DNA of 64,000 bases from Paraflavitalea sp. CAU 1676. Its GTDB lineage: Bacteria; Bacteroidota; Bacteroidia; Chitinophagales; Chitinophagaceae. Every line of letters begins with the position of its first letter. Positions within the stretch are counted from its first letter, which is position 1. Below, piece by piece: positions 1-64,000 of this stretch. A model generated the notes under the pieces. It did no database searches and was not told the DNA's origin. It saw only the letters and a list, made by a program, of their open reading frames with translations. The position numbers and the translations under genes are program-made. Where the stretch lies: positions 682,001 through 746,000 of the forward strand of contig NZ_JARHUJ010000005.1 in the NCBI RefSeq assembly GCF_029223285.1, in the 5' to 3' direction.

Positions 1-1194
1 CATGCTGGTGCCCTTTTGTTGATAGTTGTAATAGGCAGCCTGTGCGGTGAGCTTCCAGTCTTCGTTAAGATCGTGCTGAACATTTACGGAAAAGCTGTGG
101 TCGTTGATCTTCGTTGGCTCGAGGCCAGGCTGCAGGAAAGTGGTGTTGCGGGGCAAGGCTGCATAACCGTTGGGGTTGAATACATAGAATGAGCCTACAT
201 CGGACATGCGTGCATTTTGCAGCACATACTCGGCCGTGATCTTTGTTTTTTCATCCACCTGGTACGAGATCACCGGTGCAAACGTATAGCGGTTGTTGTA
301 TTCAAAATCGCGGAATGATTTTTTGTTCTGGGCAGCAAGGTTGAGGCGATAAAGCAATTTGCCATCCTTGCTCAGTTTGCCGTCGAGGTCGAGCGCGGCA
401 CGGTACAGGTCATAGCTGCCTACAGTAAGGCTGGCTTCTCCTTTCGACTGACCAGTGGGCTTTTTGGTTACCACGTTGTACATACCGCTGGGGTCGCCAT
501 TGGCGAGCATGAAGCCGGCGGGACCTTTTACAAACTCAATGTGGTCCACGATGCTCATGTCTTCGGTGAGCGGCCCCCAGAAGGAGCTTACTACGTTGAA
601 GCCATTGCGGAAGGCCTGTATCTGCGATCCGCGCATGTGGATGTTGGTATACATATCGCCCCAATGTTCCAGACGAACGGCACCGCTGATATTGCGGATC
701 ACGCCATCGCTCATGCTGATCACCTGCTGATCGGCCAGGTTGGCACTGGTGACTACCTGGATGTTCTGCGGTGCTTCGAGCAGGGGTTCGTTGAGGCGGA
801 GTGATGCCGAGCCTTGTTTGGCGTTGTAGACGCCTTTGCTGCTGCGTACGATCACTTCCTGCAGTTCGCGGTTGGACACGCTGAGGGGAATGCTGATGGT
901 TACGGTTTTGTTTTCTTCTACCGTTACTTCTTTCGTGGAGCTTTCATAGCCGATCAGGCTTGCTTCCAGTTGGTAAGTGCCTGCCTTTACATTCTTAATA
1001 ATAAAGTTGCCCTGCTCGTCGGAGCTAACGGTTCTCTTAGTGCCTTTCAGGAGTACGGTTACCCAGGCAGCGGACCTATCATCATTGGTTGTAATGTGAC
1101 CTTTAATAGTGCCGGTGCCTTGTTGAGCCCATACGGGACCGCCTAATAAGAATAGGCCGGCCAGTAATAATGCAGTGTAGCGTTGCATGTTCAT
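1..1194 (-). CDS. TonB-dependent siderophore receptor, 3' part cut by window edge
   Basis: Outer-membrane receptor importing a ferric siderophore or similar ligand with TonB energy. The gene reads leftward off the window, so only the first 398 codons are seen. In order: signal peptide ending near VWAQQ, a carboxypeptidase-regulatory-like (CnaB-fold) domain at about 28-100, then a plug with the FhuE/FpvA-type sequences DHIEFVKGPAGFML and NGDPSGMYNVVTKKP, then the first barrel strands. Start at 1194 (MNMQRY) or the in-frame ATG at 1188. The open frame runs without a stop to position 1. The large upstream gap and the divergent glycosyltransferase suggest its own promoter. The family is clear from the plug; the ligand cannot be told. 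Confidence 0.93.
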   Translation of the reverse strand, partial: MNMQRYTALLLAGLFLLGGPVWAQQGTGTIKGHITTNDDRSAAWVTVLLKGTKRTVSSDEQGNFIIKNVKAGTYQLEASLIGYESSTKEVTVEENKTVTISIPLSVSNRELQEVIVRSSKGVYNAKQGSASLRLNEPLLEAPQNIQVVTSANLADQQVISMSDGVIRNISGAVRLEHWGDMYTNIHMRGSQIQAFRNGFNVVSSFWGPLTEDMSIVDHIEFVKGPAGFMLANGDPSGMYNVVTKKPTGQSKGEASLTVGSYDLYRAALDLDGKLSKDGKLLYRLNLAAQNKKSFRDFEYNNRYTFAPVISYQVDEKTKITAEYVLQNARMSDVGSFYVFNPNGYAALPRNTTFLQPGLEPTKINDHSFSVNVQHDLNEDWKLTAQAAYYNYQQKGTSM

Positions 1195-1621
1195 AATCGG
1201 TTTTAAATCTGTGGCGCAAGGTAGACCGGTCGTTATGCGATTGTTGCCGGTAACGGGAAAAATGGGTTACGCAAGGCGGAAATACCCGTTGGGAGGGGGG
1301 CTTGGGCCAGATCGGGAGGCAAAACAGCGTGTTGGGGACCGATATGATATAAATCAAAAACCGGCAGACAACGATAACGGGTATTGTATTTTTTTGATAT
1401 AAAAACTTGAAAACATAATAATATTCAGTAATTTGAGTCAACGCTGGTATTTCAACCTGGCCAGGCGTGTGCGTTGAAATTCCGGGATCTGGCCAACTAT
1501 CTGCTGTTCTGTCCGGCGCCGTGCACCTTGAAAGCCTATCTTTTTTTATCCGTCCCCCTGCTGTTTTCTGCCCTTGTTTGCCCCCTCTAATCCAGAACCT
1601 GTATTCACCAATAACATCCAC
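1195..1621. other. Divergent intergenic region with a small dyad
   Basis: Holds no convincing gene. It separates the TonB receptor (leftward) from the first glycosyltransferase (rightward) and must hold both promoters. An AT-rich stretch at about 1380-1440 is the likeliest promoter zone. An inverted repeat ATTTCAAC / GTTGAAAT lies at 1449-1456 and 1473-1480, with the palindrome CCTGGCCAGG (1456-1465) in its spacer. This could be an operator or a 5'-UTR hairpin; its function is unknown. Confidence 0.4.
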
Positions 1622-2452
1622 ATGCTTAAGGATTCCTCGGTAGGTATCTTGATCTCTACGTATAACTGGCCCGGTGCGCTCAAGACTTTATTACAGAGTA
1701 TTTTACGACAAACACGGGTGCCCGATGAGATCCTCATCGCCGATGATGGGTCGACCGTAGCCACTAGAAAGCTGATAGACTGGTTCAGGCCACTGTTCAA
1801 GGTGCCCATCACCTACGCCTGGCAGGAAGATAAGGGCTTTCGGAAGAGCCTTATTCTAAATAAGGTAATGAAGGAGGCTACTGCCGACTACATCATCCAG
1901 GTAGACGGCGACATCGTTTTACATCCACGATTTGTTGAGGATCATTTGCAAACCCGCCGGGAGTCTATGTTTGTGCAGGGGAGCCGGGTGATCCTTACGC
2001 CGGCAACCACAGCGAATGTGCTGGCCGGTTCGGTAGAGCACCTGCATTGCCTGTCGCGTGGTGTATCGAACCGGTTCAATGCGATCAGGCTTCCTGCACT
2101 GTCGCCGATGATCCGGTCAAATCCTTACAGCTCGGCCAATATCAAAGCCTGTAACCTGGCCTTCTGGCGGAAAGACTATATTGCCATCAATGGTTACGAC
2201 AATGATTTCCAGGGCTGGGGTTGGGAAGATTGTGAGTTTGCCGCCCGACTGATCAATGCCGGTGTTTTAAAGAGGCGGCTGAAGCTCGCCGCTATTTGTT
2301 ACCATCTTCATCATGATTACAATTCCCGTTTTCGTATTGGGGAAAACGAGCAGAAGTATAATGAGACCATTCAGTCGAAGCATGCTGCCTGCAGCAACGG
2401 TCTTAAACAGACTGGTTGGGCGGTTGATAAAAATGTTTCAGCCATCTCCTGA
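1622..2452 (+). CDS. Glycosyltransferase family 2 with galactosyltransferase-type C-terminal domain
   Basis: Transfers a sugar from a nucleotide-sugar donor to a growing surface glycan; cytoplasmic GT-A fold. Start set at ATG 1622 (276 aa), because the conserved core VGILISTYNW begins a few residues later; the frame is open further upstream only from a TTG. Visible motifs: ADDGS (40-44), the metal-binding DGD at 95-97, and GWGWEDCEFAARL at 198-210, which marks the Glyco_transf_7C acceptor domain of chondroitin-synthase-like enzymes. Its last 50 bases overlap the 3' end of the convergent gene 2403-3356. Donor and acceptor sugars are unknown. Confidence 0.9.
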   Translation: MLKDSSVGILISTYNWPGALKTLLQSILRQTRVPDEILIADDGSTVATRKLIDWFRPLFKVPITYAWQEDKGFRKSLILNKVMKEATADYIIQVDGDIVLHPRFVEDHLQTRRESMFVQGSRVILTPATTANVLAGSVEHLHCLSRGVSNRFNAIRLPALSPMIRSNPYSSANIKACNLAFWRKDYIAINGYDNDFQGWGWEDCEFAARLINAGVLKRRLKLAAICYHLHHDYNSRFRIGENEQKYNETIQSKHAACSNGLKQTGWAVDKNVSAIS

Positions 2453-3356
2453 ATCTTTTTTTGGGTTTGTTGTAAATGCGCCAGCGTTCGGCGAGGTCAT
2501 GTTCTTTGGCCAGAAAAAAATAATCAGCTTCGGGTTGGGGGATCATGTGCGTGGGGTGAATGATGTTCGTGAGCTCACCGGCAGGCAGGTTGGCGTGCTG
2601 GCTGTCGGTTTGATGGGTATGTGTTGCCTGGCCGCCAAAGCCGATATTGCTGATGAGGTTAACGTTGGGGGTTATACAAAGCGCATGTTCGAAGAAGGTG
2701 AGGAAGTTGAGCTGGTGATCCCAGGTGTCGATGTCTCCTGCTTTCAGCCGTTTGAAGTTTTCGGTCCAGTCCTTGATAAGGAACTGGTCATTGAATATCG
2801 TGCGCAACAATGCCGGCACTTTCTGTTCGTCGTATTGCTGCAGGTCGCGATCGTATTGGTTCCAAACCCGGCGCCAGCTGGCCCATCCCCATACGTTGCT
2901 GTAGCGTGAAAAGTAATAACTCGCTTCGCCCCATTGACGTCCGTGCTGCAGGTTGGTGCCTGTGATGGTATGAATTCGTTGATCGTGCCGGTATGTTGAC
3001 AGGAGTGCATCGCAGAACGTGAAGAAGCTAACGGATGGCAGGCAGTCGTCTTCGAGGATGATGCCTTCTTCTTCGGCCTGGAAGAACCAGGTAATGGCAT
3101 CGGATACGGCGATGCGGCAGCCCCGGTGCTGATCGAGGAAGCGTGTATGCAATTGGCAATCCCAATCAACTTGTTCAATGATGGCGCGTGCCTGGTGGCA
3201 CAGCGTTTTGTCCTGTTCATTTCCGGGCCGGGGTGCGTCGGCTGCTATGTACAGTCGGGCGGGCTTTGCCTGCCGGATGCGTTCGAATACCTGCGCCCCT
3301 TTATCGGGCCGGTTAAAGATCAACAACAGAACGGGAGAATGTACCGTGTATGTCAT
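2403..3356 (-). CDS. GT-A type glycosyltransferase (nucleotide-diphospho-sugar transferase)
   Basis: A 317-aa predicted sugar transferase. The N-terminus SPVLLLIFNRPDKG and the acidic EDD at 102-104 (GIILEDDCLP) fit the GT-A enzymes often annotated as hemolytic-protein HlpA-like or nucleotide-diphospho-sugar transferases. A W-rich segment GWASWRRVW follows in the acceptor part. There is no signal peptide or membrane segment. It is convergent with the previous gene and overlaps it by 50 bases, so the C-terminal codons of both are read on opposite strands. It belongs to the glycan cluster; sugar specificity cannot be inferred. Confidence 0.82.
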   Translation of the reverse strand: MTYTVHSPVLLLIFNRPDKGAQVFERIRQAKPARLYIAADAPRPGNEQDKTLCHQARAIIEQVDWDCQLHTRFLDQHRGCRIAVSDAITWFFQAEEEGIILEDDCLPSVSFFTFCDALLSTYRHDQRIHTITGTNLQHGRQWGEASYYFSRYSNVWGWASWRRVWNQYDRDLQQYDEQKVPALLRTIFNDQFLIKDWTENFKRLKAGDIDTWDHQLNFLTFFEHALCITPNVNLISNIGFGGQATHTHQTDSQHANLPAGELTNIIHPTHMIPQPEADYFFLAKEHDLAERWRIYNKPKKRFRRWLKHFYQPPNQSV

Positions 3357-3429
3357 ATCATCATTACTATTTACAGGCGCTGTACTAAAAATAAGTTTTT
3401 TAACAGTATAAAAATCGGTAACATAGAGA

Positions 3430-4182
3430 ATGAACGCAGCTAGCAGGACGCCAACGATCAGTATTGTGATCGCCGCCTACCAGGCGGGCGATCAGCTGAC
3501 AGCCTGCCTGGATTCCATTCGTGCCTTAGCGATCGATGACCTTGAAGTTGTAGTTGTTGATGGGGCAAGCGATGACCATACCGTGCAGTTGTTGAAAGGA
3601 GAAATCGTATTGCCATTGTCCTGGATCAGTGAACCGGATAAAGGGATATACGATGCCTTGAACAAAGGCGTCAAGATGGCCAGGGGGCGGTGGATCCATT
3701 TTTTGGGTACGGATGACCGTTTGCTGCCCGGCTTTGCAGAGCTGGTATCCTTGCTGAAGGAGGAGGATACTATCTACTATGCCAACAGTGTACCTGTGTA
3801 CCGGGAGGAGCCGCGGCCCTCGTATGAGCTGCTGGGAGGCCCGTTCAGCAAATACCGCTTGGCTAAATATTGTGTAAATCACCAAGCGGTGTTTTACCCG
3901 GCCAGCGTGTTTCACCGTTATCAATACGATCTTCAATACCGAATCTTCGCGGATTATGCGCTCAATATACAGCTATGGGGTAATGGGCAGTATCGCCGAT
4001 CCTGGCATGCTGTCGATATTGTGCAATACAATATGACGGGTTTTTCCTCCCGCGAGCGGGATGTTTTGTTCATCCGGCACAAACCTGGTTTGATCAGACA
4101 GCATCTTGGCTGGTGGGTGTACTGGCGATTCAGCTGGAAGAAATTCAGGAAGCATTGGTATGGTGAAAAGGAATGGTGGTAG
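3430..4182 (+). CDS. Glycosyltransferase family 2
   Basis: A 250-aa WcaA-like GT2 enzyme. Seen: ISIVIAAYQAG (10-20), the nucleotide-binding DGASDD (44-49), SEPDKGIYDALNKG (67-80), typical of this subgroup, and GTDD (93-96) as the metal motif. No membrane segment, so it probably acts at the cytoplasmic face. The 73-bp gap to the divergent gene 2403-3356 must hold both promoters. Its stop is 2 bases from the stop of the next, convergent gene. The product sugar is unknown. Confidence 0.9.
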   Translation: MNAASRTPTISIVIAAYQAGDQLTACLDSIRALAIDDLEVVVVDGASDDHTVQLLKGEIVLPLSWISEPDKGIYDALNKGVKMARGRWIHFLGTDDRLLPGFAELVSLLKEEDTIYYANSVPVYREEPRPSYELLGGPFSKYRLAKYCVNHQAVFYPASVFHRYQYDLQYRIFADYALNIQLWGNGQYRRSWHAVDIVQYNMTGFSSRERDVLFIRHKPGLIRQHLGWWVYWRFSWKKFRKHWYGEKEWW

Positions 4183-4184
4183 GG

Positions 4185-5105
4185 TTACTTACTGAACCAT
4201 TTTTTCTTTTTTGGCTTGTCGTACGAGCAGGGGAGCAGGTGGTATTGTCCGTAGCCGGCCTGTGTGAGTGCTTCTCCATAAGCCTGGTAAAGCGCGAGCA
4301 GATCGGGCCGGTCGGAGAGGTTATAACGGTTGTATCGTGCGGTGGGCAATTCGATCCTGCCGGGTTTGAAAGAACTAAAGTGATAGAACTTGAGGGTGGT
4401 TTGCTCGTTGACGAGGTATTGTTTGCCCTGTTGGCTGAGTATTCGCTCGTGCAGGTTCCAGGGCGCCATATTGAGTCCATGGTCCTGGAGTATATGTACT
4501 CCTTTGAATAAGATGGGTACCAGGTTGATCGGCAGCTGATCTACGAAGATGCCATTGTATACATCGATAAAGCCCTGCTGATAGGTTCTTTCTTTCCACC
4601 AGGCTAGAAAGCGATTAACTTCTTCATTCTTTTTAACGGCTATGAATCCGAGGTTGTAGATACCGAAGTTGAGGAATACCGACTCCTGTGGTTGCTTGCC
4701 ATCGAGGGGGATGGCAGTATAGATATGGGGGGTAAGGAGTATGGAGGCGTTTTCGAAAGCTACCTGCAAGCTAGGTGAAAGGTTGTTATATACGTAAATA
4801 TCGGGATCGAGGTATATAACCTGGTCGAAGTTCTTTTCTGTCAGCAGGTATTGGAATACATGAGGTTTTACGCAGGTGTTGAGTTCGATGATATTGTATT
4901 TGCCGGCGAGTTCGTGCAAGCGGGGTTCAATAGCAGCCAGTGGGATTACTTGATCGGCGATGGTGGTATAGTCTATGTTCGGTGCTTTTTCGTCGCAGAG
5001 AAACAAGTAGAAGGAAGCTCCGGGTTCGGCAATCCGCAGTGAGCTGCCCAATACGGATGCATAGGCCAGGTAGTTGTTGGAGCAGATGGTAAAATATGCT
5101 TTCAT
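4185..5105 (-). CDS. Glycosyltransferase, GT8-like
   Basis: A 306-aa retaining-type sugar transferase by appearance. The N-terminus MKAYFTICSNNYLAYASVLGSSL and the DxD motif in IYLDPDIYVYNN (DPD at 100-102) resemble GT8 and related families that use UDP-sugars. YNGIFVDQLPINLVP further on is also typical of a GT8-like acceptor site. No signal peptide. Convergent with the GT2 gene before it and divergent from the one after it. Assignment to GT8 rests on motif likeness only. Confidence 0.78.
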   Translation of the reverse strand: MKAYFTICSNNYLAYASVLGSSLRIAEPGASFYLFLCDEKAPNIDYTTIADQVIPLAAIEPRLHELAGKYNIIELNTCVKPHVFQYLLTEKNFDQVIYLDPDIYVYNNLSPSLQVAFENASILLTPHIYTAIPLDGKQPQESVFLNFGIYNLGFIAVKKNEEVNRFLAWWKERTYQQGFIDVYNGIFVDQLPINLVPILFKGVHILQDHGLNMAPWNLHERILSQQGKQYLVNEQTTLKFYHFSSFKPGRIELPTARYNRYNLSDRPDLLALYQAYGEALTQAGYGQYHLLPCSYDKPKKKKWFSK

Positions 5106-5199
5106 GGTGTGGCCCTTCTTGCGATTAATGTTTTACATTAGGTGATGAATGTTTCGCCCGCATAACGCTGGCAGGGTCTTGTACATAAATGTATTGTTC

Positions 5200-6306
5200 A
5201 TGAAGATAAGCATTGATGTGGTCATTCCCTCGTACCGGCCCGATGAACATTACCTGCTGCCCATGCTGCAACTGAGGCGGCCCCCGGCGGCGATCATCCG
5301 GTTTTACCTGGTGGTGGATGATCCGGCTGCTGTAATTCCTGCTACGATCCTTACATTGGTGAATGATACGGATGTAATCCTGCTGCACCATGCGCAGAAT
5401 CTCGGCGCCTCTGCCACGCGAAATGATGGCATAGACGCGGGTAACGGCGATTGGGTGTTGCTGCTCGATGATGATGTAACGGTGGCGCCCGACCTGCTGG
5501 AAGTGTATACTGCCGCGGCCCTTTCGGCGCCCGGCGCAACGGGTTTTATCGGTCTGGTAGAGTTGCCTGCGGCTGATACGGATTTTACCCGGGCTATTGT
5601 GGCAACGGGCGCCATGGATATTTTCGATATTGCCCGGCGGCGTGCACATTATGCCTGGGGGGCTACTGCGAACATCATGATCAGTCGCCGGGCAATGGGA
5701 TCGTTGCGGTTTTCGCCGCAGTACCCGGCGGCAGGTGGCGGAGAAGACATTGATCTTTTGTTGCGCATCCGTGAAAGTAACGGTGGTGTCGATTATAAAT
5801 GTCTGCCTGCAGCTGTTGTACGGCACCCGTGGTGGCACGGTGGCAAGCCCGATTTCCGGAGAACCTTTCGGTATGGATTGGGCAATAGCTGGCTGGGCCA
5901 GCTTAACCCACGATATACGTACCGTGACTTTTTCAATACGCCAGAAACGCTGCTCTTGTGTTTGCCAGTATTCATGCTGTTGCTGTTCATTAAACCTGCG
6001 GCAATTGGAATGCTTCTCTCATTCGTAGCTGGTGTGCTGGTCATCGAAGTGCTCGCTACTGCTATCCAGGCTTTTAAAAGAGGGCAGGTGGGCAGCATAG
6101 CCATGCTGGGGTATGTGCTTGCGTTGCGACTGGTATACGAAACGGGGATGTTGGTGGGGAATCTTCAGCGTGGCCGGGTACAAGGTATCGGGGAAAGATT
6201 TCACGATGACGGCCGCGTGCAGCCTTTACATTTTTACCGGCTCAATACGCGAAAAACAGTGAAGTGGGTATTGTATCCTGTATTACTCTTCTTGTTGCTG
6301 CGGTAG
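5200..6306 (+). CDS. Glycosyltransferase family 2 with C-terminal membrane segments
   Basis: A 368-aa GT2 enzyme. ATG 5200 is chosen because the GT2 core IDVVIPSYRP starts at residue 5; an upstream ATG at 5149 would add 17 residues with no domain role. Motifs: LLLDDDV (DDD at 90-92) and a late ED in GGGEDIDLLLR, the usual catalytic-base region. Two or three hydrophobic segments lie at about residues 250-315 (LLLCLPVFMLLLFI and beyond), so the enzyme is membrane-anchored, as in many GT2 proteins of exopolysaccharide synthesis. Convergent with the next gene, with 3 bases between stops. Confidence 0.88.
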   Translation: MKISIDVVIPSYRPDEHYLLPMLQLRRPPAAIIRFYLVVDDPAAVIPATILTLVNDTDVILLHHAQNLGASATRNDGIDAGNGDWVLLLDDDVTVAPDLLEVYTAAALSAPGATGFIGLVELPAADTDFTRAIVATGAMDIFDIARRRAHYAWGATANIMISRRAMGSLRFSPQYPAAGGGEDIDLLLRIRESNGGVDYKCLPAAVVRHPWWHGGKPDFRRTFRYGLGNSWLGQLNPRYTYRDFFNTPETLLLCLPVFMLLLFIKPAAIGMLLSFVAGVLVIEVLATAIQAFKRGQVGSIAMLGYVLALRLVYETGMLVGNLQRGRVQGIGERFHDDGRVQPLHFYRLNTRKTVKWVLYPVLLFLLLR

Positions 6307-6309
6307 TTG

Positions 6310-6981
6310 CTAAGGCACTTTTGTCCAGGGCCACCAGTATCCGTAGAACGAACCTTTCAACAGTGATTTTGATTTTAGTATAAAGCGATCGGCCAGGTCG
6401 AAACGTGAGTAGAAGGCGTGGTACACCAGGTTGTCGTAGGTAGTGCCCGGGCCAAAGCTGTTGTGTACGGGATGGTAAAGGGTCCATTCCTTTTTCTCTA
6501 TTTGTGTGGGCCACCAGTATTTGACATGTCCTCCCTCTTGCTGTATTACTTCCGTAAGGTTTTGACCGGCATCCATGGTGTCGGTAAGCCGCATATCGGG
6601 ATAGTTCAATGCTTTAAGATAAGCGGTCGATATGCCGAAGAAGAATGGACCTACGTACAGGTTTTCTCCATTGCGCAGGTGATTGGCTGTTTGTGCCGCC
6701 CCTGCGATGGTGCGTGGTTGCTGCAGATCGCTGAGCAACCAGCCTATCCAGGCTTTGCTGACCGGCACACAGTCTATGTCGAAGAAGATGAGGTAATCTA
6801 CCCCGGTTTCTGTGCGGCAGATATGGTTGAGAAAATCACCATGGTCAAAATCCTCCCGCACTACCTGGTGCACAGTTTGGCCAAAGTAACGGAATACGGC
6901 TTTTTGATAACGCGGTACACGCGGATTTACATTGCCTTTGTAGAAGGAGAATATTTTGTAGCTGGCTTGTTGTTTTCCCAT
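6310..6981 (-). CDS. Putative GT-A fold glycosyltransferase
   Basis: A 223-aa protein without a family I can name with certainty. A DxD-like motif lies in YLIFFDIDCVPVSK (DID at 68-70), followed by a W/aromatic-rich C-terminus. Size, motif position and context, 45 bp downstream of a GT2 gene on the same strand, suggest a nucleotide-sugar-dependent transferase. It is probably co-transcribed with the gene at 7027-8007. No signal peptide or membrane segment is visible. It could also be a non-catalytic relative. Confidence 0.65.
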   Translation of the reverse strand: MGKQQASYKIFSFYKGNVNPRVPRYQKAVFRYFGQTVHQVVREDFDHGDFLNHICRTETGVDYLIFFDIDCVPVSKAWIGWLLSDLQQPRTIAGAAQTANHLRNGENLYVGPFFFGISTAYLKALNYPDMRLTDTMDAGQNLTEVIQQEGGHVKYWWPTQIEKKEWTLYHPVHNSFGPGTTYDNLVYHAFYSRFDLADRFILKSKSLLKGSFYGYWWPWTKVP

Positions 6982-7026
6982 TGGCTGATTGTTTTTGGAT
7001 CTTGCAGTTGGTACAGGTGGCGGTGT

Positions 7027-8007
7027 TTAGCGCCTGTACATAAACTTTTTGATGGGTGTACGTACGGGGTGCGGGTTCCAGGCGATGGGGGCTGTATAGA
7101 ACAAGGTAAGCTTTTCTTCTTCGATTACCCGTTTGGACCATCCCTTTTGGGCCAGCCATATGCGAAAGGGAGTAAGCAGTAATAACCGCCAACGGTTCTT
7201 ATGCCTGTTGCGCCTGTAAAAGCGCAGGGCATGGTCGTATTCCTGCAGCACGATGCCAGCCTGCAATATGCCGTCCATCAGCCGTTCACGGTAGGGTATA
7301 GTAAGCCGTTCGCGCGGTATGAAATGATGGAGCAACAGCCGCTCATCGTAGTATAGTTTATATCCCCGCAGCAAGAGCCGTTTGCAATATTCGAAATCGT
7401 CGCCGGTAGTGAGTGTTTCGCCATTGCGTCCATTGAGCAGGGATGGGTAGCGCTCTTCAAACATCTGGTGAAAAAGCGTCCGTCGCGTGATCATGCCGGC
7501 GCCGAGTACAAAGCCTTTCTGGGATACGTCGCCGGATGCGGTGGCTGGTGTGCCGAGGGCGTATTTGTCCCGATAGGTTGGAAACCAGTCGGGGTATGTT
7601 TCAATATTGCTCACTGGTTCATTGCGGCCGCCTGCCGCGCCGATGGCGGCATCGCCGGCCATTACTTCAAAAGCAGTGGCAACGTACGCTTTACACAACC
7701 AGTTGTCATCGTCGCAAAACACCAATGTCTCATATTGTGCTTCTGCCACGCCTTTGTTGCGGGCATAGTGCTGACCGGCGCGTGGCTCATGAATAACGCG
7801 CAGCGGCGTGGTGGCGCCGGTTTGCTGCCAGGTGTTTTGGGCAAATACCGCTGTATTATCGGTGGAGGCATTGTCGATCACCAGGACCTCCCAGGACAGT
7901 GAAGCCGGTACCTGCTGTGCGGCGAGGTGTTGAAGCGTGGCTTCGAGCCGGTCTGTGCTGTTATAACAACAAATGATCACCGATACGCCGGGTGAGGCCA
8001 TAGGCAT
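7027..8007 (-). CDS. Glycosyltransferase family 2
   Basis: A 326-aa GT2 enzyme: VSVIICCYNSTDRL at the N-terminus, VIDNASTDNT (43-52), EPRAGQHYARNKG (74-86) and the metal motif CDDDN (98-102). These are typical of the succinoglycan or cellulose-synthase-like GT2 group. Start at 8007 or the in-frame ATG at 8001, both just before the core. First gene of a probable two-gene minus-strand unit with 6310-6981. Donor and acceptor unknown. Confidence 0.9.
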   Translation of the reverse strand: MPMASPGVSVIICCYNSTDRLEATLQHLAAQQVPASLSWEVLVIDNASTDNTAVFAQNTWQQTGATTPLRVIHEPRAGQHYARNKGVAEAQYETLVFCDDDNWLCKAYVATAFEVMAGDAAIGAAGGRNEPVSNIETYPDWFPTYRDKYALGTPATASGDVSQKGFVLGAGMITRRTLFHQMFEERYPSLLNGRNGETLTTGDDFEYCKRLLLRGYKLYYDERLLLHHFIPRERLTIPYRERLMDGILQAGIVLQEYDHALRFYRRNRHKNRWRLLLLTPFRIWLAQKGWSKRVIEEEKLTLFYTAPIAWNPHPVRTPIKKFMYRR

Positions 8008-8113
8008 GCCGTAGTGTTTTGTATAAATCTACAACATATGTGGTTAATAATGAGGACCGAGGCCGGCGGTGGGGAGTAGTACTGCTTTTGGGTGCAGTAA
8101 GTATTTACGCTGT

Positions 8114-8284
8114 TCAGGGAATGAAGTCTTCTTCCAACAGCAAGGCCTGCGATTTGACGAGGCGCATTCTTTTCCTGATTAGTCTGATTGCATAATAAGC
8201 CACGGGCGTGAGCAGGATGGATCCTGCTATACAGCTGTATAAGAGTAGATTAATAGAAGATCCCGTTGTGATGGTATAGACCAT
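8114..8284 (-). CDS. Small membrane peptide (56 aa), hypothetical
   Basis: A short reading frame below common length cut-offs. It starts at ATG 8284 (MVYTITTGSS) and ends with the acidic tail LLLEEDFIP. One hydrophobic segment at about residues 11-34 is followed by a strongly basic stretch IRLIRKRMR, which fits a single-pass protein with a cytoplasmic basic tail. Codon use looks like the neighbours. It fills what would otherwise be a 450-bp gap and is divergent from the TonB receptor at 8467, with the operator-like repeats between them. No family is recognised and no function can be given. Confidence 0.5.
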   Translation of the reverse strand: MVYTITTGSSINLLLYSCIAGSILLTPVAYYAIRLIRKRMRLVKSQALLLEEDFIP

Positions 8285-8298
8285 GACTGTTATAATTA

Positions 8299-8359
8299 CC
8301 TACTAAAGTAATAGACTTTGGTCAAATAGTAAAATCTTTTACCTACTAAATTGGTAGAC
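8299..8359. promoter_or_regulatory. Paired 18-bp operator-like repeats
   Basis: Two direct copies at 8299-8316 and 8342-8359 share CCTACTAAA, then four mostly different bases, then TAGAC (15 of 18 identical; start-to-start 43 bp, about four helical turns). Each copy is itself a partial dyad, clearest in the second as CTAC...GTAG. They lie between the divergent small membrane gene and the TonB receptor. Dyads of this kind bind repressors of several families; which one acts here is not known, and no regulator gene is adjacent. Confidence 0.45.
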
Positions 8360-8383
8360 TGTATGATTTCTGCATTATCTTTA
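8351..8383 (+). promoter_or_regulatory. Candidate promoter of the TonB receptor
   Basis: TATCTTTA at 8376-8383 matches the Bacteroidota -7 element TAnnTTTG at all but the last base. TTGG at 8351-8354 lies 21 bases before it, where the -33 element is expected, inside the second operator-like repeat. A repressor bound there would block it. The transcript would have a leader of about 75 nt. The consensus is established; this site is inferred. Confidence 0.35.
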
Positions 8384-8466
8384 CTTCGTCGGGCAACGTG
8401 CACCCACTATATGTAACGAACCTGATGATTAAGTAACCACTAACTAATGCCTTAACTTTTTTGTGT

Positions 8467-11019
8467 ATGAGAAAGTTGATTTTCCTTGTTTTACCCCTCT
8501 TTTTACTGGTGCAAAAAGCCGCTGCACAGCAAGTGTTGTCGGGTGTTGTGAAAGACAGTACCGGTTTGCCGGTCGCTGGCGCTACGCTTTGGATCAAAGG
8601 CTCCAATGCCAATGCTATTGCTGATGATAAAGGACTATTCAGTATTGCTGTAAAGAAATCGCTGCCTTTCGTTCTCCGCATCACCTCGGTGGGCTTTAAG
8701 CCTCATGATATAGAAGTGACCTCGTTGTCGGCTGAGGCGCTGAATATAGTACTGGCACGTGATAGTCACCTGACCGAAGTCGTCATTACTTCGCGCCGGC
8801 GTCTGGAAACAGCGCAGGATGTGCCCATTCCGATCTCTGTGGTCGGTGGCGCCCAGGTGGAAGCTACCGGTGCTTTTAATGTAAACCGCTTGAAGGAACT
8901 GATACCCACCGTTCAATTGTATTCTTCAAATCCCCGTAATACGACCCTGAATGTGCGGGGTTTGGGCTCAACTTTTGGATTGACCAACGATGGTATCGAT
9001 CCCGGCGTAGGGTTTTATGTTGATGGGGTATATTTTGCCCGTCCCGCCGCCACTACGCTCGATTTTATCGATGTGGAGCAAATTGAAGTGCTGCGCGGCC
9101 CTCAGGGTACGCTCTTTGGAAAGAATACCACGGCTGGTGCTTTCAACATCACTACCCGTAAACCTTCTTTTACCCCAGGTGCTACTTTTGAAGCGAGCTA
9201 TGGCAACTTCGGATATATTCAAGCCAAGGCTTCCGTAACTGGCGGCCTGATCGCTAAAAAGCTGGCTGGTCGTCTTTCTTTTTCCGGTACTCAACGTGAT
9301 GGCTTGATCTATAATGTAGCGACTCAAAAACATACGAACGACCTGAACAACCTCGGTGTTCGTGGTCAGCTGTTGTTTACGCCGAGCGATAAGGTAACTA
9401 TTACTGCTACCGGCGATCTTTCGCGCCAGCGCCCTGATGGCTACGCACAGGTGGTGGCTGGTGTGGTGACTACGCAGCGTGCTGCTTATCGCCAATTTGA
9501 CAACATTATTAAAGACCTCAATTACCAGTTGCCCAGCCGCAATCCTTTCGAACGGTTGATCGATCACAATACTACCTGGCGTTCAGGTAATGACCTGGGC
9601 GGCGCTTCGGTGAACATCGATGTCAAGCTGGGTAAAGGAACGCTTACCTCTACGACCGCCTGGCGTTACTGGAACTGGGATCCCTCGAACGACCGGGACT
9701 TTACTGGTCTCGCTGTATTACAACTATCGCAGGCCACTTCCAAGCACCAGCAATGGACACAGGAAGTGCGTTATGCCGGTAACTTTTCCAATCGCCTAAG
9801 TGGTGTGATCGGTGTATTTGCGATCAAGCAGGATCTGAAGACCGATCCTGTACACATCGAAGAATCGGGCAATGCACAGTGGCGTTTTTCTCAAAGCACC
9901 ACCAGTGATAAATGGAAAACGCCGGGCTTGTTCGACGGCTACGGTATCAAAACCAAATCGAGGTTACAGACTACCGGTGCAGCAATCTTTGCGCAGGTAG
10001 ACTGGGCTATTACCGACGAGATCCATGTGCTGCCCGGTTTGCGTTTCAACTATGATAAAAAGAAGGTGAACTATGATCGCCAGACCTATGGCGGTTTGGA
10101 AACCTCCGATCCTTCGCTCATTGCCCTGAAGAACCTGGTGTATACGGCACAGGCCTTCGATGTGGAAGCTGACGAGAATAACCTTTCGGGCCAGATCACG
10201 CTCGCTTACAAAGCCAGCAGCCGGTTGAATGCTTTTGCTACTTTTTCTACCAGTTATAAACCCGTTGGTGTAAACCTTGGTGGTTTGCCCACCAGCAATG
10301 GAAAAACGATGATCGAGCTGGCGCAGATCAAACCCGAATACGTAACTCACTACGAGTTTGGTTTGAAGTCGAAGCCTTTTGCCAATGCTACCGCTAACCT
10401 TACCTTCCATCATACAGACGTAGAAGACTTTCAAACGCAGGTACAGACTGCCGAGGTAGGTGTAAACCGTGGTTACCTGGCCAATGCAGAAAAAGTGCGT
10501 GTGTGGGGTATCGAGTTCGATGCGAGTGTGAACGTAGGTAAAAACCTATCCCTCTATGGCGCCCTGGCTTATACAGAAGGTGAGTATGTGTCGTTCAAGA
10601 ATGCTCCTGTGCCGCTCGAAGAAACGGGAGCGCCCAGCGCGTTCAAAGATATTTCCGGTGGTGACCTGCCCGGTATTTCAAAATGGGCCGGTTCGCTGGG
10701 TGGTGAGATCACTACCAATGGTGGCAGACTGCTGGGTCTGGGCGGTAAGTTCTTTTTCGGTGCTGATAGTTACTTCCGGTCTGACTTCTCTTCCAGTCCG
10801 TCGCCTTCCAAATTCCTGAATGTTCCGGGCTATGCGTTGTTCAATGGCCGTTTGGGTTTCCGTGCGATCAATGGTTTGACCTTATTCGTATGGGGCCGCA
10901 ACCTGACCAACAGGGACTATTTTGAACAGCTGCTGCCAGCTGCGGGCAATGCGGGTCATTATGCTGCCGTATTGGGGGATCAGCGTACATATGGCGTTAC
11001 AGTTCGTTACTCATTGTAA
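8467..11019 (+). CDS. TonB-dependent receptor
   Basis: An 850-aa outer-membrane transporter. ATG 8467 begins a clean signal peptide (MRKLIFLVLPLFLL...AAAQQ); the frame also opens from a TTG two codons earlier. Next come a carboxypeptidase-regulatory-like domain (about 22-100), a plug with VEQIEVLRGPQGTLFGKNTTAGAFNI (described by its LRGPQGTLFGKN core), and a 22-strand-type barrel ending in VRYSL, an aromatic-terminated Omp85 signal. The LRGPQGTLFG plug is typical of the large COG1629 receptors for siderophores, vitamin B12-like compounds and sugars. It is followed after 21 bp by a DUF2490 protein, probably in the same transcript. Ligand unknown. Confidence 0.95.
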   Translation: MRKLIFLVLPLFLLVQKAAAQQVLSGVVKDSTGLPVAGATLWIKGSNANAIADDKGLFSIAVKKSLPFVLRITSVGFKPHDIEVTSLSAEALNIVLARDSHLTEVVITSRRRLETAQDVPIPISVVGGAQVEATGAFNVNRLKELIPTVQLYSSNPRNTTLNVRGLGSTFGLTNDGIDPGVGFYVDGVYFARPAATTLDFIDVEQIEVLRGPQGTLFGKNTTAGAFNITTRKPSFTPGATFEASYGNFGYIQAKASVTGGLIAKKLAGRLSFSGTQRDGLIYNVATQKHTNDLNNLGVRGQLLFTPSDKVTITATGDLSRQRPDGYAQVVAGVVTTQRAAYRQFDNIIKDLNYQLPSRNPFERLIDHNTTWRSGNDLGGASVNIDVKLGKGTLTSTTAWRYWNWDPSNDRDFTGLAVLQLSQATSKHQQWTQEVRYAGNFSNRLSGVIGVFAIKQDLKTDPVHIEESGNAQWRFSQSTTSDKWKTPGLFDGYGIKTKSRLQTTGAAIFAQVDWAITDEIHVLPGLRFNYDKKKVNYDRQTYGGLETSDPSLIALKNLVYTAQAFDVEADENNLSGQITLAYKASSRLNAFATFSTSYKPVGVNLGGLPTSNGKTMIELAQIKPEYVTHYEFGLKSKPFANATANLTFHHTDVEDFQTQVQTAEVGVNRGYLANAEKVRVWGIEFDASVNVGKNLSLYGALAYTEGEYVSFKNAPVPLEETGAPSAFKDISGGDLPGISKWAGSLGGEITTNGGRLLGLGGKFFFGADSYFRSDFSSSPSPSKFLNVPGYALFNGRLGFRAINGLTLFVWGRNLTNRDYFEQLLPAAGNAGHYAAVLGDQRTYGVTVRYSL

Positions 11020-11040
11020 TCCCGCATATGTTCTTCGCTT

Positions 11041-11838
11041 ATGCGAAAGATGTTTTCGGTCGCTCATACAAGTGTTCTAAGTTGTCTTGCTCTTTTCTGC
11101 TGCTCAATCAGCCTGGCTCAAACGACTCATCATCATGGCGTCTTTTGGGGCAGGCTGGTGCTGGCAGACAGGATCAATGATCGATTGAAGTGGGAAATCT
11201 ATTTGCAAAAAAGAACCCAGAATATTCCGGGAGAGAAGGGGCTTTTCGGTGCTCCTCATTTCTCCAGCGCCTGGCTCTGGTTCAACTATGCTGCTACTAA
11301 GAACCTCAAAGTCTCTGTTTCTCCTTTTGGTTATTTCGATTCCTACATTTTTTTGACCAACCCGGCTGATGCCGACATTCCCGGCGTTAAAGAGTTTCGC
11401 TGGGTGGTGCGCCTGGAGCACGAACAAAAGCTGAAGTGGTTTAATGTCTCCAACCGGTACAGTTTAGAATACCGGCGGCGCGACCTGCAGCATAATAATG
11501 TGTATCAACCTAACTGGCGTATTCGCTATATGCTGAAACTGGAGAAACCGGTGTACGGTATTCTTTCACATGACAAGCCTGTTTCTTTCTATGCCGGTGA
11601 TGAGGTCTTTATCCAGTTTGGCAAAGCGGTACGCAATTTTCCTAATGTATTTGATCAGAACAGGATCAGTGCCGGCTTTTCGCTGGATGTATGGAAGCAT
11701 ACAAAAATATCCGTCAGCTACCTGAACATCCTGCAGCAACGGATCTCGGGCAAGGACTTTGATGATGCACATGCGCTGTGGATGGTACTGACGTTGGATC
11801 AACTCTTTTCGCGGTTTAAGGGTCGCAAACCTGATTGA
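11041..11838 (+). CDS. DUF2490 outer-membrane barrel protein
   Basis: 265 aa with a signal peptide (MRKMFSVAHTS...ISLAQ). The mature part matches DUF2490 by its pattern of alternating aromatic strands: WGRLVLADRINDRLKWEIYLQKRTQ, RWVVRLEHEQKL and YRRRDLQ. DUF2490 proteins are predicted porin-like barrels without a settled role. The 21-bp gap after the TonB receptor suggests co-transcription and possibly a shared substrate. A weak hairpin (TAACG/CGTTA near 11850) follows; I would not call it a terminator with confidence. Confidence 0.82.
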   Translation: MRKMFSVAHTSVLSCLALFCCSISLAQTTHHHGVFWGRLVLADRINDRLKWEIYLQKRTQNIPGEKGLFGAPHFSSAWLWFNYAATKNLKVSVSPFGYFDSYIFLTNPADADIPGVKEFRWVVRLEHEQKLKWFNVSNRYSLEYRRRDLQHNNVYQPNWRIRYMLKLEKPVYGILSHDKPVSFYAGDEVFIQFGKAVRNFPNVFDQNRISAGFSLDVWKHTKISVSYLNILQQRISGKDFDDAHALWMVLTLDQLFSRFKGRKPD

Positions 11839-11922
11839 GGTTCTCGCTAACGGAACGTTAATGTTGCTGTTGTGGTTTTCTTCAAGCAGCTGATCACGCT
11901 CTGGAAAAATGCGCTGGAGGCC

Positions 11923-12918
11923 TCAAAAGAGTTTTAGGCAGCGGATCACGGTACGTACGGGCAGGGGTAGTGGTTTACCCAATGCCTGCCATACGCCGGC
12001 CTGCTGACCCAGCCAGGTGGCGAGGGCGAATTGCCGGTGCGGGTCTTGCCGCAGGGTGGCCGCGATGGCCTTTTTGATCGATTTCCGGCTGAATTTGGCA
12101 GCAGGTAATTGCTGTAACCGCAGCACCATTTTTTGTTCGGGATATACCTGCAACAGGCAGGTAGCATAACAAAAGCTGGTGCCGTAGGCAAGCCTTTTGA
12201 GATAGGCTGTATTGGCCCTGTTGCCTGTGATCATATGTTTGAGTCGGAGAGCGGGAGAGTTGCCGGCTGCAAACCCCTTGCGAATGCAAAGCAGCACCAT
12301 TTGTGTGTCTTCTCCACTGGTGAGTTGTTTCCCTGTTCGTCCCGCCAGGGTAAAATGTCCCTGATGGGCCAGTGCCACATATTCTTTCAGTATTGGCGTG
12401 CGGGTACAGAGTCCGGTACCGAAGGGATAACAATCCTGCCAGCCCGGTAAACTCGCAAAGCTTTTTTTGTGGTGGTGCTTTTCCTGGAAGGCGATGCGGG
12501 CATGGAATTCCAGTGCAGGGGCGATGCCGTCTACAAAGTCGACGGATACGTACCCGGGGCCCCAGGCGGCAACTTCGGGATGTTGTGCATGTAACAGCTT
12601 TAGCTGCTGCAGGTAGTCTGGTTCCGGCTCATTATCATAGTCGAAATACACTGTATGATTTCCGTTGGCTGCTTCGATGGCTGCTATGCGCGCATGTTGT
12701 ACGCCTTGCCGGGCTGCAAATAGTACCCGGCTATTGGGGTGCTGGCTCGTGAACGCCTTGACGGCTTCCAGGGCTGCAACGGGGCGCTCGCTGTTGTTGT
12801 CGACGATGATCACTTCGGTGCTTATGTTCTGTGTGTCGAGTTGCTGCACCGCCTGCAGGCAGCGTTGTAATAACCGTTCATCGGGGTTGTAAGTACAGAT
12901 CACGAGTGTATAGTCCAT
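11923..12918 (-). CDS. Glycosyltransferase family 2
   Basis: 331-aa GT2 enzyme: YTLVICTYNPDERLLQRC at the N-terminus, VIIVDNNSERP (38-48), and FDYDNEPEPDYL as the acidic metal region. The C-terminal third is basic and helical (KFSRKSIKKAIAATLRQ). No clear membrane segment. It stands alone on the minus strand, divergent from an MsbA-type exporter with a 69-bp gap holding both promoters, which suggests the two serve one glycan or glycolipid route. Specificity unknown. Confidence 0.88.
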   Translation of the reverse strand: MDYTLVICTYNPDERLLQRCLQAVQQLDTQNISTEVIIVDNNSERPVAALEAVKAFTSQHPNSRVLFAARQGVQHARIAAIEAANGNHTVYFDYDNEPEPDYLQQLKLLHAQHPEVAAWGPGYVSVDFVDGIAPALEFHARIAFQEKHHHKKSFASLPGWQDCYPFGTGLCTRTPILKEYVALAHQGHFTLAGRTGKQLTSGEDTQMVLLCIRKGFAAGNSPALRLKHMITGNRANTAYLKRLAYGTSFCYATCLLQVYPEQKMVLRLQQLPAAKFSRKSIKKAIAATLRQDPHRQFALATWLGQQAGVWQALGKPLPLPVRTVIRCLKLF

Positions 12919-12987
12919 GATGGCGGGAGCGGTTTCATTGGATATATAATGACTAAAAATAGGTCTTAAATCAGTAACTTCAATAAT

Positions 12988-14817
12988 ATGAAGACCTATT
13001 TCCGGCTTTTATCTTTTGCGCGGCCGATGGCGCGGTATGCGATCCCTTACATCCTCTTTACGTTGCTTTCGGTGGTCTTCAGTACGCTCAACCTGGCTTT
13101 GGTGGCTCCTTTGTTAAGTACCCTGTTCAGTCAGAATACAAAAGGGCAACTGCCGCCTCCGCCCGATCACTTCTTCGATGTGTTTAAGGCCTTCAATTAC
13201 TATGCGGCCCAGGCTGCACAGCAATACCCGATCTTTACCATTCTGCAGATGATCTGTGGGGTTATCATTGCTTCGGTATTGCTGGGCAATGTTTTCCGGT
13301 ATCTATCGGAACGTACGATGGAAAACCTGCGTATTCATACGCTGCTGAACCTCCGCAAGGCGGTGTTCAACAATGTGATGAACCTGCACCTGGGATACTT
13401 CAACAACGAAAGGAAGGGCGATATCATGTCGAAGATATCAGCCGATGTTCAGGTGGTGCAGTATTCCGTTACGGGAACGCTGCAGGTGATCTTCAAAGAG
13501 CCGCTCACCCTGATCGTATACCTTGTTACGCTTTTTATCATCTCCTATAAACTGACGTTGGTCTCCATGCTGGTGATCCCGCTGGCAGGATGGATCATTT
13601 CGAAGATCGTTCGCAAACTGAAGGAGCAGGCGATCGCTTCACATCAATCCTATGCGGCAATGATCAGTTACCTCGATGAAGCCCTGCACGGCATCCGGGT
13701 GATCAAAGCCTTTAACGCGGTGGGTTTTATTACCGGCCGGTTCAATGCGGAGAATGAACGCTATTCTTCCATTATCCGCTCGATGGCGAAGCGGCAACAG
13801 CTGGCTTCTCCGGTGTCGGAATTTCTGGGTATCCTGATGGTGGCAGGCATAGTGCTGTATGGCGGTTCGCTGGTGTTGTTGAAGAACAGCGATCTCAATG
13901 CGGCCAACTTTATCGCTTACATCGCGCTGTTTTCCCAGGTAATGCGGCCAGCCAAAGCGATCTCGGCTTCTTTTTCCCAGATACATTCCGGTATTGCTGC
14001 CGGTGAGCGTGTGCTGGCGCTGATCGATGAAAAACCCTTGATTGCTGATGCGCCGGGTGCTGTTCCGGTTCCTGGTTTCCGGGAACAGATCAGACTGGAA
14101 AATGTTTCTTTTGCTTACCAGGATAAAGAGGTGTTGCACAACGTTAGCTTCTCAATCCCCAAGGGGCAAACCATTGCCCTGGTGGGGCATTCGGGTGGGG
14201 GTAAGTCGACGTTGATGGACCTGGTTCCCCGATTCATTCAGCCGATCTCTGGCCAGGTATTGATCGATGGGGTCAACGTGCAGCAATATACCATTGCTTC
14301 CTTGCGATCGTTGATGGGCATTGTAAACCAGGAGTCCATTCTTTTCAACGATACCATCTTCAATAATATCGCTTTTGGGTTGCCCCATACCACTCAGGAA
14401 GAAGTGGAAGCGGCGGCCCGCATTGCCAATGCGCATAGTTTTATCATAAGCACGCCGGATGGCTACCAAACCAATATCGGCGACAAGGGTGTCAAGTTGT
14501 CGGGCGGCCAGCGGCAACGCATTTGTATCGCGCGGGCGGTTTTGAAGAATCCGCCGATCATGCTGCTGGATGAAGCTACTTCTGCACTCGATACCGCTTC
14601 GGAGAAGCTGGTGCAGGAGGCCTTGAACAACCTGATGAAGAACAGGACCTCGCTGATCATCGCTCACCGGCTGAGTACGATCCAGAATGCCGACCGCATC
14701 ATTGTGCTTGAGCATGGCCGCATCGTAGAAGAAGGATCGCACCAGGATCTGCTTTTGCTGAATGGTGTATACCGGAAACTGATCGATATGCAGTCTTTCG
14801 TGGTAACGACTGCCTGA
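12988..14817 (+). CDS. ABC exporter, MsbA-like (membrane and ATPase domains fused)
   Basis: A 609-aa half-transporter that works as a homodimer in the inner membrane. The N-terminal 330 residues hold about six membrane helices of the ABC type I exporter fold. The C-terminal ATPase has Walker A GHSGGGKST (about 399-407), the ABC signature LSGGQRQR (about 503), Walker B with LLDEATSALD (about 525-535) and the H-loop AHRLSTI (about 559). MsbA-type proteins flip lipid A, lipid-linked glycans or drugs. Next to a glycosyltransferase, export of a glycolipid is plausible, but it could equally be the housekeeping MsbA. Its stop lies 2 bases from the stop of the convergent SIR2 gene. Confidence 0.92.
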   Translation: MKTYFRLLSFARPMARYAIPYILFTLLSVVFSTLNLALVAPLLSTLFSQNTKGQLPPPPDHFFDVFKAFNYYAAQAAQQYPIFTILQMICGVIIASVLLGNVFRYLSERTMENLRIHTLLNLRKAVFNNVMNLHLGYFNNERKGDIMSKISADVQVVQYSVTGTLQVIFKEPLTLIVYLVTLFIISYKLTLVSMLVIPLAGWIISKIVRKLKEQAIASHQSYAAMISYLDEALHGIRVIKAFNAVGFITGRFNAENERYSSIIRSMAKRQQLASPVSEFLGILMVAGIVLYGGSLVLLKNSDLNAANFIAYIALFSQVMRPAKAISASFSQIHSGIAAGERVLALIDEKPLIADAPGAVPVPGFREQIRLENVSFAYQDKEVLHNVSFSIPKGQTIALVGHSGGGKSTLMDLVPRFIQPISGQVLIDGVNVQQYTIASLRSLMGIVNQESILFNDTIFNNIAFGLPHTTQEEVEAAARIANAHSFIISTPDGYQTNIGDKGVKLSGGQRQRICIARAVLKNPPIMLLDEATSALDTASEKLVQEALNNLMKNRTSLIIAHRLSTIQNADRIIVLEHGRIVEEGSHQDLLLLNGVYRKLIDMQSFVVTTA

Positions 14818-14819
14818 GT

Positions 14820-16889
14820 TCAGGTTGTCGTCTTCAATGCTTCCACCGATCGTTCTACTTCTTCGAGTATGTTGAACTTTTGATAACTCTCGCGATAGTA
14901 TTCAACATTCTTTTGTTGCCCGCATATTTCGGCACGGTAGAGGGCGTCTGCAAACCAGGATACTACATGCTCGCGTGGGGCCGTGGTGTAATTACCCATG
15001 ATGAGCCCGCCGTAATAACAATATTCCGGTTCATATACAGCGGCCCGTTTAATGAGGTCGCCACCATTTACGCGGTCGTCGACCTGCTGGAATAAGTGTA
15101 GCAGTGATTGTTTGCTCACTGTTTCCATACTGAATCCCAGGAGCAATATTTTCAGGTACTCGACAGCTGTTTCCACATATTGTGGTGTTCTTCTCAAATG
15201 GGCATACCTGTTTTCTGCTTCTTGTATGTATTGTAATGCTTCTTCGAATTGTTGTTGCTTCCGGGCGTAGATGGCTTTCGCCAAAGCGGCGTTCGCTAAA
15301 AGGTGTGGCTCGTGGTAGGTTTGCGCCAGTGCAAAAGCTTTGTCCATGTCCTCCTTGCCGGAAGCCACTACTTCGGGGTGGTCGACCTGGAACTTCATGA
15401 TCGCCCGCCGGCTCAGCAGTTGCGATTGTCTTGGTTCATCGCATACTTTTTCCATTTCGTCGATTACGTAATGCAGGAGCCCTACACTTTCCAGATCGCC
15501 ATAGTTCAATGCATAAAAGGAATAATAATAAACGATATCGGCCATTTCTGCCGGTGTGGGCTTGCGTTGGAAATACTTTGCAAGGTTTTCGGGAAACTCT
15601 TTGAAGAGGATAGGATTTCCGAGGAATGTTTGCACCAGGGCAATGAGGGCGGGCGTTTCAGTCGACGTGTTTTGGGTATGCCGCAGGTTCGACCTGGCCG
15701 GATTGGTGTAGAGCTCATCATATGCTTCGGCACCGTCGCTTATTGTTGATTGTGCGATATGGACGCCAGCATCTGCTGCCCTTTCTATTTTGCTTTCGAG
15801 GTTGAAGGCGTAGGATCGGCCGTGGTTGAGCAGGAAGCGGGAAAGGGCTTCGCCTTCATAGTCTTTCTGCAGTCGTTCATGCCATACCTTATCGTAGAGG
15901 TAGCGGGCACTCACTTCATCGCCGTACGATTCGGCCAGGGCCGTGAGCATGTTGAGGGCATCCATCGGTTCGAGCGCAGCGATATGTTGGCGCAGGCGGT
16001 CGTGAATAGTGATATTGGATGACGTTGTTGGCTGAAAGGGCGTATATGTTGTTCCTGTTGCCTGTAATGACCTTTCGAAATATTGTGCCGGGTCTATTGC
16101 TTCTATGGTGGCTTTGTGACTGCCAAAACGATCTATAATCGTTTGCATGCCTGGCCGTACCTGGCTGCCCGGCATATAGAGGTAGGTGAACCCTTTTGCC
16201 TGGGGTGCGGCCTCGTAGAAGCCCAGGTAGTTGCGGTCGCCTTCGAAATCGGCCCCGGAAAAGCCGGCAAACAGGAAGTGATATTGTTGCAGGTACCAGT
16301 TGAGCACATTTTGTAATGCCTGTGCACGGCCCCTGAGGCGTTGCTGGCGGGTATCGATCATCGAGGCCGGCGCCGCACAGGATCCATGGATCTTTATGAT
16401 GGGTATGGTGCCATGGCTTTCCGTTGCGGCGAGCTGGTTGAATCCTTCCTCGTCATAATAGGCTGCATAGGGTATGCCGGCGGCTTCGAATGCCCGTTCG
16501 AAATTGCGGTCGAAGTTGGTGGTGACGACAGCCCTTATGATGCCGGTTTGAGCCAACTGTGCAGTATAGTACTGTACGGCATTCCAGGTGTCTGAGTCAA
16601 CCGCACTTAGTAGCTCGAAATAGCGTATGCCGGCGCGTTCTGCCATGCGTTGGGCCTGGTAGTCGGGCGGAAAGGTATTCTCGCTGCGCTTTTGCCGGAT
16701 GGCGCCGAGTATCTTATCGCGAAAGTTATCTTTTATACCATACTGGGGCAGCATTTCCCATAGGGTATCGAGTATGGCATCGTTCAGGGCATTCCAGCCG
16801 GGCAAAGAGGCTGGCGGCGCCATAGAACAGCCGGCGCCGGCAAAGATGACAAGTCCGTCGTTCGATGATGATGTATTATTCGAGGCCAT
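14820..16889 (-). CDS. SIR2-like protein with long helical C-terminus, candidate NAD-depleting defence effector
   Basis: 689 aa from ATG 16889, chosen because the NAD-binding core LVIFAGAGCS starts at residue 13; the frame is also open from a TTG 33 bases upstream. Seen in order: GAGCS (18-22), TTNFD (123-127), KIHG with the putative catalytic His168, and GFSGADFEGDRN (209-220). These define the SIR2_2 type of NAD-consuming domain, up to about residue 270. The remaining 400 residues are helical, with TPR-like spacing (HLLANAALAKAIYARKQQQFEEALQYIQEAENRYAHL). Single-gene SIR2 plus helical-sensor proteins include known abortive-infection NADases; that role here is inference. Neighbours are a convergent ABC exporter and a divergent TonB receptor. 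Confidence 0.8.
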   Translation of the reverse strand: MASNNTSSSNDGLVIFAGAGCSMAPPASLPGWNALNDAILDTLWEMLPQYGIKDNFRDKILGAIRQKRSENTFPPDYQAQRMAERAGIRYFELLSAVDSDTWNAVQYYTAQLAQTGIIRAVVTTNFDRNFERAFEAAGIPYAAYYDEEGFNQLAATESHGTIPIIKIHGSCAAPASMIDTRQQRLRGRAQALQNVLNWYLQQYHFLFAGFSGADFEGDRNYLGFYEAAPQAKGFTYLYMPGSQVRPGMQTIIDRFGSHKATIEAIDPAQYFERSLQATGTTYTPFQPTTSSNITIHDRLRQHIAALEPMDALNMLTALAESYGDEVSARYLYDKVWHERLQKDYEGEALSRFLLNHGRSYAFNLESKIERAADAGVHIAQSTISDGAEAYDELYTNPARSNLRHTQNTSTETPALIALVQTFLGNPILFKEFPENLAKYFQRKPTPAEMADIVYYYSFYALNYGDLESVGLLHYVIDEMEKVCDEPRQSQLLSRRAIMKFQVDHPEVVASGKEDMDKAFALAQTYHEPHLLANAALAKAIYARKQQQFEEALQYIQEAENRYAHLRRTPQYVETAVEYLKILLLGFSMETVSKQSLLHLFQQVDDRVNGGDLIKRAAVYEPEYCYYGGLIMGNYTTAPREHVVSWFADALYRAEICGQQKNVEYYRESYQKFNILEEVERSVEALKTTT

Positions 16890-17003
16890 ATGGGTTGCTT
16901 TTGTATATGATACGAGCGGCAAATTTACAACATGCGCCGGGGAAATGTTGTGGCTGGCTGCGGTGTTTAGATTTTCTTCAAATTCGTGCTTTACCTATGC
17001 GGT

Positions 17004-19421
17004 ATGATAATCCCGATGCGTCTTCTTTTGACCCTCGCCATTTTGCTGGTCGTTTCAGTTTCCCAGGGGCAGTCCGTGAAAGTCACCCTGTCGGGTGTGG
17101 TGCGGGATGCTCAGCGTAAAACCCCGCTTGCTTTTGTGAATATCAGGCTGTCAACTGCCAGCGACAGTCTTTTTGTGGCGGGCACCATCTCTGCTGAGGA
17201 CGGCCGGTTTAGTTTGCCGGATGTGAAGAGCGGTCAATACCTGTTGCAGTGTTCGCATATTAGTTATGCCGCAGTAAGCAAGCCGGTGCTTATCGGTCAG
17301 CTCAGCAATTTCATCGATCTCGGAAATATTGACCTTAGCGCTGCACAAGGTGTGCTTGATTCGGTAACGGTTAGGGCTGGTGTAGAGGCAGTATCGGAGC
17401 GTATGGACAAGAAGACGTTTGCCGTGGCGCAAAACACCAGTGCGTCGGGCGGCTCGGTGCTGGAGGCTTTGAAGAACCTGCCCGGCATCACTACCGGCCA
17501 GGATGGAAAAGTTCAATTGCGGGGCAGCGATAAGGTGATGATACTGGTAGATGGCAAACAAACGGCACTGACGGGTTTTGGGGCGCAGACGGGCCTCGAT
17601 AATATTCCAGCTTCGGCTATCGATAAAATTGAGATCATCAATAATCCCTCCTCGAGATATGATGCGAACGGGCAGGCTGGTATCATTAACATCATCTATA
17701 AGAAAGAGAAGAAAGAAGGCTTTAACGGCAAGGTTGGACTTACCGGTGGGTTGGGCGCTCTTTGGATCAAGCAGGAGAACCTGCCCAGCATCCGGCCACA
17801 GTATGCTGCCACTCCCAAGATCAATCCATCCGTATCGCTCAATTACCGCAAGAATAAGTTGAACTTCTTTTTTCAGGGTGATGACCTTTATACCAAAACG
17901 CTTAACAAGAATGAATTTGTAGATCGTTTCTATGACAACGGAGATACGGTGCGGCAACAAACCAAGCGCAACCGCAGCACCAATTTTCTCACCTTGCGCA
18001 CCGGCGTGGATTGGTTCAAGGATCCCAATAATACGATCACCTTGTCGGGACTCTTTGGTAGCGAGAAGATACTCGACCATGGTGATGAGCCTTTCTTCAA
18101 TGCGGGCCTTTCGAAGCGCTACCGGTTGTGGCAGTTCCTGGAAGATGAATTAAAGACGACGGTAATGGCTGCTGTGAGTTGGCAGCATAAGTTCAAACAA
18201 CCTGGCAGGGTATTGAATGCGGCGTTCAATTATACCTTTCACCGCGAAGATGAAAAATACTTCTTTACGAATGTGATGCCTTCCTTCACGGGTCTGGATT
18301 CCTTTAAACTGATCTCGGATGAGCATGTTGCCGACCTTGCTGTCGATTATATTCAACCGTTAAAGCATGGCCGTTTTGAGACCGGACTGAAGTTCCGCCG
18401 TCGCTTTATTCCTGTCAATATGCAGTTCAAGCCGGGGGAGCATTCGCCACTCGACTCTTTGGCGGGCGGCTGGGCAGATTATGGTGAGACCATCCCGGCT
18501 TTATACGGTAATTATGTTTACGAGTCAGAGCATCTGGAAGTAGAGGCCGGGTTGCGTATGGAATACGTGCGGCTGGAGTATGATGTGAACCCCACGCACC
18601 CTACCTATAAAAGTGAGGCGTATCATTACATTCAACCTTTTCCCAGTATAAGACTGGCGTATAAGTTCGATGATATTCATAAGCTATCGCTGTTTTACAA
18701 CCGTCGGGTTGATCGTCCCAATGAAGTGGATATCCGCATTTTCCCCAAGTATGATGATGCGGAGATCATCAAGGTGGGTAACCCGGGACTTCGTCCGCAG
18801 TTTACGAATAGTCTCGAACTGGGATTCAAGAGTAGCTGGAACCGCGGTTACCTGTTTAGCTCGGTCTATCATAAATGGATGGATGGTACCATTACCCGTA
18901 TTGCCAGCATGGTACCGGGCAGCAACCTGATCTATGCTATTTTCCAGAATGCCGGCAAAAGCAGTACTTCGGGTGTTGAGCTGATGCTGTCGCAGGCGGC
19001 GGGCAAATGGGCACAATTCAACCTTCAGCTAAACGGCTATCAAAATGTTATCAATGCTTTTACGGTGGTTAATAAGTATCCTGCAGAGAATGTGTATTCC
19101 GCAGAGAGGGAAGATATTGTTTCTGGTAACGTGAAGCTGAACGGTTTGTTCCACTTATCCAGACAATGGGAGGCACAGATCAGTGCTATTTACCAGGCGC
19201 CGGACCTGGTACCGCAGGGTAAAGTATTCAGCCGGTTTTCGATCGACATGGGCATCAAGAAAGCCGTGCAGCAAGGTAAGGGTGAACTGTTCCTGAATGC
19301 TACGGATGTGGCCAATACGCTCCGTTTAAAAAAGGAGATCAATGGAAATGGGTTTCGTTATATCAGTACAGATTACTATGAAACGCAGGTTTTCAGAATT
19401 GGGTACTCTTATAAATTTTGA
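17004..19421 (+). CDS. Outer-membrane beta-barrel receptor, TonB-dependent type (OMP_b-brl_3)
   Basis: 805 aa from ATG 17004 (an in-frame ATG at 17016 would also do). Signal peptide to about SQGQS, carboxypeptidase-regulatory-like domain (about 25-110), a plug with LPGITTGQDGKVQLRGSDK and VDGKQTALTGF, then PSSRYDANGQAGIINIIYKK, the hallmark of the Bacteroidota outer-membrane family with the OMP_b-brl_3 barrel. It ends in a barrel-terminal Phe (RIGYSYKF). The ligand is unknown; the family includes many receptors linked to peptide, metal or stress responses. Divergent from the SIR2 gene. A strong terminator follows. Confidence 0.92.
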   Translation: MIIPMRLLLTLAILLVVSVSQGQSVKVTLSGVVRDAQRKTPLAFVNIRLSTASDSLFVAGTISAEDGRFSLPDVKSGQYLLQCSHISYAAVSKPVLIGQLSNFIDLGNIDLSAAQGVLDSVTVRAGVEAVSERMDKKTFAVAQNTSASGGSVLEALKNLPGITTGQDGKVQLRGSDKVMILVDGKQTALTGFGAQTGLDNIPASAIDKIEIINNPSSRYDANGQAGIINIIYKKEKKEGFNGKVGLTGGLGALWIKQENLPSIRPQYAATPKINPSVSLNYRKNKLNFFFQGDDLYTKTLNKNEFVDRFYDNGDTVRQQTKRNRSTNFLTLRTGVDWFKDPNNTITLSGLFGSEKILDHGDEPFFNAGLSKRYRLWQFLEDELKTTVMAAVSWQHKFKQPGRVLNAAFNYTFHREDEKYFFTNVMPSFTGLDSFKLISDEHVADLAVDYIQPLKHGRFETGLKFRRRFIPVNMQFKPGEHSPLDSLAGGWADYGETIPALYGNYVYESEHLEVEAGLRMEYVRLEYDVNPTHPTYKSEAYHYIQPFPSIRLAYKFDDIHKLSLFYNRRVDRPNEVDIRIFPKYDDAEIIKVGNPGLRPQFTNSLELGFKSSWNRGYLFSSVYHKWMDGTITRIASMVPGSNLIYAIFQNAGKSSTSGVELMLSQAAGKWAQFNLQLNGYQNVINAFTVVNKYPAENVYSAEREDIVSGNVKLNGLFHLSRQWEAQISAIYQAPDLVPQGKVFSRFSIDMGIKKAVQQGKGELFLNATDVANTLRLKKEINGNGFRYISTDYYETQVFRIGYSYKF

Positions 19422-19448
19422 TATAACGTGAGGCTATAGAAACGCGGG

Positions 19449-19477
19449 GGCGCCACCGAAAGGGGCGCCTTCTTGTT
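19449..19477 (+). terminator. Intrinsic terminator after the 17004-19421 receptor
   Basis: GC-rich hairpin: GGCGCC pairs with the downstream GGCGCC, extended by CC/GG across one bulged A, closed by a GAAA tetraloop (58-61 of the 19400s) and followed by TTCTTGTT. It lies 28 bp after the stop codon. The U-tract is on the plus strand only, so it does not serve the convergent response regulator. Confidence 0.75.
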
Positions 19478-19507
19478 GATGCCTGGCGATAGTTGTATGG
19501 TTAGCGA

Positions 19508-19936
19508 TCAGGTACTAAGTTGTTCAATACTCTGTTGTAGCTCCCTTTCGCTGTTTTGCAGGGTGAGCATCCGGAGCGTCTTTGTCAATTCGTTGTAGTC
19601 GGCGGGTTTGGTCAAAAAGCCGAGGGCGCCCAGTCCGGCGGCGATGTTGCGGTCGCGTTGTGCGGAAGAGGTTGAATAGATGATGACGGGTATTTGCCGG
19701 AATAGATTGCTGGCTTTGAGCTCGGCAAGGCATTGCCAGCCGTTCATGCCGGGCATGTTGATGTCGAGAAAGATGATGTCGGGTTTTGTGCTGGCAGCTT
19801 GCTGCAGCTTTTGGAGGGCTTCTTCTCCGTTGGCTGCGTTGTAGCAGGTGATGCCGGCATCGATATCCCCAATGGCTTCGAGGAAGAGTTCGGTGTCGTC
19901 AGCATCGTCGTCTACCAGCAGTATGGTCTTGTACAT
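19508..19936 (-). CDS. Single-domain response regulator (CheY/Rcp1-like)
   Basis: 142 aa, a receiver domain only. Seen: the acidic pocket LLVDDDADDTELF at the N-terminus, the phosphoacceptor in FLDINMPGMNGW (Asp at about 57), the conserved Ser/Thr region IYSTS and the Lys of FLTKPAD. The DDD/DD spacing and the PGMNG loop put it with the Rcp1-like regulators common downstream of hybrid kinases. It lies 14 bp after the giant sensor kinase gene on the same strand, so it is its likely phosphotransfer partner. There is no output domain, so it acts by protein contact or as a relay. Confidence 0.92.
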   Translation of the reverse strand: MYKTILLVDDDADDTELFLEAIGDIDAGITCYNAANGEEALQKLQQAASTKPDIIFLDINMPGMNGWQCLAELKASNLFRQIPVIIYSTSSAQRDRNIAAGLGALGFLTKPADYNELTKTLRMLTLQNSERELQQSIEQLST

Positions 19937-19950
19937 ACTATGCGAAAGGT

Positions 19951-22900
19951 TTAAGGTCCTGGTTTGGTGATGGGCAATATTATGGAAAATTCTGCGCCTT
20001 CGTTCTTCGTGCCTTTTGCGGTGATGGTACCACCGTGGCGTTCCACTATTTTCTTGCAGAGTGCAAGGCCAAGCCCGGTACCTTCGTACCGTGCGGTTTG
20101 GTGGAGACGCGCGAACGTTTCAAATATACGATTGGCATACTGCTCGTCAAAACCGATCCCGTTGTCGCGTATACCTATTTGAGCATGGGGTATACCCACG
20201 TCGTTTGTAAATGTGGTAGAGCTTATGTGGATAGCTGGCGCTTCGGTTTCTTTGGCAAACTTCAAGGCGTTTTGCAGAATGTTGTAGAACAGCTGGTGCA
20301 TGAGTATAGGTATGCCATCAATGGCGGGCAGTACATCGACCTGAATGGTGGCGCCCTTTTGTTGGATCATGAGCTCGAGGTCTGTTTCGATGTGGTGGAT
20401 GGTTTGGTTGAGGTCGATTGATTGCCAGGGCTGTTCAGCAGCGCTCACTGCCGAATAGCTGAGTATGCCTTCTATCACGGCCATCATGCGGTCGGTGGCC
20501 ACCAGTATCTTGTTGAGCCATGTTTGTCCATTATCCGGTAAGAAGTTGTTGTATTCGTCCTGCATTCGTCTTCCATAAGTCTTGATCTTGCGTACCGGTT
20601 CTTTCAGGTCGTGGCTGGCCACATGTGCAAACTGAAGCAGGTCGTCGTTGGACCGTTGCAATTCTTTGGTGCGTTGTTGTACCGCCTGTTCGAGTTTTTC
20701 CGTGTTCTCTTCCATTTTTCGCCTGGCTTCTACCTTGGCGGTGACTTCATAGGCGTGCAGCATGATGTCGGTGATGGCGCCATGGCTGCCGGTGATGGGA
20801 TGTATGACGATGTCGAAGTATCCCTGGCGGGATTGTCCGTTTTTGTGGATGGTGGCGGGGAATTCGGCCGTGAGTACGGGTTCGCCGGTTACATAGGCCT
20901 GGGTAAGGTAGTTGCTGAACAAGTTGGCGCTGTCCGGTTCGCATACCTCGGCGATGCGTTTACCGATCAGCTGTTCTTCAGTGTGACCAAACAACTGCTG
21001 GAAATGCGGATTGGCAAGGGTATAAGCAAATGAAGGCGGTTGGAGGATGGCAATGGCGGCAGGCGCCTGCATAAAGAAATTGCGAAGCAGGGATTCTGTT
21101 TGACGCCGGTTTTCGGCCATGTTGATGTGTGCTTTTACTTTGGCTACTACCTCTTTGGCCGAAAAGGGTTTTACCAGGTAATCGTCGGCGCCAGTTTGTA
21201 TGCCTTCTATCCTGGCCTCTTCTCCGGCGCGGGCCGACAGCAATATGACGGGTATATGCCGGGTGGCATGATGGTCGCGCAACTTTTCGAGCAGGGCAAG
21301 CCCATCGAGCCTGGGCATCATGATATCTGATAACAGCAATTGTGGCTGATGAGTGATCATTTTCTGGTAGGCGTCTTCGCCATCGATAGCCGTTATGACG
21401 TTGAATTGATCGGCGAGCAGGCGTTGTACATACTCGCGCATGTCTGCATTGTCGTCTGCAAGCAGTACGGTTGGTTTTCCGTTAGAGAGGGCTGCAGGGA
21501 GCTCTCCTGGTGCTTGCAGATGGGGGGCGCTGAACCCTGTGTCGATCCATTTATTGGCTTCTTCCACGAAGGCAGCCGTATTGCGCAGCACCAGTTCGGC
21601 AGGCGGTGCAACGATCTTTGCGGCATCGAGGTGGTCTTTCCCCATGGGGATGGTTATTGAAAAAGTGGAACCCTTTCCCTTTTCGCTGTTCACCGTTATG
21701 TTGCCATGATGAATGCGTATAAGTTCTTTCACCATCGAGAGGCCAATACCGGTGCCTTCCTGGCTGCGGCCCGCTGATTCTTCTACCCGGTAAAAGCGAT
21801 CGAATATCTTATCTAATTCGTGTGCGCCAATGCCGATCCCTTCATCGGTTATGGAAATATGTACTTCATTGTCGTGTTGCTTTATTTCTACCAGTATTTT
21901 CCCTTTATCGCTGTATTTAAAGGCATTTGATATGAGGTTAAGGATGATCCTTTCCCACATTTCGATATCGACGAACACCTCGCCAGCAATTGGTTGGATC
22001 CGTACTTCGAGTTGGAGCCCCGCTTTTTCGATGGCTGCGCGAAACACGCCGGCCAGTTCGGCTGTGAAGCGGCTGATATCTACCTGGGTGAATTTGCCTT
22101 CCAGGCGACCGGCTTCGATGCGCGAGAACTCGAGCAGGGTGTTGACGAGTTTCTGCATGCGCAAGGCGTTGCGATGGGCCAGTTCAACCCGTCGTCTTTG
22201 TTCGTCGGACAAGCCAGAGTCAAGCAATGCTTCCTCTATCGGCCCCAGTAAAAGGGTAAGTGGTGTGCGAAACTCATGACTGATGTTGGAGAAAAAGATC
22301 GTTTTGGCCCGATCGATCTCGGCCAGTGCGGCTGCCCTTTTGCGCTCTTCTTCCAGGGCATGCAGGTTGGCAAAGCTGGTTGCTACCTGGTCGGCGATAA
22401 GGTTTAAGAAGGATCGATATTTTGCATCGAGCAGCCGATGGGGATTTTGTCCGAGGACGATGATGCCGTAAGGCTCAGCCGCACCTGCCTGGATGATGGG
22501 TAGCAGGATGGCTTTAGAAGAGGCTGTTTTCCAGGCGCCGGCGGGCAATGGGCCGAAGACTGCGTGGGGCTGTTCGAGTACCTGCAGTTTGCGGGTGGCA
22601 ATTGCCTCCCTTATTAAAGTGGGGAGATTATTACCCGAAGCTAATTCAATCGTGTGCGGAACGGTATCTTTTGCGGAGCCGAGGGGCGTGCTATGGGTAA
22701 GTAAGGCTTTATCGCGTGTTATGGAATAGAACAACATGCTGGTAATGTCCTGCGGATTTCGGGCGAGGGTGGAAATGGTTTGCCTGATCACTTCATCGTT
22801 GCTGGCGCAGTCGGTGAGGTTAGCGCCCAGTTCGGCCAATGTCTTTAACTGGCGGTCGCCGATGATGCGCTCCGTGTCGTCGGTATTTGCGCAAAAGATG

Positions 22901-23352
22901 CCTGCCGTGCGGCCATCATCGCCGGGAATAGGGGTGTAGGAGTAAGTGTAATAGGTTTCTTCGGGATAGCCGTTGCGCTCCATGATCAGCAGCTGAGACT
23001 CCATGTAAGAGCCCTCGTTCTGCTCCATGGCTTTGCGGGCCAGGGGGCCGGCAAGGTCCCAAATGTCTTTCCAGACCTGGGCAGCGGGAGCTCCCAGCGC
23101 CCAGGGATGTTTTCCCCGGACTATATCCAGGTAGGCGTCGTTGTAAAGTTTGGTAAGCTCGGTCCCCCAGCCGATCCACATGGGTTGGCGGGAGGTTAGC
23201 ATAATGCGGACGCAGGTTCTAAGACTCTGTGGCCAGGTTTCTACGGGGCCTAGTGGGGTGTCGTTCCAGTTGTATGCACGGATACGTTCTCCCATTTCGC
23301 CGCCGCCGGCCAGGAATTCGGGCAATGTGTTGGACATAAGGGTCTGGTGCAT
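19951..23352 (-). CDS. Hybrid sensor histidine kinase with two kinase cores (PAS-GAF-HK-REC-PAS-HK)
   Basis: 1133 aa, no membrane segment, so a cytoplasmic sensor. In order: PAS-like N-terminus (about 25-165, YNWNDTPLGPVETWP), GAF domain (about 170-335), kinase 1 with HisKA His359 in SNISHEFRTP and HATPase boxes (NLISNAFKYS at 472-481, GTGIGLSM at 533-540), receiver domain (628-745, phosphoacceptor Asp676 in SDIMMPRLDG), second PAS (about 755-870), a coiled coil, and kinase 2 with His914 in ASHDLKEP plus a second HATPase. Two complete kinase cores on one chain with a receiver between them is unusual. The response regulator at 19508-19936 follows it. The signal is unknown. An in-frame ATG at 23337 is an alternative start. 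Confidence 0.93.
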   Translation of the reverse strand: MHQTLMSNTLPEFLAGGGEMGERIRAYNWNDTPLGPVETWPQSLRTCVRIMLTSRQPMWIGWGTELTKLYNDAYLDIVRGKHPWALGAPAAQVWKDIWDLAGPLARKAMEQNEGSYMESQLLIMERNGYPEETYYTYSYTPIPGDDGRTAGIFCANTDDTERIIGDRQLKTLAELGANLTDCASNDEVIRQTISTLARNPQDITSMLFYSITRDKALLTHSTPLGSAKDTVPHTIELASGNNLPTLIREAIATRKLQVLEQPHAVFGPLPAGAWKTASSKAILLPIIQAGAAEPYGIIVLGQNPHRLLDAKYRSFLNLIADQVATSFANLHALEEERKRAAALAEIDRAKTIFFSNISHEFRTPLTLLLGPIEEALLDSGLSDEQRRRVELAHRNALRMQKLVNTLLEFSRIEAGRLEGKFTQVDISRFTAELAGVFRAAIEKAGLQLEVRIQPIAGEVFVDIEMWERIILNLISNAFKYSDKGKILVEIKQHDNEVHISITDEGIGIGAHELDKIFDRFYRVEESAGRSQEGTGIGLSMVKELIRIHHGNITVNSEKGKGSTFSITIPMGKDHLDAAKIVAPPAELVLRNTAAFVEEANKWIDTGFSAPHLQAPGELPAALSNGKPTVLLADDNADMREYVQRLLADQFNVITAIDGEDAYQKMITHQPQLLLSDIMMPRLDGLALLEKLRDHHATRHIPVILLSARAGEEARIEGIQTGADDYLVKPFSAKEVVAKVKAHINMAENRRQTESLLRNFFMQAPAAIAILQPPSFAYTLANPHFQQLFGHTEEQLIGKRIAEVCEPDSANLFSNYLTQAYVTGEPVLTAEFPATIHKNGQSRQGYFDIVIHPITGSHGAITDIMLHAYEVTAKVEARRKMEENTEKLEQAVQQRTKELQRSNDDLLQFAHVASHDLKEPVRKIKTYGRRMQDEYNNFLPDNGQTWLNKILVATDRMMAVIEGILSYSAVSAAEQPWQSIDLNQTIHHIETDLELMIQQKGATIQVDVLPAIDGIPILMHQLFYNILQNALKFAKETEAPAIHISSTTFTNDVGIPHAQIGIRDNGIGFDEQYANRIFETFARLHQTARYEGTGLGLALCKKIVERHGGTITAKGTKNEGAEFSIILPITKPGP

Positions 23353-23435
23353 ATGATTGAGTTCTATACAATCATTGCGCCAGGGCGGTCATAGTAGTGT
23401 TCTCCGGTATGTGTGTGGGCTGCATCCCGGTTTGC

Positions 23436-24878
23436 CTATTCAATGGTTACCTCTTTGATGGCAGATTTTAGTTTGCTGTACGGCGCTTTTATAAACATTT
23501 CGAGGAAGTCGACCCCGTTTACGAAATAGCGAGCTCCGTGTGTGTTGTTGTGCACGATCATTACCTGTGCATAAGGCATGGTTCGCTGTATGGTGCGGTT
23601 GTAAAAGGGGCGGCACCAGGGGTCTGCATCGCCTGCCACAATGAGTGCCGGTACGTTGGAGTAAACGGGTGTTTTGGCAACAGGTGGTTCTGGTTTTACT
23701 TTCCAGCAATCGCAGATGCGGTGATCGACATTGTTGAATGGAACGCCGGCAAACCAGGGTAGTATGCTGCTTTGTAGTTCTATAAGCTGCTGACTGGCGT
23801 AAGCTATTTGTTCACTGCAGTAGATGCTGTAGCGCATGCCTTCGGACAGGTTGTTGTTACTGTTAAATACATTATCGAGTTGTTCGCGGACGTAGGTTGT
23901 ATGATGACCGTTTATGATGTCGACCATGGCGGCGGGCACCGTTTTCAGTTGCCAGTTGTTGATGCGGTCGGTGATGGCATCGATCAGTTCGGCCTTGGTG
24001 TAATAAGTGGTGAAGCTATCGGCGGCACCTGCAGGTGCATACCGGATGGCGTATCGTTTGCCGGTAATGCCGGTAAAGTATTGCTGAAAGCGCTGGCGGA
24101 GGTTGGCGTAACGGTTATCGTGTGTGGAATCGGTTTCGGTATTCGTGAATACCTGGTTGATGCCTTCGTTGAAATTGAACAGCGCATGTTCTTCATAATT
24201 GACGTAGCCGGGCAGCGGCGAGTTGAGCAGCAGCATGCGAACAGCTTCCGGATGGTTGCGGGCCACGGTCAGCATGAGTCCACAGCTATAAGAGATGCCA
24301 CTAAGTGTGAGGGAATCGAGTCCCAGCGCTTTGCGCAGATCGTTGATGTCGGCGGCACTTTCGATGGTGGTATAGGCCGAAAGGTCGATGCCCTGGGCGC
24401 TGAGTCGCTTGCGGCATTGGGTTACCGCAAGGGCTTCGAGGCTATCGGCCGCGAGGTTTTCGCGGTAAGCGCGCTGGTGGGCGGCAGGCACTTCGGGACA
24501 ATCGAGGCAGGGTTGGGCGAGTTGGGTGCCCCGCTGGTCGAAGAAGATCACGCCGCCAAATTTGAACCAATCGGAGTTGTAGCGGATACTGTCGAAGTTG
24601 GCGATCGTAGAGTAGCCGGGGCCGCCGGTGGTAAACAGGGATATGTTCTTTACGGAATCCTGTTGTGGCTGACGTACAAAGAGGAAGGGTATTTTGATGG
24701 TGCGGCCCTTCGGCTTTTGGCGGTTTTCCGGTACAACGAGGTAACCGGAACGGGCAAGGAGGCCGGGCGCGATCTTCACCCGGGAGGGAGTAGCTTCAAT
24801 GATGGGTTTGTATCCTTGTGCCTGTGTGGCTACGGTGCCTATCAGCAAAAGGGCTATGAGTATAGGGGATGTTTTCAT
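23436..24878 (-). CDS. Exported alpha/beta hydrolase, TAP-like (prolyl aminopeptidase-type)
   Basis: 480 aa with a signal peptide (MKTSPILIALLLIGTVATQAQ). Seen: the oxyanion motif GGPG (85-88), FFDQRGT (112-118), the nucleophile elbow GISYSCG (194-200), the acid region VAGDADPWC and the terminal His in NNTHGARYF. The order matches the S33 / TAP C-terminal family, which removes N-terminal residues or tripeptides from peptides. The elbow differs from the usual GxSxG: with Ser196 as nucleophile, the last Gly is Ser198. Probably periplasmic. It stands downstream of an AraC regulator on the same strand, which may control it. Confidence 0.85.
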   Translation of the reverse strand: MKTSPILIALLLIGTVATQAQGYKPIIEATPSRVKIAPGLLARSGYLVVPENRQKPKGRTIKIPFLFVRQPQQDSVKNISLFTTGGPGYSTIANFDSIRYNSDWFKFGGVIFFDQRGTQLAQPCLDCPEVPAAHQRAYRENLAADSLEALAVTQCRKRLSAQGIDLSAYTTIESAADINDLRKALGLDSLTLSGISYSCGLMLTVARNHPEAVRMLLLNSPLPGYVNYEEHALFNFNEGINQVFTNTETDSTHDNRYANLRQRFQQYFTGITGKRYAIRYAPAGAADSFTTYYTKAELIDAITDRINNWQLKTVPAAMVDIINGHHTTYVREQLDNVFNSNNNLSEGMRYSIYCSEQIAYASQQLIELQSSILPWFAGVPFNNVDHRICDCWKVKPEPPVAKTPVYSNVPALIVAGDADPWCRPFYNRTIQRTMPYAQVMIVHNNTHGARYFVNGVDFLEMFIKAPYSKLKSAIKEVTIE

Positions 24879-24974
24879 GACTGAAACTTTGACGCAAATT
24901 AAGGCGCGCGGGCTTGCGGGGAATAGTAAAAAACGGACAAACTCCAGATTGGGTGAGGAGGGGGCTGTTGCCCG

Positions 24975-25805
24975 CTATGGTTGTTGTGCCGCGGGTTTGT
25001 TGCTGATGTTGCTGAACCTGGTGCCAGTAAAATTTTCGACGTCCCTGTAAAAGTGGCTCTGGTCATAATAGCCAAAGGCTGTATGATCGAAGCTGGTGCG
25101 TTGGCTGATCCAGGCGGTGAGGGCGTTGCGGGCACGGAGGGTGGCAAAGAATTGTTTGGGACCCACTCCGATGGCATCGGTGAAGTACCGGTAGAATGTT
25201 TTTTCGGTGAGGTGCAGGTGACTGGCCAGTTGTTGATTATTGAGTTGCATACCGGAGGCTGAAAACTGGTCGATGGCCTGGCGAACAAATGACAGTGGAT
25301 GGGCCAGCGTGCGATGGCGGGTGTATTGATCGAGGAGGTGTTGCTCCACGAGCTGGAGGCGGGTGTTGAAGTCTGCCGGCCGCTTAAGTTTGCGCAGGAG
25401 CGGTGCCGGGATCAATTGTGTTACGGATACGATCTCATGGCCTATGGTAGTTTGCGATGTGCCGAAGATCGCTTCAAAACCGCCGGGGTTAAATTTGATG
25501 GTGAAGATATTGTCGGAGGGCAGGTTGCATCGTTCCACAATACCACTGCGCAGTACGAGTACATCGGTTTGCCGGTCTACCTGCTGCAGGTCGTTGCCGT
25601 GCCTGAGCTGGTAGGGTGCGCCGAGGTTGATCCAGATGGTGGGGGTGTAACTGGGGAACATTTTGACGGTAAAGGGAGCGTCGCCCACGTATTGCTGCAT
25701 GGCTTCGGGAGAGGTTTCCGAATAGAATTCTACAAAGGGGTGCAGCACGGGGCATGGCTGTGCGAAACGGTAAAGTTTCCGGATATCATCAAGTATCTCC
25801 ACCAT
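24975..25805 (-). CDS. AraC-family transcriptional regulator
   Basis: 276 aa from ATG 25805. The N-terminal 170 residues look like the cupin-like sensing domain found in many Bacteroidota AraC proteins (FAQPCPVLHPFVEFYSET...FKIKFNPGGFEAIFG-type core). The C-terminal 100 residues hold the double helix-turn-helix, with LNNQQLASHLHLTEKTFYRYFTDAIGVGPKQF and a final FGYYDQSHFYRDVENFTG, the AraC signature. It lies 96 bp upstream of the hydrolase gene on the same strand, so co-regulation is plausible. Effector unknown. Confidence 0.88.
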   Translation of the reverse strand: MVEILDDIRKLYRFAQPCPVLHPFVEFYSETSPEAMQQYVGDAPFTVKMFPSYTPTIWINLGAPYQLRHGNDLQQVDRQTDVLVLRSGIVERCNLPSDNIFTIKFNPGGFEAIFGTSQTTIGHEIVSVTQLIPAPLLRKLKRPADFNTRLQLVEQHLLDQYTRHRTLAHPLSFVRQAIDQFSASGMQLNNQQLASHLHLTEKTFYRYFTDAIGVGPKQFFATLRARNALTAWISQRTSFDHTAFGYYDQSHFYRDVENFTGTRFSNISNKPAAQQP

Positions 25806-26221
25806 GCTGTAAAGATGCATGGATTTCGCAGATGTTGCAAGTAAAAACTACTATCAGAGCACTTAACCAAATGGAAAACACCAAAATTGAACAAGATGGA
25901 AACTGGCTATGGGAAAATGAGTTAAAAAGGAAAGGTGAGTAGCGGCGCCGTTGCGTATTAAAGATACGATCATGGCTATGCGGGTTCCAAATTTTTTCTG
26001 TTAAACTAAGTTTAAAGGGTACGCGGGGAACGGGGTGGGCGGGCAGGAGGGGGAAACGGGGCCGGATATCCCAGGGTACTAAATATTGGGGAAAGGTAGG
26101 TGTGACAGATACGGGTTATTGGCTTTTTGCTGCACTATACACAATATTTGCTACCGTTTAGTGTAGTTGGATTGGTATAGTGACCGGTGGGCTGTAGGTT
26201 TGCTGGCATAGAACAGTTGAT
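25806..26221. other. Divergent intergenic region with G-rich tract
   Basis: Between the AraC gene (leftward) and the first Cys-rich gene (rightward). A 23-codon frame at 25871-25942 (MENTKIEQDGNWLWENELKR...) is intact but too short to trust. The main feature is a run of six G-tracts at 26025-26061, listed separately. Otherwise nothing was recognised. Confidence 0.4.
26025..26061 (+). other. Potential G-quadruplex sequence
   Basis: Six tracts of three to five G separated by loops of one to six bases (GGGG-AAC-GGGG-T-GGG-C-GGG, then GGGGG-AAAC-GGGG). This satisfies the usual G3+N1-7 rule with spare tracts. It lies about 160 bp upstream of the exported Cys-rich gene, on its coding strand. It might affect transcription or replication; folding has not been shown. 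Confidence 0.5.
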
Positions 26222-26578
26222 TTGCGATTCAAAGCTTCCATATTATTTGTTTGTTTGCTGGTGTATGTACTGGAACTGGTGTTGATTCCGTTGATGCTGC
26301 CTGCCGCTCCTGCGCACGTGCATGTCCTTGAGGTAAAGCGCAAGCCAGCCTGTTGCCGAAGCAGGGTGACAGAAGCTCCCTGTTCCAAGCCAACACAGGA
26401 GGCTTGCTGTAAAACGAATTGTTGCCTCAGCAGTCCGCTGAGTCATGTAATTCCTTTGGGTGGTGCGAACGGTGGTGGTGTTGAATGCCGTGTTGTTGTC
26501 AGGATCTATCCTTATTATTCTTCTCACTATTTCTATACTTATTACCGGGTAAGCTGGAAGCCACCGGATGCCTGTTAG
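26222..26578 (+). CDS. Exported Cys-rich protein (118 aa), possible metal binder
   Basis: No recognised family. The frame has only a TTG start at 26222 (LRFKASILFVCLLVYV), since a stop lies nine codons upstream and no ATG precedes the hydrophobic segment. The N-terminus reads as a signal peptide ending near PAAPAHVHV. The mature part carries nine Cys, eight of them grouped as KPACCRSR, EAPC and QEACCKTNCC, followed by a Tyr-rich tail (YPYYSSHYFYTYY). The Cys pairs suggest metal binding or disulfide scaffolding outside the cytoplasm. It is followed after 59 bp by a second small Cys-rich exported protein, and the two probably act together. Confidence 0.6.
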   Translation: MRFKASILFVCLLVYVLELVLIPLMLPAAPAHVHVLEVKRKPACCRSRVTEAPCSKPTQEACCKTNCCLSSPLSHVIPLGGANGGGVECRVVVRIYPYYSSHYFYTYYRVSWKPPDAC

Positions 26579-26637
26579 ATCCGTGCCGGATTTTCCTTTT
26601 TATTTTAACCTCATTATTATCAATTTAATCGAACGAT

Positions 26638-26811
26638 ATGAAGAAGCTATTTTTATTGGCGGCTACTGGCCTTTTATTGACAAATGCGGTGACTTTTGCC
26701 AATGGTGACAAGCCAATAACGGGCAAGGCTAAAACCGAAAAATGTTGCAAGAAACATTGCTCCAAGCCTGGCAAACCCTGCTGCGACAAGAGCAAGTGTG
26801 TAAAATCTTAA
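26638..26811 (+). CDS. Small exported Cys/Lys-rich protein (57 aa), possible metal-binding peptide
   Basis: Starts at ATG 26638 with a textbook signal peptide (MKKLFLLAATGLLLTNAVTFA), leaving about 36 mature residues. Six Cys fall in EKCCKKHC, KPCC and SKC, with many Lys, much like a small metallothionein or copper-scavenging peptide. A strong intrinsic terminator starts 23 bp after the stop, which supports a real transcription unit. It lies 59 bp downstream of another Cys-rich exported protein. Metal binding is inferred from Cys spacing only. Confidence 0.75.
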   Translation: MKKLFLLAATGLLLTNAVTFANGDKPITGKAKTEKCCKKHCSKPGKPCCDKSKCVKS

Positions 26812-26830
26812 GGTTATAGGTTCGTGCTTA

Positions 26831-26861
26831 AAAGGCTCCCGGAAACGGGGGCTTTTTTTTT
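26831..26861 (+). terminator. Intrinsic terminator of the Cys-rich unit
   Basis: Stem GCTCCCG (26835-26841) / CGGGGGC (26846-26852) with a GAAA loop, extended by AAAG against the T-run, followed by nine T. Strong and directional to the plus strand. Confidence 0.85.
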
Positions 26862-26921
26862 GTGGGTCATTCGAGGTGAAGCGCCGGCCAGGTGTGGTGA
26901 TAGTGTTCGCCAAGGTCCTTT

Positions 26922-27368
26922 TTAATTGGTCTCGAACAGGAAACGGTCCAACGATCTTTTGATCAGTAGGCCGCCTGCATCGAGCTCGAGTATCCTGCGG
27001 AGCAGGGTAACGAGTTGGGTATAGCTGGATGGCTTAGCGGCGTACAGATTGGCACCGGCCAGGTAGGCGCTTTGTACAAAGTTGGGGTTTATGGTGGTGG
27101 AGAACATGACGATGGGCACGTTTTGCAGTGTTTTGTCGGTCTTGATCTCATTGAGGGTTTCGAGCCCGTTCTTCAGCGGCATATTGATGTCGAGGAAAAG
27201 GAGATCGGGCAATACGATGGCCTTGTGCAGATAGTCTATGAGGTCTTTGCCATTGGGGAAGGTGAGGGGGTGCTGTTCGATGGACAGGTCTTCGAGGGCC
27301 TGTTGGAACAACAGACGATCATCCGGATCATCATCCGCCAGCATGATAAAGTACTTTGAGTAGGGCAT
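26922..27368 (-). CDS. Single-domain response regulator (CheY/Rcp1-like)
   Basis: 148 aa from ATG 27368, where the receiver core MLADDDPDDRLLF begins; 30 further in-frame residues upstream have no domain character. Phosphoacceptor in FLDINMPLKNG, conserved Thr in MFSTTINP, Lys in AAKPSSY. No output domain. It sits after a DoxX gene on the minus strand and close to the divergent kaiC-kaiB-kaiB-kinase operon, so it may be the partner of that kinase, which has no regulator next to it. This pairing is inference. Confidence 0.9.
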   Translation of the reverse strand: MPYSKYFIMLADDDPDDRLLFQQALEDLSIEQHPLTFPNGKDLIDYLHKAIVLPDLLFLDINMPLKNGLETLNEIKTDKTLQNVPIVMFSTTINPNFVQSAYLAGANLYAAKPSSYTQLVTLLRRILELDAGGLLIKRSLDRFLFETN

Positions 27369-27467
27369 TTTTATTGGTAGGGGGTCGGTGCAAAGATACG
27401 GTGCGGGCCTGAATCGGGCAAAGCGATCCGTCGTGTTGCGCTCAAGTAAGATGTGCAAGAATTGCTC

Positions 27468-27917
27468 TTATTGGCGAGTCCGTTTAGCTATGGCGTTATC
27501 TATACTCCAGGGATAGTTTGTAATTGTTGAGAGGAAGAAGCCAGCCGCGCTTACCGCAAACACGGAATAGTCGAGCGGGGCGCGGATGCCAAAGGCCAGC
27601 GTCATGCAGATAGCGAAGGTCAATGCGAGCACTCCGCTGCTTAATGCTGCCCATTTGGTCCATAGACCGATAATTAATAACACACCAAGCAACAGTTCCA
27701 ATATGGTTGCCAGGATGGCGAATACTTCAGCCATACCATCGGGCAGGAAATACATTAGTTGGTGGGCATAGGCAGAGAAGTGCTGCCAGTCGCCCCAGGC
27801 TACTCCCGGTGTTCCATATGGTCCCCAGCCGCCTAGCCTGTCCAGGCTGGGGGAGATGAAACCTACGCCCAATGCAAGTCGAAGAAAGGCTTGTGGAAGT
27901 ACCTGGTTGAATCTCAT
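27468..27917 (-). CDS. DoxX family membrane protein
   Basis: 149 aa with four predicted membrane helices: LPQAFLRLALGVGFI, MAEVFAILATILELLLGVLLIIG, AALSSGVLALTFAICMTLAFG and VFAVSAAGFFLSTI. The pattern is that of DoxX/TQO-like proteins, linked to quinone or thiosulfate redox and oxidative stress, though most members are uncharacterised. It starts 202 bp from the divergent kaiC and is followed after 99 bp by a response regulator. Confidence 0.85.
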   Translation of the reverse strand: MRFNQVLPQAFLRLALGVGFISPSLDRLGGWGPYGTPGVAWGDWQHFSAYAHQLMYFLPDGMAEVFAILATILELLLGVLLIIGLWTKWAALSSGVLALTFAICMTLAFGIRAPLDYSVFAVSAAGFFLSTITNYPWSIDNAIAKRTRQ

Positions 27918-28118
27918 TTAAATGGGATTGATTATCAGCGCAAGATACATCTTTACTCGTGTCGTTTGGAGGGCTGCTGGGTTTAGTTGATCCCCAAAAT
28001 GGGTAGTCAATTACACACTCCTTGTATCGAAAACGGGTTGGCCAGTTTTTATATACTGCTAAAGGGTGGGGCCCGCAAAGCCCTCCTAAATTCCTACAAT
28101 CAATTAAATAATACTTGC

Positions 28119-29843
28119 ATGTCCCGTTCTGCGAGAAAAAGCAATTTACAACCCCTCGAGAAAAAGCCTACCGGCATTTCGGGCTTTGATGAAATTACCG
28201 GTGGTGGTTTGCCGGCCGGCCGGCCTTCCCTGATCTGCGGCGAAGCCGGTGCGGGGAAAACGTTGTTCTCCATCGAGTTTATTGTTCGTGGCGCCATTGA
28301 GTTCAAAGAACCCGGTGTGATCGTAATATTTGAGGAGCAGGCTGCCGACCTGGAGAAAAATGTGGCTTCCCTTGGTTTTGATCTCAAGAAATTACAAAAA
28401 GACAACATGTTGTGGATCGATCATGTGCATATCGACCGCAGTGAAATTGAAGAGACCGGCGAATATGATCTGGATGGCCTGTTTATCAGGATCGGTCATG
28501 CCATCGACAGCATCGGCGCCAAAAGGGTCATGCTCGACACCATCGAGAATCTCTTTGGTGGCCTTTCAAACGAAGGAATCCTAAGGGCCGAGTTGCGGCG
28601 ACTGTTCGGTTGGCTTAAGAACAAGGGCGTAACGACCATCATTACCGGCGAAAGAGGCCAGGGCACTTTCACGCGGCAGGGCCTGGAAGAATATGTGTCC
28701 GACTGCGTGATCCTGCTCGAGCACCGGGTTACCAATCAGATCTCCACGCGGTTACTACGGGTGGTCAAATACCGCGGGTCGCTGCACGGCACCAACGAAT
28801 ATCCCTTCCTGATCGATGAAGAAGGCATCTCGGTGCTGCCCGTTACTTCACTGGGCCTGGACAATGCCGTATCGTCGCAACGTATCTCTACCGGTATCCT
28901 TTCTTTAGATAGTATGTTTTCCGGAAACGGCCTGTTCCGCGGAAGTTCGTGCCTGGTGAGCGGTACCGCCGGTACCGGCAAAACGAGCATTGCCGCCTAT
29001 TTCGCCGAGGCTTCCTGCAACCGCCGGGAGCGTTGTTTGTATTTCGCGTTTGAAGAATCACCAAAGCAGATCGTTCGCAATATGGGGTCGATCGGTATCG
29101 ATCTCAAGCGTCATATGGATGCCGGCCTGCTGGAGATACATTCTCTTCGACCTACGCTTCACGGCCTGGAAATGCACCTGGTGGCAATACACCGGGCAGT
29201 GAAGAAATTTAAACCGCGTATGGTCATCGTCGATCCTATCACCAACCTGGTAACGATCGGGTCGATGTCGGAAGTAAAGTCCATGCTGATCCGCCTCATC
29301 GATTTTTTACAGGGGGAAGGCATTACGGTGCTTTTTACCGCGCTTGTCTATGACAAAGATGCCACTGTGCAAACCGATGAAGGTATTTCCTCGCTGGTCG
29401 ACACCTGGCTACTGGTTCGGGATATTGAAGCGAATGGTGAAAGGAACCGGGGTATTTACATTATGAAGTCGCGGGGTACCAAGCACAGCAACCAGGTGCG
29501 CGAGTTCGTGATCAACGACACTGGCCTGGAGTTGGTCGATGTGTACCTGGGGCCGGACGGTATTTTGATAGGGTCGGCCCGCGAAGCGCAACAGTTGAGT
29601 GAAGTGACCGGTTTGGAACTCCGTCATTATGCCAAGAGCCGTAAAGACCGTGAAGTGGAACGCAAGCGAATGGTGCTCGAGTCAAAGATCGCTACTCTCA
29701 AAGAGGAATTTGAATCGGTGCGGGACGAACTCAATAAGACGTTTGTGGAGGAAGATCTGAAAAACGAGATCATGGAGAAGAACCGTGATGAACTCACTAA
29801 AACCAGGAATACCAGAAACAGCAGCCATGGCAAAAGGAAATAA
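28119..29843 (+). CDS. kaiC: KaiC-family double RecA-like ATPase
   Basis: 574 aa from ATG 28119; the frame is open 132 bases further up but the KaiC core starts after this Met. Two RecA-like domains: CI with Walker A GEAGAGKT (41-48) and catalytic FEEQ (71-74), CII with GTAGTGKT (about 282-289) and FEES (about 310). In CII, the segment [11 protein letters not shown] aligns with the cyanobacterial phosphosite loop and keeps both acceptor positions as Ser424-Ser425. The C-terminus ends in a charged coiled coil (about 510-574) instead of the KaiA-binding tail. KaiC homologues outside cyanobacteria are linked to stress or timing. First gene of a four-gene operon; kaiA is absent. Confidence 0.93.
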
Positions 29844-30174
29844 ATCAACCCCAGTGAAACCGGTATTTCCGGTGACGAAGGCTGTCAAAATGAATCCCGA
29901 TCGATGGCAGCTGCGGCTTTATGTGGCGGGCAATACGCCGAAATCGGTAACGGCGCTGGCTAATCTTAAGCGTTATTGTGAAACCCATCTCGAAGGCCGA
30001 TATGAGCTGGAAGTCATTGACCTGCTAAAACATCCGCAGTTGGCGGCGGGCGACCAGATACTGGCCATCCCTACATTGGTGCGTAAGGTACCGGTACCGG
30101 TGCGTAAGATCATCGGCGATCTCTCGAACGAAGAAAAAGTGTTGGTGGGCCTGGACCTTAAACCTGTAAAATAA
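29827..30174 (+). CDS. kaiB: KaiB-family protein 1
   Basis: 115 aa from ATG 29827, overlapping the end of kaiC by 17 bp; an ATG at 29788 would overlap by 56 bp. The conserved KaiB core runs from about residue 27 ([21 protein letters not shown]) through [11 protein letters not shown] to [11 protein letters not shown] and RKIIGDLS. KaiB is a thioredoxin-fold-switching protein that docks on the KaiC CI ring. The N-terminal 25 residues are basic and likely disordered. The overlap suggests translational coupling to kaiC. Confidence 0.93.
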
Positions 30175-30178
30175 CATC

Positions 30179-30490
30179 ATGGAAAAAAGAGTGCAGAAGG
30201 GTAAGGAAGAGTCGGTGTTACCGGCTTACAAATTCCGGTTGTTTGTTACGGGAAGCACGCCTAACTCTGTTCGTGCCATCAACAACTTGCAGCGTATCTG
30301 TGAAGCCCATCTGGCAGGTCGCTACTCGCTGGAGATCGTTGATGTGTACCAGCAGCCTGCCGTAGCTCAATCGGAACAGATCATTGCACTGCCCCTCCTG
30401 ATCAGGAAAATGCCTTTGCCGGAAAGGAAACTGATCGGCGACCTGTCGGAGACTGAAAGGGTGCTGAACGCGCTCGGCTTAAATGAATGA
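30179..30490 (+). CDS. kaiB: KaiB-family protein 2
   Basis: 103 aa, start ATG 30179, four bases after the first kaiB. Same core: YKFRLFVTGSTPNSVRAINNLQ, GRYSLEIVDVYQ, QIIALPLLIRKMPLPERKLIGDLS. It differs from copy 1 in the VTGSTPNS loop and the QQP stretch, so the two are diverged paralogues and not a fresh duplication. Tandem kaiB genes may compete for KaiC or serve KaiC and the kinase separately. Its end overlaps the kinase start by 8 bp. Confidence 0.93.
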   Translation: MEKRVQKGKEESVLPAYKFRLFVTGSTPNSVRAINNLQRICEAHLAGRYSLEIVDVYQQPAVAQSEQIIALPLLIRKMPLPERKLIGDLSETERVLNALGLNE

Positions 30491-31781
30491 CATGAACAAC
30501 TCAATAAAATCGACTGAAGAGCTGCTGCAGGAGCTGGAGGAAACCCGTCGCCAACTTCTGGAAGCGGAGGAGATCATCGAGGCCATCCGTACCGGTCAGG
30601 TGGATGCCCTGGTAGTTCAGAACGGCGGCAAGCACCAATTGTATACGCTTCATACTGCCGACCATGCCTACCGAGTTTTCATCGAGAAGATGAACGAAGG
30701 GGCGGTTACTTTAAACAGGCAGGGGAATATTCTTTATGCCAACTCGCAATTTGCAGCCATGGTGTGCAAGCCTTTGTCGCTGATAATTGGTTTGCCTTTT
30801 AGGGAGTTTATCGCGCCCGCATCGCGGCCCTACTACCTGGGCTTGTTTGAGGTCTCCTGGTCCAATGACTGCAAGGGTGAAGTAGCGCTCTTGTGCCTGG
30901 ACTATACGATACCCATCCAGTTGTCATTGAATATGCTGGAACTCGCGGATGGTGTAGCGATGAGCATTATTCTCACTGACCTTAGTTTTCAAAAAGCGGC
31001 CCAGCAACAACTCGAAGACAACAACCGGCAACTGGAGCACTTGAATAAAACCCTGGAAGCCAGTAATCATGATCTGCAGCAGTTTGCTTCCGTTGCTTCG
31101 CACGATCTGCAGGAGCCACTACGAAAGATCCAGCTATTCAGCGACCTGATCAAGACCAGCGGTAAATCGAACCTGAGCGCCCGTGAGCTAAACTACCTCG
31201 ATAAGATCATTGCTTCTGCCGACCGGATGAAAACCCTGATCGTGGATGTGCTGAACTATTCGCGCCTGGCGGGCAGCGAAGGCGGTTTTTCGATGGTTGA
31301 TCTCAATAGGCTGGTGAAAGACCTGCTCGAAGACTTTGAATTGGTGATCCAGGAAAAGCAGGCACGCATCGAGCTTTCGGCATTGGCGATACTGGAGATC
31401 AATCGAGGGCAGATCCGGCAGATGATCCAGAACCTGGTGTCGAATGCGCTGAAGTTTTCCAGGCCGGGTGTGCCGCCGGTAGTAACCATCACCGGCCGAA
31501 GGCTGGCTTTGAAAAAGTTTGACAGTGCTCCGCAGGCAGATGGTCCTTTTTACATGATCTGTGTGACCGACAACGGGATCGGGTTCGAAGAAAAATACAT
31601 TCCTACTATATTCGCTCTTTTCGAACGGCTCAATGCCAAGGAGAAATACGATGGTACGGGCATTGGCCTGGCGATCACCAAGAAGATCGTAGAGAAGCAT
31701 GATGGACTCATCCATGTTAAAAGTAAGGTGGGTCAGGGTAGTGAATTCCAGATCATTCTCCCTGTAAAACATCTTCGCTGA
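30483..31781 (+). CDS. PAS-domain sensor histidine kinase of the kai operon
   Basis: 432 aa, start ATG 30483 within the end of the second kaiB. A coiled coil (about 5-45, STEELLQELEETRRQLLEAEE) leads to a PAS domain (about 60-170), a second short coiled coil, HisKA with His207 in SVASHDLQEPLRK, and a HATPase with QNLVSNALKFS, DNGIGF and GTGIGLAI. No membrane helix. Unlike cyanobacterial SasA it has no KaiB-like thioredoxin domain, so any link to KaiC must use another surface. It probably passes phosphate to a stand-alone receiver such as 26922-27368. Confidence 0.93.
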   Translation: MNDMNNSIKSTEELLQELEETRRQLLEAEEIIEAIRTGQVDALVVQNGGKHQLYTLHTADHAYRVFIEKMNEGAVTLNRQGNILYANSQFAAMVCKPLSLIIGLPFREFIAPASRPYYLGLFEVSWSNDCKGEVALLCLDYTIPIQLSLNMLELADGVAMSIILTDLSFQKAAQQQLEDNNRQLEHLNKTLEASNHDLQQFASVASHDLQEPLRKIQLFSDLIKTSGKSNLSARELNYLDKIIASADRMKTLIVDVLNYSRLAGSEGGFSMVDLNRLVKDLLEDFELVIQEKQARIELSALAILEINRGQIRQMIQNLVSNALKFSRPGVPPVVTITGRRLALKKFDSAPQADGPFYMICVTDNGIGFEEKYIPTIFALFERLNAKEKYDGTGIGLAITKKIVEKHDGLIHVKSKVGQGSEFQIILPVKHLR

Positions 31782-31978
31782 ACCAGGCCGTTGTTGTTGA
31801 CCTCAACCGGCAATTCCAGCCTGTCACAGTCAAGGTCCTCCTCACGTTAAAAAAAATCAATCGGCACGTTTTTGTATTAAGGGGCAATGAAGATAATTAA
31901 GCTATCCTTTGGCGGTTTGCAGCAGGCAGCAGTGTCTATAGGACATTTACCTGATGGACTAAGCTAAAATCAAAGTTT

Positions 31979-33556
31979 ATGAATCTTGTCAATGCATCCC
32001 ACCGGGCCAGGGTAGGTTTTATTCTGTCCTGCCTGTTGCTAAGTACAACAATGTTTGCTCAAAAGAAACCCAATATCCTGGTGATCTTCGGTGACGATAT
32101 AGGCGTTCCCCAAATCAGTGCTTATACGCAAGGATTGATGGGTTATAAGACGCCGAATATCGATCGTATTGCACGTGAAGGTTGTTTATTTACCGATGCC
32201 TATTCGCAAAACAGCTGTACGGCAGGCAGGGCTTCTTTTATCCTGGGGCAGGAGCCTTTCCGCACAGGGCTGCTCACTATTGGTATGCCGGGTGATCCCC
32301 ATGGCATCACCTCATGGATGCCCACCATCGCCGATGTGATGAAAGGGCAGGGATATGCTACCGGCCAATTTGGTAAAAACCACCTGGGCGACCGGGATGA
32401 GCATTTACCCACCAAGCACGGGTTCGACGAGTTCTTCGGCAACCTTTATCACCTTAATGCGGAAGAAGAGCCCGAGGGCTATTTCTATCCCAAAGATGCC
32501 AATTTCAGGAAGCAGTTCGGACCCCGCGGTGTGATCCGTTCTTCTGCGGATGGTAAAATAGAAGATACGGGCCCGCTCAATGTAGCCCGTATGCCCGGCG
32601 TGGATGAAGAATTTCTCACCGCTGCCAAAGGTTTTATTGATCGGCAGGCCAAGGCCAATAAACCATTCTTTGTATGGTTCAACAGTACCCGGATGCACGT
32701 TTTTACGCACCTGAAAAAAGAGTCTTTGGGTAAAACGGGTAAGGGTATCCATGCCGACGGTATGGTGGAGCATGATGGCATGGTAGGAGAGTTGCTGAAA
32801 CTGTTGGATGACCTTAAGATTGCCGACAATACGATTGTACTGTACACCACTGATAATGGAGCAGAACTGGCTTTGTGGCCCGATGGTGCGATGACCATGT
32901 TCCGTGGTGAAAAAGGCACGACTTGGGAAGGCGGTTTCCGCTGCCCCATGATGGTGCGCTGGCCCGGTGTGATAAAGCCTGGAACAGTATCGAACGAGAT
33001 CATTTCATTGCTTGATTGGTTCCCTACGCTCAGTGCAGCGGCAGGTGCCGGCGATGTAAAACAGAAGATGCTGACAGGGTTTAATACCAATGGGAAGACC
33101 TTTAAAGTACATCTTGATGGCTATAATTTCATGCCTTATTTCGAGGGTAAACAAACCTCCGGACCGCGCGATGCGATCTATTATTTCGACCAGGGAGGCA
33201 ACCTCAACGCCATCCGCTGGAACGACTGGAAGCTGTCGTTCGCTACCTCACACGGTAATATCGCCACCGGTACCCGTCAGGTATCGGCCTGGGCCTTGAT
33301 CGCCAACCTCCGTATGGACCCGTATGAGCGGGGGCTGGAAGAGGGTGGAGGGGCAGTTGATTTCCTGGCCAGGAATATGTGGATCCTGGTGCCCGTGCAA
33401 CAAAAGATCAAGGAATTCTTCAAGGACTTTGATAAATATCCTTATCAGGCAGGTAGTACGCTAAACCCGAGTGGTATCGGTTATGGATTGCTAAGGCAGC
33501 AGGATGCATTGAAAAGGCTACAGGAATTAGAGACGCTCTCGGCACCGCGTAATTAG
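31979..33556 (+). CDS. Arylsulfatase (type I, formylglycine-dependent)
   Basis: 525 aa with a signal peptide (about 1-27, ending in MFAQK). Sulfatase motifs: the metal site FGDDIG, the activation sequence CTAGR with Cys80 as the residue to be oxidised to formylglycine, and GKNHLGD. Hydrolyses sulfate esters of aryl or sugar substrates in the periplasm. Activity requires a formylglycine-generating enzyme encoded elsewhere. No SusCD pair adjoins, so the substrate is open. A strong terminator lies about 110 bp downstream. Confidence 0.93.
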   Translation: MNLVNASHRARVGFILSCLLLSTTMFAQKKPNILVIFGDDIGVPQISAYTQGLMGYKTPNIDRIAREGCLFTDAYSQNSCTAGRASFILGQEPFRTGLLTIGMPGDPHGITSWMPTIADVMKGQGYATGQFGKNHLGDRDEHLPTKHGFDEFFGNLYHLNAEEEPEGYFYPKDANFRKQFGPRGVIRSSADGKIEDTGPLNVARMPGVDEEFLTAAKGFIDRQAKANKPFFVWFNSTRMHVFTHLKKESLGKTGKGIHADGMVEHDGMVGELLKLLDDLKIADNTIVLYTTDNGAELALWPDGAMTMFRGEKGTTWEGGFRCPMMVRWPGVIKPGTVSNEIISLLDWFPTLSAAAGAGDVKQKMLTGFNTNGKTFKVHLDGYNFMPYFEGKQTSGPRDAIYYFDQGGNLNAIRWNDWKLSFATSHGNIATGTRQVSAWALIANLRMDPYERGLEEGGGAVDFLARNMWILVPVQQKIKEFFKDFDKYPYQAGSTLNPSGIGYGLLRQQDALKRLQELETLSAPRN

Positions 33557-33668
33557 CTGCAACTACCTACCGGCTCGTTTCTGCATCGCATCATGCTCAA
33601 TGGCAGACCATGCAGTGAGCAGTCTGTAATGCTGTTCTATGAGCGCCATAAGTAGCTACATTCTTTGC

Positions 33669-33696
33669 AAAGGCTGCCGGTTTACGGCAGCCTTTT
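33669..33696 (+). terminator. Intrinsic terminator after the arylsulfatase
   Basis: Perfect 11-bp stem AAAGGCTGCCG / CGGCAGCCTTT with loop GTTTA and a short T-run. The paired A/T ends also allow reading in the minus direction, but no minus-strand gene ends here. Confidence 0.8.
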
Positions 33697-33984
33697 GTAT
33701 TTGGCCGCTGGCATCAGAGTTGCCAATGGTAAAAGCCATAGGAATATGCGGGACTTATATTGTTGTAACACTGAGGGTGTTTTTACTGTTTTAAATAAGG
33801 TTCCGATGTATTACCTTGCGTAGGTTATGAGCAGGACATTTTGAAACGATCCCAACGTTTTCGATACCCGCTGAAGGCTCATTCTCTACAATAGCAATTA
33901 CACCTTTAAAAACCAGGGCTTCGCGGCCCAGCCTCTTCCCTTTGCCCGGTCATTACATTGTGGGGAATTTCCAATTACCATTCT
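33697..33984. other. Intergenic region before the AraC gene
   Basis: With the 112 bp before the terminator this makes a gap of about 430 bp. No reading frame has coding character. AT-rich blocks around 33770-33800 may hold the promoter of the downstream AraC gene, but no element matches the consensus well. Confidence 0.35.
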
Positions 33985-35112
33985 ATGCACGTTACCTATA
34001 CGCCTGCTGCCATTTTTCTATTGTTATCCCTGGTGCTATGTTTGTTTACAGCCTCGTTGCTGTTGCTATTCGCGCCAAGGGCGCCTAATAAAGTAAACTT
34101 CTTATTGGGGGCCTATTTCCTCGCTTTCAGTTGGACGCTTTGGGTGGTTTTTCTCATTTTTACTAATCATATCCTCAGCTTTCCCCATTTCTACAGAACG
34201 GGTAATATCTCCTGGTTGGTGGCCCTTCCTCTCGCTTATTTATACATTCGGGTAGCGGTGAAACACGTTATTCTTTCCTGGCGCGATCTGATACACCTTA
34301 TTCCGCTGGTCTTTTTCCTTATTGATTTCAGCCCCTTTCTTTTATTGAGCGCCGCCACTAAATACGATCTGATCATGGCGGATATACAAAACCTCGCCGT
34401 TTCGAACAGTTTTCGGCAGGGTTGGTTGTTGCCGGCGAATGGCCAGGTGGTATTTCGTGTGCTGGTGATGTGCTTTTATGGTTATTTACAGATCCGTTTA
34501 CTGGTGCAACTTCCCCGGAAAGAAAGAGCGCAGCAGCAACACTGGTACAATTGGCTGGTTACCCTTACCGTACTGCAATTGTTGCCCATTCCCATTGTTA
34601 TTTTTTCGATGCTGACCAGTGTGGCCTATGTTTGGTGCACCTGCATTCCGCCGGCTGCGGCTGCACTGCTGGCTTGCATGACCCTGTTCCTGCGTCCAAG
34701 GATCTTGTATGGGTTCTCCCAACCCAAGGAGCCTGTGCCGGTAAAAATGCGCTGGGTGGCCGGCGACGTAGTGGGGAGCGAATCGAAGAGAATACTGGAA
34801 GCGCTGATGCAGGATAGTAAACCGTATTTGAACAGTGATTATAAATTGGCCCAACTGGCCGATGATCTGCATATGACCATTCACCAGGCTTCTGCTTTTT
34901 TGAACCAGGTAGCAGGACATAGTTTTCATGACTACATCAACCTGCAACGGATCAACTACAGCATCGAGTTGATAAAAGGCGGAAAAATGGCAAACCTGAA
35001 TATGAAAGGGATTTCGGAACGGTGTGGTTTCAACAACCGCAATTCATTTACGTCGGCCTTTAAGAAATTCAAGGGTATTACCCCTTCGGAATACGTGGCG
35101 AGTTTACGGTAG
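33985..35112 (+). CDS. AraC-family regulator with N-terminal multi-pass membrane domain
   Basis: 375 aa from ATG 33985 (the frame also opens from a TTG nine codons upstream). About seven hydrophobic segments fill residues 5-245 (IFLLLSLVLCLFTASLLLLF to TSVAYVWCTCIPPAAAALLACM). The last 110 residues are an AraC helix-turn-helix pair (LAQLADDLHMTIHQASAFLN ... GISERCGFNNRNSFTSAFKKFKGITPSEY). This 7TM-AraC layout is common in Bacteroidota and lets a membrane sensor bind DNA directly. The target may be the upstream sulfatase or the downstream small RNA; neither is shown. Confidence 0.88.
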   Translation: MHVTYTPAAIFLLLSLVLCLFTASLLLLFAPRAPNKVNFLLGAYFLAFSWTLWVVFLIFTNHILSFPHFYRTGNISWLVALPLAYLYIRVAVKHVILSWRDLIHLIPLVFFLIDFSPFLLLSAATKYDLIMADIQNLAVSNSFRQGWLLPANGQVVFRVLVMCFYGYLQIRLLVQLPRKERAQQQHWYNWLVTLTVLQLLPIPIVIFSMLTSVAYVWCTCIPPAAAALLACMTLFLRPRILYGFSQPKEPVPVKMRWVAGDVVGSESKRILEALMQDSKPYLNSDYKLAQLADDLHMTIHQASAFLNQVAGHSFHDYINLQRINYSIELIKGGKMANLNMKGISERCGFNNRNSFTSAFKKFKGITPSEYVASLR

Positions 35113-35156
35113 AGGTGGGTCGTGAAGAGTATCCTAAAAATGAGTAGTGTTACCTA

Positions 35157-35187
35157 TTGTGGCTGATGTATGTCCCCTGTATTTTTG
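35157..35187 (+). promoter_or_regulatory. Bacteroidota-type promoter of the small RNA
   Basis: TTG at 35157-35159 and TATTTTTG at 35180-35187, with 20 bases between. The second is an exact match to TAnnTTTG and the spacing is optimal. Predicted start at about 35193. The best promoter match seen in the window, and it precedes no reading frame. Confidence 0.65.
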
Positions 35188-35192
35188 CAGCG

Positions 35193-35297
35193 GTTTCAAA
35201 CAGTTGGCGGTGAATTGGTTAAACAGAGGGTGGTTTCAACCGGTTCTATCGCCGACCTGAATAAAAGTGGACTCCTGAGTTCACTTTTATTTTTTTA
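35193..35297 (+). ncRNA. Putative structured small RNA, about 105 nt
   Basis: Bounded by a consensus promoter and an intrinsic terminator, with no plausible reading frame inside. Long hairpin: TTGGCGGT (35204-35211) pairs with ATCGCCGA (35247-35254), and after a 1x2 internal loop AATTGGTT (35213-35220) pairs with AACCGGTT (35237-35244), including four G-U pairs. The loop holds AAACAGAGGGTGGTTTC. A terminator stem follows. I do not recognise it as 6S RNA, tmRNA, SRP RNA or a known riboswitch. It lies between the AraC gene and the convergent cold-shock gene. Confidence 0.55.
35260..35297 (+). terminator. Intrinsic terminator of the small RNA
   Basis: Stem ATAAAAGTG (35260-35268) / CACTTTTAT (35281-35289), continued by a G-T pair and ACT/AGT with a CCTG loop, followed by an unbroken T-run to 35296. 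Strongly directional to the plus strand. Confidence 0.85.
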
Positions 35298-35415
35298 ACC
35301 CATAACAAACATGTTCAGGGCATCTTGCTGTCACGAAATACGGCAAGGCGCTGGACTATCGGGAGGGTAATTAATGATGCAGGAATAAGATTGGGTCAGT
35401 TATACCGCATTGGGG

Positions 35416-35436
35416 CCTGCTGCCCAGGGCAGCAGG
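35416..35436 (+). terminator. Perfect 21-bp palindrome, possible second terminator
   Basis: CCTGCTGCCC-A-GGGCAGCAGG followed by TCTTTATT. It could end a longer read-through RNA from the left, which would also contain an 8-bp hairpin CTTGCTGT / ACGGCAAG at about 35332-35355. It lies just beyond the 3' end of the cold-shock gene, but lacks a T-run in that direction. Confidence 0.45.
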
Positions 35437-35469
35437 TCTTTATTCGGTAGGGGCTTAGGCCTGAAGCGA

Positions 35470-35925
35470 TCAGGAACGCAGGATGGCTACTTCCTGTGCA
35501 ATAGGCCCTCTGGGGCTTTTTCCAGGCCGGTAAGTTACTTTGTCATTCTCTTTAATAGGCTCCGTAAGGTCATTGACGTGTACGAAAACCCGCTCCCGGG
35601 TATCGCTGTCGTTAATAAAGCCAAAGCCTTTGTGGTCGTTGAAAAATGCTACGATCCCGGTGCGGAACATGGCTGCCGGTTGGTCTTCCATCTTTGGTAC
35701 ACCGATCTGAATATCTTCCTGGCGGAATTCTCTTTTGATCCGGGGATCTGAGGGGCGGTCGGTAAGGTTACCGTTTTCATCGAGATAGGCCATCATGTCT
35801 TCCAGTTTCTTGCCTTTCTCTTTGTTGCTTTTGCGCATTTCCATCTTCTCTTTCTTGTCCTGTTGCTTGCGCATGCGCTGTTTTTCTCTCTCTTTCTTTG
35901 AAAATGTTTCCTGGGATTTTGCCAT
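35470..35925 (-). CDS. Cold-shock-domain RNA-binding protein with basic N-terminal extension
   Basis: 151 aa. Residues 1-80 are a Lys/Glu/Arg-rich, helical extension (KKEREKQRMRKQQDKKEKMEMRK) unlike the 66-aa CspA type. Residues 86-151 are a cold-shock domain with RNP1 KGFGFI and RNP2 VFVHV. Binds single-stranded nucleic acid. This arrangement is found in Bacteroidota stress proteins. It follows a small conserved-looking gene by 54 bp on the same strand, and its 3' end faces the putative small RNA. Confidence 0.88.
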   Translation of the reverse strand: MAKSQETFSKKEREKQRMRKQQDKKEKMEMRKSNKEKGKKLEDMMAYLDENGNLTDRPSDPRIKREFRQEDIQIGVPKMEDQPAAMFRTGIVAFFNDHKGFGFINDSDTRERVFVHVNDLTEPIKENDKVTYRPGKSPRGPIAQEVAILRS

Positions 35926-35979
35926 AATTTGTTTTTAGTGATGCCTGCAAAGCAGGCATATGGTTGTCTGTTGCCGGTT

Positions 35980-36243
35980 TTAGCCGATCGTTTCTCCAAC
36001 GCTGAGCTTTACAAACTCAGATCCGTTGAATATGCGGGCCAGGCCGGTATCTTTCGACTTTAGGTATTTCTCCATATTGGATTCATTGATGATACGCCAG
36101 AAGTTCTTGCCTTTCAATTCGTTGTAATCGGCTGTTTTGATAAAGATACCGTTGAATGAATTGCGGGTACGAAAGCTCACTTTTACTGCATGGCGATCTG
36201 TGTCATTTTTCTGCAAAAAGCTCTCGATCTGTTCGATTGTCAT
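35980..36243 (-). CDS. Hypothetical 87-aa protein
   Basis: Start at ATG 36243 (MTIEQIESFLQKND). The longer open frame upstream has no coding character. Predicted alpha-beta fold: a helix, then strands VKVSFRTRNSFNGIFIK, then ADYNELKGKNFWRII. No signal peptide or membrane helix. No named family is recognised. It lies 54 bp upstream of the cold-shock-domain gene on the same strand, so the two are probably co-transcribed and may share an RNA-related or stress role. That is inference from position only. Confidence 0.7.
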   Translation of the reverse strand: MTIEQIESFLQKNDTDRHAVKVSFRTRNSFNGIFIKTADYNELKGKNFWRIINESNMEKYLKSKDTGLARIFNGSEFVKLSVGETIG

Positions 36244-36533
36244 AGTAATGATAATTGTTGAATATTTGTTGATGCCTGTAGGCCGGTTCAGTGACCTTAT
36301 GACAGGTATAACAGTTTTCGTTGCGTTATGTTCAACAGCCGGGATAAAGGATTGGTTTTCAATCTGAAAAGACATAGGCCACGGCCGGAATAGCAGGAGG
36401 CAAGGGCCCGAAGCGCCGTGAGTAAACAGGTTAATATCGATACCAATGCGCGGCTCAAACGAATGCGTAAAGGTACAATAAGTAATTGGTTTATAGTGTT
36501 TATATTTTGGATTAAGCGGGTGCGCGTTCCAAT
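36244..36533. other. Intergenic region, nothing recognised
   Basis: Upstream of the 87-aa gene and downstream of the YciE-like gene. Should hold the promoter of the cold-shock unit. No frame with coding character and no clear element was seen. Confidence 0.35.
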
Positions 36534-36558
36534 AAAAAGGCCGGATTTTCACCCGGCC
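36534..36558 (-). terminator. Intrinsic terminator of the YciE-like gene
   Basis: On the minus strand: stem GGCCGG / CCGGCC (36553-36558 with 36539-36544), an 8-nt loop, then five T (36534-36538). It lies about 36 bp after the stop at 36594. Confidence 0.75.
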
Positions 36559-36593
36559 CCGGCACGTCATCGTGCTTTACTATTTGAAAATCA

Positions 36594-37169
36594 TTATTCT
36601 TCATCCTCATTTTCGTCTTCCTGTTCGGCCGACCAGTTTATGCTGCCTTCTGCGATATAGGAAAGATGGTGGTCGGTTTCTTTCTCTTCTTCCAGGGTTT
36701 CTGCCAGGAGTTCGGCTACTTCGGTATGCCCTATCACATTGGCCAGCGCTACCAGGGTGCCGTAGGTGGCGATCTCATAATGTTCGATCTTCTGAGCGGC
36801 GGCGATGATGGCCACATCCCGGGTCATAGTGCCTTTTTCGGTTTCTTCGAGTATGGATTCGCCCTCTTTGATCAACCCTTCCATGGCTTCGCATTTTTTT
36901 GCCTGGGCTTTTTTGCCGAGCAATTCAAATGCTTCTTCCACCCGGAGCACATGCTCAAGGGTTTGGACAAGGTGATCTTCTATGGCAGACTTCAGTTCGT
37001 CGGTTGTTGCTGCCCGCTGCATTTTGGGCAGGGATTTGGTGAGCGCCTTTTCGGCCCAGTAAATATCTTTCAAGGCATCTACAAAGAACTTCTCCAGCTG
37101 GGTGTTTCCTTTGGCGGCACCGGTGTTGGTCGCCTTCCACTTGGTTTGTGATTTTGTTATCGTAGGCAT
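36594..37169 (-). CDS. YciE/DUF892 family ferritin-like protein
   Basis: 191 aa from ATG 37169 (MPTITKSQTKWK). The longer upstream frame is not needed. The core (about 25-175) is an all-helical ferritin-like bundle: LEKFFVDALKDIYWAEKAL, KSAIEDHLVQTLEHVLRVEEAFELLG, RDVAIIAAAQKIEHYEIATYGTL and ELLAETLEEEKETDHHL. The Glu/His pairs ExxH fit a di-iron site. A Lys-rich N-terminus and an acidic tail (AEQEDENEDEE) flank it. YciE-type proteins respond to osmotic or general stress; the enzymatic role is unproven. It has its own terminator. Confidence 0.88.
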   Translation of the reverse strand: MPTITKSQTKWKATNTGAAKGNTQLEKFFVDALKDIYWAEKALTKSLPKMQRAATTDELKSAIEDHLVQTLEHVLRVEEAFELLGKKAQAKKCEAMEGLIKEGESILEETEKGTMTRDVAIIAAAQKIEHYEIATYGTLVALANVIGHTEVAELLAETLEEEKETDHHLSYIAEGSINWSAEQEDENEDEE

Positions 37170-37390
37170 GATTACTGAAATTTTGGTGGTGAACAATTGA
37201 GATGGTTCACTCAAACCTTGTGCCTGCAACGGTTTGCGCAGATGAAGGCGTCGTACTGCGAGCGGGATGTCTTTAGATTGTGGACTTGTGCGGTGTAGCG
37301 TAGAATTCAATACTCATTCTTATAGGCAATAAAGAACTCCGGTTGCTCATTGATCGTTGCCAGTAACCGTGATGGGTAGACATGGTAATA

Positions 37391-37422
37391 AGAAGCCGAC
37401 CCCCTTGGTGGGAAGCCGGCTC
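37391..37422 (-). terminator. Weak hairpin after the DUF4345 gene
   Basis: On the minus strand: AGCCGG...CGGCT arms with CCC/GGG inside and two mismatches, loop ACCAA, followed by the poor tract TCTTATT. It lies 36 bp after the stop. A possible but weak terminator. Confidence 0.3.
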
Positions 37423-37457
37423 ACGATGCTTCATCTTTCAGGCTATAGATCTACGTC

Positions 37458-37877
37458 CTATTTAACAGGTATTCTTTTAGAGGCGCGGGCCAGGCTAAAG
37501 CTCAGCAGCAGGGCCAGCAGGCAAAAGGTGGTCTCGATGTACAGCCATTGTGTGCCGAAAGCTCCGAGCGGACCTTCTGCGCCTATCGTGATGAGGCGCG
37601 ACAGGGCATAGCAGCCCCACATGACCGCCAGGAAACGCAGGCCTTGCAGGATGTTAGTAAAGGCCCAGACGATGCAGAAAAGGCTGATGGTAAGCCCCAC
37701 ACCGCCGTATACGCCACGGATAGAGCTGAAGGCGTCATTGTTGGGCAGTTTCGTCTGTACGAGGTCCATCACCGCCTGCGGATTGATGAATGCCAGGGCG
37801 CTTACATACAATAAGCTGGCGGCGGAAAAGAAAATGAAAACACGGGATAATACTTTGATCGTTCTTATGCTTTTCAT
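37458..37877 (-). CDS. DUF4345 family membrane protein
   Basis: 139 aa with four predicted membrane helices: VFIFFSAASLLYVSALAF, GVYGGVGLTISLFCIVWAF, LRFLAVMWGCYALSRLITIG and YIETTFCLLALLLSFSLA. The RGVYGG and ALSRL segments are typical of DUF4345 proteins, small inner-membrane proteins of unknown role. It stands alone. A perfect palindrome 46 bp upstream of its start suggests tight control by a dimeric repressor. Confidence 0.8.
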   Translation of the reverse strand: MKSIRTIKVLSRVFIFFSAASLLYVSALAFINPQAVMDLVQTKLPNNDAFSSIRGVYGGVGLTISLFCIVWAFTNILQGLRFLAVMWGCYALSRLITIGAEGPLGAFGTQWLYIETTFCLLALLLSFSLARASKRIPVK

Positions 37878-37899
37878 GTTGGTTTGTTTTATTCCGACA

Positions 37900-37907
37900 C
37901 AAAAGTG
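37900..37907 (-). promoter_or_regulatory. Candidate -7 element of the DUF4345 gene
   Basis: On the minus strand the sequence reads CACTTTTG, seven of eight to TAnnTTTG. The matching -33 position falls inside the palindrome at 37923-37950, as expected for a repressible promoter. Single weak match, so tentative. Confidence 0.3.
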
Positions 37908-37922
37908 GCACGGCGGCCAACA

Positions 37923-37950
37923 TTAAATCTTGGCGACCGCCAAGATTTAA
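37923..37950. promoter_or_regulatory. Perfect palindrome, likely repressor operator
   Basis: Arms TTAAATCTTGGCG and CGCCAAGATTTAA, 13 of 13 complementary, with the 2-base centre AC. It lies 46-73 bp upstream of the DUF4345 start codon. There is no T-run, so it is not a terminator. Dyads of this length and symmetry are typical of TetR, MarR or HxlR-type dimers. No such regulator is encoded in this window, so the cognate protein must lie elsewhere. Confidence 0.65.
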
Positions 37951-38028
37951 GACAATAGGGAAAATAGTTGCCGCCCTGGCTGGCTGTAGGGGAGTTCCTG
38001 CTTCTTTTAACCTGATTAGGTATTACCT

Positions 38029-38138
38029 ACCCAGGGTTATCTTAGGGTCATGGTAAGGTATTGCCAGGAAATTAAGCCTATGTTAACCCTGGGATAACCC
38101 TAAGAACACCCTGGGATGACCCTAAGATGACCCTAGGA
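38029..38138. repeat. 11-bp tandem repeats with an inverted partner
   Basis: Five head-to-tail copies of an 11-bp unit with consensus TRACCCTRRGA occupy 38084-38138 (first TAACCCTGGGA, last TGACCCTAGGA). Two copies in opposite orientation lie at 38029-38050. The inverted set can pair with the direct set over about 20 bases (18 of 20 matches), giving a long hairpin. An 11-bp period places every unit on one face of the helix. It is in the 410-bp gap between the DUF4345 promoter and the end of susD. It is not a CRISPR: units are too short and there are no spacers. Confidence 0.7.
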
Positions 38139-38196
38139 TGGGAGGATGCTGAGGGTTAGATCAGGGCGTTTTGGATGCTGGCATCCAGATAAACTG

Positions 38197-38235
38197 GAAA
38201 GGGCAACAGACCACGCGTTGGTCTATTGCCCTTTC
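38197..38235 (-). terminator. Long hairpin at the end of the SusCD unit
   Basis: GAAAGGGCAA pairs with TTGCCCTTTC and, across a C/A mismatch, AGACCA pairs with TGGTCT; loop CGCGT. It lies 53 bp after the susD stop. The flanking T-runs are short in both directions, so it may act as a bidirectional terminator or an mRNA-stabilising 3' structure. A smaller perfect hairpin GGATGC-TG-GCATCC lies at 38173-38186. Confidence 0.65.
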
Positions 38236-38287
38236 TTTGGATGGGATGCCTAAAATGGCCAGCCCCATCTTAAAAACCGTGTTCTTC

Positions 38288-39712
38288 TTAGAATTTATCC
38301 CAGAACAGTTTAGTAGCTACTCTGTCGCCGCCTATGGCTGTGGACGCTGCCTCGTAATTTCTGCGGTTGACGTTTTGTTCCGACACCGGGTAAGGATAGC
38401 GTAGTGGTATCACCGAAACCGAGTTGGCTGCCCGCGCCAGTTGCGGGTAATCGAATTTTCTCCATTCGATCCAGGCGTCCCAGCCGCGGTTGTGCAGGGA
38501 TATCCATTTTTGATGGCCGATCTTTTGCTGCCAGGTGCCTGTGGCGGTCGCATAATTGACCGCTGCCTGGGCTAGATAGGTTGCTGCTTCTGCCGCAGTG
38601 CCTTCCCAGAATTCGATCGACGCGGTGATCGCTTTGTCGTAGTGCTCCTTTGCCGTACCTCCTACATTATAACCTCGTTCAACAGCTTCTGCCAGCAGGA
38701 ACTCTGTTTCGGAATAGTCAAGGAGATCGCCGGGATAATTGGGCGCGGTGATCTTTGTACTTACGTGCGACAAAGCGGCAAAGTCGCTGCCCCTGCCGGG
38801 TGCGCCACCTGAATAGCCGCCATTGGCGTCTTTGGTAAAGTAATCATCGATACGCGGATCGCCCACATTTTTCATCGCATTCACCAGGGTACTGCCAGCC
38901 ACAAAATCATCCCGCGTCGATTGTACAAGATCCACCCAGATGGGGTTGGTATTGGGCGGGCTCGCCAGGAAATGGAACAACGCGTTGTCATCGTTGCTGG
39001 TGAAGATGCCGGCGGCCACGGCATTTTCTGCGGCCGTTTTCGCTTTGGCATTATCTGCATCGGCAAGGGTGAGCGCCATTTTCAACTTAAGTGTATTGGC
39101 AAATTTTTTCCATTGGCCGGTATTGCCTTCGTAAATGATGTCTGCATTACCGAAACTGGCTGATGTTGTATTGAGCGCGGCAATGTCTGCATCGAGCCGT
39201 GAAAGCAGGTTGTCGTACACTGTTTTGGCATCATCATAGGTGGGGAACGGATTGTCTACATTCAAAGCCTCGGTATAGGGAATATTGCCGTAGGTGGTAA
39301 CCAGGTAGTAGTTGGTATACACCTGCAGTATATCGGCAATAGCAAGCTGGTTCTTGCGCACCGTTTCGTCTTTTTCCTGCAGCGGGATCAGTCGTTTCGC
39401 TTCCTCCAGATCGATCAGTGGTTGTTCATACAGGGAGCTCCAGACCGCGTCTGTTACATTCCTCTTGGCGAGGTTGTAATTGCTTTCATCAGGATAGGTG
39501 GTTTGTTGCCAATGCTGAACAATGAGCCTGAATATGTTTAGGTTTACATTGGCAGAGACCATGGTACTGGACAAACGGCGCTGTGCGTTTGTCAATAACG
39601 AAGTGGCCTTCGTTTCCACGGGGTTCTTGGGATCCTTGTTCTTTTCCGTAAGGTCCTTGTTGCAGGCCACCAGGAGCAGCAATACGGGTATGGTGATCTT
39701 TACTAGTTTCAT
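38288..39712 (-). CDS. SusD/RagB-like nutrient-binding lipoprotein
   Basis: 474 aa with lipobox LLVAC (Cys17), so a surface-exposed outer-membrane lipoprotein. Helical TPR-like SusD-like_2 fold: QRRLSSTMVSANVNLNIFRLIVQHWQQTTYPDE near the N-terminus, YPGDLLDYSETEFLLAEAVERGY in the middle, and a C-terminal RRNYEAASTAIGGDRVATKLFWDKF. It forms the lid of the SusC transporter and binds the ligand. Only 3 bp separate it from the susC gene upstream. This subfamily often serves peptides or oligosaccharides; no degrading enzyme adjoins, so the substrate is unknown. Confidence 0.93.
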   Translation of the reverse strand: MKLVKITIPVLLLLVACNKDLTEKNKDPKNPVETKATSLLTNAQRRLSSTMVSANVNLNIFRLIVQHWQQTTYPDESNYNLAKRNVTDAVWSSLYEQPLIDLEEAKRLIPLQEKDETVRKNQLAIADILQVYTNYYLVTTYGNIPYTEALNVDNPFPTYDDAKTVYDNLLSRLDADIAALNTTSASFGNADIIYEGNTGQWKKFANTLKLKMALTLADADNAKAKTAAENAVAAGIFTSNDDNALFHFLASPPNTNPIWVDLVQSTRDDFVAGSTLVNAMKNVGDPRIDDYFTKDANGGYSGGAPGRGSDFAALSHVSTKITAPNYPGDLLDYSETEFLLAEAVERGYNVGGTAKEHYDKAITASIEFWEGTAAEAATYLAQAAVNYATATGTWQQKIGHQKWISLHNRGWDAWIEWRKFDYPQLARAANSVSVIPLRYPYPVSEQNVNRRNYEAASTAIGGDRVATKLFWDKF

Positions 39713-39715
39713 GTA

Positions 39716-42700
39716 TTAGAATTTCAGTTTTACATTGAATGTCAGCGCGCGCACGGCGGGGTAAGCGCCGGAGTGGTAGCCCTGCAGGTTGCCCGATCCA
39801 AGTGTTTCTTCAGGATCGGCGTGAGGCAGGTTCTTGTGGATGATCCAGAGGTTTCTGCCCACAAGCGAGAAGTCAATGTCTTTTACCACCTTTAGTTTGC
39901 TGACGATTTTGGCAGGCAGTGAGTAATTAAGTACAACTTCTCTCAGCTTGATATAACTGGCATCATATACAAAGGCTTTGTTGGGAATAGTAATGTCGCC
40001 AAAAGTCCCGTATACGTTCTCTATGCGCGTTGTATTGGCCTTGCCGTCTTCGGTTACCCCCGGCATAATAACGCCGCCGCCTTCTGAAATGGGTGCGCGG
40101 GAAGGCTTTCCCTGATCATTAAGTCCAGCGGTTTCTTTGTACAAGCCCTCGGACATGCCGTAATAGAGGTCGAGCGAAAATATATCGCCACCTTTACGCA
40201 TATCGACCAGGAAACTGAAGGAAAGGTTTTTATACCGTAATGTATTGTTGATGCCGCCCAGCCAGTCGGGGAAGGCATTGCCGATGATCTCATTGGAGGT
40301 GGTGGTAGCCAGGTAATATCCATCGGCATCTACGGTACGCTGCCCATTGGTGTATATGAAATCGGTGCCGCGGATGGTGCCGTAAGGCAACCCCTTGGTG
40401 GCATCGATCGATACGCCGCCCTGGAAGGTGCCCAATTGCAGGTTTTCGGCTCCTTCGAAGAGGTCAACGACCTTGTTCCTGTTCTGCGACCAGTTGAGGG
40501 TCATGTTCCAGGAAAAGTCTTTTGTTTTTACCGGGGTCGCATTTACCGATACCTCGATGCCTTTGTTTTCCATCGATCCGGCATTCAGGTACTTCGCTTC
40601 GTAACCAGTTGCCCGGGAGATGGCTACAGGCAATATCTGGTTGATGGTCCTGGTACTGTAATAGGTAACATCGAATCCCAACCTGTTTTGCAGGAAGGAC
40701 ATTTCCAGCCCGAGTTCTGCGCTACGGGTAAGTTCGGGCTTGAGGTTGGGATTGTTTTTGGTATAATTGTTATTGGTTCCTGTAACGGCACTTTGAGGGT
40801 GTTCGCCAAAGGGAGGTGTTGTTGCGTATACATCCGTTACGCTGTACAGCGGTGCATCGGAACCCACCTGGGCATAGTTGGCCCTCAGTTTTCCATAGGA
40901 GAGCCAATTCACGGACGACAGCAATTCGGAAAAAGTAAAGCTGGTCGATATAGAGGGGTAGTAATACCTGTTATTGCCTTTGGGCAGGGTAGAGGAGGCA
41001 TCCCGGCGAAGGGTGGCATCAACAGTAATAAGGTCTTTCCAGCTAATGGTAGTTCCGGCGAATACGCCATCTACTTCCCTGAGCCCTTCAAACTCTTCCG
41101 GTGCATTGGGGGTGTTCAGTGAGTTGGTCAAAGCGTATACTTCCGGCACAATTAAGCCTCCGTTGGTGCGGGCCCTTATGTAGGAAGTGTATTGACGACG
41201 GATATTGGTTCCCAGCAAGGCCTTAAGGTTGATGTCTTTGCCAATGTTCTTGTTGAAGTTGGCAGCGAAGTCGAAGTTGGTCTCGCGGTATGTTCTGTTG
41301 AACCTCGAATAGGATGGAGTACCTGTGCTGCCGATGGCCCTGCGTTCCTCAATGATCTCATCGTAGGAGTCGACAGAAATACGGCCCGTAAAGTTGAGCC
41401 AGTCGGTGGCCCGGTAGTTCAGGTTTACATTGCCGTAATAACGGTTGCGTGTGTCTGTCTCATAATTTTTGTTCAATACCCAATATGGGTTATCCCAAAA
41501 ATTGGGGACCAGGGCAAACGGGTCGGTATTTTTGATATTCCAGGTTATGTTTTGTCCCGTGCGTTCGAATGCCGCTTTTTGTTCTTTGACATCGATGTTC
41601 ATTTGCCACCATTGGCGAAAGCTGGTCATCAGGTTCCGGCCTCCCGAGCCATCATAGCCTGTTCCATAACGTCCACGCCCATTGATGTTTGAGAAGTTGA
41701 TGCTGGCGCCGGCTGTTAGCTTGTTGGTGAGGTTATAGTTGGCGCCGAAGTTGATGAGGTTCTTCGTGATCTTACTGTTGGGCAATATGCCCTTGTCGTC
41801 GTTGCGGGTATATCCCAGCTTAAAGTTTCCTTTGTCGGAGGCTCCGTCTATGTAAACCGATTGGTTGGAAGACAGGGCTGTTTCAAACAAGGTGGTTGGG
41901 TCGTTGGCACCGGCCACCCACGGTAATTTCTTCCGGTAATGGGGCGAAGAAGGATCAAACGACTGCCATTGGTAAACCATCAGGGATGGATCGAATTTGC
42001 CGCCATAAGAGGCGTCATCGTTGATGGGCGCCAAAAGATCGTTCACGCCGTCACCATCTATGTCCTGGTACAGAAAATGCCCGGAAGGGTCAGGGTAGTC
42101 AACCACGCCATAATAACCAGCTCCATATTCTTTTTGGTAGGCAGGGAGTGTTGTTTTATCGACCTTGCCTGCTGTAATGCCCGAATTGATCGTGATGCCC
42201 AGGCCCCTGTTACCCTTTTTCGTAGTGATCAGGATCACTCCATTGCTGCCTTGTGAGCCATACAAGGCGCTGGCGGCCGCTCCTTTCAACACCGTGATGG
42301 AAGCAATATCATCCGGATTGATGTCTGCGGCAGCGTTTCCATAATCATAACCGCCACCAGCTGTACGCTGCGTGCCCGTTTGCGAACTCGTAGTACCGGT
42401 AGCATTGCTATAGGGTACACCATCTACGACAAACAAGGCCTGGTTGTTGCCGGTGATGGATTTAAAGCCACGGATGATCACATTGGTAGAGGCGCCCAGC
42501 GTGTTACCCTGTTTGATCTCAAGACCGGCTATTTTGCCCGACATGTTTTGAATGAAGTTGCTGGTGCGGGTTTTGGCCACTTCTTCACCGGCGATCTTCT
42601 GGGCTGCATACGGCACCTGGTTCCTGCCACGGCTTACTCCGAGTGCTGTTACGAAGACTTCGGTGAGCTGGTCCTGCCCACGTTTCAACACGATATTAGA

Positions 42701-42958
42701 GAGGTTGCCATCAGCATCCGCCACCTGCGAAACGAAGCCCGCAGAGGTGATCTGTAGTTTGGCGCCCCTGTTGACGGTGATGGAGAACAGACCATTTTCG
42801 CCCGCCTGGACAGCCGCTTGTGTGGACATGTCCGTTATGGTGGCGAAAGGTACAGGCGCCCCTTTTTCATCTTTCACGGTACCGGTCACTGTTTTTTGCT
42901 GTGCATACCCGGTATGCAACAGGAGCAGTGCCAGCATGAAGCTGACAATTTTCTTCAT
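39716..42958 (-). CDS. SusC/RagA-type TonB-linked outer-membrane transporter
   Basis: 1080 aa. Signal peptide (MKKIVSFMLALLLLHTGYAQQ), carboxypeptidase-regulatory-like domain (about 22-95), the SusC-specific sequence EVFVTALGVSRGRNQVPYAAQKIAGEEV, plug with GVILITTKKG and a barrel ending in FNVKLKF. Works with the SusD partner encoded 3 bp downstream as a pedal-bin importer powered by TonB. No ECF sigma/anti-sigma pair lies next to it. The 270 bp upstream hold an AT-rich zone at 42965-43000 that is the likely promoter. Confidence 0.95.
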   Translation of the reverse strand: MKKIVSFMLALLLLHTGYAQQKTVTGTVKDEKGAPVPFATITDMSTQAAVQAGENGLFSITVNRGAKLQITSAGFVSQVADADGNLSNIVLKRGQDQLTEVFVTALGVSRGRNQVPYAAQKIAGEEVAKTRTSNFIQNMSGKIAGLEIKQGNTLGASTNVIIRGFKSITGNNQALFVVDGVPYSNATGTTSSQTGTQRTAGGGYDYGNAAADINPDDIASITVLKGAAASALYGSQGSNGVILITTKKGNRGLGITINSGITAGKVDKTTLPAYQKEYGAGYYGVVDYPDPSGHFLYQDIDGDGVNDLLAPINDDASYGGKFDPSLMVYQWQSFDPSSPHYRKKLPWVAGANDPTTLFETALSSNQSVYIDGASDKGNFKLGYTRNDDKGILPNSKITKNLINFGANYNLTNKLTAGASINFSNINGRGRYGTGYDGSGGRNLMTSFRQWWQMNIDVKEQKAAFERTGQNITWNIKNTDPFALVPNFWDNPYWVLNKNYETDTRNRYYGNVNLNYRATDWLNFTGRISVDSYDEIIEERRAIGSTGTPSYSRFNRTYRETNFDFAANFNKNIGKDINLKALLGTNIRRQYTSYIRARTNGGLIVPEVYALTNSLNTPNAPEEFEGLREVDGVFAGTTISWKDLITVDATLRRDASSTLPKGNNRYYYPSISTSFTFSELLSSVNWLSYGKLRANYAQVGSDAPLYSVTDVYATTPPFGEHPQSAVTGTNNNYTKNNPNLKPELTRSAELGLEMSFLQNRLGFDVTYYSTRTINQILPVAISRATGYEAKYLNAGSMENKGIEVSVNATPVKTKDFSWNMTLNWSQNRNKVVDLFEGAENLQLGTFQGGVSIDATKGLPYGTIRGTDFIYTNGQRTVDADGYYLATTTSNEIIGNAFPDWLGGINNTLRYKNLSFSFLVDMRKGGDIFSLDLYYGMSEGLYKETAGLNDQGKPSRAPISEGGGVIMPGVTEDGKANTTRIENVYGTFGDITIPNKAFVYDASYIKLREVVLNYSLPAKIVSKLKVVKDIDFSLVGRNLWIIHKNLPHADPEETLGSGNLQGYHSGAYPAVRALTFNVKLKF

Positions 42959-43228
42959 AAGCTTTTTGTTTAATAAAAAAATAGATTAGATATAGACAAC
43001 CGTACGAAAGGGAAATAGGCCTGCCCGGTCCGGGATGCCTGAATAGCCAGTCGAAGCAGCAGGTTTGGTTGGCTGAAGTTCGGCGGGTGCCGAAGCTTGC
43101 CTGATTTTTACAGCAATGGGTAAGTGAAGATTGTCCGTCACTGCAGTTGGATAGGCCGACATGAATAGTTGAGGTTGCCCGATGAGGCGATAATGCGGAA
43201 GGGAAAAGCTGTGCTGTCAGCTAGTTGC
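42959..43228. other. Intergenic region upstream of susC
   Basis: Between the end of the molybdenum-enzyme operon and susC, both on the minus strand. No gene seen. AT-rich from 42965 to 43000, probably the susC promoter. No clear hairpin for terminating the upstream operon. Confidence 0.35.
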
Positions 43229-43501
43229 CTATCTGTACTTGTTTTTCCCGGGCTGTTGATTTTTGTCTTTGCCCATAGGAATAAAATAGAGCCAGAAGAA
43301 TCCGATCAGGAAAAGAATGAGCGATCCAATAAATGCAGGCCAGGCAATGCGGGTGTGTTTACCCAGGGCGTTGTTGAGGGCTGTGTAGAGTAGCCATATC
43401 TGCATACCGATGTTAAAGATCAGCACGCAAATTAATGCAGAAAGGAGCGTGTTGGACTTGTTGGGGTGGGCTTTGCTTTGTGCTTCTCTGAAATTACTCA
43501 T
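43229..43501 (-). CDS. Small membrane protein of the molybdenum-enzyme operon
   Basis: 90 aa with two membrane helices, LLSALICVLIFNIGMQIWLLYTAL and AWPAFIGSLILFLIGFFWLYFI, between charged tails. Its ATG overlaps the stop of the Rieske gene by 8 bp, so it is translationally coupled. I do not recognise a named family with confidence. Position suggests an assembly or anchoring subunit of the membrane redox complex. Confidence 0.72.
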   Translation of the reverse strand: MSNFREAQSKAHPNKSNTLLSALICVLIFNIGMQIWLLYTALNNALGKHTRIAWPAFIGSLILFLIGFFWLYFIPMGKDKNQQPGKNKYR

Positions 43502-43997
43502 GACGAAATGCTTTTACGTATATGTCTTCTCCTTTTACCACCACTTCAAGCGATGGCAGGGGACGGGGAGGTGGCCCGGCTATTGGCTCTCCGGTGCGTG
43601 CATCGAAAAAGCCGTTGTGGCAGGGGCATTCGATCTGCCCGGTGCCCGGTTTATAGTATACCGCACAGGAAAGGTGCGTGCACTTTTGTTCGTAGGCGCG
43701 CCATTCGCCGCTTTCCAGGCGTATGAGAATATAAGGGATCGTACTTCCTGCGATCACGAAGGCATGGGTGCCACCGGTGGGCACATCGTTCACTTTGCAC
43801 ACCAGGTGTTCGCCTACCACTTCGGCGGGTGGGGCCAGTTGCGCCTTCAGTGCCACAAAGCCGCTGCCAGCGGCAAGGCCGCCCGATACGAGGCATAGAT
43901 ACCGGGCAAAGTCGCGCCGGCTCACGGCGGTGGCTTCGGTACGTTCGATGGGGAAATCTGTTTGCCAGTGTGGTGCTGGGTTGGTTTCGTCTGCCAT
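43494..43997 (-). CDS. Tat-exported Rieske [2Fe-2S] protein
   Basis: 167 aa. A twin-arginine signal SRRDFARYL at about 26-34 precedes a hydrophobic stretch, so the folded protein is exported or anchored at the periplasmic side. Rieske ligands: Cys106 and His108 in CTHLSC, Cys124 and His127 in CPCHNG; Cys111 and Cys126 would form the stabilising disulfide. Similar subunits pair with cytochrome bc1 and with arsenite-oxidase-type molybdenum enzymes. It lies 11 bp after a ferredoxin gene in the same operon, so it probably links the molybdenum enzyme to the membrane or to a periplasmic carrier. Confidence 0.92.
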   Translation of the reverse strand: MADETNPAPHWQTDFPIERTEATAVSRRDFARYLCLVSGGLAAGSGFVALKAQLAPPAEVVGEHLVCKVNDVPTGGTHAFVIAGSTIPYILIRLESGEWRAYEQKCTHLSCAVYYKPGTGQIECPCHNGFFDARTGEPIAGPPPRPLPSLEVVVKGEDIYVKAFRHE

Positions 43998-44008
43998 GGT
44001 TTTACTGG

Positions 44009-44578
44009 TTAGTGTACTTTCAAATGGGTGCTGCCTTTGGGCATCATGATATTGACCTTGGTGGTGACGGTTAGCTGACCAAAAATAAAGGTATTAACAG
44101 GTGTACTGTTGGGCCGCATACGGGCTATTTCTTCCCGGGTGCCATAATACAAGGCTTGACTGGGACATACCGTGGCGCACATCGGTTTTTTACCCGCGCT
44201 GGTGCGGTCGTAACACATGTTGCACTTCATCATCAGGTCGTATTGTTCCTGTTTTTTGGGGACGCCGAAGGGGCAGGCCATCACACAGTTGGAGCAGCCG
44301 ATGCAACGAGAAGTGTTAGCGCTGTGCACCACGCCGAAATCGTCTTTACTGATCGCGTCGGCGGGGCAAACCTTAGCGCATACCGGGTCGTCGCAGTGCA
44401 TGCATACCTGTACGGTAGTCTGTATGGTGGTGGAGCGCTCCACGTAGTTTACATGGATCATACTTTCATGGCCATTGGTTTCGCATTCGGCACAAGCCAT
44501 TTCACAGGCCCGGCATCCGATGCAGCGCTGCATGTCTACGAAGAACTCCATGTCTGTTTTGTACGCCGTTGTTTCCAT
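44009..44578 (-). CDS. Four-cluster ferredoxin subunit (DmsB/NrfC type)
   Basis: 189 aa from ATG 44578 ([19 protein letters not shown]). Four groups of Cys can bind four [4Fe-4S] clusters: [38 protein letters not shown] and CNMC...CATVC. No signal peptide of its own. This is the electron-transfer subunit that carries electrons between the MopB catalytic subunit encoded 20 bp upstream and a membrane or Rieske partner. Confidence 0.93.
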
Positions 44579-44597
44579 TGGAGGTGGTTTATCGTTG

Positions 44598-46811
44598 TTA
44601 AATACTATCCCAGGCATGAGCCTGCTTAGGGTCGCTGATAATGCCTGTAGGTTCCAGCCGGCAGGCGCATACTTTAAACTCCGGTATTTTCGATATAGGA
44701 TCAAGGGTGCCCGGGGTAAGCTGGTTGGCTGATTTTTTGCCCGGCCAGTGATAGGGAAGGAAAACGGTGTCTTTCCGGATCGTTTCAACAATATTGGCCG
44801 GAAACTCTCCCATGCCCCTGCGCGTTACCACGCGTACCAGTTCGCGCTGGCGTATGTTGTACTGTGCTGCCAGCTCGGGATGGATCTCTACCAGGGGTTC
44901 CGGATAAATACCCACCAGTTTGCCGATGCGCCTGGTTTGTGTGCCGCTGAGGTATTGTGATACGACCCTGCCGGTGGTGAGTACGACCGGGTATTCCTGG
45001 TCGGTTACTTCGCCCGGTGGGCGGTAGCTGACGGGGTTGAAATGTGCTTTGCCATCGGGCGTATGGAATTTACGGTCTTCCCACAGGCGCGGCGTGCCGG
45101 GATGGTCTTCTGTTGGGCAGGGCCAGAAGATGCCCATATTCTCTTCTACCTTCTTATAGGTGATGCCATAATAATCGGCAGTGCCTCCTTTCGAGGCGAC
45201 GCGCAATTCGTTGAAGATGGCTTCGCTGTTGGCGTAGGTGAATTTGTCGCCCGCGCCGAGGCGGTGGGCTATCTCCAGCAATATCTTTGTATCTGGCCGC
45301 GCATTGCCCGGTGGGTCTACGGCCTTCTGTATACGAACCACACGCCCTTCGGCGGTGGTTACCGTTCCTTCCTCTTCTTCATGCAGCGAACCGGCCAGTA
45401 CGATGTCTGCATGGCGGGCGGTTTCGTTCAGGAAAAAATCGATACATACATAGAACTCCAGTTTCTCCAACGCTTCCCGTACATAGTTGTTATTGGGCAA
45501 GGATACCAGTGGGTTGAAGCAGATCGACAGCAATCCCTTTACTTCTCCTCGGTGTATGGCTTCAATGAGCTCATAGGCGGTAAGCCCCTTGCCGGGCATT
45601 TCCGCTTCGGGTATGCCCCATACATTGGCAATGTATTTCCGGTGCTCAGGATTGGTGATGTCGCGGTTGCCGGGCAGCTGATCGCATTTGTGGCCGTGTT
45701 CGCGGCCTCCCTGCCCGTTGCCCTGGCCGGTAATGGTGCCATAGCCGCAGTAAGGTTTGCCGATGCGGCCGGTGGCCAGTACGAGGTTGATGCAGCCCAG
45801 TACGTTCTCCACGCCTTTGGAATGATGTTCTATGCCGCGGGCATGGAGCAGGAAACTGGTTTTGGCACGGCCCCATAATTCGGCGGCCGCGATGATCTTA
45901 TCGGCTGCTATGCCTGTCACTGCTTCAGCCCATTCGATGGTATGGTCTTTTACAACTTCGAGGGTGGCTTCGAAACCGGAGGTATGGTTGCGGATGAAAT
46001 CATCATCGAGCAGGTCATGATCGGCGAGGTATTTGAGCATGGCGCCGTACAGGGCCGAGTCGGTACCCGGCTTAATGTCGAGGTGAATGTCGGCCGTGCG
46101 GGCGAGAGGAATAACGCGCGGATCAATGACGATGAGCTTAGCCCCGTTGTCGCGGGCGCGCCATATCCAGTGCGTGAGCGTAGGAAAGGTTTCGCTCACA
46201 TTTGCGCCGGTTACGATGATTACTTCGGCGTGCTCGAGATCGGCGTAGCTGTTGGAGGCGCGGTCGAGCCCGAATGCCTTCTTATTACCGGCGCCGGCGC
46301 TCACCATACAAAGCCGTCCGTTGTAATCGAGGTTGGCGGTTTTGACGGCTACGCGGGCAAACTTGCCTACGAGGTAACTTTTTTCGTTGGTGAGCGATAC
46401 GCCGGATAAGATCGAAAAGGCATCATGGCCGTATTGTGCCTGAATTCTTTTGATCTCCGATACTACCCGGTCCATCGCATTATCCCACGTGGTGGGTTGA
46501 AATCCTTTTCCTTCTACCCGTTCCAGCGGATCGAGCAAACGGTCGGGATGGTTATCCTGTAAATAACGTTGTACGCCCTTGGGACAAAGACGACCTTCAT
46601 TGAACGGAAATTCCATCCAGGGCTCAAAGCCCACCACCTTATTGTTTTTTACCAGCAGTTGAATACCGCACTGCATGCCGCAAAAGCAGCAATGAGTTTT
46701 AACAGTGCGGTCGGGTTCATCTCTTCCCACATATCCCTCCTTGGGTGCATAATTGAGGTGCGGCCCGAACTGTTCAATGATCTTCTCTGGTGATACCGGT
46801 AATCTTGCCAT
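44598..46811 (-). CDS. Molybdopterin oxidoreductase catalytic subunit (NasA/NapA-like)
   Basis: 737 aa. An N-terminal [4Fe-4S] site C41-x2-C44-x3-C48-x27-C76, then the bis-MGD-binding domains. [12 protein letters not shown] with Cys168 at the expected molybdenum-ligand position resembles the assimilatory and periplasmic nitrate reductases, where this Cys coordinates Mo. The C-terminal domain ([18 protein letters not shown] ... FLPYHWPG) is the usual molydop_binding fold. No Tat signal at the N-terminus, so cytoplasmic unless carried by a partner. Substrate is not proven: nitrate is the first guess by motif, but the Rieske and multi-cluster partners differ from NasA or NapA systems. Confidence 0.92.
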
Positions 46812-46832
46812 ATTGATTGATTAACTCCCCGT

Positions 46833-47903
46833 TTATCCGAAATAGGTGCCGCTTTCACACCTGGCAGCCAGGTGCGCTTTGGCGAGTAAGGAACGTTTCC
46901 CTTCCGGACTATAATCGAGGTGAGAGCTTCCATCTTCAAGCGTAAAATCGAAACCAAGTTCTTTCGTCACGGTTTTCAGGTCGTCTACGTGCAACTGGGT
47001 GGTAAAGGGCTGGTGGGTATGGGGACAAATGGCCATGCCTTTCTTTTCGCCTTCTTTGAGGTACACATGTACGCCTATCTGGGCAGGCCGTTGTATGATG
47101 TGGAAGAATTTGCCAAAGGGAATCCATACGAGGAAGAGAATGACGGAGATGGCATGCGTAACGGCCATGAAGTCGTAGGCAAAGCCTTTCAGAAAGGCAT
47201 AGCTGAAGTTGAGGCCCAGGCCGGTTACGGAGATAATGATCAGCAGGATCAGGGGGAGCAGATCGCCTTCAAAAGTTTGCGTGGCAATGAGACCGGCGTT
47301 GGTAAGCCGCTTGATCAAAAAGATGAGGCAACCGATGATCACCAACCAGGAGCACCAGGTAAGGGCGTGAAAAATGAGAAAAGCGAGTGTGCTGCCGAGC
47401 TCGAAGTTCATCACGGTAAACCCGAAGAAGTGGGCGTTGTAGATCTTAATGGCTGCGGGATCAGCGGCAGAGGCAGGGTCGAGGGTAAAATGTATCCAGC
47501 CGAGGGTAAGTGGTATGGTAATGGCGAAGGCGGCGAGGCAACCGGAAGCGAGCATGAAATGCGCGAACCAGCGCAGGCGGCTTCTTGGATAAATGAAAGC
47601 CTGAAAAGCGAGGTTGCGTACCGATTCTTTGGTCAGCAACCATAGATGTGCCAGGAGGCTGCCGTTGAATACGAATTGCCAGGTTCGTTTGAAGTAAAGC
47701 CAGGTGGGCGGCCGCTGTAGCCATACGGCATAGCGGTAAACCGCGCCAGCCAGGGCGAACAACGTTCCGAAAAGATAGGCGATGAGTGCGGGATCGAAGT
47801 TTTGCAGTTTGCGCGATCCGTAGAAGGAAAATGCCACACAGAGCAAGGTTGCTACCGCTGCAGCCAGAAATGCTTTCTTATCAATCGGGAATCGATGCCT
47901 CAT
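46833..47903 (-). CDS. Membrane cytochrome b-like subunit
   Basis: 356 aa with about seven hydrophobic segments in residues 10-285. HAISVILFLVWIPFGKFFHIIQRP resembles the last haem-ligating helices of nitrate-reductase gamma/DsrM-type cytochrome b subunits, with His at both ends. The last 75 residues are soluble (CPHTHQPFTTQLHVDDLKTV). It probably exchanges electrons between the quinone pool and the ferredoxin or Rieske subunits. It lies between the catalytic-subunit gene and the transporter gene in one operon. It might be annotated as an MFS transporter by weak similarity, but the helix pattern favours a cytochrome. Confidence 0.72.
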   Translation of the reverse strand: MRHRFPIDKKAFLAAAVATLLCVAFSFYGSRKLQNFDPALIAYLFGTLFALAGAVYRYAVWLQRPPTWLYFKRTWQFVFNGSLLAHLWLLTKESVRNLAFQAFIYPRSRLRWFAHFMLASGCLAAFAITIPLTLGWIHFTLDPASAADPAAIKIYNAHFFGFTVMNFELGSTLAFLIFHALTWCSWLVIIGCLIFLIKRLTNAGLIATQTFEGDLLPLILLIIISVTGLGLNFSYAFLKGFAYDFMAVTHAISVILFLVWIPFGKFFHIIQRPAQIGVHVYLKEGEKKGMAICPHTHQPFTTQLHVDDLKTVTKELGFDFTLEDGSSHLDYSPEGKRSLLAKAHLAARCESGTYFG

Positions 47904-47909
47904 ACCGGT

Positions 47910-48986
47910 CTATTGGTTTTTAACCTTCTTGTTGAATACGGGCAGTTCGAGCAGTAATCCGATGAAGACGATGATCCAGGTCGTTACTGCTAATATAACG
48001 AATATCGCCGAAATGGGTTTTATAAAACTGAAGCCGGTGATGCCTGCGTAGGTAAACGTGCATACGCCATACATGCCCATGGGAAATACCATCGACCAGT
48101 ATTGCGGATCATAACGCAGGGGCACGCGTGCAATGAAGTGCCGGTAGCCGAACATGATGAACAGCAGTGGTACCCACCAGGTAGCGAAGGCCCAGAAGAA
48201 GAGCGTAAAGGAGCGGATGAAATTGGCCCAGTGGCTTAGCATTTCATGGGTGTTGGCATACATCACGATGCGCGATCCGGCAAGGGATATGATGGCTACG
48301 GCGCCCATATTGATCCAATAGGGCGGAGTAAGGGTCTCTGCCTTCATGCTGATGAAGAGCCATCTGTATAGGATGAGGCCGATCAATACCAAGTAGAACA
48401 TGCCGCCGATCATGTAGGCGCATAGCGCAATAAATGCAATGATATGATGATAAGAACTGCTGTTGGCGATGATGGCGCCCAGCACAGCCACCGATTCGGT
48501 AGAGACCACGATGAGCAGCCAGGCCCCGCTGATGCTTTGCTCGAGGCTTGGCTTGGGCTCCTTCATGATGTTGACAAGAAAAAAGGTGTACAACAACAAT
48601 ATCCAGAGGGTAAAGCCAATGATCCAGAAAACAAGCGCAATATCCTGCCGCTGCGCAATCACGGCGATCTGGCTGCCCAGTACATTATTGCCGGCCACCA
48701 GGGTAAGGAAGGTGACACCGCGGGCGGGATGGTGCAGATCGTCCCATACCACTTTGGGAAACTTTACAACGCGCGCAATGAGAATGATCCATAGGGTTAC
48801 ATAAAAAAATGCATTAAGGCCGAGGAAAAAAGTGGCCAGCGATGTCCATTTCCAGAGAAAAAGCCCGATCGAAACAATGCCGGTAGCCATGACCAGCGCA
48901 AAATATCCCGGAAAAAAATTCTCCAGTGTTGTTTGAGAAAGTGGTTGTCCCGGATACCTGCCTATGGCACTGGCTGGACTGTTCAT
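47910..48986 (-). CDS. TDT/SLAC1-family anion transporter
   Basis: 358 aa with about ten membrane helices (FFPGYFALVMATGIVSIGLFLW to LAVTTWIIVFIGLLLELPVF). The FFPGYFALVMATGIVSIG start is typical of the tellurite-resistance/dicarboxylate transporter group, which includes plant SLAC1 anion channels and the yeast sulfite pump Ssu1. First gene of the operon, 6 bp from the cytochrome gene. It most likely moves the substrate or product anion of the oxidoreductase. Which anion is unknown. Confidence 0.85.
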   Translation of the reverse strand: MNSPASAIGRYPGQPLSQTTLENFFPGYFALVMATGIVSIGLFLWKWTSLATFFLGLNAFFYVTLWIILIARVVKFPKVVWDDLHHPARGVTFLTLVAGNNVLGSQIAVIAQRQDIALVFWIIGFTLWILLLYTFFLVNIMKEPKPSLEQSISGAWLLIVVSTESVAVLGAIIANSSSYHHIIAFIALCAYMIGGMFYLVLIGLILYRWLFISMKAETLTPPYWINMGAVAIISLAGSRIVMYANTHEMLSHWANFIRSFTLFFWAFATWWVPLLFIMFGYRHFIARVPLRYDPQYWSMVFPMGMYGVCTFTYAGITGFSFIKPISAIFVILAVTTWIIVFIGLLLELPVFNKKVKNQ

Positions 48987-49446
48987 AATGGAGGCGATTT
49001 AATGGATTGGTATAAGAGCTTCTATTTCAATTACTAAAAATAAGCAATTTATCATTCCCGCTTTTTGGTGAATGCTGTGCGATTATTGTGTAGGTATTTA
49101 TTGTGTGGATATTCATTTTTTGATGATCGTATATTTCCTATTGCATCTATGCGCGGCGAGTTATAGTTTGTGTGTAGTTGATAAATGCAACGATCCTGAA
49201 AAGCCAATACCCCGAAAACCGCCCTGTATCAATGAAAAGCCCGTTGTTAACCGTACCCAATAAGGCCAGGATTGTTTCTTGTTATCGACAGCAACCAATC
49301 TCTATATTCAAGGTCCAATTTTTGTGAAGAAAGTTAAGTGCTCGTCCTTTCGTGTAAAAGATTGAAGCCCCCGTTAAGGGGGCTTTTGTTTTACTGGCCG
49401 GCCCGTATCGCTCTGCTATTTTTTTGTGCTGTTCTTATGTATGTCT
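48987..49446. other. Gene-poor region with a plus-strand terminator
   Basis: Upstream of the transporter gene and downstream of the minus-strand sulfatase. A 63-codon frame at 49072-49263 and a 31-codon one at about 49234-49329 (MKSPLLTVPNKARIV) are open but lack coding character. TTG near 49142 and TATAGTTTG near 49161 are a poor promoter match. Together with the terminator at 49365 they would allow an RNA of about 210 nt, which remains speculative. Confidence 0.35.
49365..49392 (+). terminator. Intrinsic terminator without an assigned gene
   Basis: Stem AAGCCCCC / GGGGGCTT with loop GTTAA, then TTTTGTTTT. It reads on the plus strand, where no gene precedes it within this gap, and it lies 55 bp beyond the 3' end of the minus-strand sulfatase, for which it lacks a T-run. 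Confidence 0.7.
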
Positions 49447-51804
49447 TTACGGCGATGTCAGATCAAACTTTACAGAACGAATGTCGCCGGTAAAAGCGAA
49501 TTTGCCTTTTGCTTTGTAAGTCGGACTCACCGGTGAAATAGCATCCTGACCAATTTCGAACGGCTCAATACCGAGTGCAAAGGCACTTTTTTGTAAAGCC
49601 ACTTCGCCGGCGGGCTGATCGTTGATGTACATTTTAAAAACGCCGCCAGTCACGGGACCATTGGAGGTATAGACTCCCTTGATCATTGTTTTGCCCGATG
49701 GTACTTTTTGTGGCGAAACACCTTTGTACCTTTCAAAATCGAAGTAATTATAGTCGAAGCATAATTTACCGTTTTGCAAATACCAGCTCCAGCCGCCATT
49801 GGCGCCACCGGTACAGGTAATGACTCCCTCTGCGCCGGTAGGCGGGATATCGAGTTCGGCCGTCATCACGAAGGGCTTTGTCCAGATCATGGGACCAGCA
49901 GCAAACGGCAGTCGCACATGCCCATTGTACTGCCAGGAAGTTTTGGGTTTTCCTGCAACCCGTAAGGAGGCATCCATTCGTTCGGACATCCGGATATCGA
50001 TCGGAAAGACATCGTATTTCTTTGCTTCTTCATCAAAGATCTTTTTAAGCTCTTCCAGTTTAGCCTGGTTACTACTTACGATGTTGTTGGCTTCGCTGAA
50101 ATCCTCCTCGAGATTATAGAGTTCCCAGGCCGAATTGTTGAGCTCGGAGATGTCCTTGTGCAGCGTGTTCCAGGGTACACCCACCCGGGCACAGGCGATC
50201 CAGCCATCGTGGTACAATGCGCGGTTGCCCATCATTTCAAAATATTGGGTAGTTCGTTTACCGGCCGCTTTTCCATCATCGAAGGAATACAACATACTGA
50301 CCCCTTCCATGGGTTTTTGTTTGATGCCTTCTACATACTCAGGCGCCTGGACCTGCGATGCTTCGAGAATGGTAGGCACGATATCGATCACGTGATGGAA
50401 TTGAGAACGTACTTCACCTTTTGCTTTGATGCCCGCTGGCCAATGCACCACCATGGGGTTACGGGTGCCGCCGAGGTGAGAGGCCACTTGCTTGGTCCAT
50501 TGAAAAGGCGCCGCACAGGCCCAGCCAACGGGAACATGCGGTTCCGACTCGGGTTCACCGATCTTGTCTACCCGGGCAGCAATCCCCTTCAAGCCCGGGT
50601 TGTAACCTAGCAACGATGCCACTTCATTGAAGGTGCCTTCGAGACCACCCTCTGCACTGGGGCCATTGTCGCCCACGATGTAAAAGATCAGTGTATTGTC
50701 GAGCTCACCATTTTTCTCCAGGTGGCCGATCACCCTGCCTGCTTCATAGTCGGCATAGGCGAGAAAACCAGCATAATTCTCCATTAAGCGGGTGTACACC
50801 ATGCGTGCTTCGGGCGATTGAGATTCCCAGGAAGGTATCTCTGCAGGGCGGGCCGTGAGCTTGGTATTGGCCGGCACAACGCCCAGTTTCTTCTGCCGTT
50901 CCAGCGTTTCCTCTCTTAGTTTATCCCAACCCTGATCAAACTGTCCTTTAAATTTTTCGCGCCAGGCTTTGGGGGCATGATGAGGTGCATGTGCAGCACC
51001 GGTTGAGTAATAGATAAACCAGGGCTTGTCAGGTTGAGCGGCATTCGTATTGTCGATCCAGTTGATGGTTTCATTCGTCATGTCCTTGGCAAAATGGTAG
51101 CCCTGTTCGGGTGTTTGCGGTGGATCGACTGGTGTGGTGTTACGGTACAGCACAGGGTAGTATTGATGTGTTTCGCCCTGGTTGAATCCATAGAAATAAT
51201 CGAAGCCCAATCCTGTGGGCCAGCGGTCGAATGGACCAGCGGGATTGATATCCGGCTCGGGCGAATTGTGCCACTTGCCAAATATAGAGGTGGCGTATCC
51301 GTTACCCTGTAATATTTTAGAAACGAGCGCCGTGCTCCTGGGTAAAATACCGGTATACCCCGGAAAGCCGGTACCCATTTCAATGATCACCCCGGTAGCA
51401 ACGCTATGGTGGTTTCTGCCCGCCAGTAAAGCGGCACGGGTGGGAGAACAAAGCGCTGTGGTGTGGAAGCGGTTGTACCGCAAACCATTCTGGGCCAGTT
51501 TGTCGAGCGTGGGCGTAGGCACGGGGCCTCCAAACGCACTGGTTTGTCCGAAACCAACATCGTCGAGTAGGATGATCAATCCATTGGGGGCTCCGGCAGG
51601 AGCTTTCAATGGTGCCGGAAAATCGGCTTTGGCATCTACAAAGGTGGGGGTCACTGTGCCGTTGAAAGCAGGGTCGGACTGCGGGATGGCGTTGACGCCG
51701 GAAGTAGTTGCGGTGGTAGTTGTTTCTGCATTGTTTTGGCGCTCCCTGGGTCCACATGCCTGCAATAGGGCGACCATACAGGCAATGAGTAAGCTGTATT
51801 TCAT
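49447..51804 (-). CDS. Sulfatase lipoprotein (type I, formylglycine-dependent)
   Basis: 785 aa from ATG 51804, which gives a proper lipoprotein signal MKYSLLIACMVALLQAC with Cys17. Sulfatase core: metal site LLDDVGFG, activation sequence CSPTR at 119-123 (Cys to formylglycine), GKWHNSPE, and YIVGDNGPSAEG. Residues after about 620 form an extra C-terminal beta-rich domain (WYLQNGKLCFDYNYFDFERY). Close to the large arylsulfatases of the BetC/AtsA type with glycine-rich inserts. It heads nothing downstream; two further lipoproteins lie upstream on the same strand. Substrate unknown. Confidence 0.92.
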   Translation of the reverse strand: MKYSLLIACMVALLQACGPRERQNNAETTTTATTSGVNAIPQSDPAFNGTVTPTFVDAKADFPAPLKAPAGAPNGLIILLDDVGFGQTSAFGGPVPTPTLDKLAQNGLRYNRFHTTALCSPTRAALLAGRNHHSVATGVIIEMGTGFPGYTGILPRSTALVSKILQGNGYATSIFGKWHNSPEPDINPAGPFDRWPTGLGFDYFYGFNQGETHQYYPVLYRNTTPVDPPQTPEQGYHFAKDMTNETINWIDNTNAAQPDKPWFIYYSTGAAHAPHHAPKAWREKFKGQFDQGWDKLREETLERQKKLGVVPANTKLTARPAEIPSWESQSPEARMVYTRLMENYAGFLAYADYEAGRVIGHLEKNGELDNTLIFYIVGDNGPSAEGGLEGTFNEVASLLGYNPGLKGIAARVDKIGEPESEPHVPVGWACAAPFQWTKQVASHLGGTRNPMVVHWPAGIKAKGEVRSQFHHVIDIVPTILEASQVQAPEYVEGIKQKPMEGVSMLYSFDDGKAAGKRTTQYFEMMGNRALYHDGWIACARVGVPWNTLHKDISELNNSAWELYNLEEDFSEANNIVSSNQAKLEELKKIFDEEAKKYDVFPIDIRMSERMDASLRVAGKPKTSWQYNGHVRLPFAAGPMIWTKPFVMTAELDIPPTGAEGVITCTGGANGGWSWYLQNGKLCFDYNYFDFERYKGVSPQKVPSGKTMIKGVYTSNGPVTGGVFKMYINDQPAGEVALQKSAFALGIEPFEIGQDAISPVSPTYKAKGKFAFTGDIRSVKFDLTSP

Positions 51805-51878
51805 GGTTGATCTGTTGGTGGAAAACGGTAAGACACGATTCACCGGTTCTGTCCGCCAACAGCCGTGAGCGGCAACGT

Positions 51879-52358
51879 TTACTGACTGCCGTATTCTGCA
51901 TCCGTTACCGGCTGCAGCCAGTTGACCATTCCTTTCCCGGTATTGGTCATGATAACGATATGGGTGAGGCCGGTGGTTGGAGTGGCGCCATGCCAGTGCT
52001 CAACGCCCGGCATACATTTGATCACATCACCCTTGCGGATGGTTTGCCTTTGTCCGCCTTTTTCCTGCAGGTATCCTTCTCCTTCGGTAACCAGCAATAG
52101 CTGTCCGGCCGGGTGATTGTGCCATTTGGTGCGGGCGCCAGGTTCGAACGTAACATTGCCCACCATACAGTCAAAAACGCTGTCGGCCGGCACCAGGTTG
52201 TTGAGCCAAACGGCACCGGTAAAATGCTGTTCTGGTGCGCGGTTGCCCTGGGGAAAAACTGGTTCCCCTTTTACGGTGACGGTACTGTTGGTCGTGGCAG
52301 GTTTGTCGTTGCAGGACGAAAGTATTGCGGCCATAAGAAGTGGTAAATATATTCGCAT
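51879..52358 (-). CDS. Cupin-domain lipoprotein
   Basis: 159 aa from ATG 52358 with lipobox ILSSC (Cys16). The cupin core has the metal-binding WHNHP (His80, His82), GEGYLQEKGG and VEHWHGA (His121, His123). The sequence from FTGAVWLNNLV to TGLTHIVI resembles the small RmlC-like cupins related to (R)-mandelonitrile lyase and carboxymuconolactone-decarboxylase partners. Enzyme or binding role cannot be decided. It lies 74 bp upstream of the sulfatase and downstream of the DUF1254 gene, all on the minus strand. Confidence 0.85.
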   Translation of the reverse strand: MRIYLPLLMAAILSSCNDKPATTNSTVTVKGEPVFPQGNRAPEQHFTGAVWLNNLVPADSVFDCMVGNVTFEPGARTKWHNHPAGQLLLVTEGEGYLQEKGGQRQTIRKGDVIKCMPGVEHWHGATPTTGLTHIVIMTNTGKGMVNWLQPVTDAEYGSQ

Positions 52359-52440
52359 GGCTGGAAGGTTTAATGCATAAAGGTACCTCATTGCTAACAT
52401 TCAATGTGGCAGCTGTTTCCTCTCCACTTCGTCCTGCTTA

Positions 52441-53916
52441 TTATTTCACGACTTCGAAATCACCGGGTTTCCAACTGCCATCGAAGGCTGCCTGTTGCGG
52501 TCCGTATACGCGTATATAGGCAAACCAACCTTTACCTGGTATTGTTTTGATCCATTGTCCTTCTTTACCTGCGGGCGCCGTTGGCCCGAAATACAATTCC
52601 ACTGGAGCATTGGTTGGCAGGTCTTTCAGTTCAAAGAGCGAGCGCAACGCTGCTTTGCCCTGGTCGGTCTGTACCTGGCTTCTTGTTTCGGCATCGTAAA
52701 TGGTGATCGACCAGAACAGGCCTGCAGGTATGGGTTGCGGCAGACTGAGCTTGTATGTTTTGCCGCCGTCTACATAAGCGCCGGTATTATCGCGCAAGCC
52801 GAGCCAGTAAAGGGACCCGGAACCTGCCTGGCGTCTGAACATGGCGGGTGAAGCACCGATAGCCTGATAAAACCATACTTCGCGGGCATCGATGTCGATG
52901 TAGTTCGGAGTAGCGAAATCGCCGTTCTCAAAACGCAGGCCTGCCCATTCCCATTTCCTGTCGGGCCACACTACCCGGTCGGGTCTCCGGTCGGCAAAGG
53001 ATTGTACGCGAATCTGTGCATTGGCCGTGCGGGCCGCCTGTTCGAGTATGCGTTTCATTCGGGCATCGGGGCTGAAGGGTTTGCCTTTGGCAATACCCAG
53101 TACCGCCAGTTCGCCATAATAATGCTTATAATCGGCTACCGGCGGCTGCGCCTCGAGCGCATTGTGTAGTTGTTCCCAATATTGAATATTGGTTTCCCAC
53201 TCCAGTGGTGTCGTGTCCTGAGGCCCGTCGGTGAGGTCGGGCCAGGTGGGGGCTGTCCAGCCTGCTACAGGTTTCAGCGGATACACTTTTATGGTCGATA
53301 ACCTATTCATGGCGGCAGCAACATCACCGCCAACAGGCAGCGACCTGGCTCCAATAACCTGCAGGTTGGCGCTAGTTTTCCAAACATGGTAGCCGGCCGG
53401 TATTTCGCCCGAATAACCCGGTGGCAACAACAGGTGTTTGCCGCCTTTGCCGGCATCGGGGCCAGGTATGCCCATGTCGGCTACCCAGCGTTGGTTTACA
53501 TCCATGCCTACCACAATGAGCGGTCCCGGCGGTATTTCTATTACGATGGGACCTATGCTGAGATCGAGCAGGATAGGACCGTAGGGGGTATCTGAATTGA
53601 GCGTATAACCCACGTGTTTGGGTTTCGTGTCGAGTCTTCCAAAAACTTTGTTTGGCACCACTCCTACTTTGCCGTTGCCTACCAGTATCGCATAGCCGGA
53701 CACCGTAGGGTAAAAGAATTTGTAAGCCTGGATGGCGCGGGTGAGGTCGGCATCATCATAGGCTTTTTGAATGGTAGCTTCGGATGGATAGCCGCCGGTA
53801 AAGGAATACCCGAGCGAGTCGGTGGCGGAGCCGGTGCTATTGCCTGGTTGTTGCTGTTGCTGACCACAGGAGGCGATGATCACTGCGATCGCCAAAGAGC
53901 GTTTTAATCCCTTCAT
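52441..53916 (-). CDS. DUF1254/DUF1214 lipoprotein
   Basis: 491 aa with lipobox IIASC (Cys17) followed by a Gln-rich linker. N-terminal DUF1254 (about 55-180: AYKFFYPTVSGYAILVGNGKVGVVPNKVF, TLNSDTPYGPILLDLS) and C-terminal DUF1214 (about 365-480: NTGAYVDGGKTYKLSLPQPIPAGLFWSITIYD). This fused pair occurs widely in bacteria; its activity is unknown. With the cupin and the sulfatase it forms a run of three lipoproteins on one strand, with gaps of 82 and 74 bp. Confidence 0.9.
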   Translation of the reverse strand: MKGLKRSLAIAVIIASCGQQQQQPGNSTGSATDSLGYSFTGGYPSEATIQKAYDDADLTRAIQAYKFFYPTVSGYAILVGNGKVGVVPNKVFGRLDTKPKHVGYTLNSDTPYGPILLDLSIGPIVIEIPPGPLIVVGMDVNQRWVADMGIPGPDAGKGGKHLLLPPGYSGEIPAGYHVWKTSANLQVIGARSLPVGGDVAAAMNRLSTIKVYPLKPVAGWTAPTWPDLTDGPQDTTPLEWETNIQYWEQLHNALEAQPPVADYKHYYGELAVLGIAKGKPFSPDARMKRILEQAARTANAQIRVQSFADRRPDRVVWPDRKWEWAGLRFENGDFATPNYIDIDAREVWFYQAIGASPAMFRRQAGSGSLYWLGLRDNTGAYVDGGKTYKLSLPQPIPAGLFWSITIYDAETRSQVQTDQGKAALRSLFELKDLPTNAPVELYFGPTAPAGKEGQWIKTIPGKGWFAYIRVYGPQQAAFDGSWKPGDFEVVK

Positions 53917-54112
53917 GATTTATACATTATTGTAGTGGATAGCTTATACATACGGATAACCGCCTCTGCTAAGTGCGGTTTCCGTTTTTTGGTGTTACCA
54001 TTACCCTTCAACAGGGTAGACACGGCCGGGCGAATGAAGCCGCCAACCTGCGGTAGAAAGATTGACCCGGTCGGCTGTTTAGCCAGGCTCAATTCATTTA
54101 CCTTTGCGCCCT

Positions 54113-55117
54113 ATGAGATTACCCCTTCGAGCCTCGCTATTGATGGTATGTACGCTGCTCTCTTTGGCTGGTACTGCGCAGGTAGCCCGCACACGCATGG
54201 TCGTACTCATGGGCGCACGATTTGACTTTACTATTGTGGCCGCAGATTCGTTGAGTGCCGAGCGGTACATAGATACCTGTATTGCTGAAGTGTCGCGTAT
54301 CGAATTCCTCATCTCCGATTGGAAACCCGCATCGCAGGTATCGCAGGTGAATCAACAGGCCGGCATAGCCCCGGTGAAAGTAGATCGGGAAGTATTGGAA
54401 CTCACTGAACGCGCCATCCGCATATCGGAGCAGACCGGCGGTGCCTTCGATATCAGCTTCGCCGCCATGGAGAAGATCTGGAAATATGATGGGTCGATGA
54501 CTCAAATGCCGACTGAAGAAGCAGTAATGAAAGCGGTATCTAAAGTTGGGTACAGGAATATAGTCGTGGATCGTGAACGATCGACCATCTTCCTGAAATT
54601 GCCCGGTATGAAGATCGGCTTCGGCGCATTGGGCGAAGGGTATGCCACGGACCGTTGCCGCGATATGATGATCTCCCGCGGTATCAAAGCCGGTATCGTA
54701 AACGGCTCAGGAGATATGAGTACCTGGGGCCGGCAGCCCGATGGCAGTCATTGGACCGTCGGCATTTCCGATCCTTTTGAAAGGGGTGACTTGTATGCGG
54801 TGCTGCCCCTGCGCACCAGCGCTGTCGTTACTTCCGGCAGTTATGAAAAGTATATTGAACTAAACGGTAAACGTTACTCGCATATCATCAACCCGGCTAC
54901 CGGATATCCCGCAACTGGCTTAATGAGCGTTACTGTATTTGGACCCAGTGCCGAATTGGCCAATGCTTTCAGTACTTCTATTATGGTGATGGGGAAGGAG
55001 GCAGGCTTCAAACTGCTGCGTCAATATCCCGACTACCGCTGCATCATGGTGAGTGATGATAAAAAGTTCTACACTTCGCGGGGCGTTCACCTGAAGCGTT
55101 ACCGGGTGAAAACATAG
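54113..55117 (+). CDS. apbE: ApbE-type FAD:protein FMN transferase
   Basis: 334 aa from ATG 54113 with a signal peptide (MRLPLRASLLMVCTLLSLAGTAQ). ApbE splits FAD and joins FMN to a Ser or Thr of a target protein outside the cytoplasm. Motifs: MGARFDFTI, GGAFDIS, the glycine-rich GALGEGYATD (the usual Lys is Glu), the metal-site TSGSYEKY, and HIINPATGYP (the usual Asp is Asn). These two changes could alter metal binding but the rest is canonical. It is convergent with the PepSY-flavodoxin reductase and adjoins the DUF2271 protein, its likely substrate. Confidence 0.92.
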   Translation: MRLPLRASLLMVCTLLSLAGTAQVARTRMVVLMGARFDFTIVAADSLSAERYIDTCIAEVSRIEFLISDWKPASQVSQVNQQAGIAPVKVDREVLELTERAIRISEQTGGAFDISFAAMEKIWKYDGSMTQMPTEEAVMKAVSKVGYRNIVVDRERSTIFLKLPGMKIGFGALGEGYATDRCRDMMISRGIKAGIVNGSGDMSTWGRQPDGSHWTVGISDPFERGDLYAVLPLRTSAVVTSGSYEKYIELNGKRYSHIINPATGYPATGLMSVTVFGPSAELANAFSTSIMVMGKEAGFKLLRQYPDYRCIMVSDDKKFYTSRGVHLKRYRVKT

Positions 55118-55173
55118 CCAACCTGTTCAGCTATCCAACGGGCAAGGTTGCCCTGCGTTCCGCTCTACGGTTG

Positions 55174-57363
55174 TCAATAGCAATCGGTCAGTATTTGCCC
55201 GCCAGCCCGGAAGTCCTCCAACGTGGCTGTCCCTTTACCAACACAGATATCATTCAGCACCTGCAATACATCTTTTTGCATCGATAAGGAGCCGCAGATC
55301 ATAAATACGCTGCCGGCCTTCAGGTGATTGTACATGGCTTCCTGATCTTTCTCCATGATGGTGCTCACATATTGTTTATCGCCCTCCCGCGAAAGCGCCA
55401 GGTGTACCTTGCTCAATTTACCGGCTGCGGTGCAGGCGTCCAGCAATTCTTTGTAGAGATTGAAGGAACCGTTGGTGCGGAATCCGCAATAGAGTTCAAT
55501 GGGTATATTCTTTTTATTGCCATCGATCATGCCCAGGAACGGTGCAATACCTGTTCCATTGGCTACCATCACTATGGCAGGCGCTTTTTTGGGAAAGTGG
55601 AAATGCTGGTTCTTTACGATGCGTGCTTTAATGGATTCGCCGGGCGACAGGTTCTCCAGGTACCGGGATCCCAATCCTTTCGGATGCACTTTAATACTGA
55701 GTTGTATTTCGGAGCCCAGTTTTCCAATAGAATACAAACGCTCGCGATGATCGTTCTTTGGATAGATCGCCAGCAGATCGCCGGAAGCTACTTTCCGGTT
55801 ACGGATCTTTAACCTGATGCGGAAGGCCTCGTTCTCATCCACATCCGTTTTGTGGGTTACCCGCAGCTTTTCGAGGCCCTGTTTATTGGTCACCAGCAAA
55901 TCGCGGCTAAGCGTAAGGTGCAGGCCGGTATGGGCCGACCAGGCAGTGAGCCAGTTGCTGAAATCCTGCGGCGAACGGTCATCAACCGTAAAAAGTTCCG
56001 TTGCGGCTTGTGCCCAGGTCTGTTGCTGCAATAAGTGGTCGATCTCCACCGCAAACTGGCAGAACGCCGGGTAGCTGCGCGAGCCAAATCCTACCACACT
56101 ATACTGTACTCCCTGCTGCTGCGGGTATTTGAGCAGGCGCGCTGCAAAATGTTTTCCATTGGTGGGCGGATCGCCCAGGCCGTAAGTACTCGTCATTACC
56201 ACGAGGTGCTTAGCGTTTGGGTAATGGGCGTATTTATCCAGTTCGGTGAGGTGAACCTTTTCGCCATGCGCAATGAGTTGTTTACACACGGATGTAGCAA
56301 AGCGGTAGGTAGTGCCATTCTCCGAACCCACGAGGATGACGATGCCTGCCTCCTCTGCTTTGTATTTGTTCGGGATGCGGCCCGAGCGGCGCTTGATCGT
56401 AATGACCAGTCCCGAATACAGGAAGAATAACAGGTAGCCGGCGGTGATCGCGAGTACGATTGCCCAGGCCATATGATTGCGGCCGGTATGCCAGCGAAGC
56501 GCCCAGCTATTAAGCTGCTGAGCCTGTGAATAGGCTTGTTGCGCCAGCACATCGCCGGTGAACTGGTTTACCGCCACCTGGCGGTCGCGTAACTTGAGCG
56601 TATAATAATCCTCCGGAAATTCAGAGAAGGGAAATTCAATGCTTTGTACGTCTGATAAAAAGGTCTGTTGAAAGGGGACAAACTCCGCCGGTTTACGGGC
56701 CGGCTCTTCAGCAACATGATCAGTATTTACGGGCAATGCTTTTTTGCCAGGGGCAAATTGATTGAAGAGCGCCAGTGCCAGCAGGGTGCCCGTGATAGCT
56801 ACAAACAATATCGGCAACAGGGCAAAGCGGCCAAACAGTACATGGTAGTATTGCGCCCAGTTGGTGCGCTCAATGGGATTGAAAAAACGCCGTAGGCCTT
56901 TTTGCCTTTGTATCACGAGCGCAATACCCGATAGCGTGATCAGGATGAGCAAAAAGGACGTGATGCCCATAATGATGCGCCCCGTTTCGTGCAGGAAGAG
57001 TGATCGGTGTAGGGTAGTGGTAAATTGAAAGATCGCCGGCTGCGCAACAGGCTTGCCCAATTGTTCGCCGGTGAGGGGATGTACAATTGCTTGCTGATTA
57101 TCGCCTTCCTTGCCCGACCAGGTGATGGTGATATGATCGTTATCGTCGACCTTGATCTCCTGCAATCCGGGATACTTATCCTTAAGAGCAGGAACGACCT
57201 GTGCTACGGTAAGGGTATCGAAACCCTCCACCTGGTAAGACTGCATTTTGCCGGCAATGGGTTCAACCGCGAGGATGATGCCGGTGATAGATGCCAGGGC
57301 CATAAAAAGACAAGAAGATACCGCCAATGCAAAATGGCTGTATCTCCATATGGATATCGTCAT
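55174..57363 (-). CDS. PepSY-flavodoxin-ferredoxin reductase fusion (membrane flavin reductase)
   Basis: 729 aa. The N-terminal PepSY-TM part has about four membrane helices (10-34, 130-151, 180-200, 298-323) and periplasmic PepSY loops; TTLHRSLFLHETGR is typical. Then a flavodoxin domain (about 341-480) with FMN loop SENGTT (347-352) and TSTYGLGDPP (391-400), and a sulfite-reductase-type FAD/NADPH domain (about 500-729) with RLYSIGKL and VANGTGIAPFLGM. It should carry electrons from cytoplasmic NADPH through FAD and FMN across the membrane to periplasmic acceptors. Its gene lies 14 bp after the DUF2271 gene and converges on apbE. Ferric-siderophore reduction is a common role for this type. 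Confidence 0.92.
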   Translation of the reverse strand: MTISIWRYSHFALAVSSCLFMALASITGIILAVEPIAGKMQSYQVEGFDTLTVAQVVPALKDKYPGLQEIKVDDNDHITITWSGKEGDNQQAIVHPLTGEQLGKPVAQPAIFQFTTTLHRSLFLHETGRIIMGITSFLLILITLSGIALVIQRQKGLRRFFNPIERTNWAQYYHVLFGRFALLPILFVAITGTLLALALFNQFAPGKKALPVNTDHVAEEPARKPAEFVPFQQTFLSDVQSIEFPFSEFPEDYYTLKLRDRQVAVNQFTGDVLAQQAYSQAQQLNSWALRWHTGRNHMAWAIVLAITAGYLLFFLYSGLVITIKRRSGRIPNKYKAEEAGIVILVGSENGTTYRFATSVCKQLIAHGEKVHLTELDKYAHYPNAKHLVVMTSTYGLGDPPTNGKHFAARLLKYPQQQGVQYSVVGFGSRSYPAFCQFAVEIDHLLQQQTWAQAATELFTVDDRSPQDFSNWLTAWSAHTGLHLTLSRDLLVTNKQGLEKLRVTHKTDVDENEAFRIRLKIRNRKVASGDLLAIYPKNDHRERLYSIGKLGSEIQLSIKVHPKGLGSRYLENLSPGESIKARIVKNQHFHFPKKAPAIVMVANGTGIAPFLGMIDGNKKNIPIELYCGFRTNGSFNLYKELLDACTAAGKLSKVHLALSREGDKQYVSTIMEKDQEAMYNHLKAGSVFMICGSLSMQKDVLQVLNDICVGKGTATLEDFRAGGQILTDCY

Positions 57364-57377
57364 ATCACTGATTGCTG

Positions 57378-57866
57378 TTAGTTGGCGCTGAAGCGCACGT
57401 ACCGGATATAACCTTTTCCTTCCGACTTAGCTGCGAGGCCTTCGGTGGTGAGGGGAATTTCGAGGTCTTTAACATGGTATTCCTTGTCCTCTACCGCGCT
57501 TTCAAAGCGAAGCTTATATCCTGCATTGATAGTCGCATTGTCGAGCTCGAGGGTTACCACGCTGCGATCGCCGCCCGCTACCGATGCGCCGGTGATGGCG
57601 CTGATATTGGTTGGTTTCTTCTTAAAGGCTTTGTGCCATTCCTTGACGTCGGGGTACCATTTTTTGTCGGACCCCAACACGTACAACGTTTTGGCGTAAG
57701 TGTCGTTGGCATTGATCAGGGATACTACCAGGTAGGCGCCCTGGCCCATATAGTTCGTCATCTGGATCATACACTTGTATTTGGTGGTGCCTTTATCCTG
57801 TGCCTTTCCTTCCAGGCTTACTGCGAACAATACGAGCGCGAGTACGGTAGAGATATATCGTTTCAT
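57378..57866 (-). CDS. DUF2271 periplasmic protein, likely flavinylated
   Basis: 162 aa with a signal peptide (MKRYISTVLALVLFAVSLEGKAQ). The mature domain is a beta-sandwich DUF2271: YKCMIQMTNYMGQGAYLVVSL, YVLGSDKKWYPDVKEWHKAF and ITGASVAGGDRSVVTLELD. ITGAS at 91-95 fits the S/T-G-A-S/T target motif of ApbE, with Ser95 or Thr92 as FMN-acceptor candidates. Together with the adjacent PepSY reductase and apbE, it would be a soluble flavin electron carrier. DUF2271 beside ApbE is a known genomic association; flavinylation here is predicted only. Confidence 0.85.
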   Translation of the reverse strand: MKRYISTVLALVLFAVSLEGKAQDKGTTKYKCMIQMTNYMGQGAYLVVSLINANDTYAKTLYVLGSDKKWYPDVKEWHKAFKKKPTNISAITGASVAGGDRSVVTLELDNATINAGYKLRFESAVEDKEYHVKDLEIPLTTEGLAAKSEGKGYIRYVRFSAN

Positions 57867-57877
57867 GGTTGCTTACA

Positions 57878-59374
57878 CTACTTTAAGAAGTCGACAGAAA
57901 TATGTTGTTTGCTCAGGAATTCATTTTCGCTGGCCAGTTGAAAAGCGGTTTCATTAAAGCTGGTGCCGATCTCTTTTTTGGCGCCAATGCTCAACAGGTA
58001 TTTCAGGGCGCTGTCGTCTTTCGCGATCATAGCCGCCTTGTGCAGCGCAGTGAGTCCTTCCTTGTTCTTGGCATTCACATCCACGCCAAATGTTTGCACC
58101 AGCTTCAACAAGGCGAGGTCATTCTTTGCCACTGCCAGGTGGTACAGGGTGTTGCCGTCTTTTTGGGGAGCGGCGACATCGAGCCCTTTGGTCTTCAATA
58201 GGGCCAGCTTCGCTTCAAAGTCTTTGGCTGTGCGTGGGCTATAAGAATCGAACAGGTAATAAACAAGGTTGTTGCCTTTGGCGTCTGTGGTGTTGATGGC
58301 AGCACCATTGTCGAGCAGGTATTGAACGACCTCGGGCGAATTGCCTTTTACGGCCAATGCCAAAGCAGTTTGACCGTTCTTATTGGCCAGGTTGATGTTC
58401 TTTACCTGAGGCTTCAGCAGTGTAAAGATGGCTGTGTCGCGATTACCGGCAGCTGCATTCATGAAGGGCGTAGTGCCTTCTTCATTGGCCTGGTTAACGT
58501 TGACACCTTTGTCCAGAAAGTATTTAACGATATCATTTTGTCCGGGCCTGCGTACCAGCGCATGTAATACATTGTCGCCATTCTTTGCCGTTGCCGTTGG
58601 CTTGATGCCGAGGCTTTCCAGGTACTGGAATACTTCCAGGCTATTGCCTTTACCACGGCCACCGAGGCTGGCCATGATCAAAGCACTATTGGTAAAGCTT
58701 ACGCCTTTACTGAGCAATAACTTCATGTTTTTGATATTGCCAGAGCGGGCTGCGTAATCGAAGGCCGTATTGCCGGCCGCATCTTTTGATTTTATATCCA
58801 GTCCTTTCGATACGAAGTAATCGGTGAGTTTGAATTCGGGATCGTTGCCAACCGCCAGCAGCAGCGCGTTGGCGCCATCGTGGTTGAGGTCGGTCTTGAG
58901 GTTAACGCCTTTGTTGATGAGGAGGTCGTACACTTTCGTGTCCTGCTGGGCGCCACCGGCGGCAAAGAGTACGGGAGTAGCGCCGTGGCTATCCTGTATA
59001 TCTACCTTGGCGCCTTTTGAAAGCAGGTACTGCATGATCTCTGTATTACCCTTGCTAGCCGACCAGAAGATATAGGTGCGGCTATCGTGGGTCAGCTTGT
59101 TCACATCATTGCCTTTTTGCTCCAACAGGTAGAGGATGGCGTCGTTGGGCGCGCCGCTATTGATGGCCAGCACCACGGGATCAAAAGAGTTTCCATTGAG
59201 TTCTGCCGCATTGGCGCCTTTTTCCACCGCCGCCTTAACAGCGTCGAGGTTGGGTTTTTCCTGCCAGAAGCCAGGATTGAGCAAAGCGTTGGCGGAAGTT
59301 TGGGCGGGGCGTTGCGCCCGGGCTGTAGTACCGAGGACCAATGAAGCCACGAGGGGCATCAATAAATATCTCAT
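57878..59374 (-). CDS. Exported ankyrin-repeat protein
   Basis: 498 aa with a signal peptide (MRYLLMPLVASLVLGTTARAQ). About twelve ankyrin repeats fill residues 35-490, seen as repeated G-T-P/A-L-x-x-A and ALKYLLSIGAK-type cores (NTEIMQYLLSKGAKVD, ITPLHRA-like LTALHKAA). Ankyrin stacks bind proteins, so it may scaffold the periplasmic redox partners. First gene of the three-gene unit with DUF2271 (11 bp on) and the PepSY reductase. No enzymatic motif. Confidence 0.9.
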   Translation of the reverse strand: MRYLLMPLVASLVLGTTARAQRPAQTSANALLNPGFWQEKPNLDAVKAAVEKGANAAELNGNSFDPVVLAINSGAPNDAILYLLEQKGNDVNKLTHDSRTYIFWSASKGNTEIMQYLLSKGAKVDIQDSHGATPVLFAAGGAQQDTKVYDLLINKGVNLKTDLNHDGANALLLAVGNDPEFKLTDYFVSKGLDIKSKDAAGNTAFDYAARSGNIKNMKLLLSKGVSFTNSALIMASLGGRGKGNSLEVFQYLESLGIKPTATAKNGDNVLHALVRRPGQNDIVKYFLDKGVNVNQANEEGTTPFMNAAAGNRDTAIFTLLKPQVKNINLANKNGQTALALAVKGNSPEVVQYLLDNGAAINTTDAKGNNLVYYLFDSYSPRTAKDFEAKLALLKTKGLDVAAPQKDGNTLYHLAVAKNDLALLKLVQTFGVDVNAKNKEGLTALHKAAMIAKDDSALKYLLSIGAKKEIGTSFNETAFQLASENEFLSKQHISVDFLK

Positions 59375-59511
59375 GTTTAGGCTTTTATGTATTAATCAGG
59401 TCGCTGGTGGAGAGGTAGCCCGTAAAAGCTACCGCAACAACCTGTTTTTCAGGGTGCGAATGTAGACCCATTTATGGGTAGCATTGTTACGAATGCGGGA
59501 AAAAGGGAGTG

Positions 59512-59727
59512 TTAAAAGTAGTGCACGAAGCCTACCGATATACCAATTTGGGAAAAGTTGGCGGGTTCGTACAGCCTGGTCGATGGTTTGTTGGGATCGC
59601 CGGGTTCCGTAGAAGTGGTACGCTCGTAGGTCCAGCTTTTTTCGGAGGTTGTCATGGTGGCCGGCTGAACGCGCCCGTTCACCGCATATTTCCGATAGCT
59701 GCCTTCGCGAATCGGCAAGGACATCAT
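59512..59727 (-). CDS. Small ORF B (71 aa) with barrel-like C-terminus, possibly frameshifted part of ORF A
   Basis: Starts at ATG 59727 (MMSLPIREGSY), overlapping the stop of ORF A in an ATGA. It ends FSQIGISVGFVHYF, which looks like the last strand of an outer-membrane barrel. It has no signal peptide of its own, so either it is the second half of an exported protein broken by a frameshift near 59725, or a separate coupled product. No family recognised. Confidence 0.4.
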   Translation of the reverse strand: MMSLPIREGSYRKYAVNGRVQPATMTTSEKSWTYERTTSTEPGDPNKPSTRLYEPANFSQIGISVGFVHYF

Positions 59728-59867
59728 TTGTCTGTTAAGCTCAGTATGTGCAGATCGGAGAAGGTATGGAAGCCCGTGTCTGGTGGATTTTGCCGGGCTG
59801 CCGTTGTCAGGCTCATGAACAGGCAAAGGCCTATGGACAGATATTTTATTTCCGGTCGTTGGGGCAT
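59724..59867 (-). CDS. Small ORF A (47 aa) with signal peptide
   Basis: ATG 59867 (MPQRPEIKYLSIGLCLFMSLTTAARQ) gives a good signal peptide, then a short mature part FHTFSDLHILSLTDK before the stop. It starts 11 bp after the PKD lipoprotein gene, so it is in the same operon. The stop overlaps the start of ORF B (ATGA). The truncated look of A and the missing signal in B suggest one gene split by a frameshift, or an unusual coupled pair. Confidence 0.45.
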   Translation of the reverse strand: MPQRPEIKYLSIGLCLFMSLTTAARQNPPDTGFHTFSDLHILSLTDK

Positions 59868-59877
59868 GCTCCAGCGG

Positions 59878-60237
59878 CTAGTTTATGGTTATTTTCTTTT
59901 CTGGTTCCGGAATACAGGTCGCACTGCCATTGATGATCTTCACTTTGGCTTTCACCGTATAGCTGCCAGCGCTGCCATAAGTGTGCGAAGTGCTTACGCC
60001 GTTTACCGTGGCGGTACTGCCATCGCCAAAAATCCATTCAATAGAACTCACGGAATGGTCTCCCGTATAATTGACATGAAAATCGATCTTTTTAGGATTG
60101 CTTCCATCAGGCGTAGCGTGAAGGGTAACATAAAGGTCTTCTGCCAGGCAGTCGATGATGTCTTTGGCTGTTTTCTTGCAGGAAGAAAGGAAGGTACAGG
60201 TGAGGAGTGCGCTTATTATGAACAACCGCATATTCAT
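59878..60237 (-). CDS. PKD-domain lipoprotein
   Basis: 119 aa from ATG 60237 with lipobox FLSSC (Cys20). The mature part is one PKD domain: FHVNYTGDHSVSSIEWIFGDGSTATV and HTYGSAGSYTVKAKVK. PKD domains bind proteins or polysaccharides at the cell surface. It is followed 11 bp later by ORF A. Standing alone it has no catalytic domain, so it may be an adaptor. Confidence 0.85.
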   Translation of the reverse strand: MNMRLFIISALLTCTFLSSCKKTAKDIIDCLAEDLYVTLHATPDGSNPKKIDFHVNYTGDHSVSSIEWIFGDGSTATVNGVSTSHTYGSAGSYTVKAKVKIINGSATCIPEPEKKITIN

Positions 60238-60296
60238 GATCACAGGTTTAAATGATTTCTTATAAAGTTAGCCATTTTGTTGGTGTACGAATTCCT

Positions 60297-61802
60297 TTAC
60301 CAGATAAACGCCGTAACGGCCAGGCCAAATGTCCAGTGATTGAATCTTACCTTTTCCGAAAAAGAACGTTCGTATTTATAGGTACCGTCGGTATTCACTT
60401 CACGCAGGACATCGATGTCGAAATCGTGGTCCGAATCGAAATAGGCCGCATAGGCTTTGATACCCAGATTGCGCGCAACCCTTTTTTGAATGCCCATACC
60501 GCTGCTCCAGCTAAACGTATATTCCGGCTTATAGCGGATGTAGGGCAATTCCTTTACGGTAAACAGGTCCTGGAAATCTTCACGTATCACCACCATCACA
60601 TTCCCTTCGGCACCTACCGAACTGCCGGCGTTCAGTTTAGCGGTGATGAACCAGTTGTTGCGCAGCGGCAAACTGAAGAAGGGACCCACGTGCAGGTAAC
60701 GTACACCCATAGGTTGCGTGTAATATTCATCGCTGATGAGGTTGACGGTTGGGTCGTTAACGACCAGTTGATCATCGTTGGCGGGAAAACTCGTAAAAGC
60801 AAACTCTCCGCCGATGCCGAAGTTCTTATGAAAGAACCAGGCGCCTTCTAATCCAAAGTTGAAGCCCCGCTCGGCATGCAAACCTTTGTTGCTTTTAATG
60901 AGGTCGCCTGAGCTGGCTACGGCAAAACCCAGCCTCAGCTCGATAAAGCTGGGGCGCTTGCCCACCGGGAAAGGATCGCTGCGCAAGGGTTTGTGCAGCC
61001 CTTTATCCTTGAAAATCTTATCGGCAAAGAAATAGCCCAGTTCGGTAGACAGGATGCCGATGCCGGCTCCGGCGAGCACGTCGGATATCCAGTGCCGGTT
61101 GTTGAGCTGGCGGCCTACAGCGGTGGCCGTCGACATGGTATAGGCAGCAACGCCGTACAGTGGGTGCCGGTACTGGCCATACTCTTTGTTGAGGAAAGTG
61201 GCATTCATAAAGGAGTTGGCGGTATGTCCCGATGGGAACGAATTGCGGTCGTCGCCACTGGGCCTTTGCACTTTTGCCGAGTATTTGATCGTATTTACTG
61301 TAATGCCCATAATGGCGGCCGAGAAAGCGTAAGAGACAAAAGCACGGCCCATGCTGTGCTTGCCCTTCACCCCCACTGCATTGAGTCCAAATACAGCCAG
61401 GGCGGGTACGTATTGCAGGTAATCGTCGTAGTGATGCCGGAAGGTGGGTATATACCGGTTGCGCAGTTTGCGGATCTCTTCTCTTTCACCCCAGGTAAGG
61501 GCCGATGCGGCAAATAAGGCGATGGGCACGGCCGTCATCCGAACAAATTTCGATTGCCAGAAGCCGGGGCGGTTGGTGAGTGAATCGGGTGGATTGGCCA
61601 GGGAGAAGCGGGATGCCAGCAGGCCTGCGGGTGGTTTTACGCCAATGGTGTTTTGAACATCGTAGTCCGGAGCAAGGGTGTCAGGATCTGCTATCAGGTT
61701 AGCCTGATCAACTTGCTCCCTCAAAGTATCGGTTTGCTGTGCGAATAGCGGACGTGCACAACCGATCAATAATAGCAATAGTCCACAAGCGTACTTCTTC
61801 AT
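60297..61802 (-). CDS. PAP2-family phosphatase fused to a barrel-like C-terminal domain
   Basis: 501 aa from ATG 61802 with a signal peptide (MKKYACGLLLLLIGCARPLFAQ). The PAP2 lipid-phosphatase motifs are complete: K173-x6-RP (180-181), PSGH (190-193) and R231-x5-H237-x3-D241. Membrane helices lie around 88-104, 130-145, 155-172 and 213-255. Residues 285-501 are beta-rich with alternating aromatic strands (LRLGFAVASSGDLI, GFNFGLEGAWFFHKNFGIGGEFAF, GLAVTAFIW), like a small outer-membrane barrel. Dephosphorylates a lipid such as undecaprenyl-diphosphate or lipid A. The barrel suggests an outer-membrane site, as in LpxE/PagL-like combined systems. Confidence 0.88.
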   Translation of the reverse strand: MKKYACGLLLLLIGCARPLFAQQTDTLREQVDQANLIADPDTLAPDYDVQNTIGVKPPAGLLASRFSLANPPDSLTNRPGFWQSKFVRMTAVPIALFAASALTWGEREEIRKLRNRYIPTFRHHYDDYLQYVPALAVFGLNAVGVKGKHSMGRAFVSYAFSAAIMGITVNTIKYSAKVQRPSGDDRNSFPSGHTANSFMNATFLNKEYGQYRHPLYGVAAYTMSTATAVGRQLNNRHWISDVLAGAGIGILSTELGYFFADKIFKDKGLHKPLRSDPFPVGKRPSFIELRLGFAVASSGDLIKSNKGLHAERGFNFGLEGAWFFHKNFGIGGEFAFTSFPANDDQLVVNDPTVNLISDEYYTQPMGVRYLHVGPFFSLPLRNNWFITAKLNAGSSVGAEGNVMVVIREDFQDLFTVKELPYIRYKPEYTFSWSSGMGIQKRVARNLGIKAYAAYFDSDHDFDIDVLREVNTDGTYKYERSFSEKVRFNHWTFGLAVTAFIW

Positions 61803-62004
61803 AAGTGTCGGTAATTGGTGGTAATACGGGTACGCGGTAGCTGACAAGGCACTTCGAAAATACGGCACACCCGGGGCATTTGCCGGTTAATTTTATGCAA
61901 CCAGTATTATTTACCCATATACCTTGAGAGGAGTTATACAAACCGACCTTATCCATTTACGGGGGCTTTCGCAGCTACTTTTGATATGTAAGGAGAATGT
62001 TGAA

Positions 62005-62040
62005 GAAAAAAGAGAAGAGGTCTGGCCCCGCCAAACCTCT
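62005..62040 (-). terminator. Strong intrinsic terminator of the 62072-62254 gene
   Basis: On the minus strand: stem AGAGGTTTGGC / GCCAGACCTCT (11 bp, one T-G pair), loop GGG, then TCTCTTTTTT. It lies 32 bp after the stop and is one of the best terminators in the window, which argues that the small upstream frame is transcribed. Confidence 0.85.
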
Positions 62041-62071
62041 CCTGAGGACAAGTATAGTACGGATGTTCTTG

Positions 62072-62254
62072 TTAGTTGTTCGGTGCCGGATCTCGTGGCG
62101 ACAGGGATGCTTCTATTTGGTCGAGTTGCTGCATCAACGTTTTGATCCTGTCGCGTGTGGCGTACAGATCGGGTAGGGGGGCGCCTTTTTGGAGCATAGC
62201 GGTAAAGGATTTTATTTCGTAAATGATCTGGGCTCTCAAAACTATCGTCTCCAC
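62072..62254 (-). CDS. Hypothetical 60-aa protein
   Basis: The frame is open on the minus strand from about 62308; GTG 62254 is the best start (VETIVLRAQIIYEIKSFTAML), as no ATG is present. Predicted helical (RDRIKTLMQQLDQIEAS) and charged, with a Pro-rich end. It has a dedicated strong terminator. Divergent from imuA. No family recognised. The upstream open frame (ALNFYRFIETEFVETIV) may also be translated from a rare start. Confidence 0.5.
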   Translation of the reverse strand: METIVLRAQIIYEIKSFTAMLQKGAPLPDLYATRDRIKTLMQQLDQIEASLSPRDPAPNN

Positions 62255-62443
62255 AAATTCTGTTTCGATAAACCTGTAAAAGTTTAATGCCAGCGCCAGA
62301 CTTTAAGATGAAGACTTGAAAATGAAGTAGCTATATTATAGCCTGCTTAGGCTATCTTAAAACTGTGGAAGCCTCTCCCATAATAGTTGGGGTTTGTTGA
62401 AAAAGTGGATAATGAATGGGACAAATGCTTGCTGGGTGCTAAA

Positions 62444-62458
62444 AATATTAGTAATATT
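62444..62458. promoter_or_regulatory. AATATT-AGT-AATATT dyad upstream of imuA
   Basis: Two AATATT hexamers 3 bp apart form a 15-bp dyad 19-33 bp upstream of the chosen imuA start, inside the open frame before it. It could be a LexA-like SOS operator. No Bacteroidota consensus was checked, so this is a guess from position and symmetry. Confidence 0.35.
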
Positions 62459-62476
62459 GCGTCAGGGATTTTAGCA

Positions 62477-63211
62477 ATGATGGTACAGCAGCAAGCGATA
62501 AAAAAGCAACTGGAGCAGGAGATACTGCTTATGCAGGGGTTTAAGCCCTTAACGGCTGATCCTGCGCGGACCATCGATATAGGGCCTATGGCGGCATGCT
62601 TTCCCTATGGACAGTTTCCCCTCGGTAATATGCATGAATTCCTGGTGGGGAATGAAATAGATGATGCCTGCACGTCCGGCTTCATAGCCGGTATCCTGAC
62701 CGGCCTTATGCAGAAAGGCGGCGCCGCGATCTGGATCAACCAGTCTAAGAAATTGTATCCCCCCGCTTTTACCCAATTTGGTATCGAGCCCGACCGGCTC
62801 CTGTTGATCGATGTACGCAAACAGCAGGAAGCCTTGTGGGTAATGGAAGAAGCATTGCAATACGGCGGACTCGCTGCAGTAGTGGGCGACCTGCACAAGA
62901 TCGATCTCACGGCGTCGAGGCGGCTGCAGCTGGCAGTAGAGAAAAGCCGGGTAACGGGCTTTGTGATCCGCAACAGCGAACGTGCCTTGAATACCATTGC
63001 CGCAGTAGCACGATGGAAAATATCCACGGCAGCCAGCGAATCGTCCGATGGCTTGCCCGGCGTAGCCCATCCCAGGTGGAAAGTAGAGCTGCAGCGTGTA
63101 CGCAACGGAAGGCCGGGCGCCTGGATCGTTGAGTGGCAAGCCGGTAAGTTCCGGTTTGTAATACCACCTGCTATCAGCATCCTGCCTGCCACCAAAAGAA
63201 AAATAGGATGA
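62477..63211 (+). CDS. imuA: ImuA, SOS mutagenesis RecA-like accessory protein
   Basis: 244 aa from ATG 62477 (MMVQQQAIKKQLEQEILLMQGF); 62480 is equivalent. The frame is open upstream from a TTG but the family starts here. RecA-like fold without a clear Walker A: IDIGPMAACFPYGQFPLGNMHEF, FIAGILTGLMQKGGAAIWINQ, LLLIDVRKQQEALWVMEEAL and RRLQLAVEKSRVTGFVIRN. In other bacteria, ImuA with ImuB and DnaE2 performs DNA-damage-induced mutagenic synthesis. Followed directly by imuB. dnaE2 is presumably beyond the right edge. Confidence 0.88.
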   Translation: MMVQQQAIKKQLEQEILLMQGFKPLTADPARTIDIGPMAACFPYGQFPLGNMHEFLVGNEIDDACTSGFIAGILTGLMQKGGAAIWINQSKKLYPPAFTQFGIEPDRLLLIDVRKQQEALWVMEEALQYGGLAAVVGDLHKIDLTASRRLQLAVEKSRVTGFVIRNSERALNTIAAVARWKISTAASESSDGLPGVAHPRWKVELQRVRNGRPGAWIVEWQAGKFRFVIPPAISILPATKRKIG

Positions 63212-63212
63212 T

Positions 63213-64000
63213 ATGGGCAGGCGTTTCCTTTCAATCTGGTGCTGCTATCTCAAAGCAGATTATTGGGTACTGCGACAACCTTCCCTTAGGCATACTCCAT
63301 TTGTACTGGCCGCACCCGATCATGGGCGCGCCGTAGTACAGGCTGTTTGTCCCTCGGCTTTTGCGGAAGGCATTGAACCAGGCATTACCGTAGCCGATGC
63401 GCGCACCATCTTATCCGGCGTAGAGGTGCTGGACGATGAACCGGGCATGGCCGATAAACTGCTGCAAAGACTGGCAGCCTGGTGTATACGCTTTACCCCA
63501 GTGGCAGCAGTAGATGCACCCGATGGCCTCTTGCTCGATGTAAGCGGTTGTGCCCATCTGTGGGGTGGTGAGAAAGCCTATCTGGAAGAGATCTTGCTGC
63601 GCTTCGGGCAACTCGGCTTTACCGTTCGCACCGGCATGGCCGACACGATCGGCGCGGCCTGGGCTTTGGCCCGCTTCTCCAAGGGTAACACCATAGCGCC
63701 GCCTGCCACTCATATCGAACACCTGCTGCCCTTACCGCCGGAAGCGCTTCGCCTCGGGCCGGCGCTCACGGCCCGTTTACGGCAGCTGGGCCTCGATCGC
63801 ATTGGGCATTTTATAACCATGCCCCGGCAGGTGTTGTTGCGGCGGTTTGGGACTGATTTTCTACTGCGGCTCGATCAGGCTACCGGCCATGCGCTGGAAA
63901 CACTTGATCCGGTAGAACTGCCATCGCTGTATGAAGAACGATTACCCTGCCTGGAACCCATCGTGACTGCAGCGGGTATTGAACTCGCCTTGCAACAACT
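63213..64000 (+). CDS. imuB: ImuB, Y-family polymerase-like protein, 3' part cut by window edge
   Basis: Starts at ATG 63213 one base after the imuA stop (MGRRFLSIWCCYLKADYWVL) and runs open to the window end (262 codons seen). Polymerase-Y-like palm (AAWCIRFTPVAAVDAPDGLLLDVSGCAHLWGGEKAYL) and helix-hairpin region (RLRQLGLDRIGHFITMPRQVLLRRFG). ImuB usually lacks the catalytic acidic triad and links ImuA and DnaE2 to the beta clamp; the DAPDGLLLDVSG segment here fits that inactive type. Confidence 0.9.
   Translation, partial: MGRRFLSIWCCYLKADYWVLRQPSLRHTPFVLAAPDHGRAVVQAVCPSAFAEGIEPGITVADARTILSGVEVLDDEPGMADKLLQRLAAWCIRFTPVAAVDAPDGLLLDVSGCAHLWGGEKAYLEEILLRFGQLGFTVRTGMADTIGAAWALARFSKGNTIAPPATHIEHLLPLPPEALRLGPALTARLRQLGLDRIGHFITMPRQVLLRRFGTDFLLRLDQATGHALETLDPVELPSLYEERLPCLEPIVTAAGIELALQQ

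Follow-up and report, generated by a model that had tools for sequence, protein, structure and literature searches.

A KaiA-less kaiC-kaiB-kaiB-kinase operon in Paraflavitalea whose two KaiBs are predicted in opposite folds

Introduction

A single KaiB normally switches between two different shapes. The closest described relative of the operon analyzed here is KaiBC-RS of Rhodobacter (Cereibacter) sphaeroides, a kaiC-kaiB-HWE kinase operon carried by plasmid pB that has no KaiA and whose hourglass runs on the ATP/ADP ratio (PMC10076222). The proto-circadian operon of Rhodopseudomonas palustris likewise comprises three genes, kaiC-kaiB-PAS/HK (PMC4794148).

We analyzed a window of 64,000 nucleotides from Paraflavitalea sp. 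CAU 1676, which contains a four-gene form of the kaiC-kaiB-PAS/HK operon published for R. sphaeroides and R. palustris. In common with KaiBC-RS, the window system has the Ser-Ser sites and coiled-coil tail of KaiC and the N-terminal module of the downstream kinase. R. sphaeroides encodes one KaiB, which belongs to the group of our first KaiB, and a kinase with an HWE core, whereas the window encodes two KaiBs and a HisKA core; the biochemistry of KaiBC-RS is known. The likeness to R. palustris, as drawn from its published description (PMC4794148), lies in the three-gene plan, with one KaiB described there. The KaiC and KaiB families and a clock-tied sensor kinase are also common to cyanobacterial KaiABC and SasA, but the window differs from these by the lack of KaiA, Ser-Ser instead of Ser-Thr, the C-terminal tail of KaiC and a kinase devoid of a thioredoxin domain.

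Results

The four genes lie on the forward strand, with kaiC (28119..29843, 574 aa) overlapping kaiB-a (29827..30174, 115 aa) by 17 bp, a 4-bp gap before kaiB-b (30179..30490, 103 aa), and an 8-bp overlap between kaiB-b and the sensor histidine kinase gene (30483..31781, 432 aa), exactly the operon proposed in an earlier note made from the sequence. The start of KaiB-a is uncertain given an alternative in-frame GTG at 29785. Both KaiB copies claimed by that note match PF07689 well above the Pfam cut-off of 27 (93.5 bits for KaiB-a, 84.3 for KaiB-b). In the NCBIfam search, KaiB-a alone passes the NF006798 cut-off of 110 (111.7 versus 83.9 bits for KaiB-b), and neither reaches that of TIGR02654. 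The genome encodes one full-length KaiC and these two KaiBs; two further partial PF06745 matches score 32 and 29 bits. The absence of kaiA was confirmed by a profile search that returned no PF07688 match at E<=1 in the genome, which thus departs from the KaiA-containing circadian oscillator; the same search of control genomes gave matches in 5 of 14, including S. elongatus, with one above the cut-off.

KaiC matches NF006799 with 730 bits. R. sphaeroides KaiC chains align with 630 bits over residues 13-563, coiled-coil tail included, compared with 316-360 bits for the remaining full-length KaiC chains, and by sequence the protein is closest to the hourglass protein KaiC-RS. Its two RecA-like ATPase domains, CI and CII, retain the Walker lysines (K47/K288) and catalytic glutamate pairs (E72/E73 and E312/E313) reported in the earlier note, as do KaiC2/KaiC-RS proteins. 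Ser424-Ser425, aligned to the KaiC-RS serine pair, was also correctly noted but taken as a departure; a Ser-Ser pair is in fact the norm for KaiC2, being part of its definition (PMC5520375, PMC10076222). The 82 residues past position 492 (~493-574) form a tail that aligns with the KaiC-RS coiled coil up to residue 563, an extension that, judging from this alignment, should be able to form a coiled coil. Among 80 related loci, the Walker lysines and glutamate pairs are kept in all 80, the first phosphosite serine in 78, the second in 80, and a threonine at the T419 place in 68.

Synteny in relatives, which the earlier note had fixed beforehand as a test of its reading, is extensive. Downstream of kaiC, 77 of the 80 top-scoring related loci encode exactly two KaiBs, a frequency that places the arrangement beyond chance, and the kinase N-terminal module comes next in 79/80. 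The locus is nevertheless patchy, as 24 of 195 family genomes have any KaiB match (19 above the cut-off). Two further members of the genus lack KaiB, so that the system is dispensable. Such patchiness would suit an energy or stress sensor without useful time-keeping, in which KaiC reports ATP/ADP and the kinase adds a PAS ligand (redox or oxygen). The ATP/ADP drive of the KaiC-RS hourglass and the redox role suggested for the kai-linked R. sphaeroides kinase point the same way. Conservation of the Ser-Ser pair, the threonine and the tail argues instead that slow phospho-cycling has been kept. We regard an energy sensor as a serious possibility, though one short of probable; it overlaps with a timer, and the odds of the two are not exclusive.

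Besides HisKA and HATPase_c, the window kinase gives weak PAS matches in Pfam/NCBIfam searches. A KaiB-domain match is absent by Pfam, which agrees with the claim of a PAS kinase lacking the SasA thioredoxin domain, and KaiB is also missing from the 23 Pfam families found in 80 scanned relatives; 72 of the 80 scanned proteins match HisKA. The N-terminal module consists of a motif of ~45 residues plus PAS; the segment hkN (30507..30827, forward strand) covers the AIRxGxVDALVV motif region and the start of the PAS. In two genome samples, in many genomes of which 16 or 25 of the first-look candidates were scored, all strong scored module matches adjoin KaiB (19/19 and 17/17). The lowest kai-linked match reaches 88 bits and the best other one 39.9 bits, over the PAS part; at high scores this rejects a module common to all kinases. 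Weak longer matches exist away from kai, for example in genome G292 (33.9 bits, model positions 3-95). For Alphaproteobacteria and archaea, the module search was confined to a plasmid collection. A profile built from 14 Bacteroidota modules alone retrieves the R. sphaeroides kinase with 71.5 bits (E 1.9e-21). The N-terminal module is the constant part of the kinase, and the catalytic half is variable or missing. The suggestion that the kinase is wired in a different way from SasA is upheld, and the difference can be placed in a motif+PAS module that has its strong matches next to kai genes. A Rosetta-stone search for fused KaiB-kinase genes found no open frame with both KaiB and the module in the loci read; KaiB open frames do not exceed 188 aa in the two genome samples.

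A response regulator, single-domain, lies directly downstream of the kinase in 20 of the 79 loci with room to tell, and just upstream of kaiC in three further loci. The window has none beside the kinase. An upstream regulator (26922-27458, reverse strand) was considered as a displaced partner and rejected, since it shares only 32% identity with the regulator of the Niastella operon; the best match to the latter in the whole window genome scores 73 bits, and no regulator of this genome is therefore called its orthologue. The missing neighbor would be compatible with the kinase acting as an input, its PAS module sensing a signal and resetting KaiC/KaiB with no dedicated output. Kinase-less motif+PAS proteins occupying the kinase position in loci L111 and L115, and the redox input role suggested in print for R. 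sphaeroides, favor the same interpretation. It sits poorly, however, with the adjacent regulators of other loci and with the prevalence of HisKA among the scanned proteins, and we consider it rather unlikely, with odds that do not exclude those of the other readings.

AlphaFold2 was run once per paralogue with 11 sequences each, the alignment being limited to the same paralogue. The KaiB-a model (pLDDT 82) adopts the ground fold and the KaiB-b model (pLDDT 84) the fold-switched, thioredoxin-like b-a-b-a-b-b-a arrangement; each run also gave four further models, with lower scores (63-73). Using Foldseek, we found that KaiB-a resembles ground-state crystals with TMq up to 0.93 (rmsd 0.7 A) versus 0.39-0.47 for fold-switched structures. 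The 11 best PDB matches of KaiB-b are all fold-switched KaiBs (8fwj, 4kun and 5jyt among them; TMq 0.74-0.84), followed by thioredoxins, including the SasA domain 1t4y (TMq 0.76), which KaiB-b is thus predicted to resemble as a separate protein. Legionella KaiB (4kun) and KaiB-TV-4 (8ubh), both stabilized in the fold-switched state, share this predicted fold (TMq 0.77-0.84). In a KaiB tree, KaiB-a groups with KaiB-RS. The opposite predicted folds of the two KaiBs are a feature absent from the earlier note.

The residues at the switch sites differ between the paralogues. In PMC10808063, the changes I68R, V83D and N84R (N84A in its methods) shift KaiB-RS from 11% to 86% fold-switched. A charged residue (D, E, K or R) occupies Se72 or Se87, the positions changed in I68R and V83D, in 80 of 89 KaiB-b and 0 of 89 KaiB-a, although on a 93-row tree seven changes account for this trait, so that the 80 counts cannot be treated as independent. 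The window KaiB-b has E/N/A at the sites equivalent to I68/V83/N84, where the published changes are R, D and R/A. The nine KaiB-b without a charged residue include three archaeal, two Bacteroidales-type and the G267 copies, so that any fold lock would not be general to second KaiBs. Both KaiBs might instead be ordinary metamorphic proteins that serve dosage or form a mixed ring on KaiC, in which case the fold split would be an artefact of shallow alignments. AlphaFold2 output does vary with the alignment supplied; KaiB-b retains prolines at Se62 and Se69 in 89/89 and at Se71 in 80/89; and early-branching KaiB-b carry ground-type residues. Chou-Fasman propensities over the fold-switching segments also fail to support the split, with the opposite sign in places, although we treat them as uninformative because control segments shifted by similar amounts. 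The paralogue-specific change at the switch sites and the clean, opposite Foldseek matches speak against two ordinary KaiBs, and published predictions from the ten nearest sequences agreed with NMR for KaiB-TV-4 and KaiB-RS (PMC10808063). On balance, we find this explanation improbable, though worth keeping in view.

Since a second KaiB also occurs in archaeal and Pararhizobium operons, a duplicate restricted to Bacteroidota was rejected, although the KaiB tree is poorly resolved at its base. The ground-type residues of early-branching KaiB-b imply that a fold lock would be derived in this lineage.

Discussion

Our results are best accommodated by a KaiBC timer that runs on ATP/ADP, divides the states of a single metamorphic protein between two genes and has a two-component output, a reading to which we assign a probability of roughly 0.55. 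KaiC hexamers would probably be joined tail to tail through the coiled coil and, by analogy with KaiC-RS, autophosphorylate at Ser424/Ser425 following the ATP/ADP ratio. KaiB-a, the putative metamorphic copy, would rest in the inactive ground fold and convert slowly to the KaiC-binding fold, setting the delay. KaiB-b, predicted to be mostly fold-switched and thioredoxin-like, could for that reason bind the KaiC CI ring undelayed, competing or cooperating with KaiB-a. The kinase would sense the KaiC/KaiB-b state through its motif+PAS module and signal to a response regulator. Gene order and content, their conservation and the residue patterns are direct observations and the two folds are predictions, whereas binding, timing and the direction of output are conditional in this scheme, as is the coupling of KaiB-b to the kinase.

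A more specific version, which we put forward tentatively, makes KaiB-a a slow ground-state timer and KaiB-b a permanently fold-switched, detached SasA-like domain that would couple KaiC to the kinase via the kai-specific motif+PAS, the catalytic half being freely exchanged and the lock derived. The interpretation of the earlier note is upheld in part: its KaiA-less, hourglass-like reading gains support from homology to KaiC-RS, and its view of the kinase wiring and synteny stands; it overlooked that this kind of operon is already published.

Three-gene kaiC-kaiB-PAS/kinase operons are known, and the KaiB pair with its predicted opposite folds is what is new. We found no description of opposite-fold or tandem KaiBs in the open-licence literature, a search that stopped short of the 487-variant KaiB tree in the supplement to PMC10808063; in the literature consulted, the fold-switched Legionella KaiB and KaiB-TV-4 are described singly, whereas the window operon is predicted to pair such a KaiB with a ground-state one. 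The kinase module accompanies kai genes in R. sphaeroides and archaeal loci as well as in Bacteroidota, which makes it a concrete candidate for tests on the R. sphaeroides proteins, already the subject of study. The KaiB pair also touches on the question of whether KaiBs found only in the switched fold are derived or, as PMC11185700 postulates, ancestral, and would offer a natural system in which to ask what fold switching gives a timer.

Organization and distribution of the kai operon

In the window, kaiC (28119-29843, + strand), two kaiB genes, kaiB-a (29827-30174, +) and kaiB-b (30179-30490, +), and a sensor histidine kinase gene (30483-31781, +) succeed one another with a 17-bp overlap, a 4-bp gap and an 8-bp overlap, exactly the spacing given in the earlier note. 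The source assembly (8.84 Mb, 99.97% complete) contains one full-length KaiC and two KaiBs; a search for KaiA returned no match at E ≤ 1 in this genome, and the control search was positive in 5 of 14 genomes, including S. elongatus. The window also encodes a 1133-aa hybrid kinase (19951-23352, −) in which HisKA and HATPase_c stretches each occur twice, alongside one receiver and one PAS domain.

A scan of genome contigs recovered at least 569 relatives, of which the best 80 were kept for counts; most of these belong to Bacteroidota, a few are archaeal and one is a betaproteobacterial bin. Exactly two KaiBs follow kaiC in 77 of these best 80 loci, the exceptions having one (L092, L108) or three (L099), and the N-terminal module of the kinase, a motif of about 45 residues plus a PAS domain, comes next in 79, the last locus (L079) stopping at a contig edge. 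L099 (8680-9888), from an uncultured archaeon, has its three KaiBs in tandem, flanked by kaiC on one side and a 1160-aa frame carrying the kinase module on the other. Another contig, L038 (JADCRZ010000009.1), titled Williamsia sp. MAG, bears a Niastella-like kai operon whose KaiC is 79% identical to that of the window; it is probably mislabelled or part of a mixed bin.

The kai system is widespread but patchy. KaiB was found in 27 and KaiC (E ≤ 1e-40) in 29 of 296 genomes sampled across the phylum, while 24 of 195 family genomes gave any KaiB match, 19 above the cut-off, and two other genomes of the window's genus in that sample gave none. Weak KaiB-domain matches (53-64 bits) occur on G304:C7, G425:C12 and G364:C150, with no module match at E ≤ 1e-12 beside them.

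KaiC resembles the R. sphaeroides hourglass protein

The window KaiC matches NCBIfam NF006799 (KaiC) at 730 bits, and among solved structures it is closest to the R. sphaeroides chains 8dba (630 bits) and 8fwi (627 bits), aligned over residues 13-563, tail included; the tail-less R. sphaeroides chain 8db3 scores 620 bits and the remaining full-length KaiC chains 316-360 bits. R. sphaeroides KaiC (KaiC-RS) is an ATP/ADP-driven hourglass whose dodecamer is held via a coiled-coil tail, and its phosphosite pair, named S413-S414 (PMC10076222), aligns with Ser424-Ser425 of the window protein. Across the best 80 of at least 569 relatives, both Walker lysines and the four glutamates are invariant, the second serine is present in all and the first in 78 (Ala in two), the position five before the first serine is Thr in 68, Ala in 9 and Ser in 3, and the tail beyond position 492 measures 63-91 residues. 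Two serines are described for KaiC2, and one Bacteroidetes group with KaiB2/KaiC2-like proteins only has already been noted (PMC5520375).

Seven further loci, L149-L155 (G267:C18, G035, G055, G116, G180, G224 and G263), encode a long-tailed KaiC of the window's type, and the 10-14 kb of surrounding sequence retrieved for each revealed no KaiB. In two relatives, L157 (G130) and G234, a lone KaiB occurs together with a linked kinase bearing the module. The KaiC of G130 lacks the long tail (488-aa frame), and G234 looks similar, its KaiC match stopping at 471.

A constant N-terminal module on exchangeable kinases

Published examples of three-gene kaiC-kaiB-PAS/histidine kinase operons come from R. 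palustris and R. sphaeroides (PMC4794148), and PAS kinases adjoining kaiBC have been noted in R. rubrum (PMC10931921); KaiB/KaiC in a Dyadobacter have been remarked on as uncommon in Bacteroidota (PMC11573002). We scanned 80 kinases: that of the window, 75 of the 79 module proteins of the best loci and four of the five plasmid kinases from alphaproteobacteria, omitting those cut at a contig edge (L045, L080, L081) or split (L082, L119). The catalytic half is ordinary in most (HisKA in 72, HATPase_c in 73, HWE_HK in 5 and HisKA_2 in 5, with some matching both, and a receiver in 3). What stays constant is the N-terminal part, where the PAS domain is preceded by a motif around AIRxGxVDALVV. A profile built solely from 14 Bacteroidota modules scores the HWE kinase of R. 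sphaeroides at 71.5 bits (E 1.9e-21) and the four other plasmid kinases at 68-121 bits, and the module is also found on HisKA_2 kinases of Methanoperedens loci and on a Pararhizobium hybrid kinase. At L111 (4773-5498) and L115 (9685-10392), a motif+PAS protein of 235-241 residues devoid of a kinase domain occupies the kinase's place, still after two KaiBs.

In the phylum sample, each of the best 19 module matches (88-153 bits) sits no more than 300 bases from a KaiB, and the match ranked after them (39.9 bits) covers the PAS part only; in the family sample, 17 of 17 matches at E ≤ 1e-12 adjoin KaiB. The two samples share G000 and G033, and in many genomes these counts cover part of the first-look candidates. 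In a plasmid collection, a match to the R. sphaeroides module was obtained in 13 records; all of them carry kaiC/kaiB, and nine come from one species. Longer matches that score weakly (about 34 bits) occur elsewhere and point to a possible wider, remote family. In the openly licensed literature we found no account of a kinase module that is linked to kai genes and joined to catalytic halves that can be exchanged.

A survey of 84 loci, including five plasmid loci, identified a single-domain response regulator directly 3′ of the kinase in 20 of the 79 with room (L037, 10642-11064; L038, 10686-11111; and 18 others, L097's match being weaker at 46 bits), and just upstream of kaiC in L060, L075 and L077. 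The window has none directly beside its kinase; upstream of the operon lie genes for a DoxX-like protein (27468-27917, −) and a single-domain response regulator (26922-27458, −), the latter only 32% identical to the L037 operon regulator.

Two KaiBs with opposite predicted folds

We built a tree from 93 KaiBs. First copies cluster with the single R. sphaeroides KaiB (KaiB-RS) in one group (49 rows, 100/97 support), and 29 of 36 second copies make up a separate one; seven second copies, from three Methanoperedens loci, L111, L115, G267 and Pararhizobium, branch between the two groups close to the base. The deep branching is unsure because few columns are available. Mutations at I68, V83 and N84 help KaiB-RS reach its fold-switched form (PMC10808063); these sites correspond to S. 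elongatus columns 72, 87 and 88, with a construct offset of +1 checked on the pB gene. We compared 89 KaiB pairs, from 77 best loci, the window, one plasmid and ten other genomes, some of which may be closely related. Column 72 or 87 holds a charged residue in none of the first copies and in 80 of the second (column 72 in 58, column 87 in 65), and these are not independent events, the charged state requiring 7 changes on the 93-row tree. The window carries E, N and A at columns 72, 87 and 88 in KaiB-b, and V, V and G in KaiB-a. The nine second copies with a charge at neither column 72 nor column 87 are those of L098, L101, L107, L022, L044, L104, L113, L111 and L115, the last two with ground-type residues. 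Outside the pairs, the first of the three L099 KaiBs has Lys at column 87.

AF2 was run once per paralogue with the ten nearest same-paralogue sequences from the best loci, patterned on a published approach, and the best of five models was taken. The KaiB-b model (mean pLDDT 84) has a b-a-b-a-b-b-a order. Searched against the PDB, it matches 11 fold-switched KaiBs best (8fwj, 4kun and 5jyt among them), and thioredoxins, including the SasA domain, come next. KaiB-a is modelled in the ground fold (pLDDT 82), with TMq up to 0.93 against ground-state crystals versus 0.39-0.47 against fold-switched ones. The two paralogues are thus predicted to adopt opposite folds; a Chou-Fasman propensity check did not support the split. 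The prediction for KaiB-a does not imply an inability to switch, because KaiB-RS, also predicted ground, is 11% fold-switched (PMC10808063). Fold-switched-stabilised KaiBs have already been published (PMC10808063, PMC11185700); for tandem KaiBs with opposite predicted folds we found no description in the openly licensed literature.

A proposed mode of action

What the sequences show directly is which genes are present, how they are ordered, which residues recur and, within the samples searched, that the module is linked to kai genes; the opposite folds are predictions. By analogy with KaiBC-RS, the window KaiBC would be an ATP/ADP-driven phosphorylation timer. The kinase may be an input to KaiC/KaiB; we tentatively favor a role as output. 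SasA carries its thioredoxin domain in the same chain as the kinase, whereas the predicted thioredoxin-like KaiB-b has a separate gene. KaiB-b might then be a free-standing, always-ready CI binder which, encoded beside the kinase gene, would replace the in-chain thioredoxin domain of SasA.
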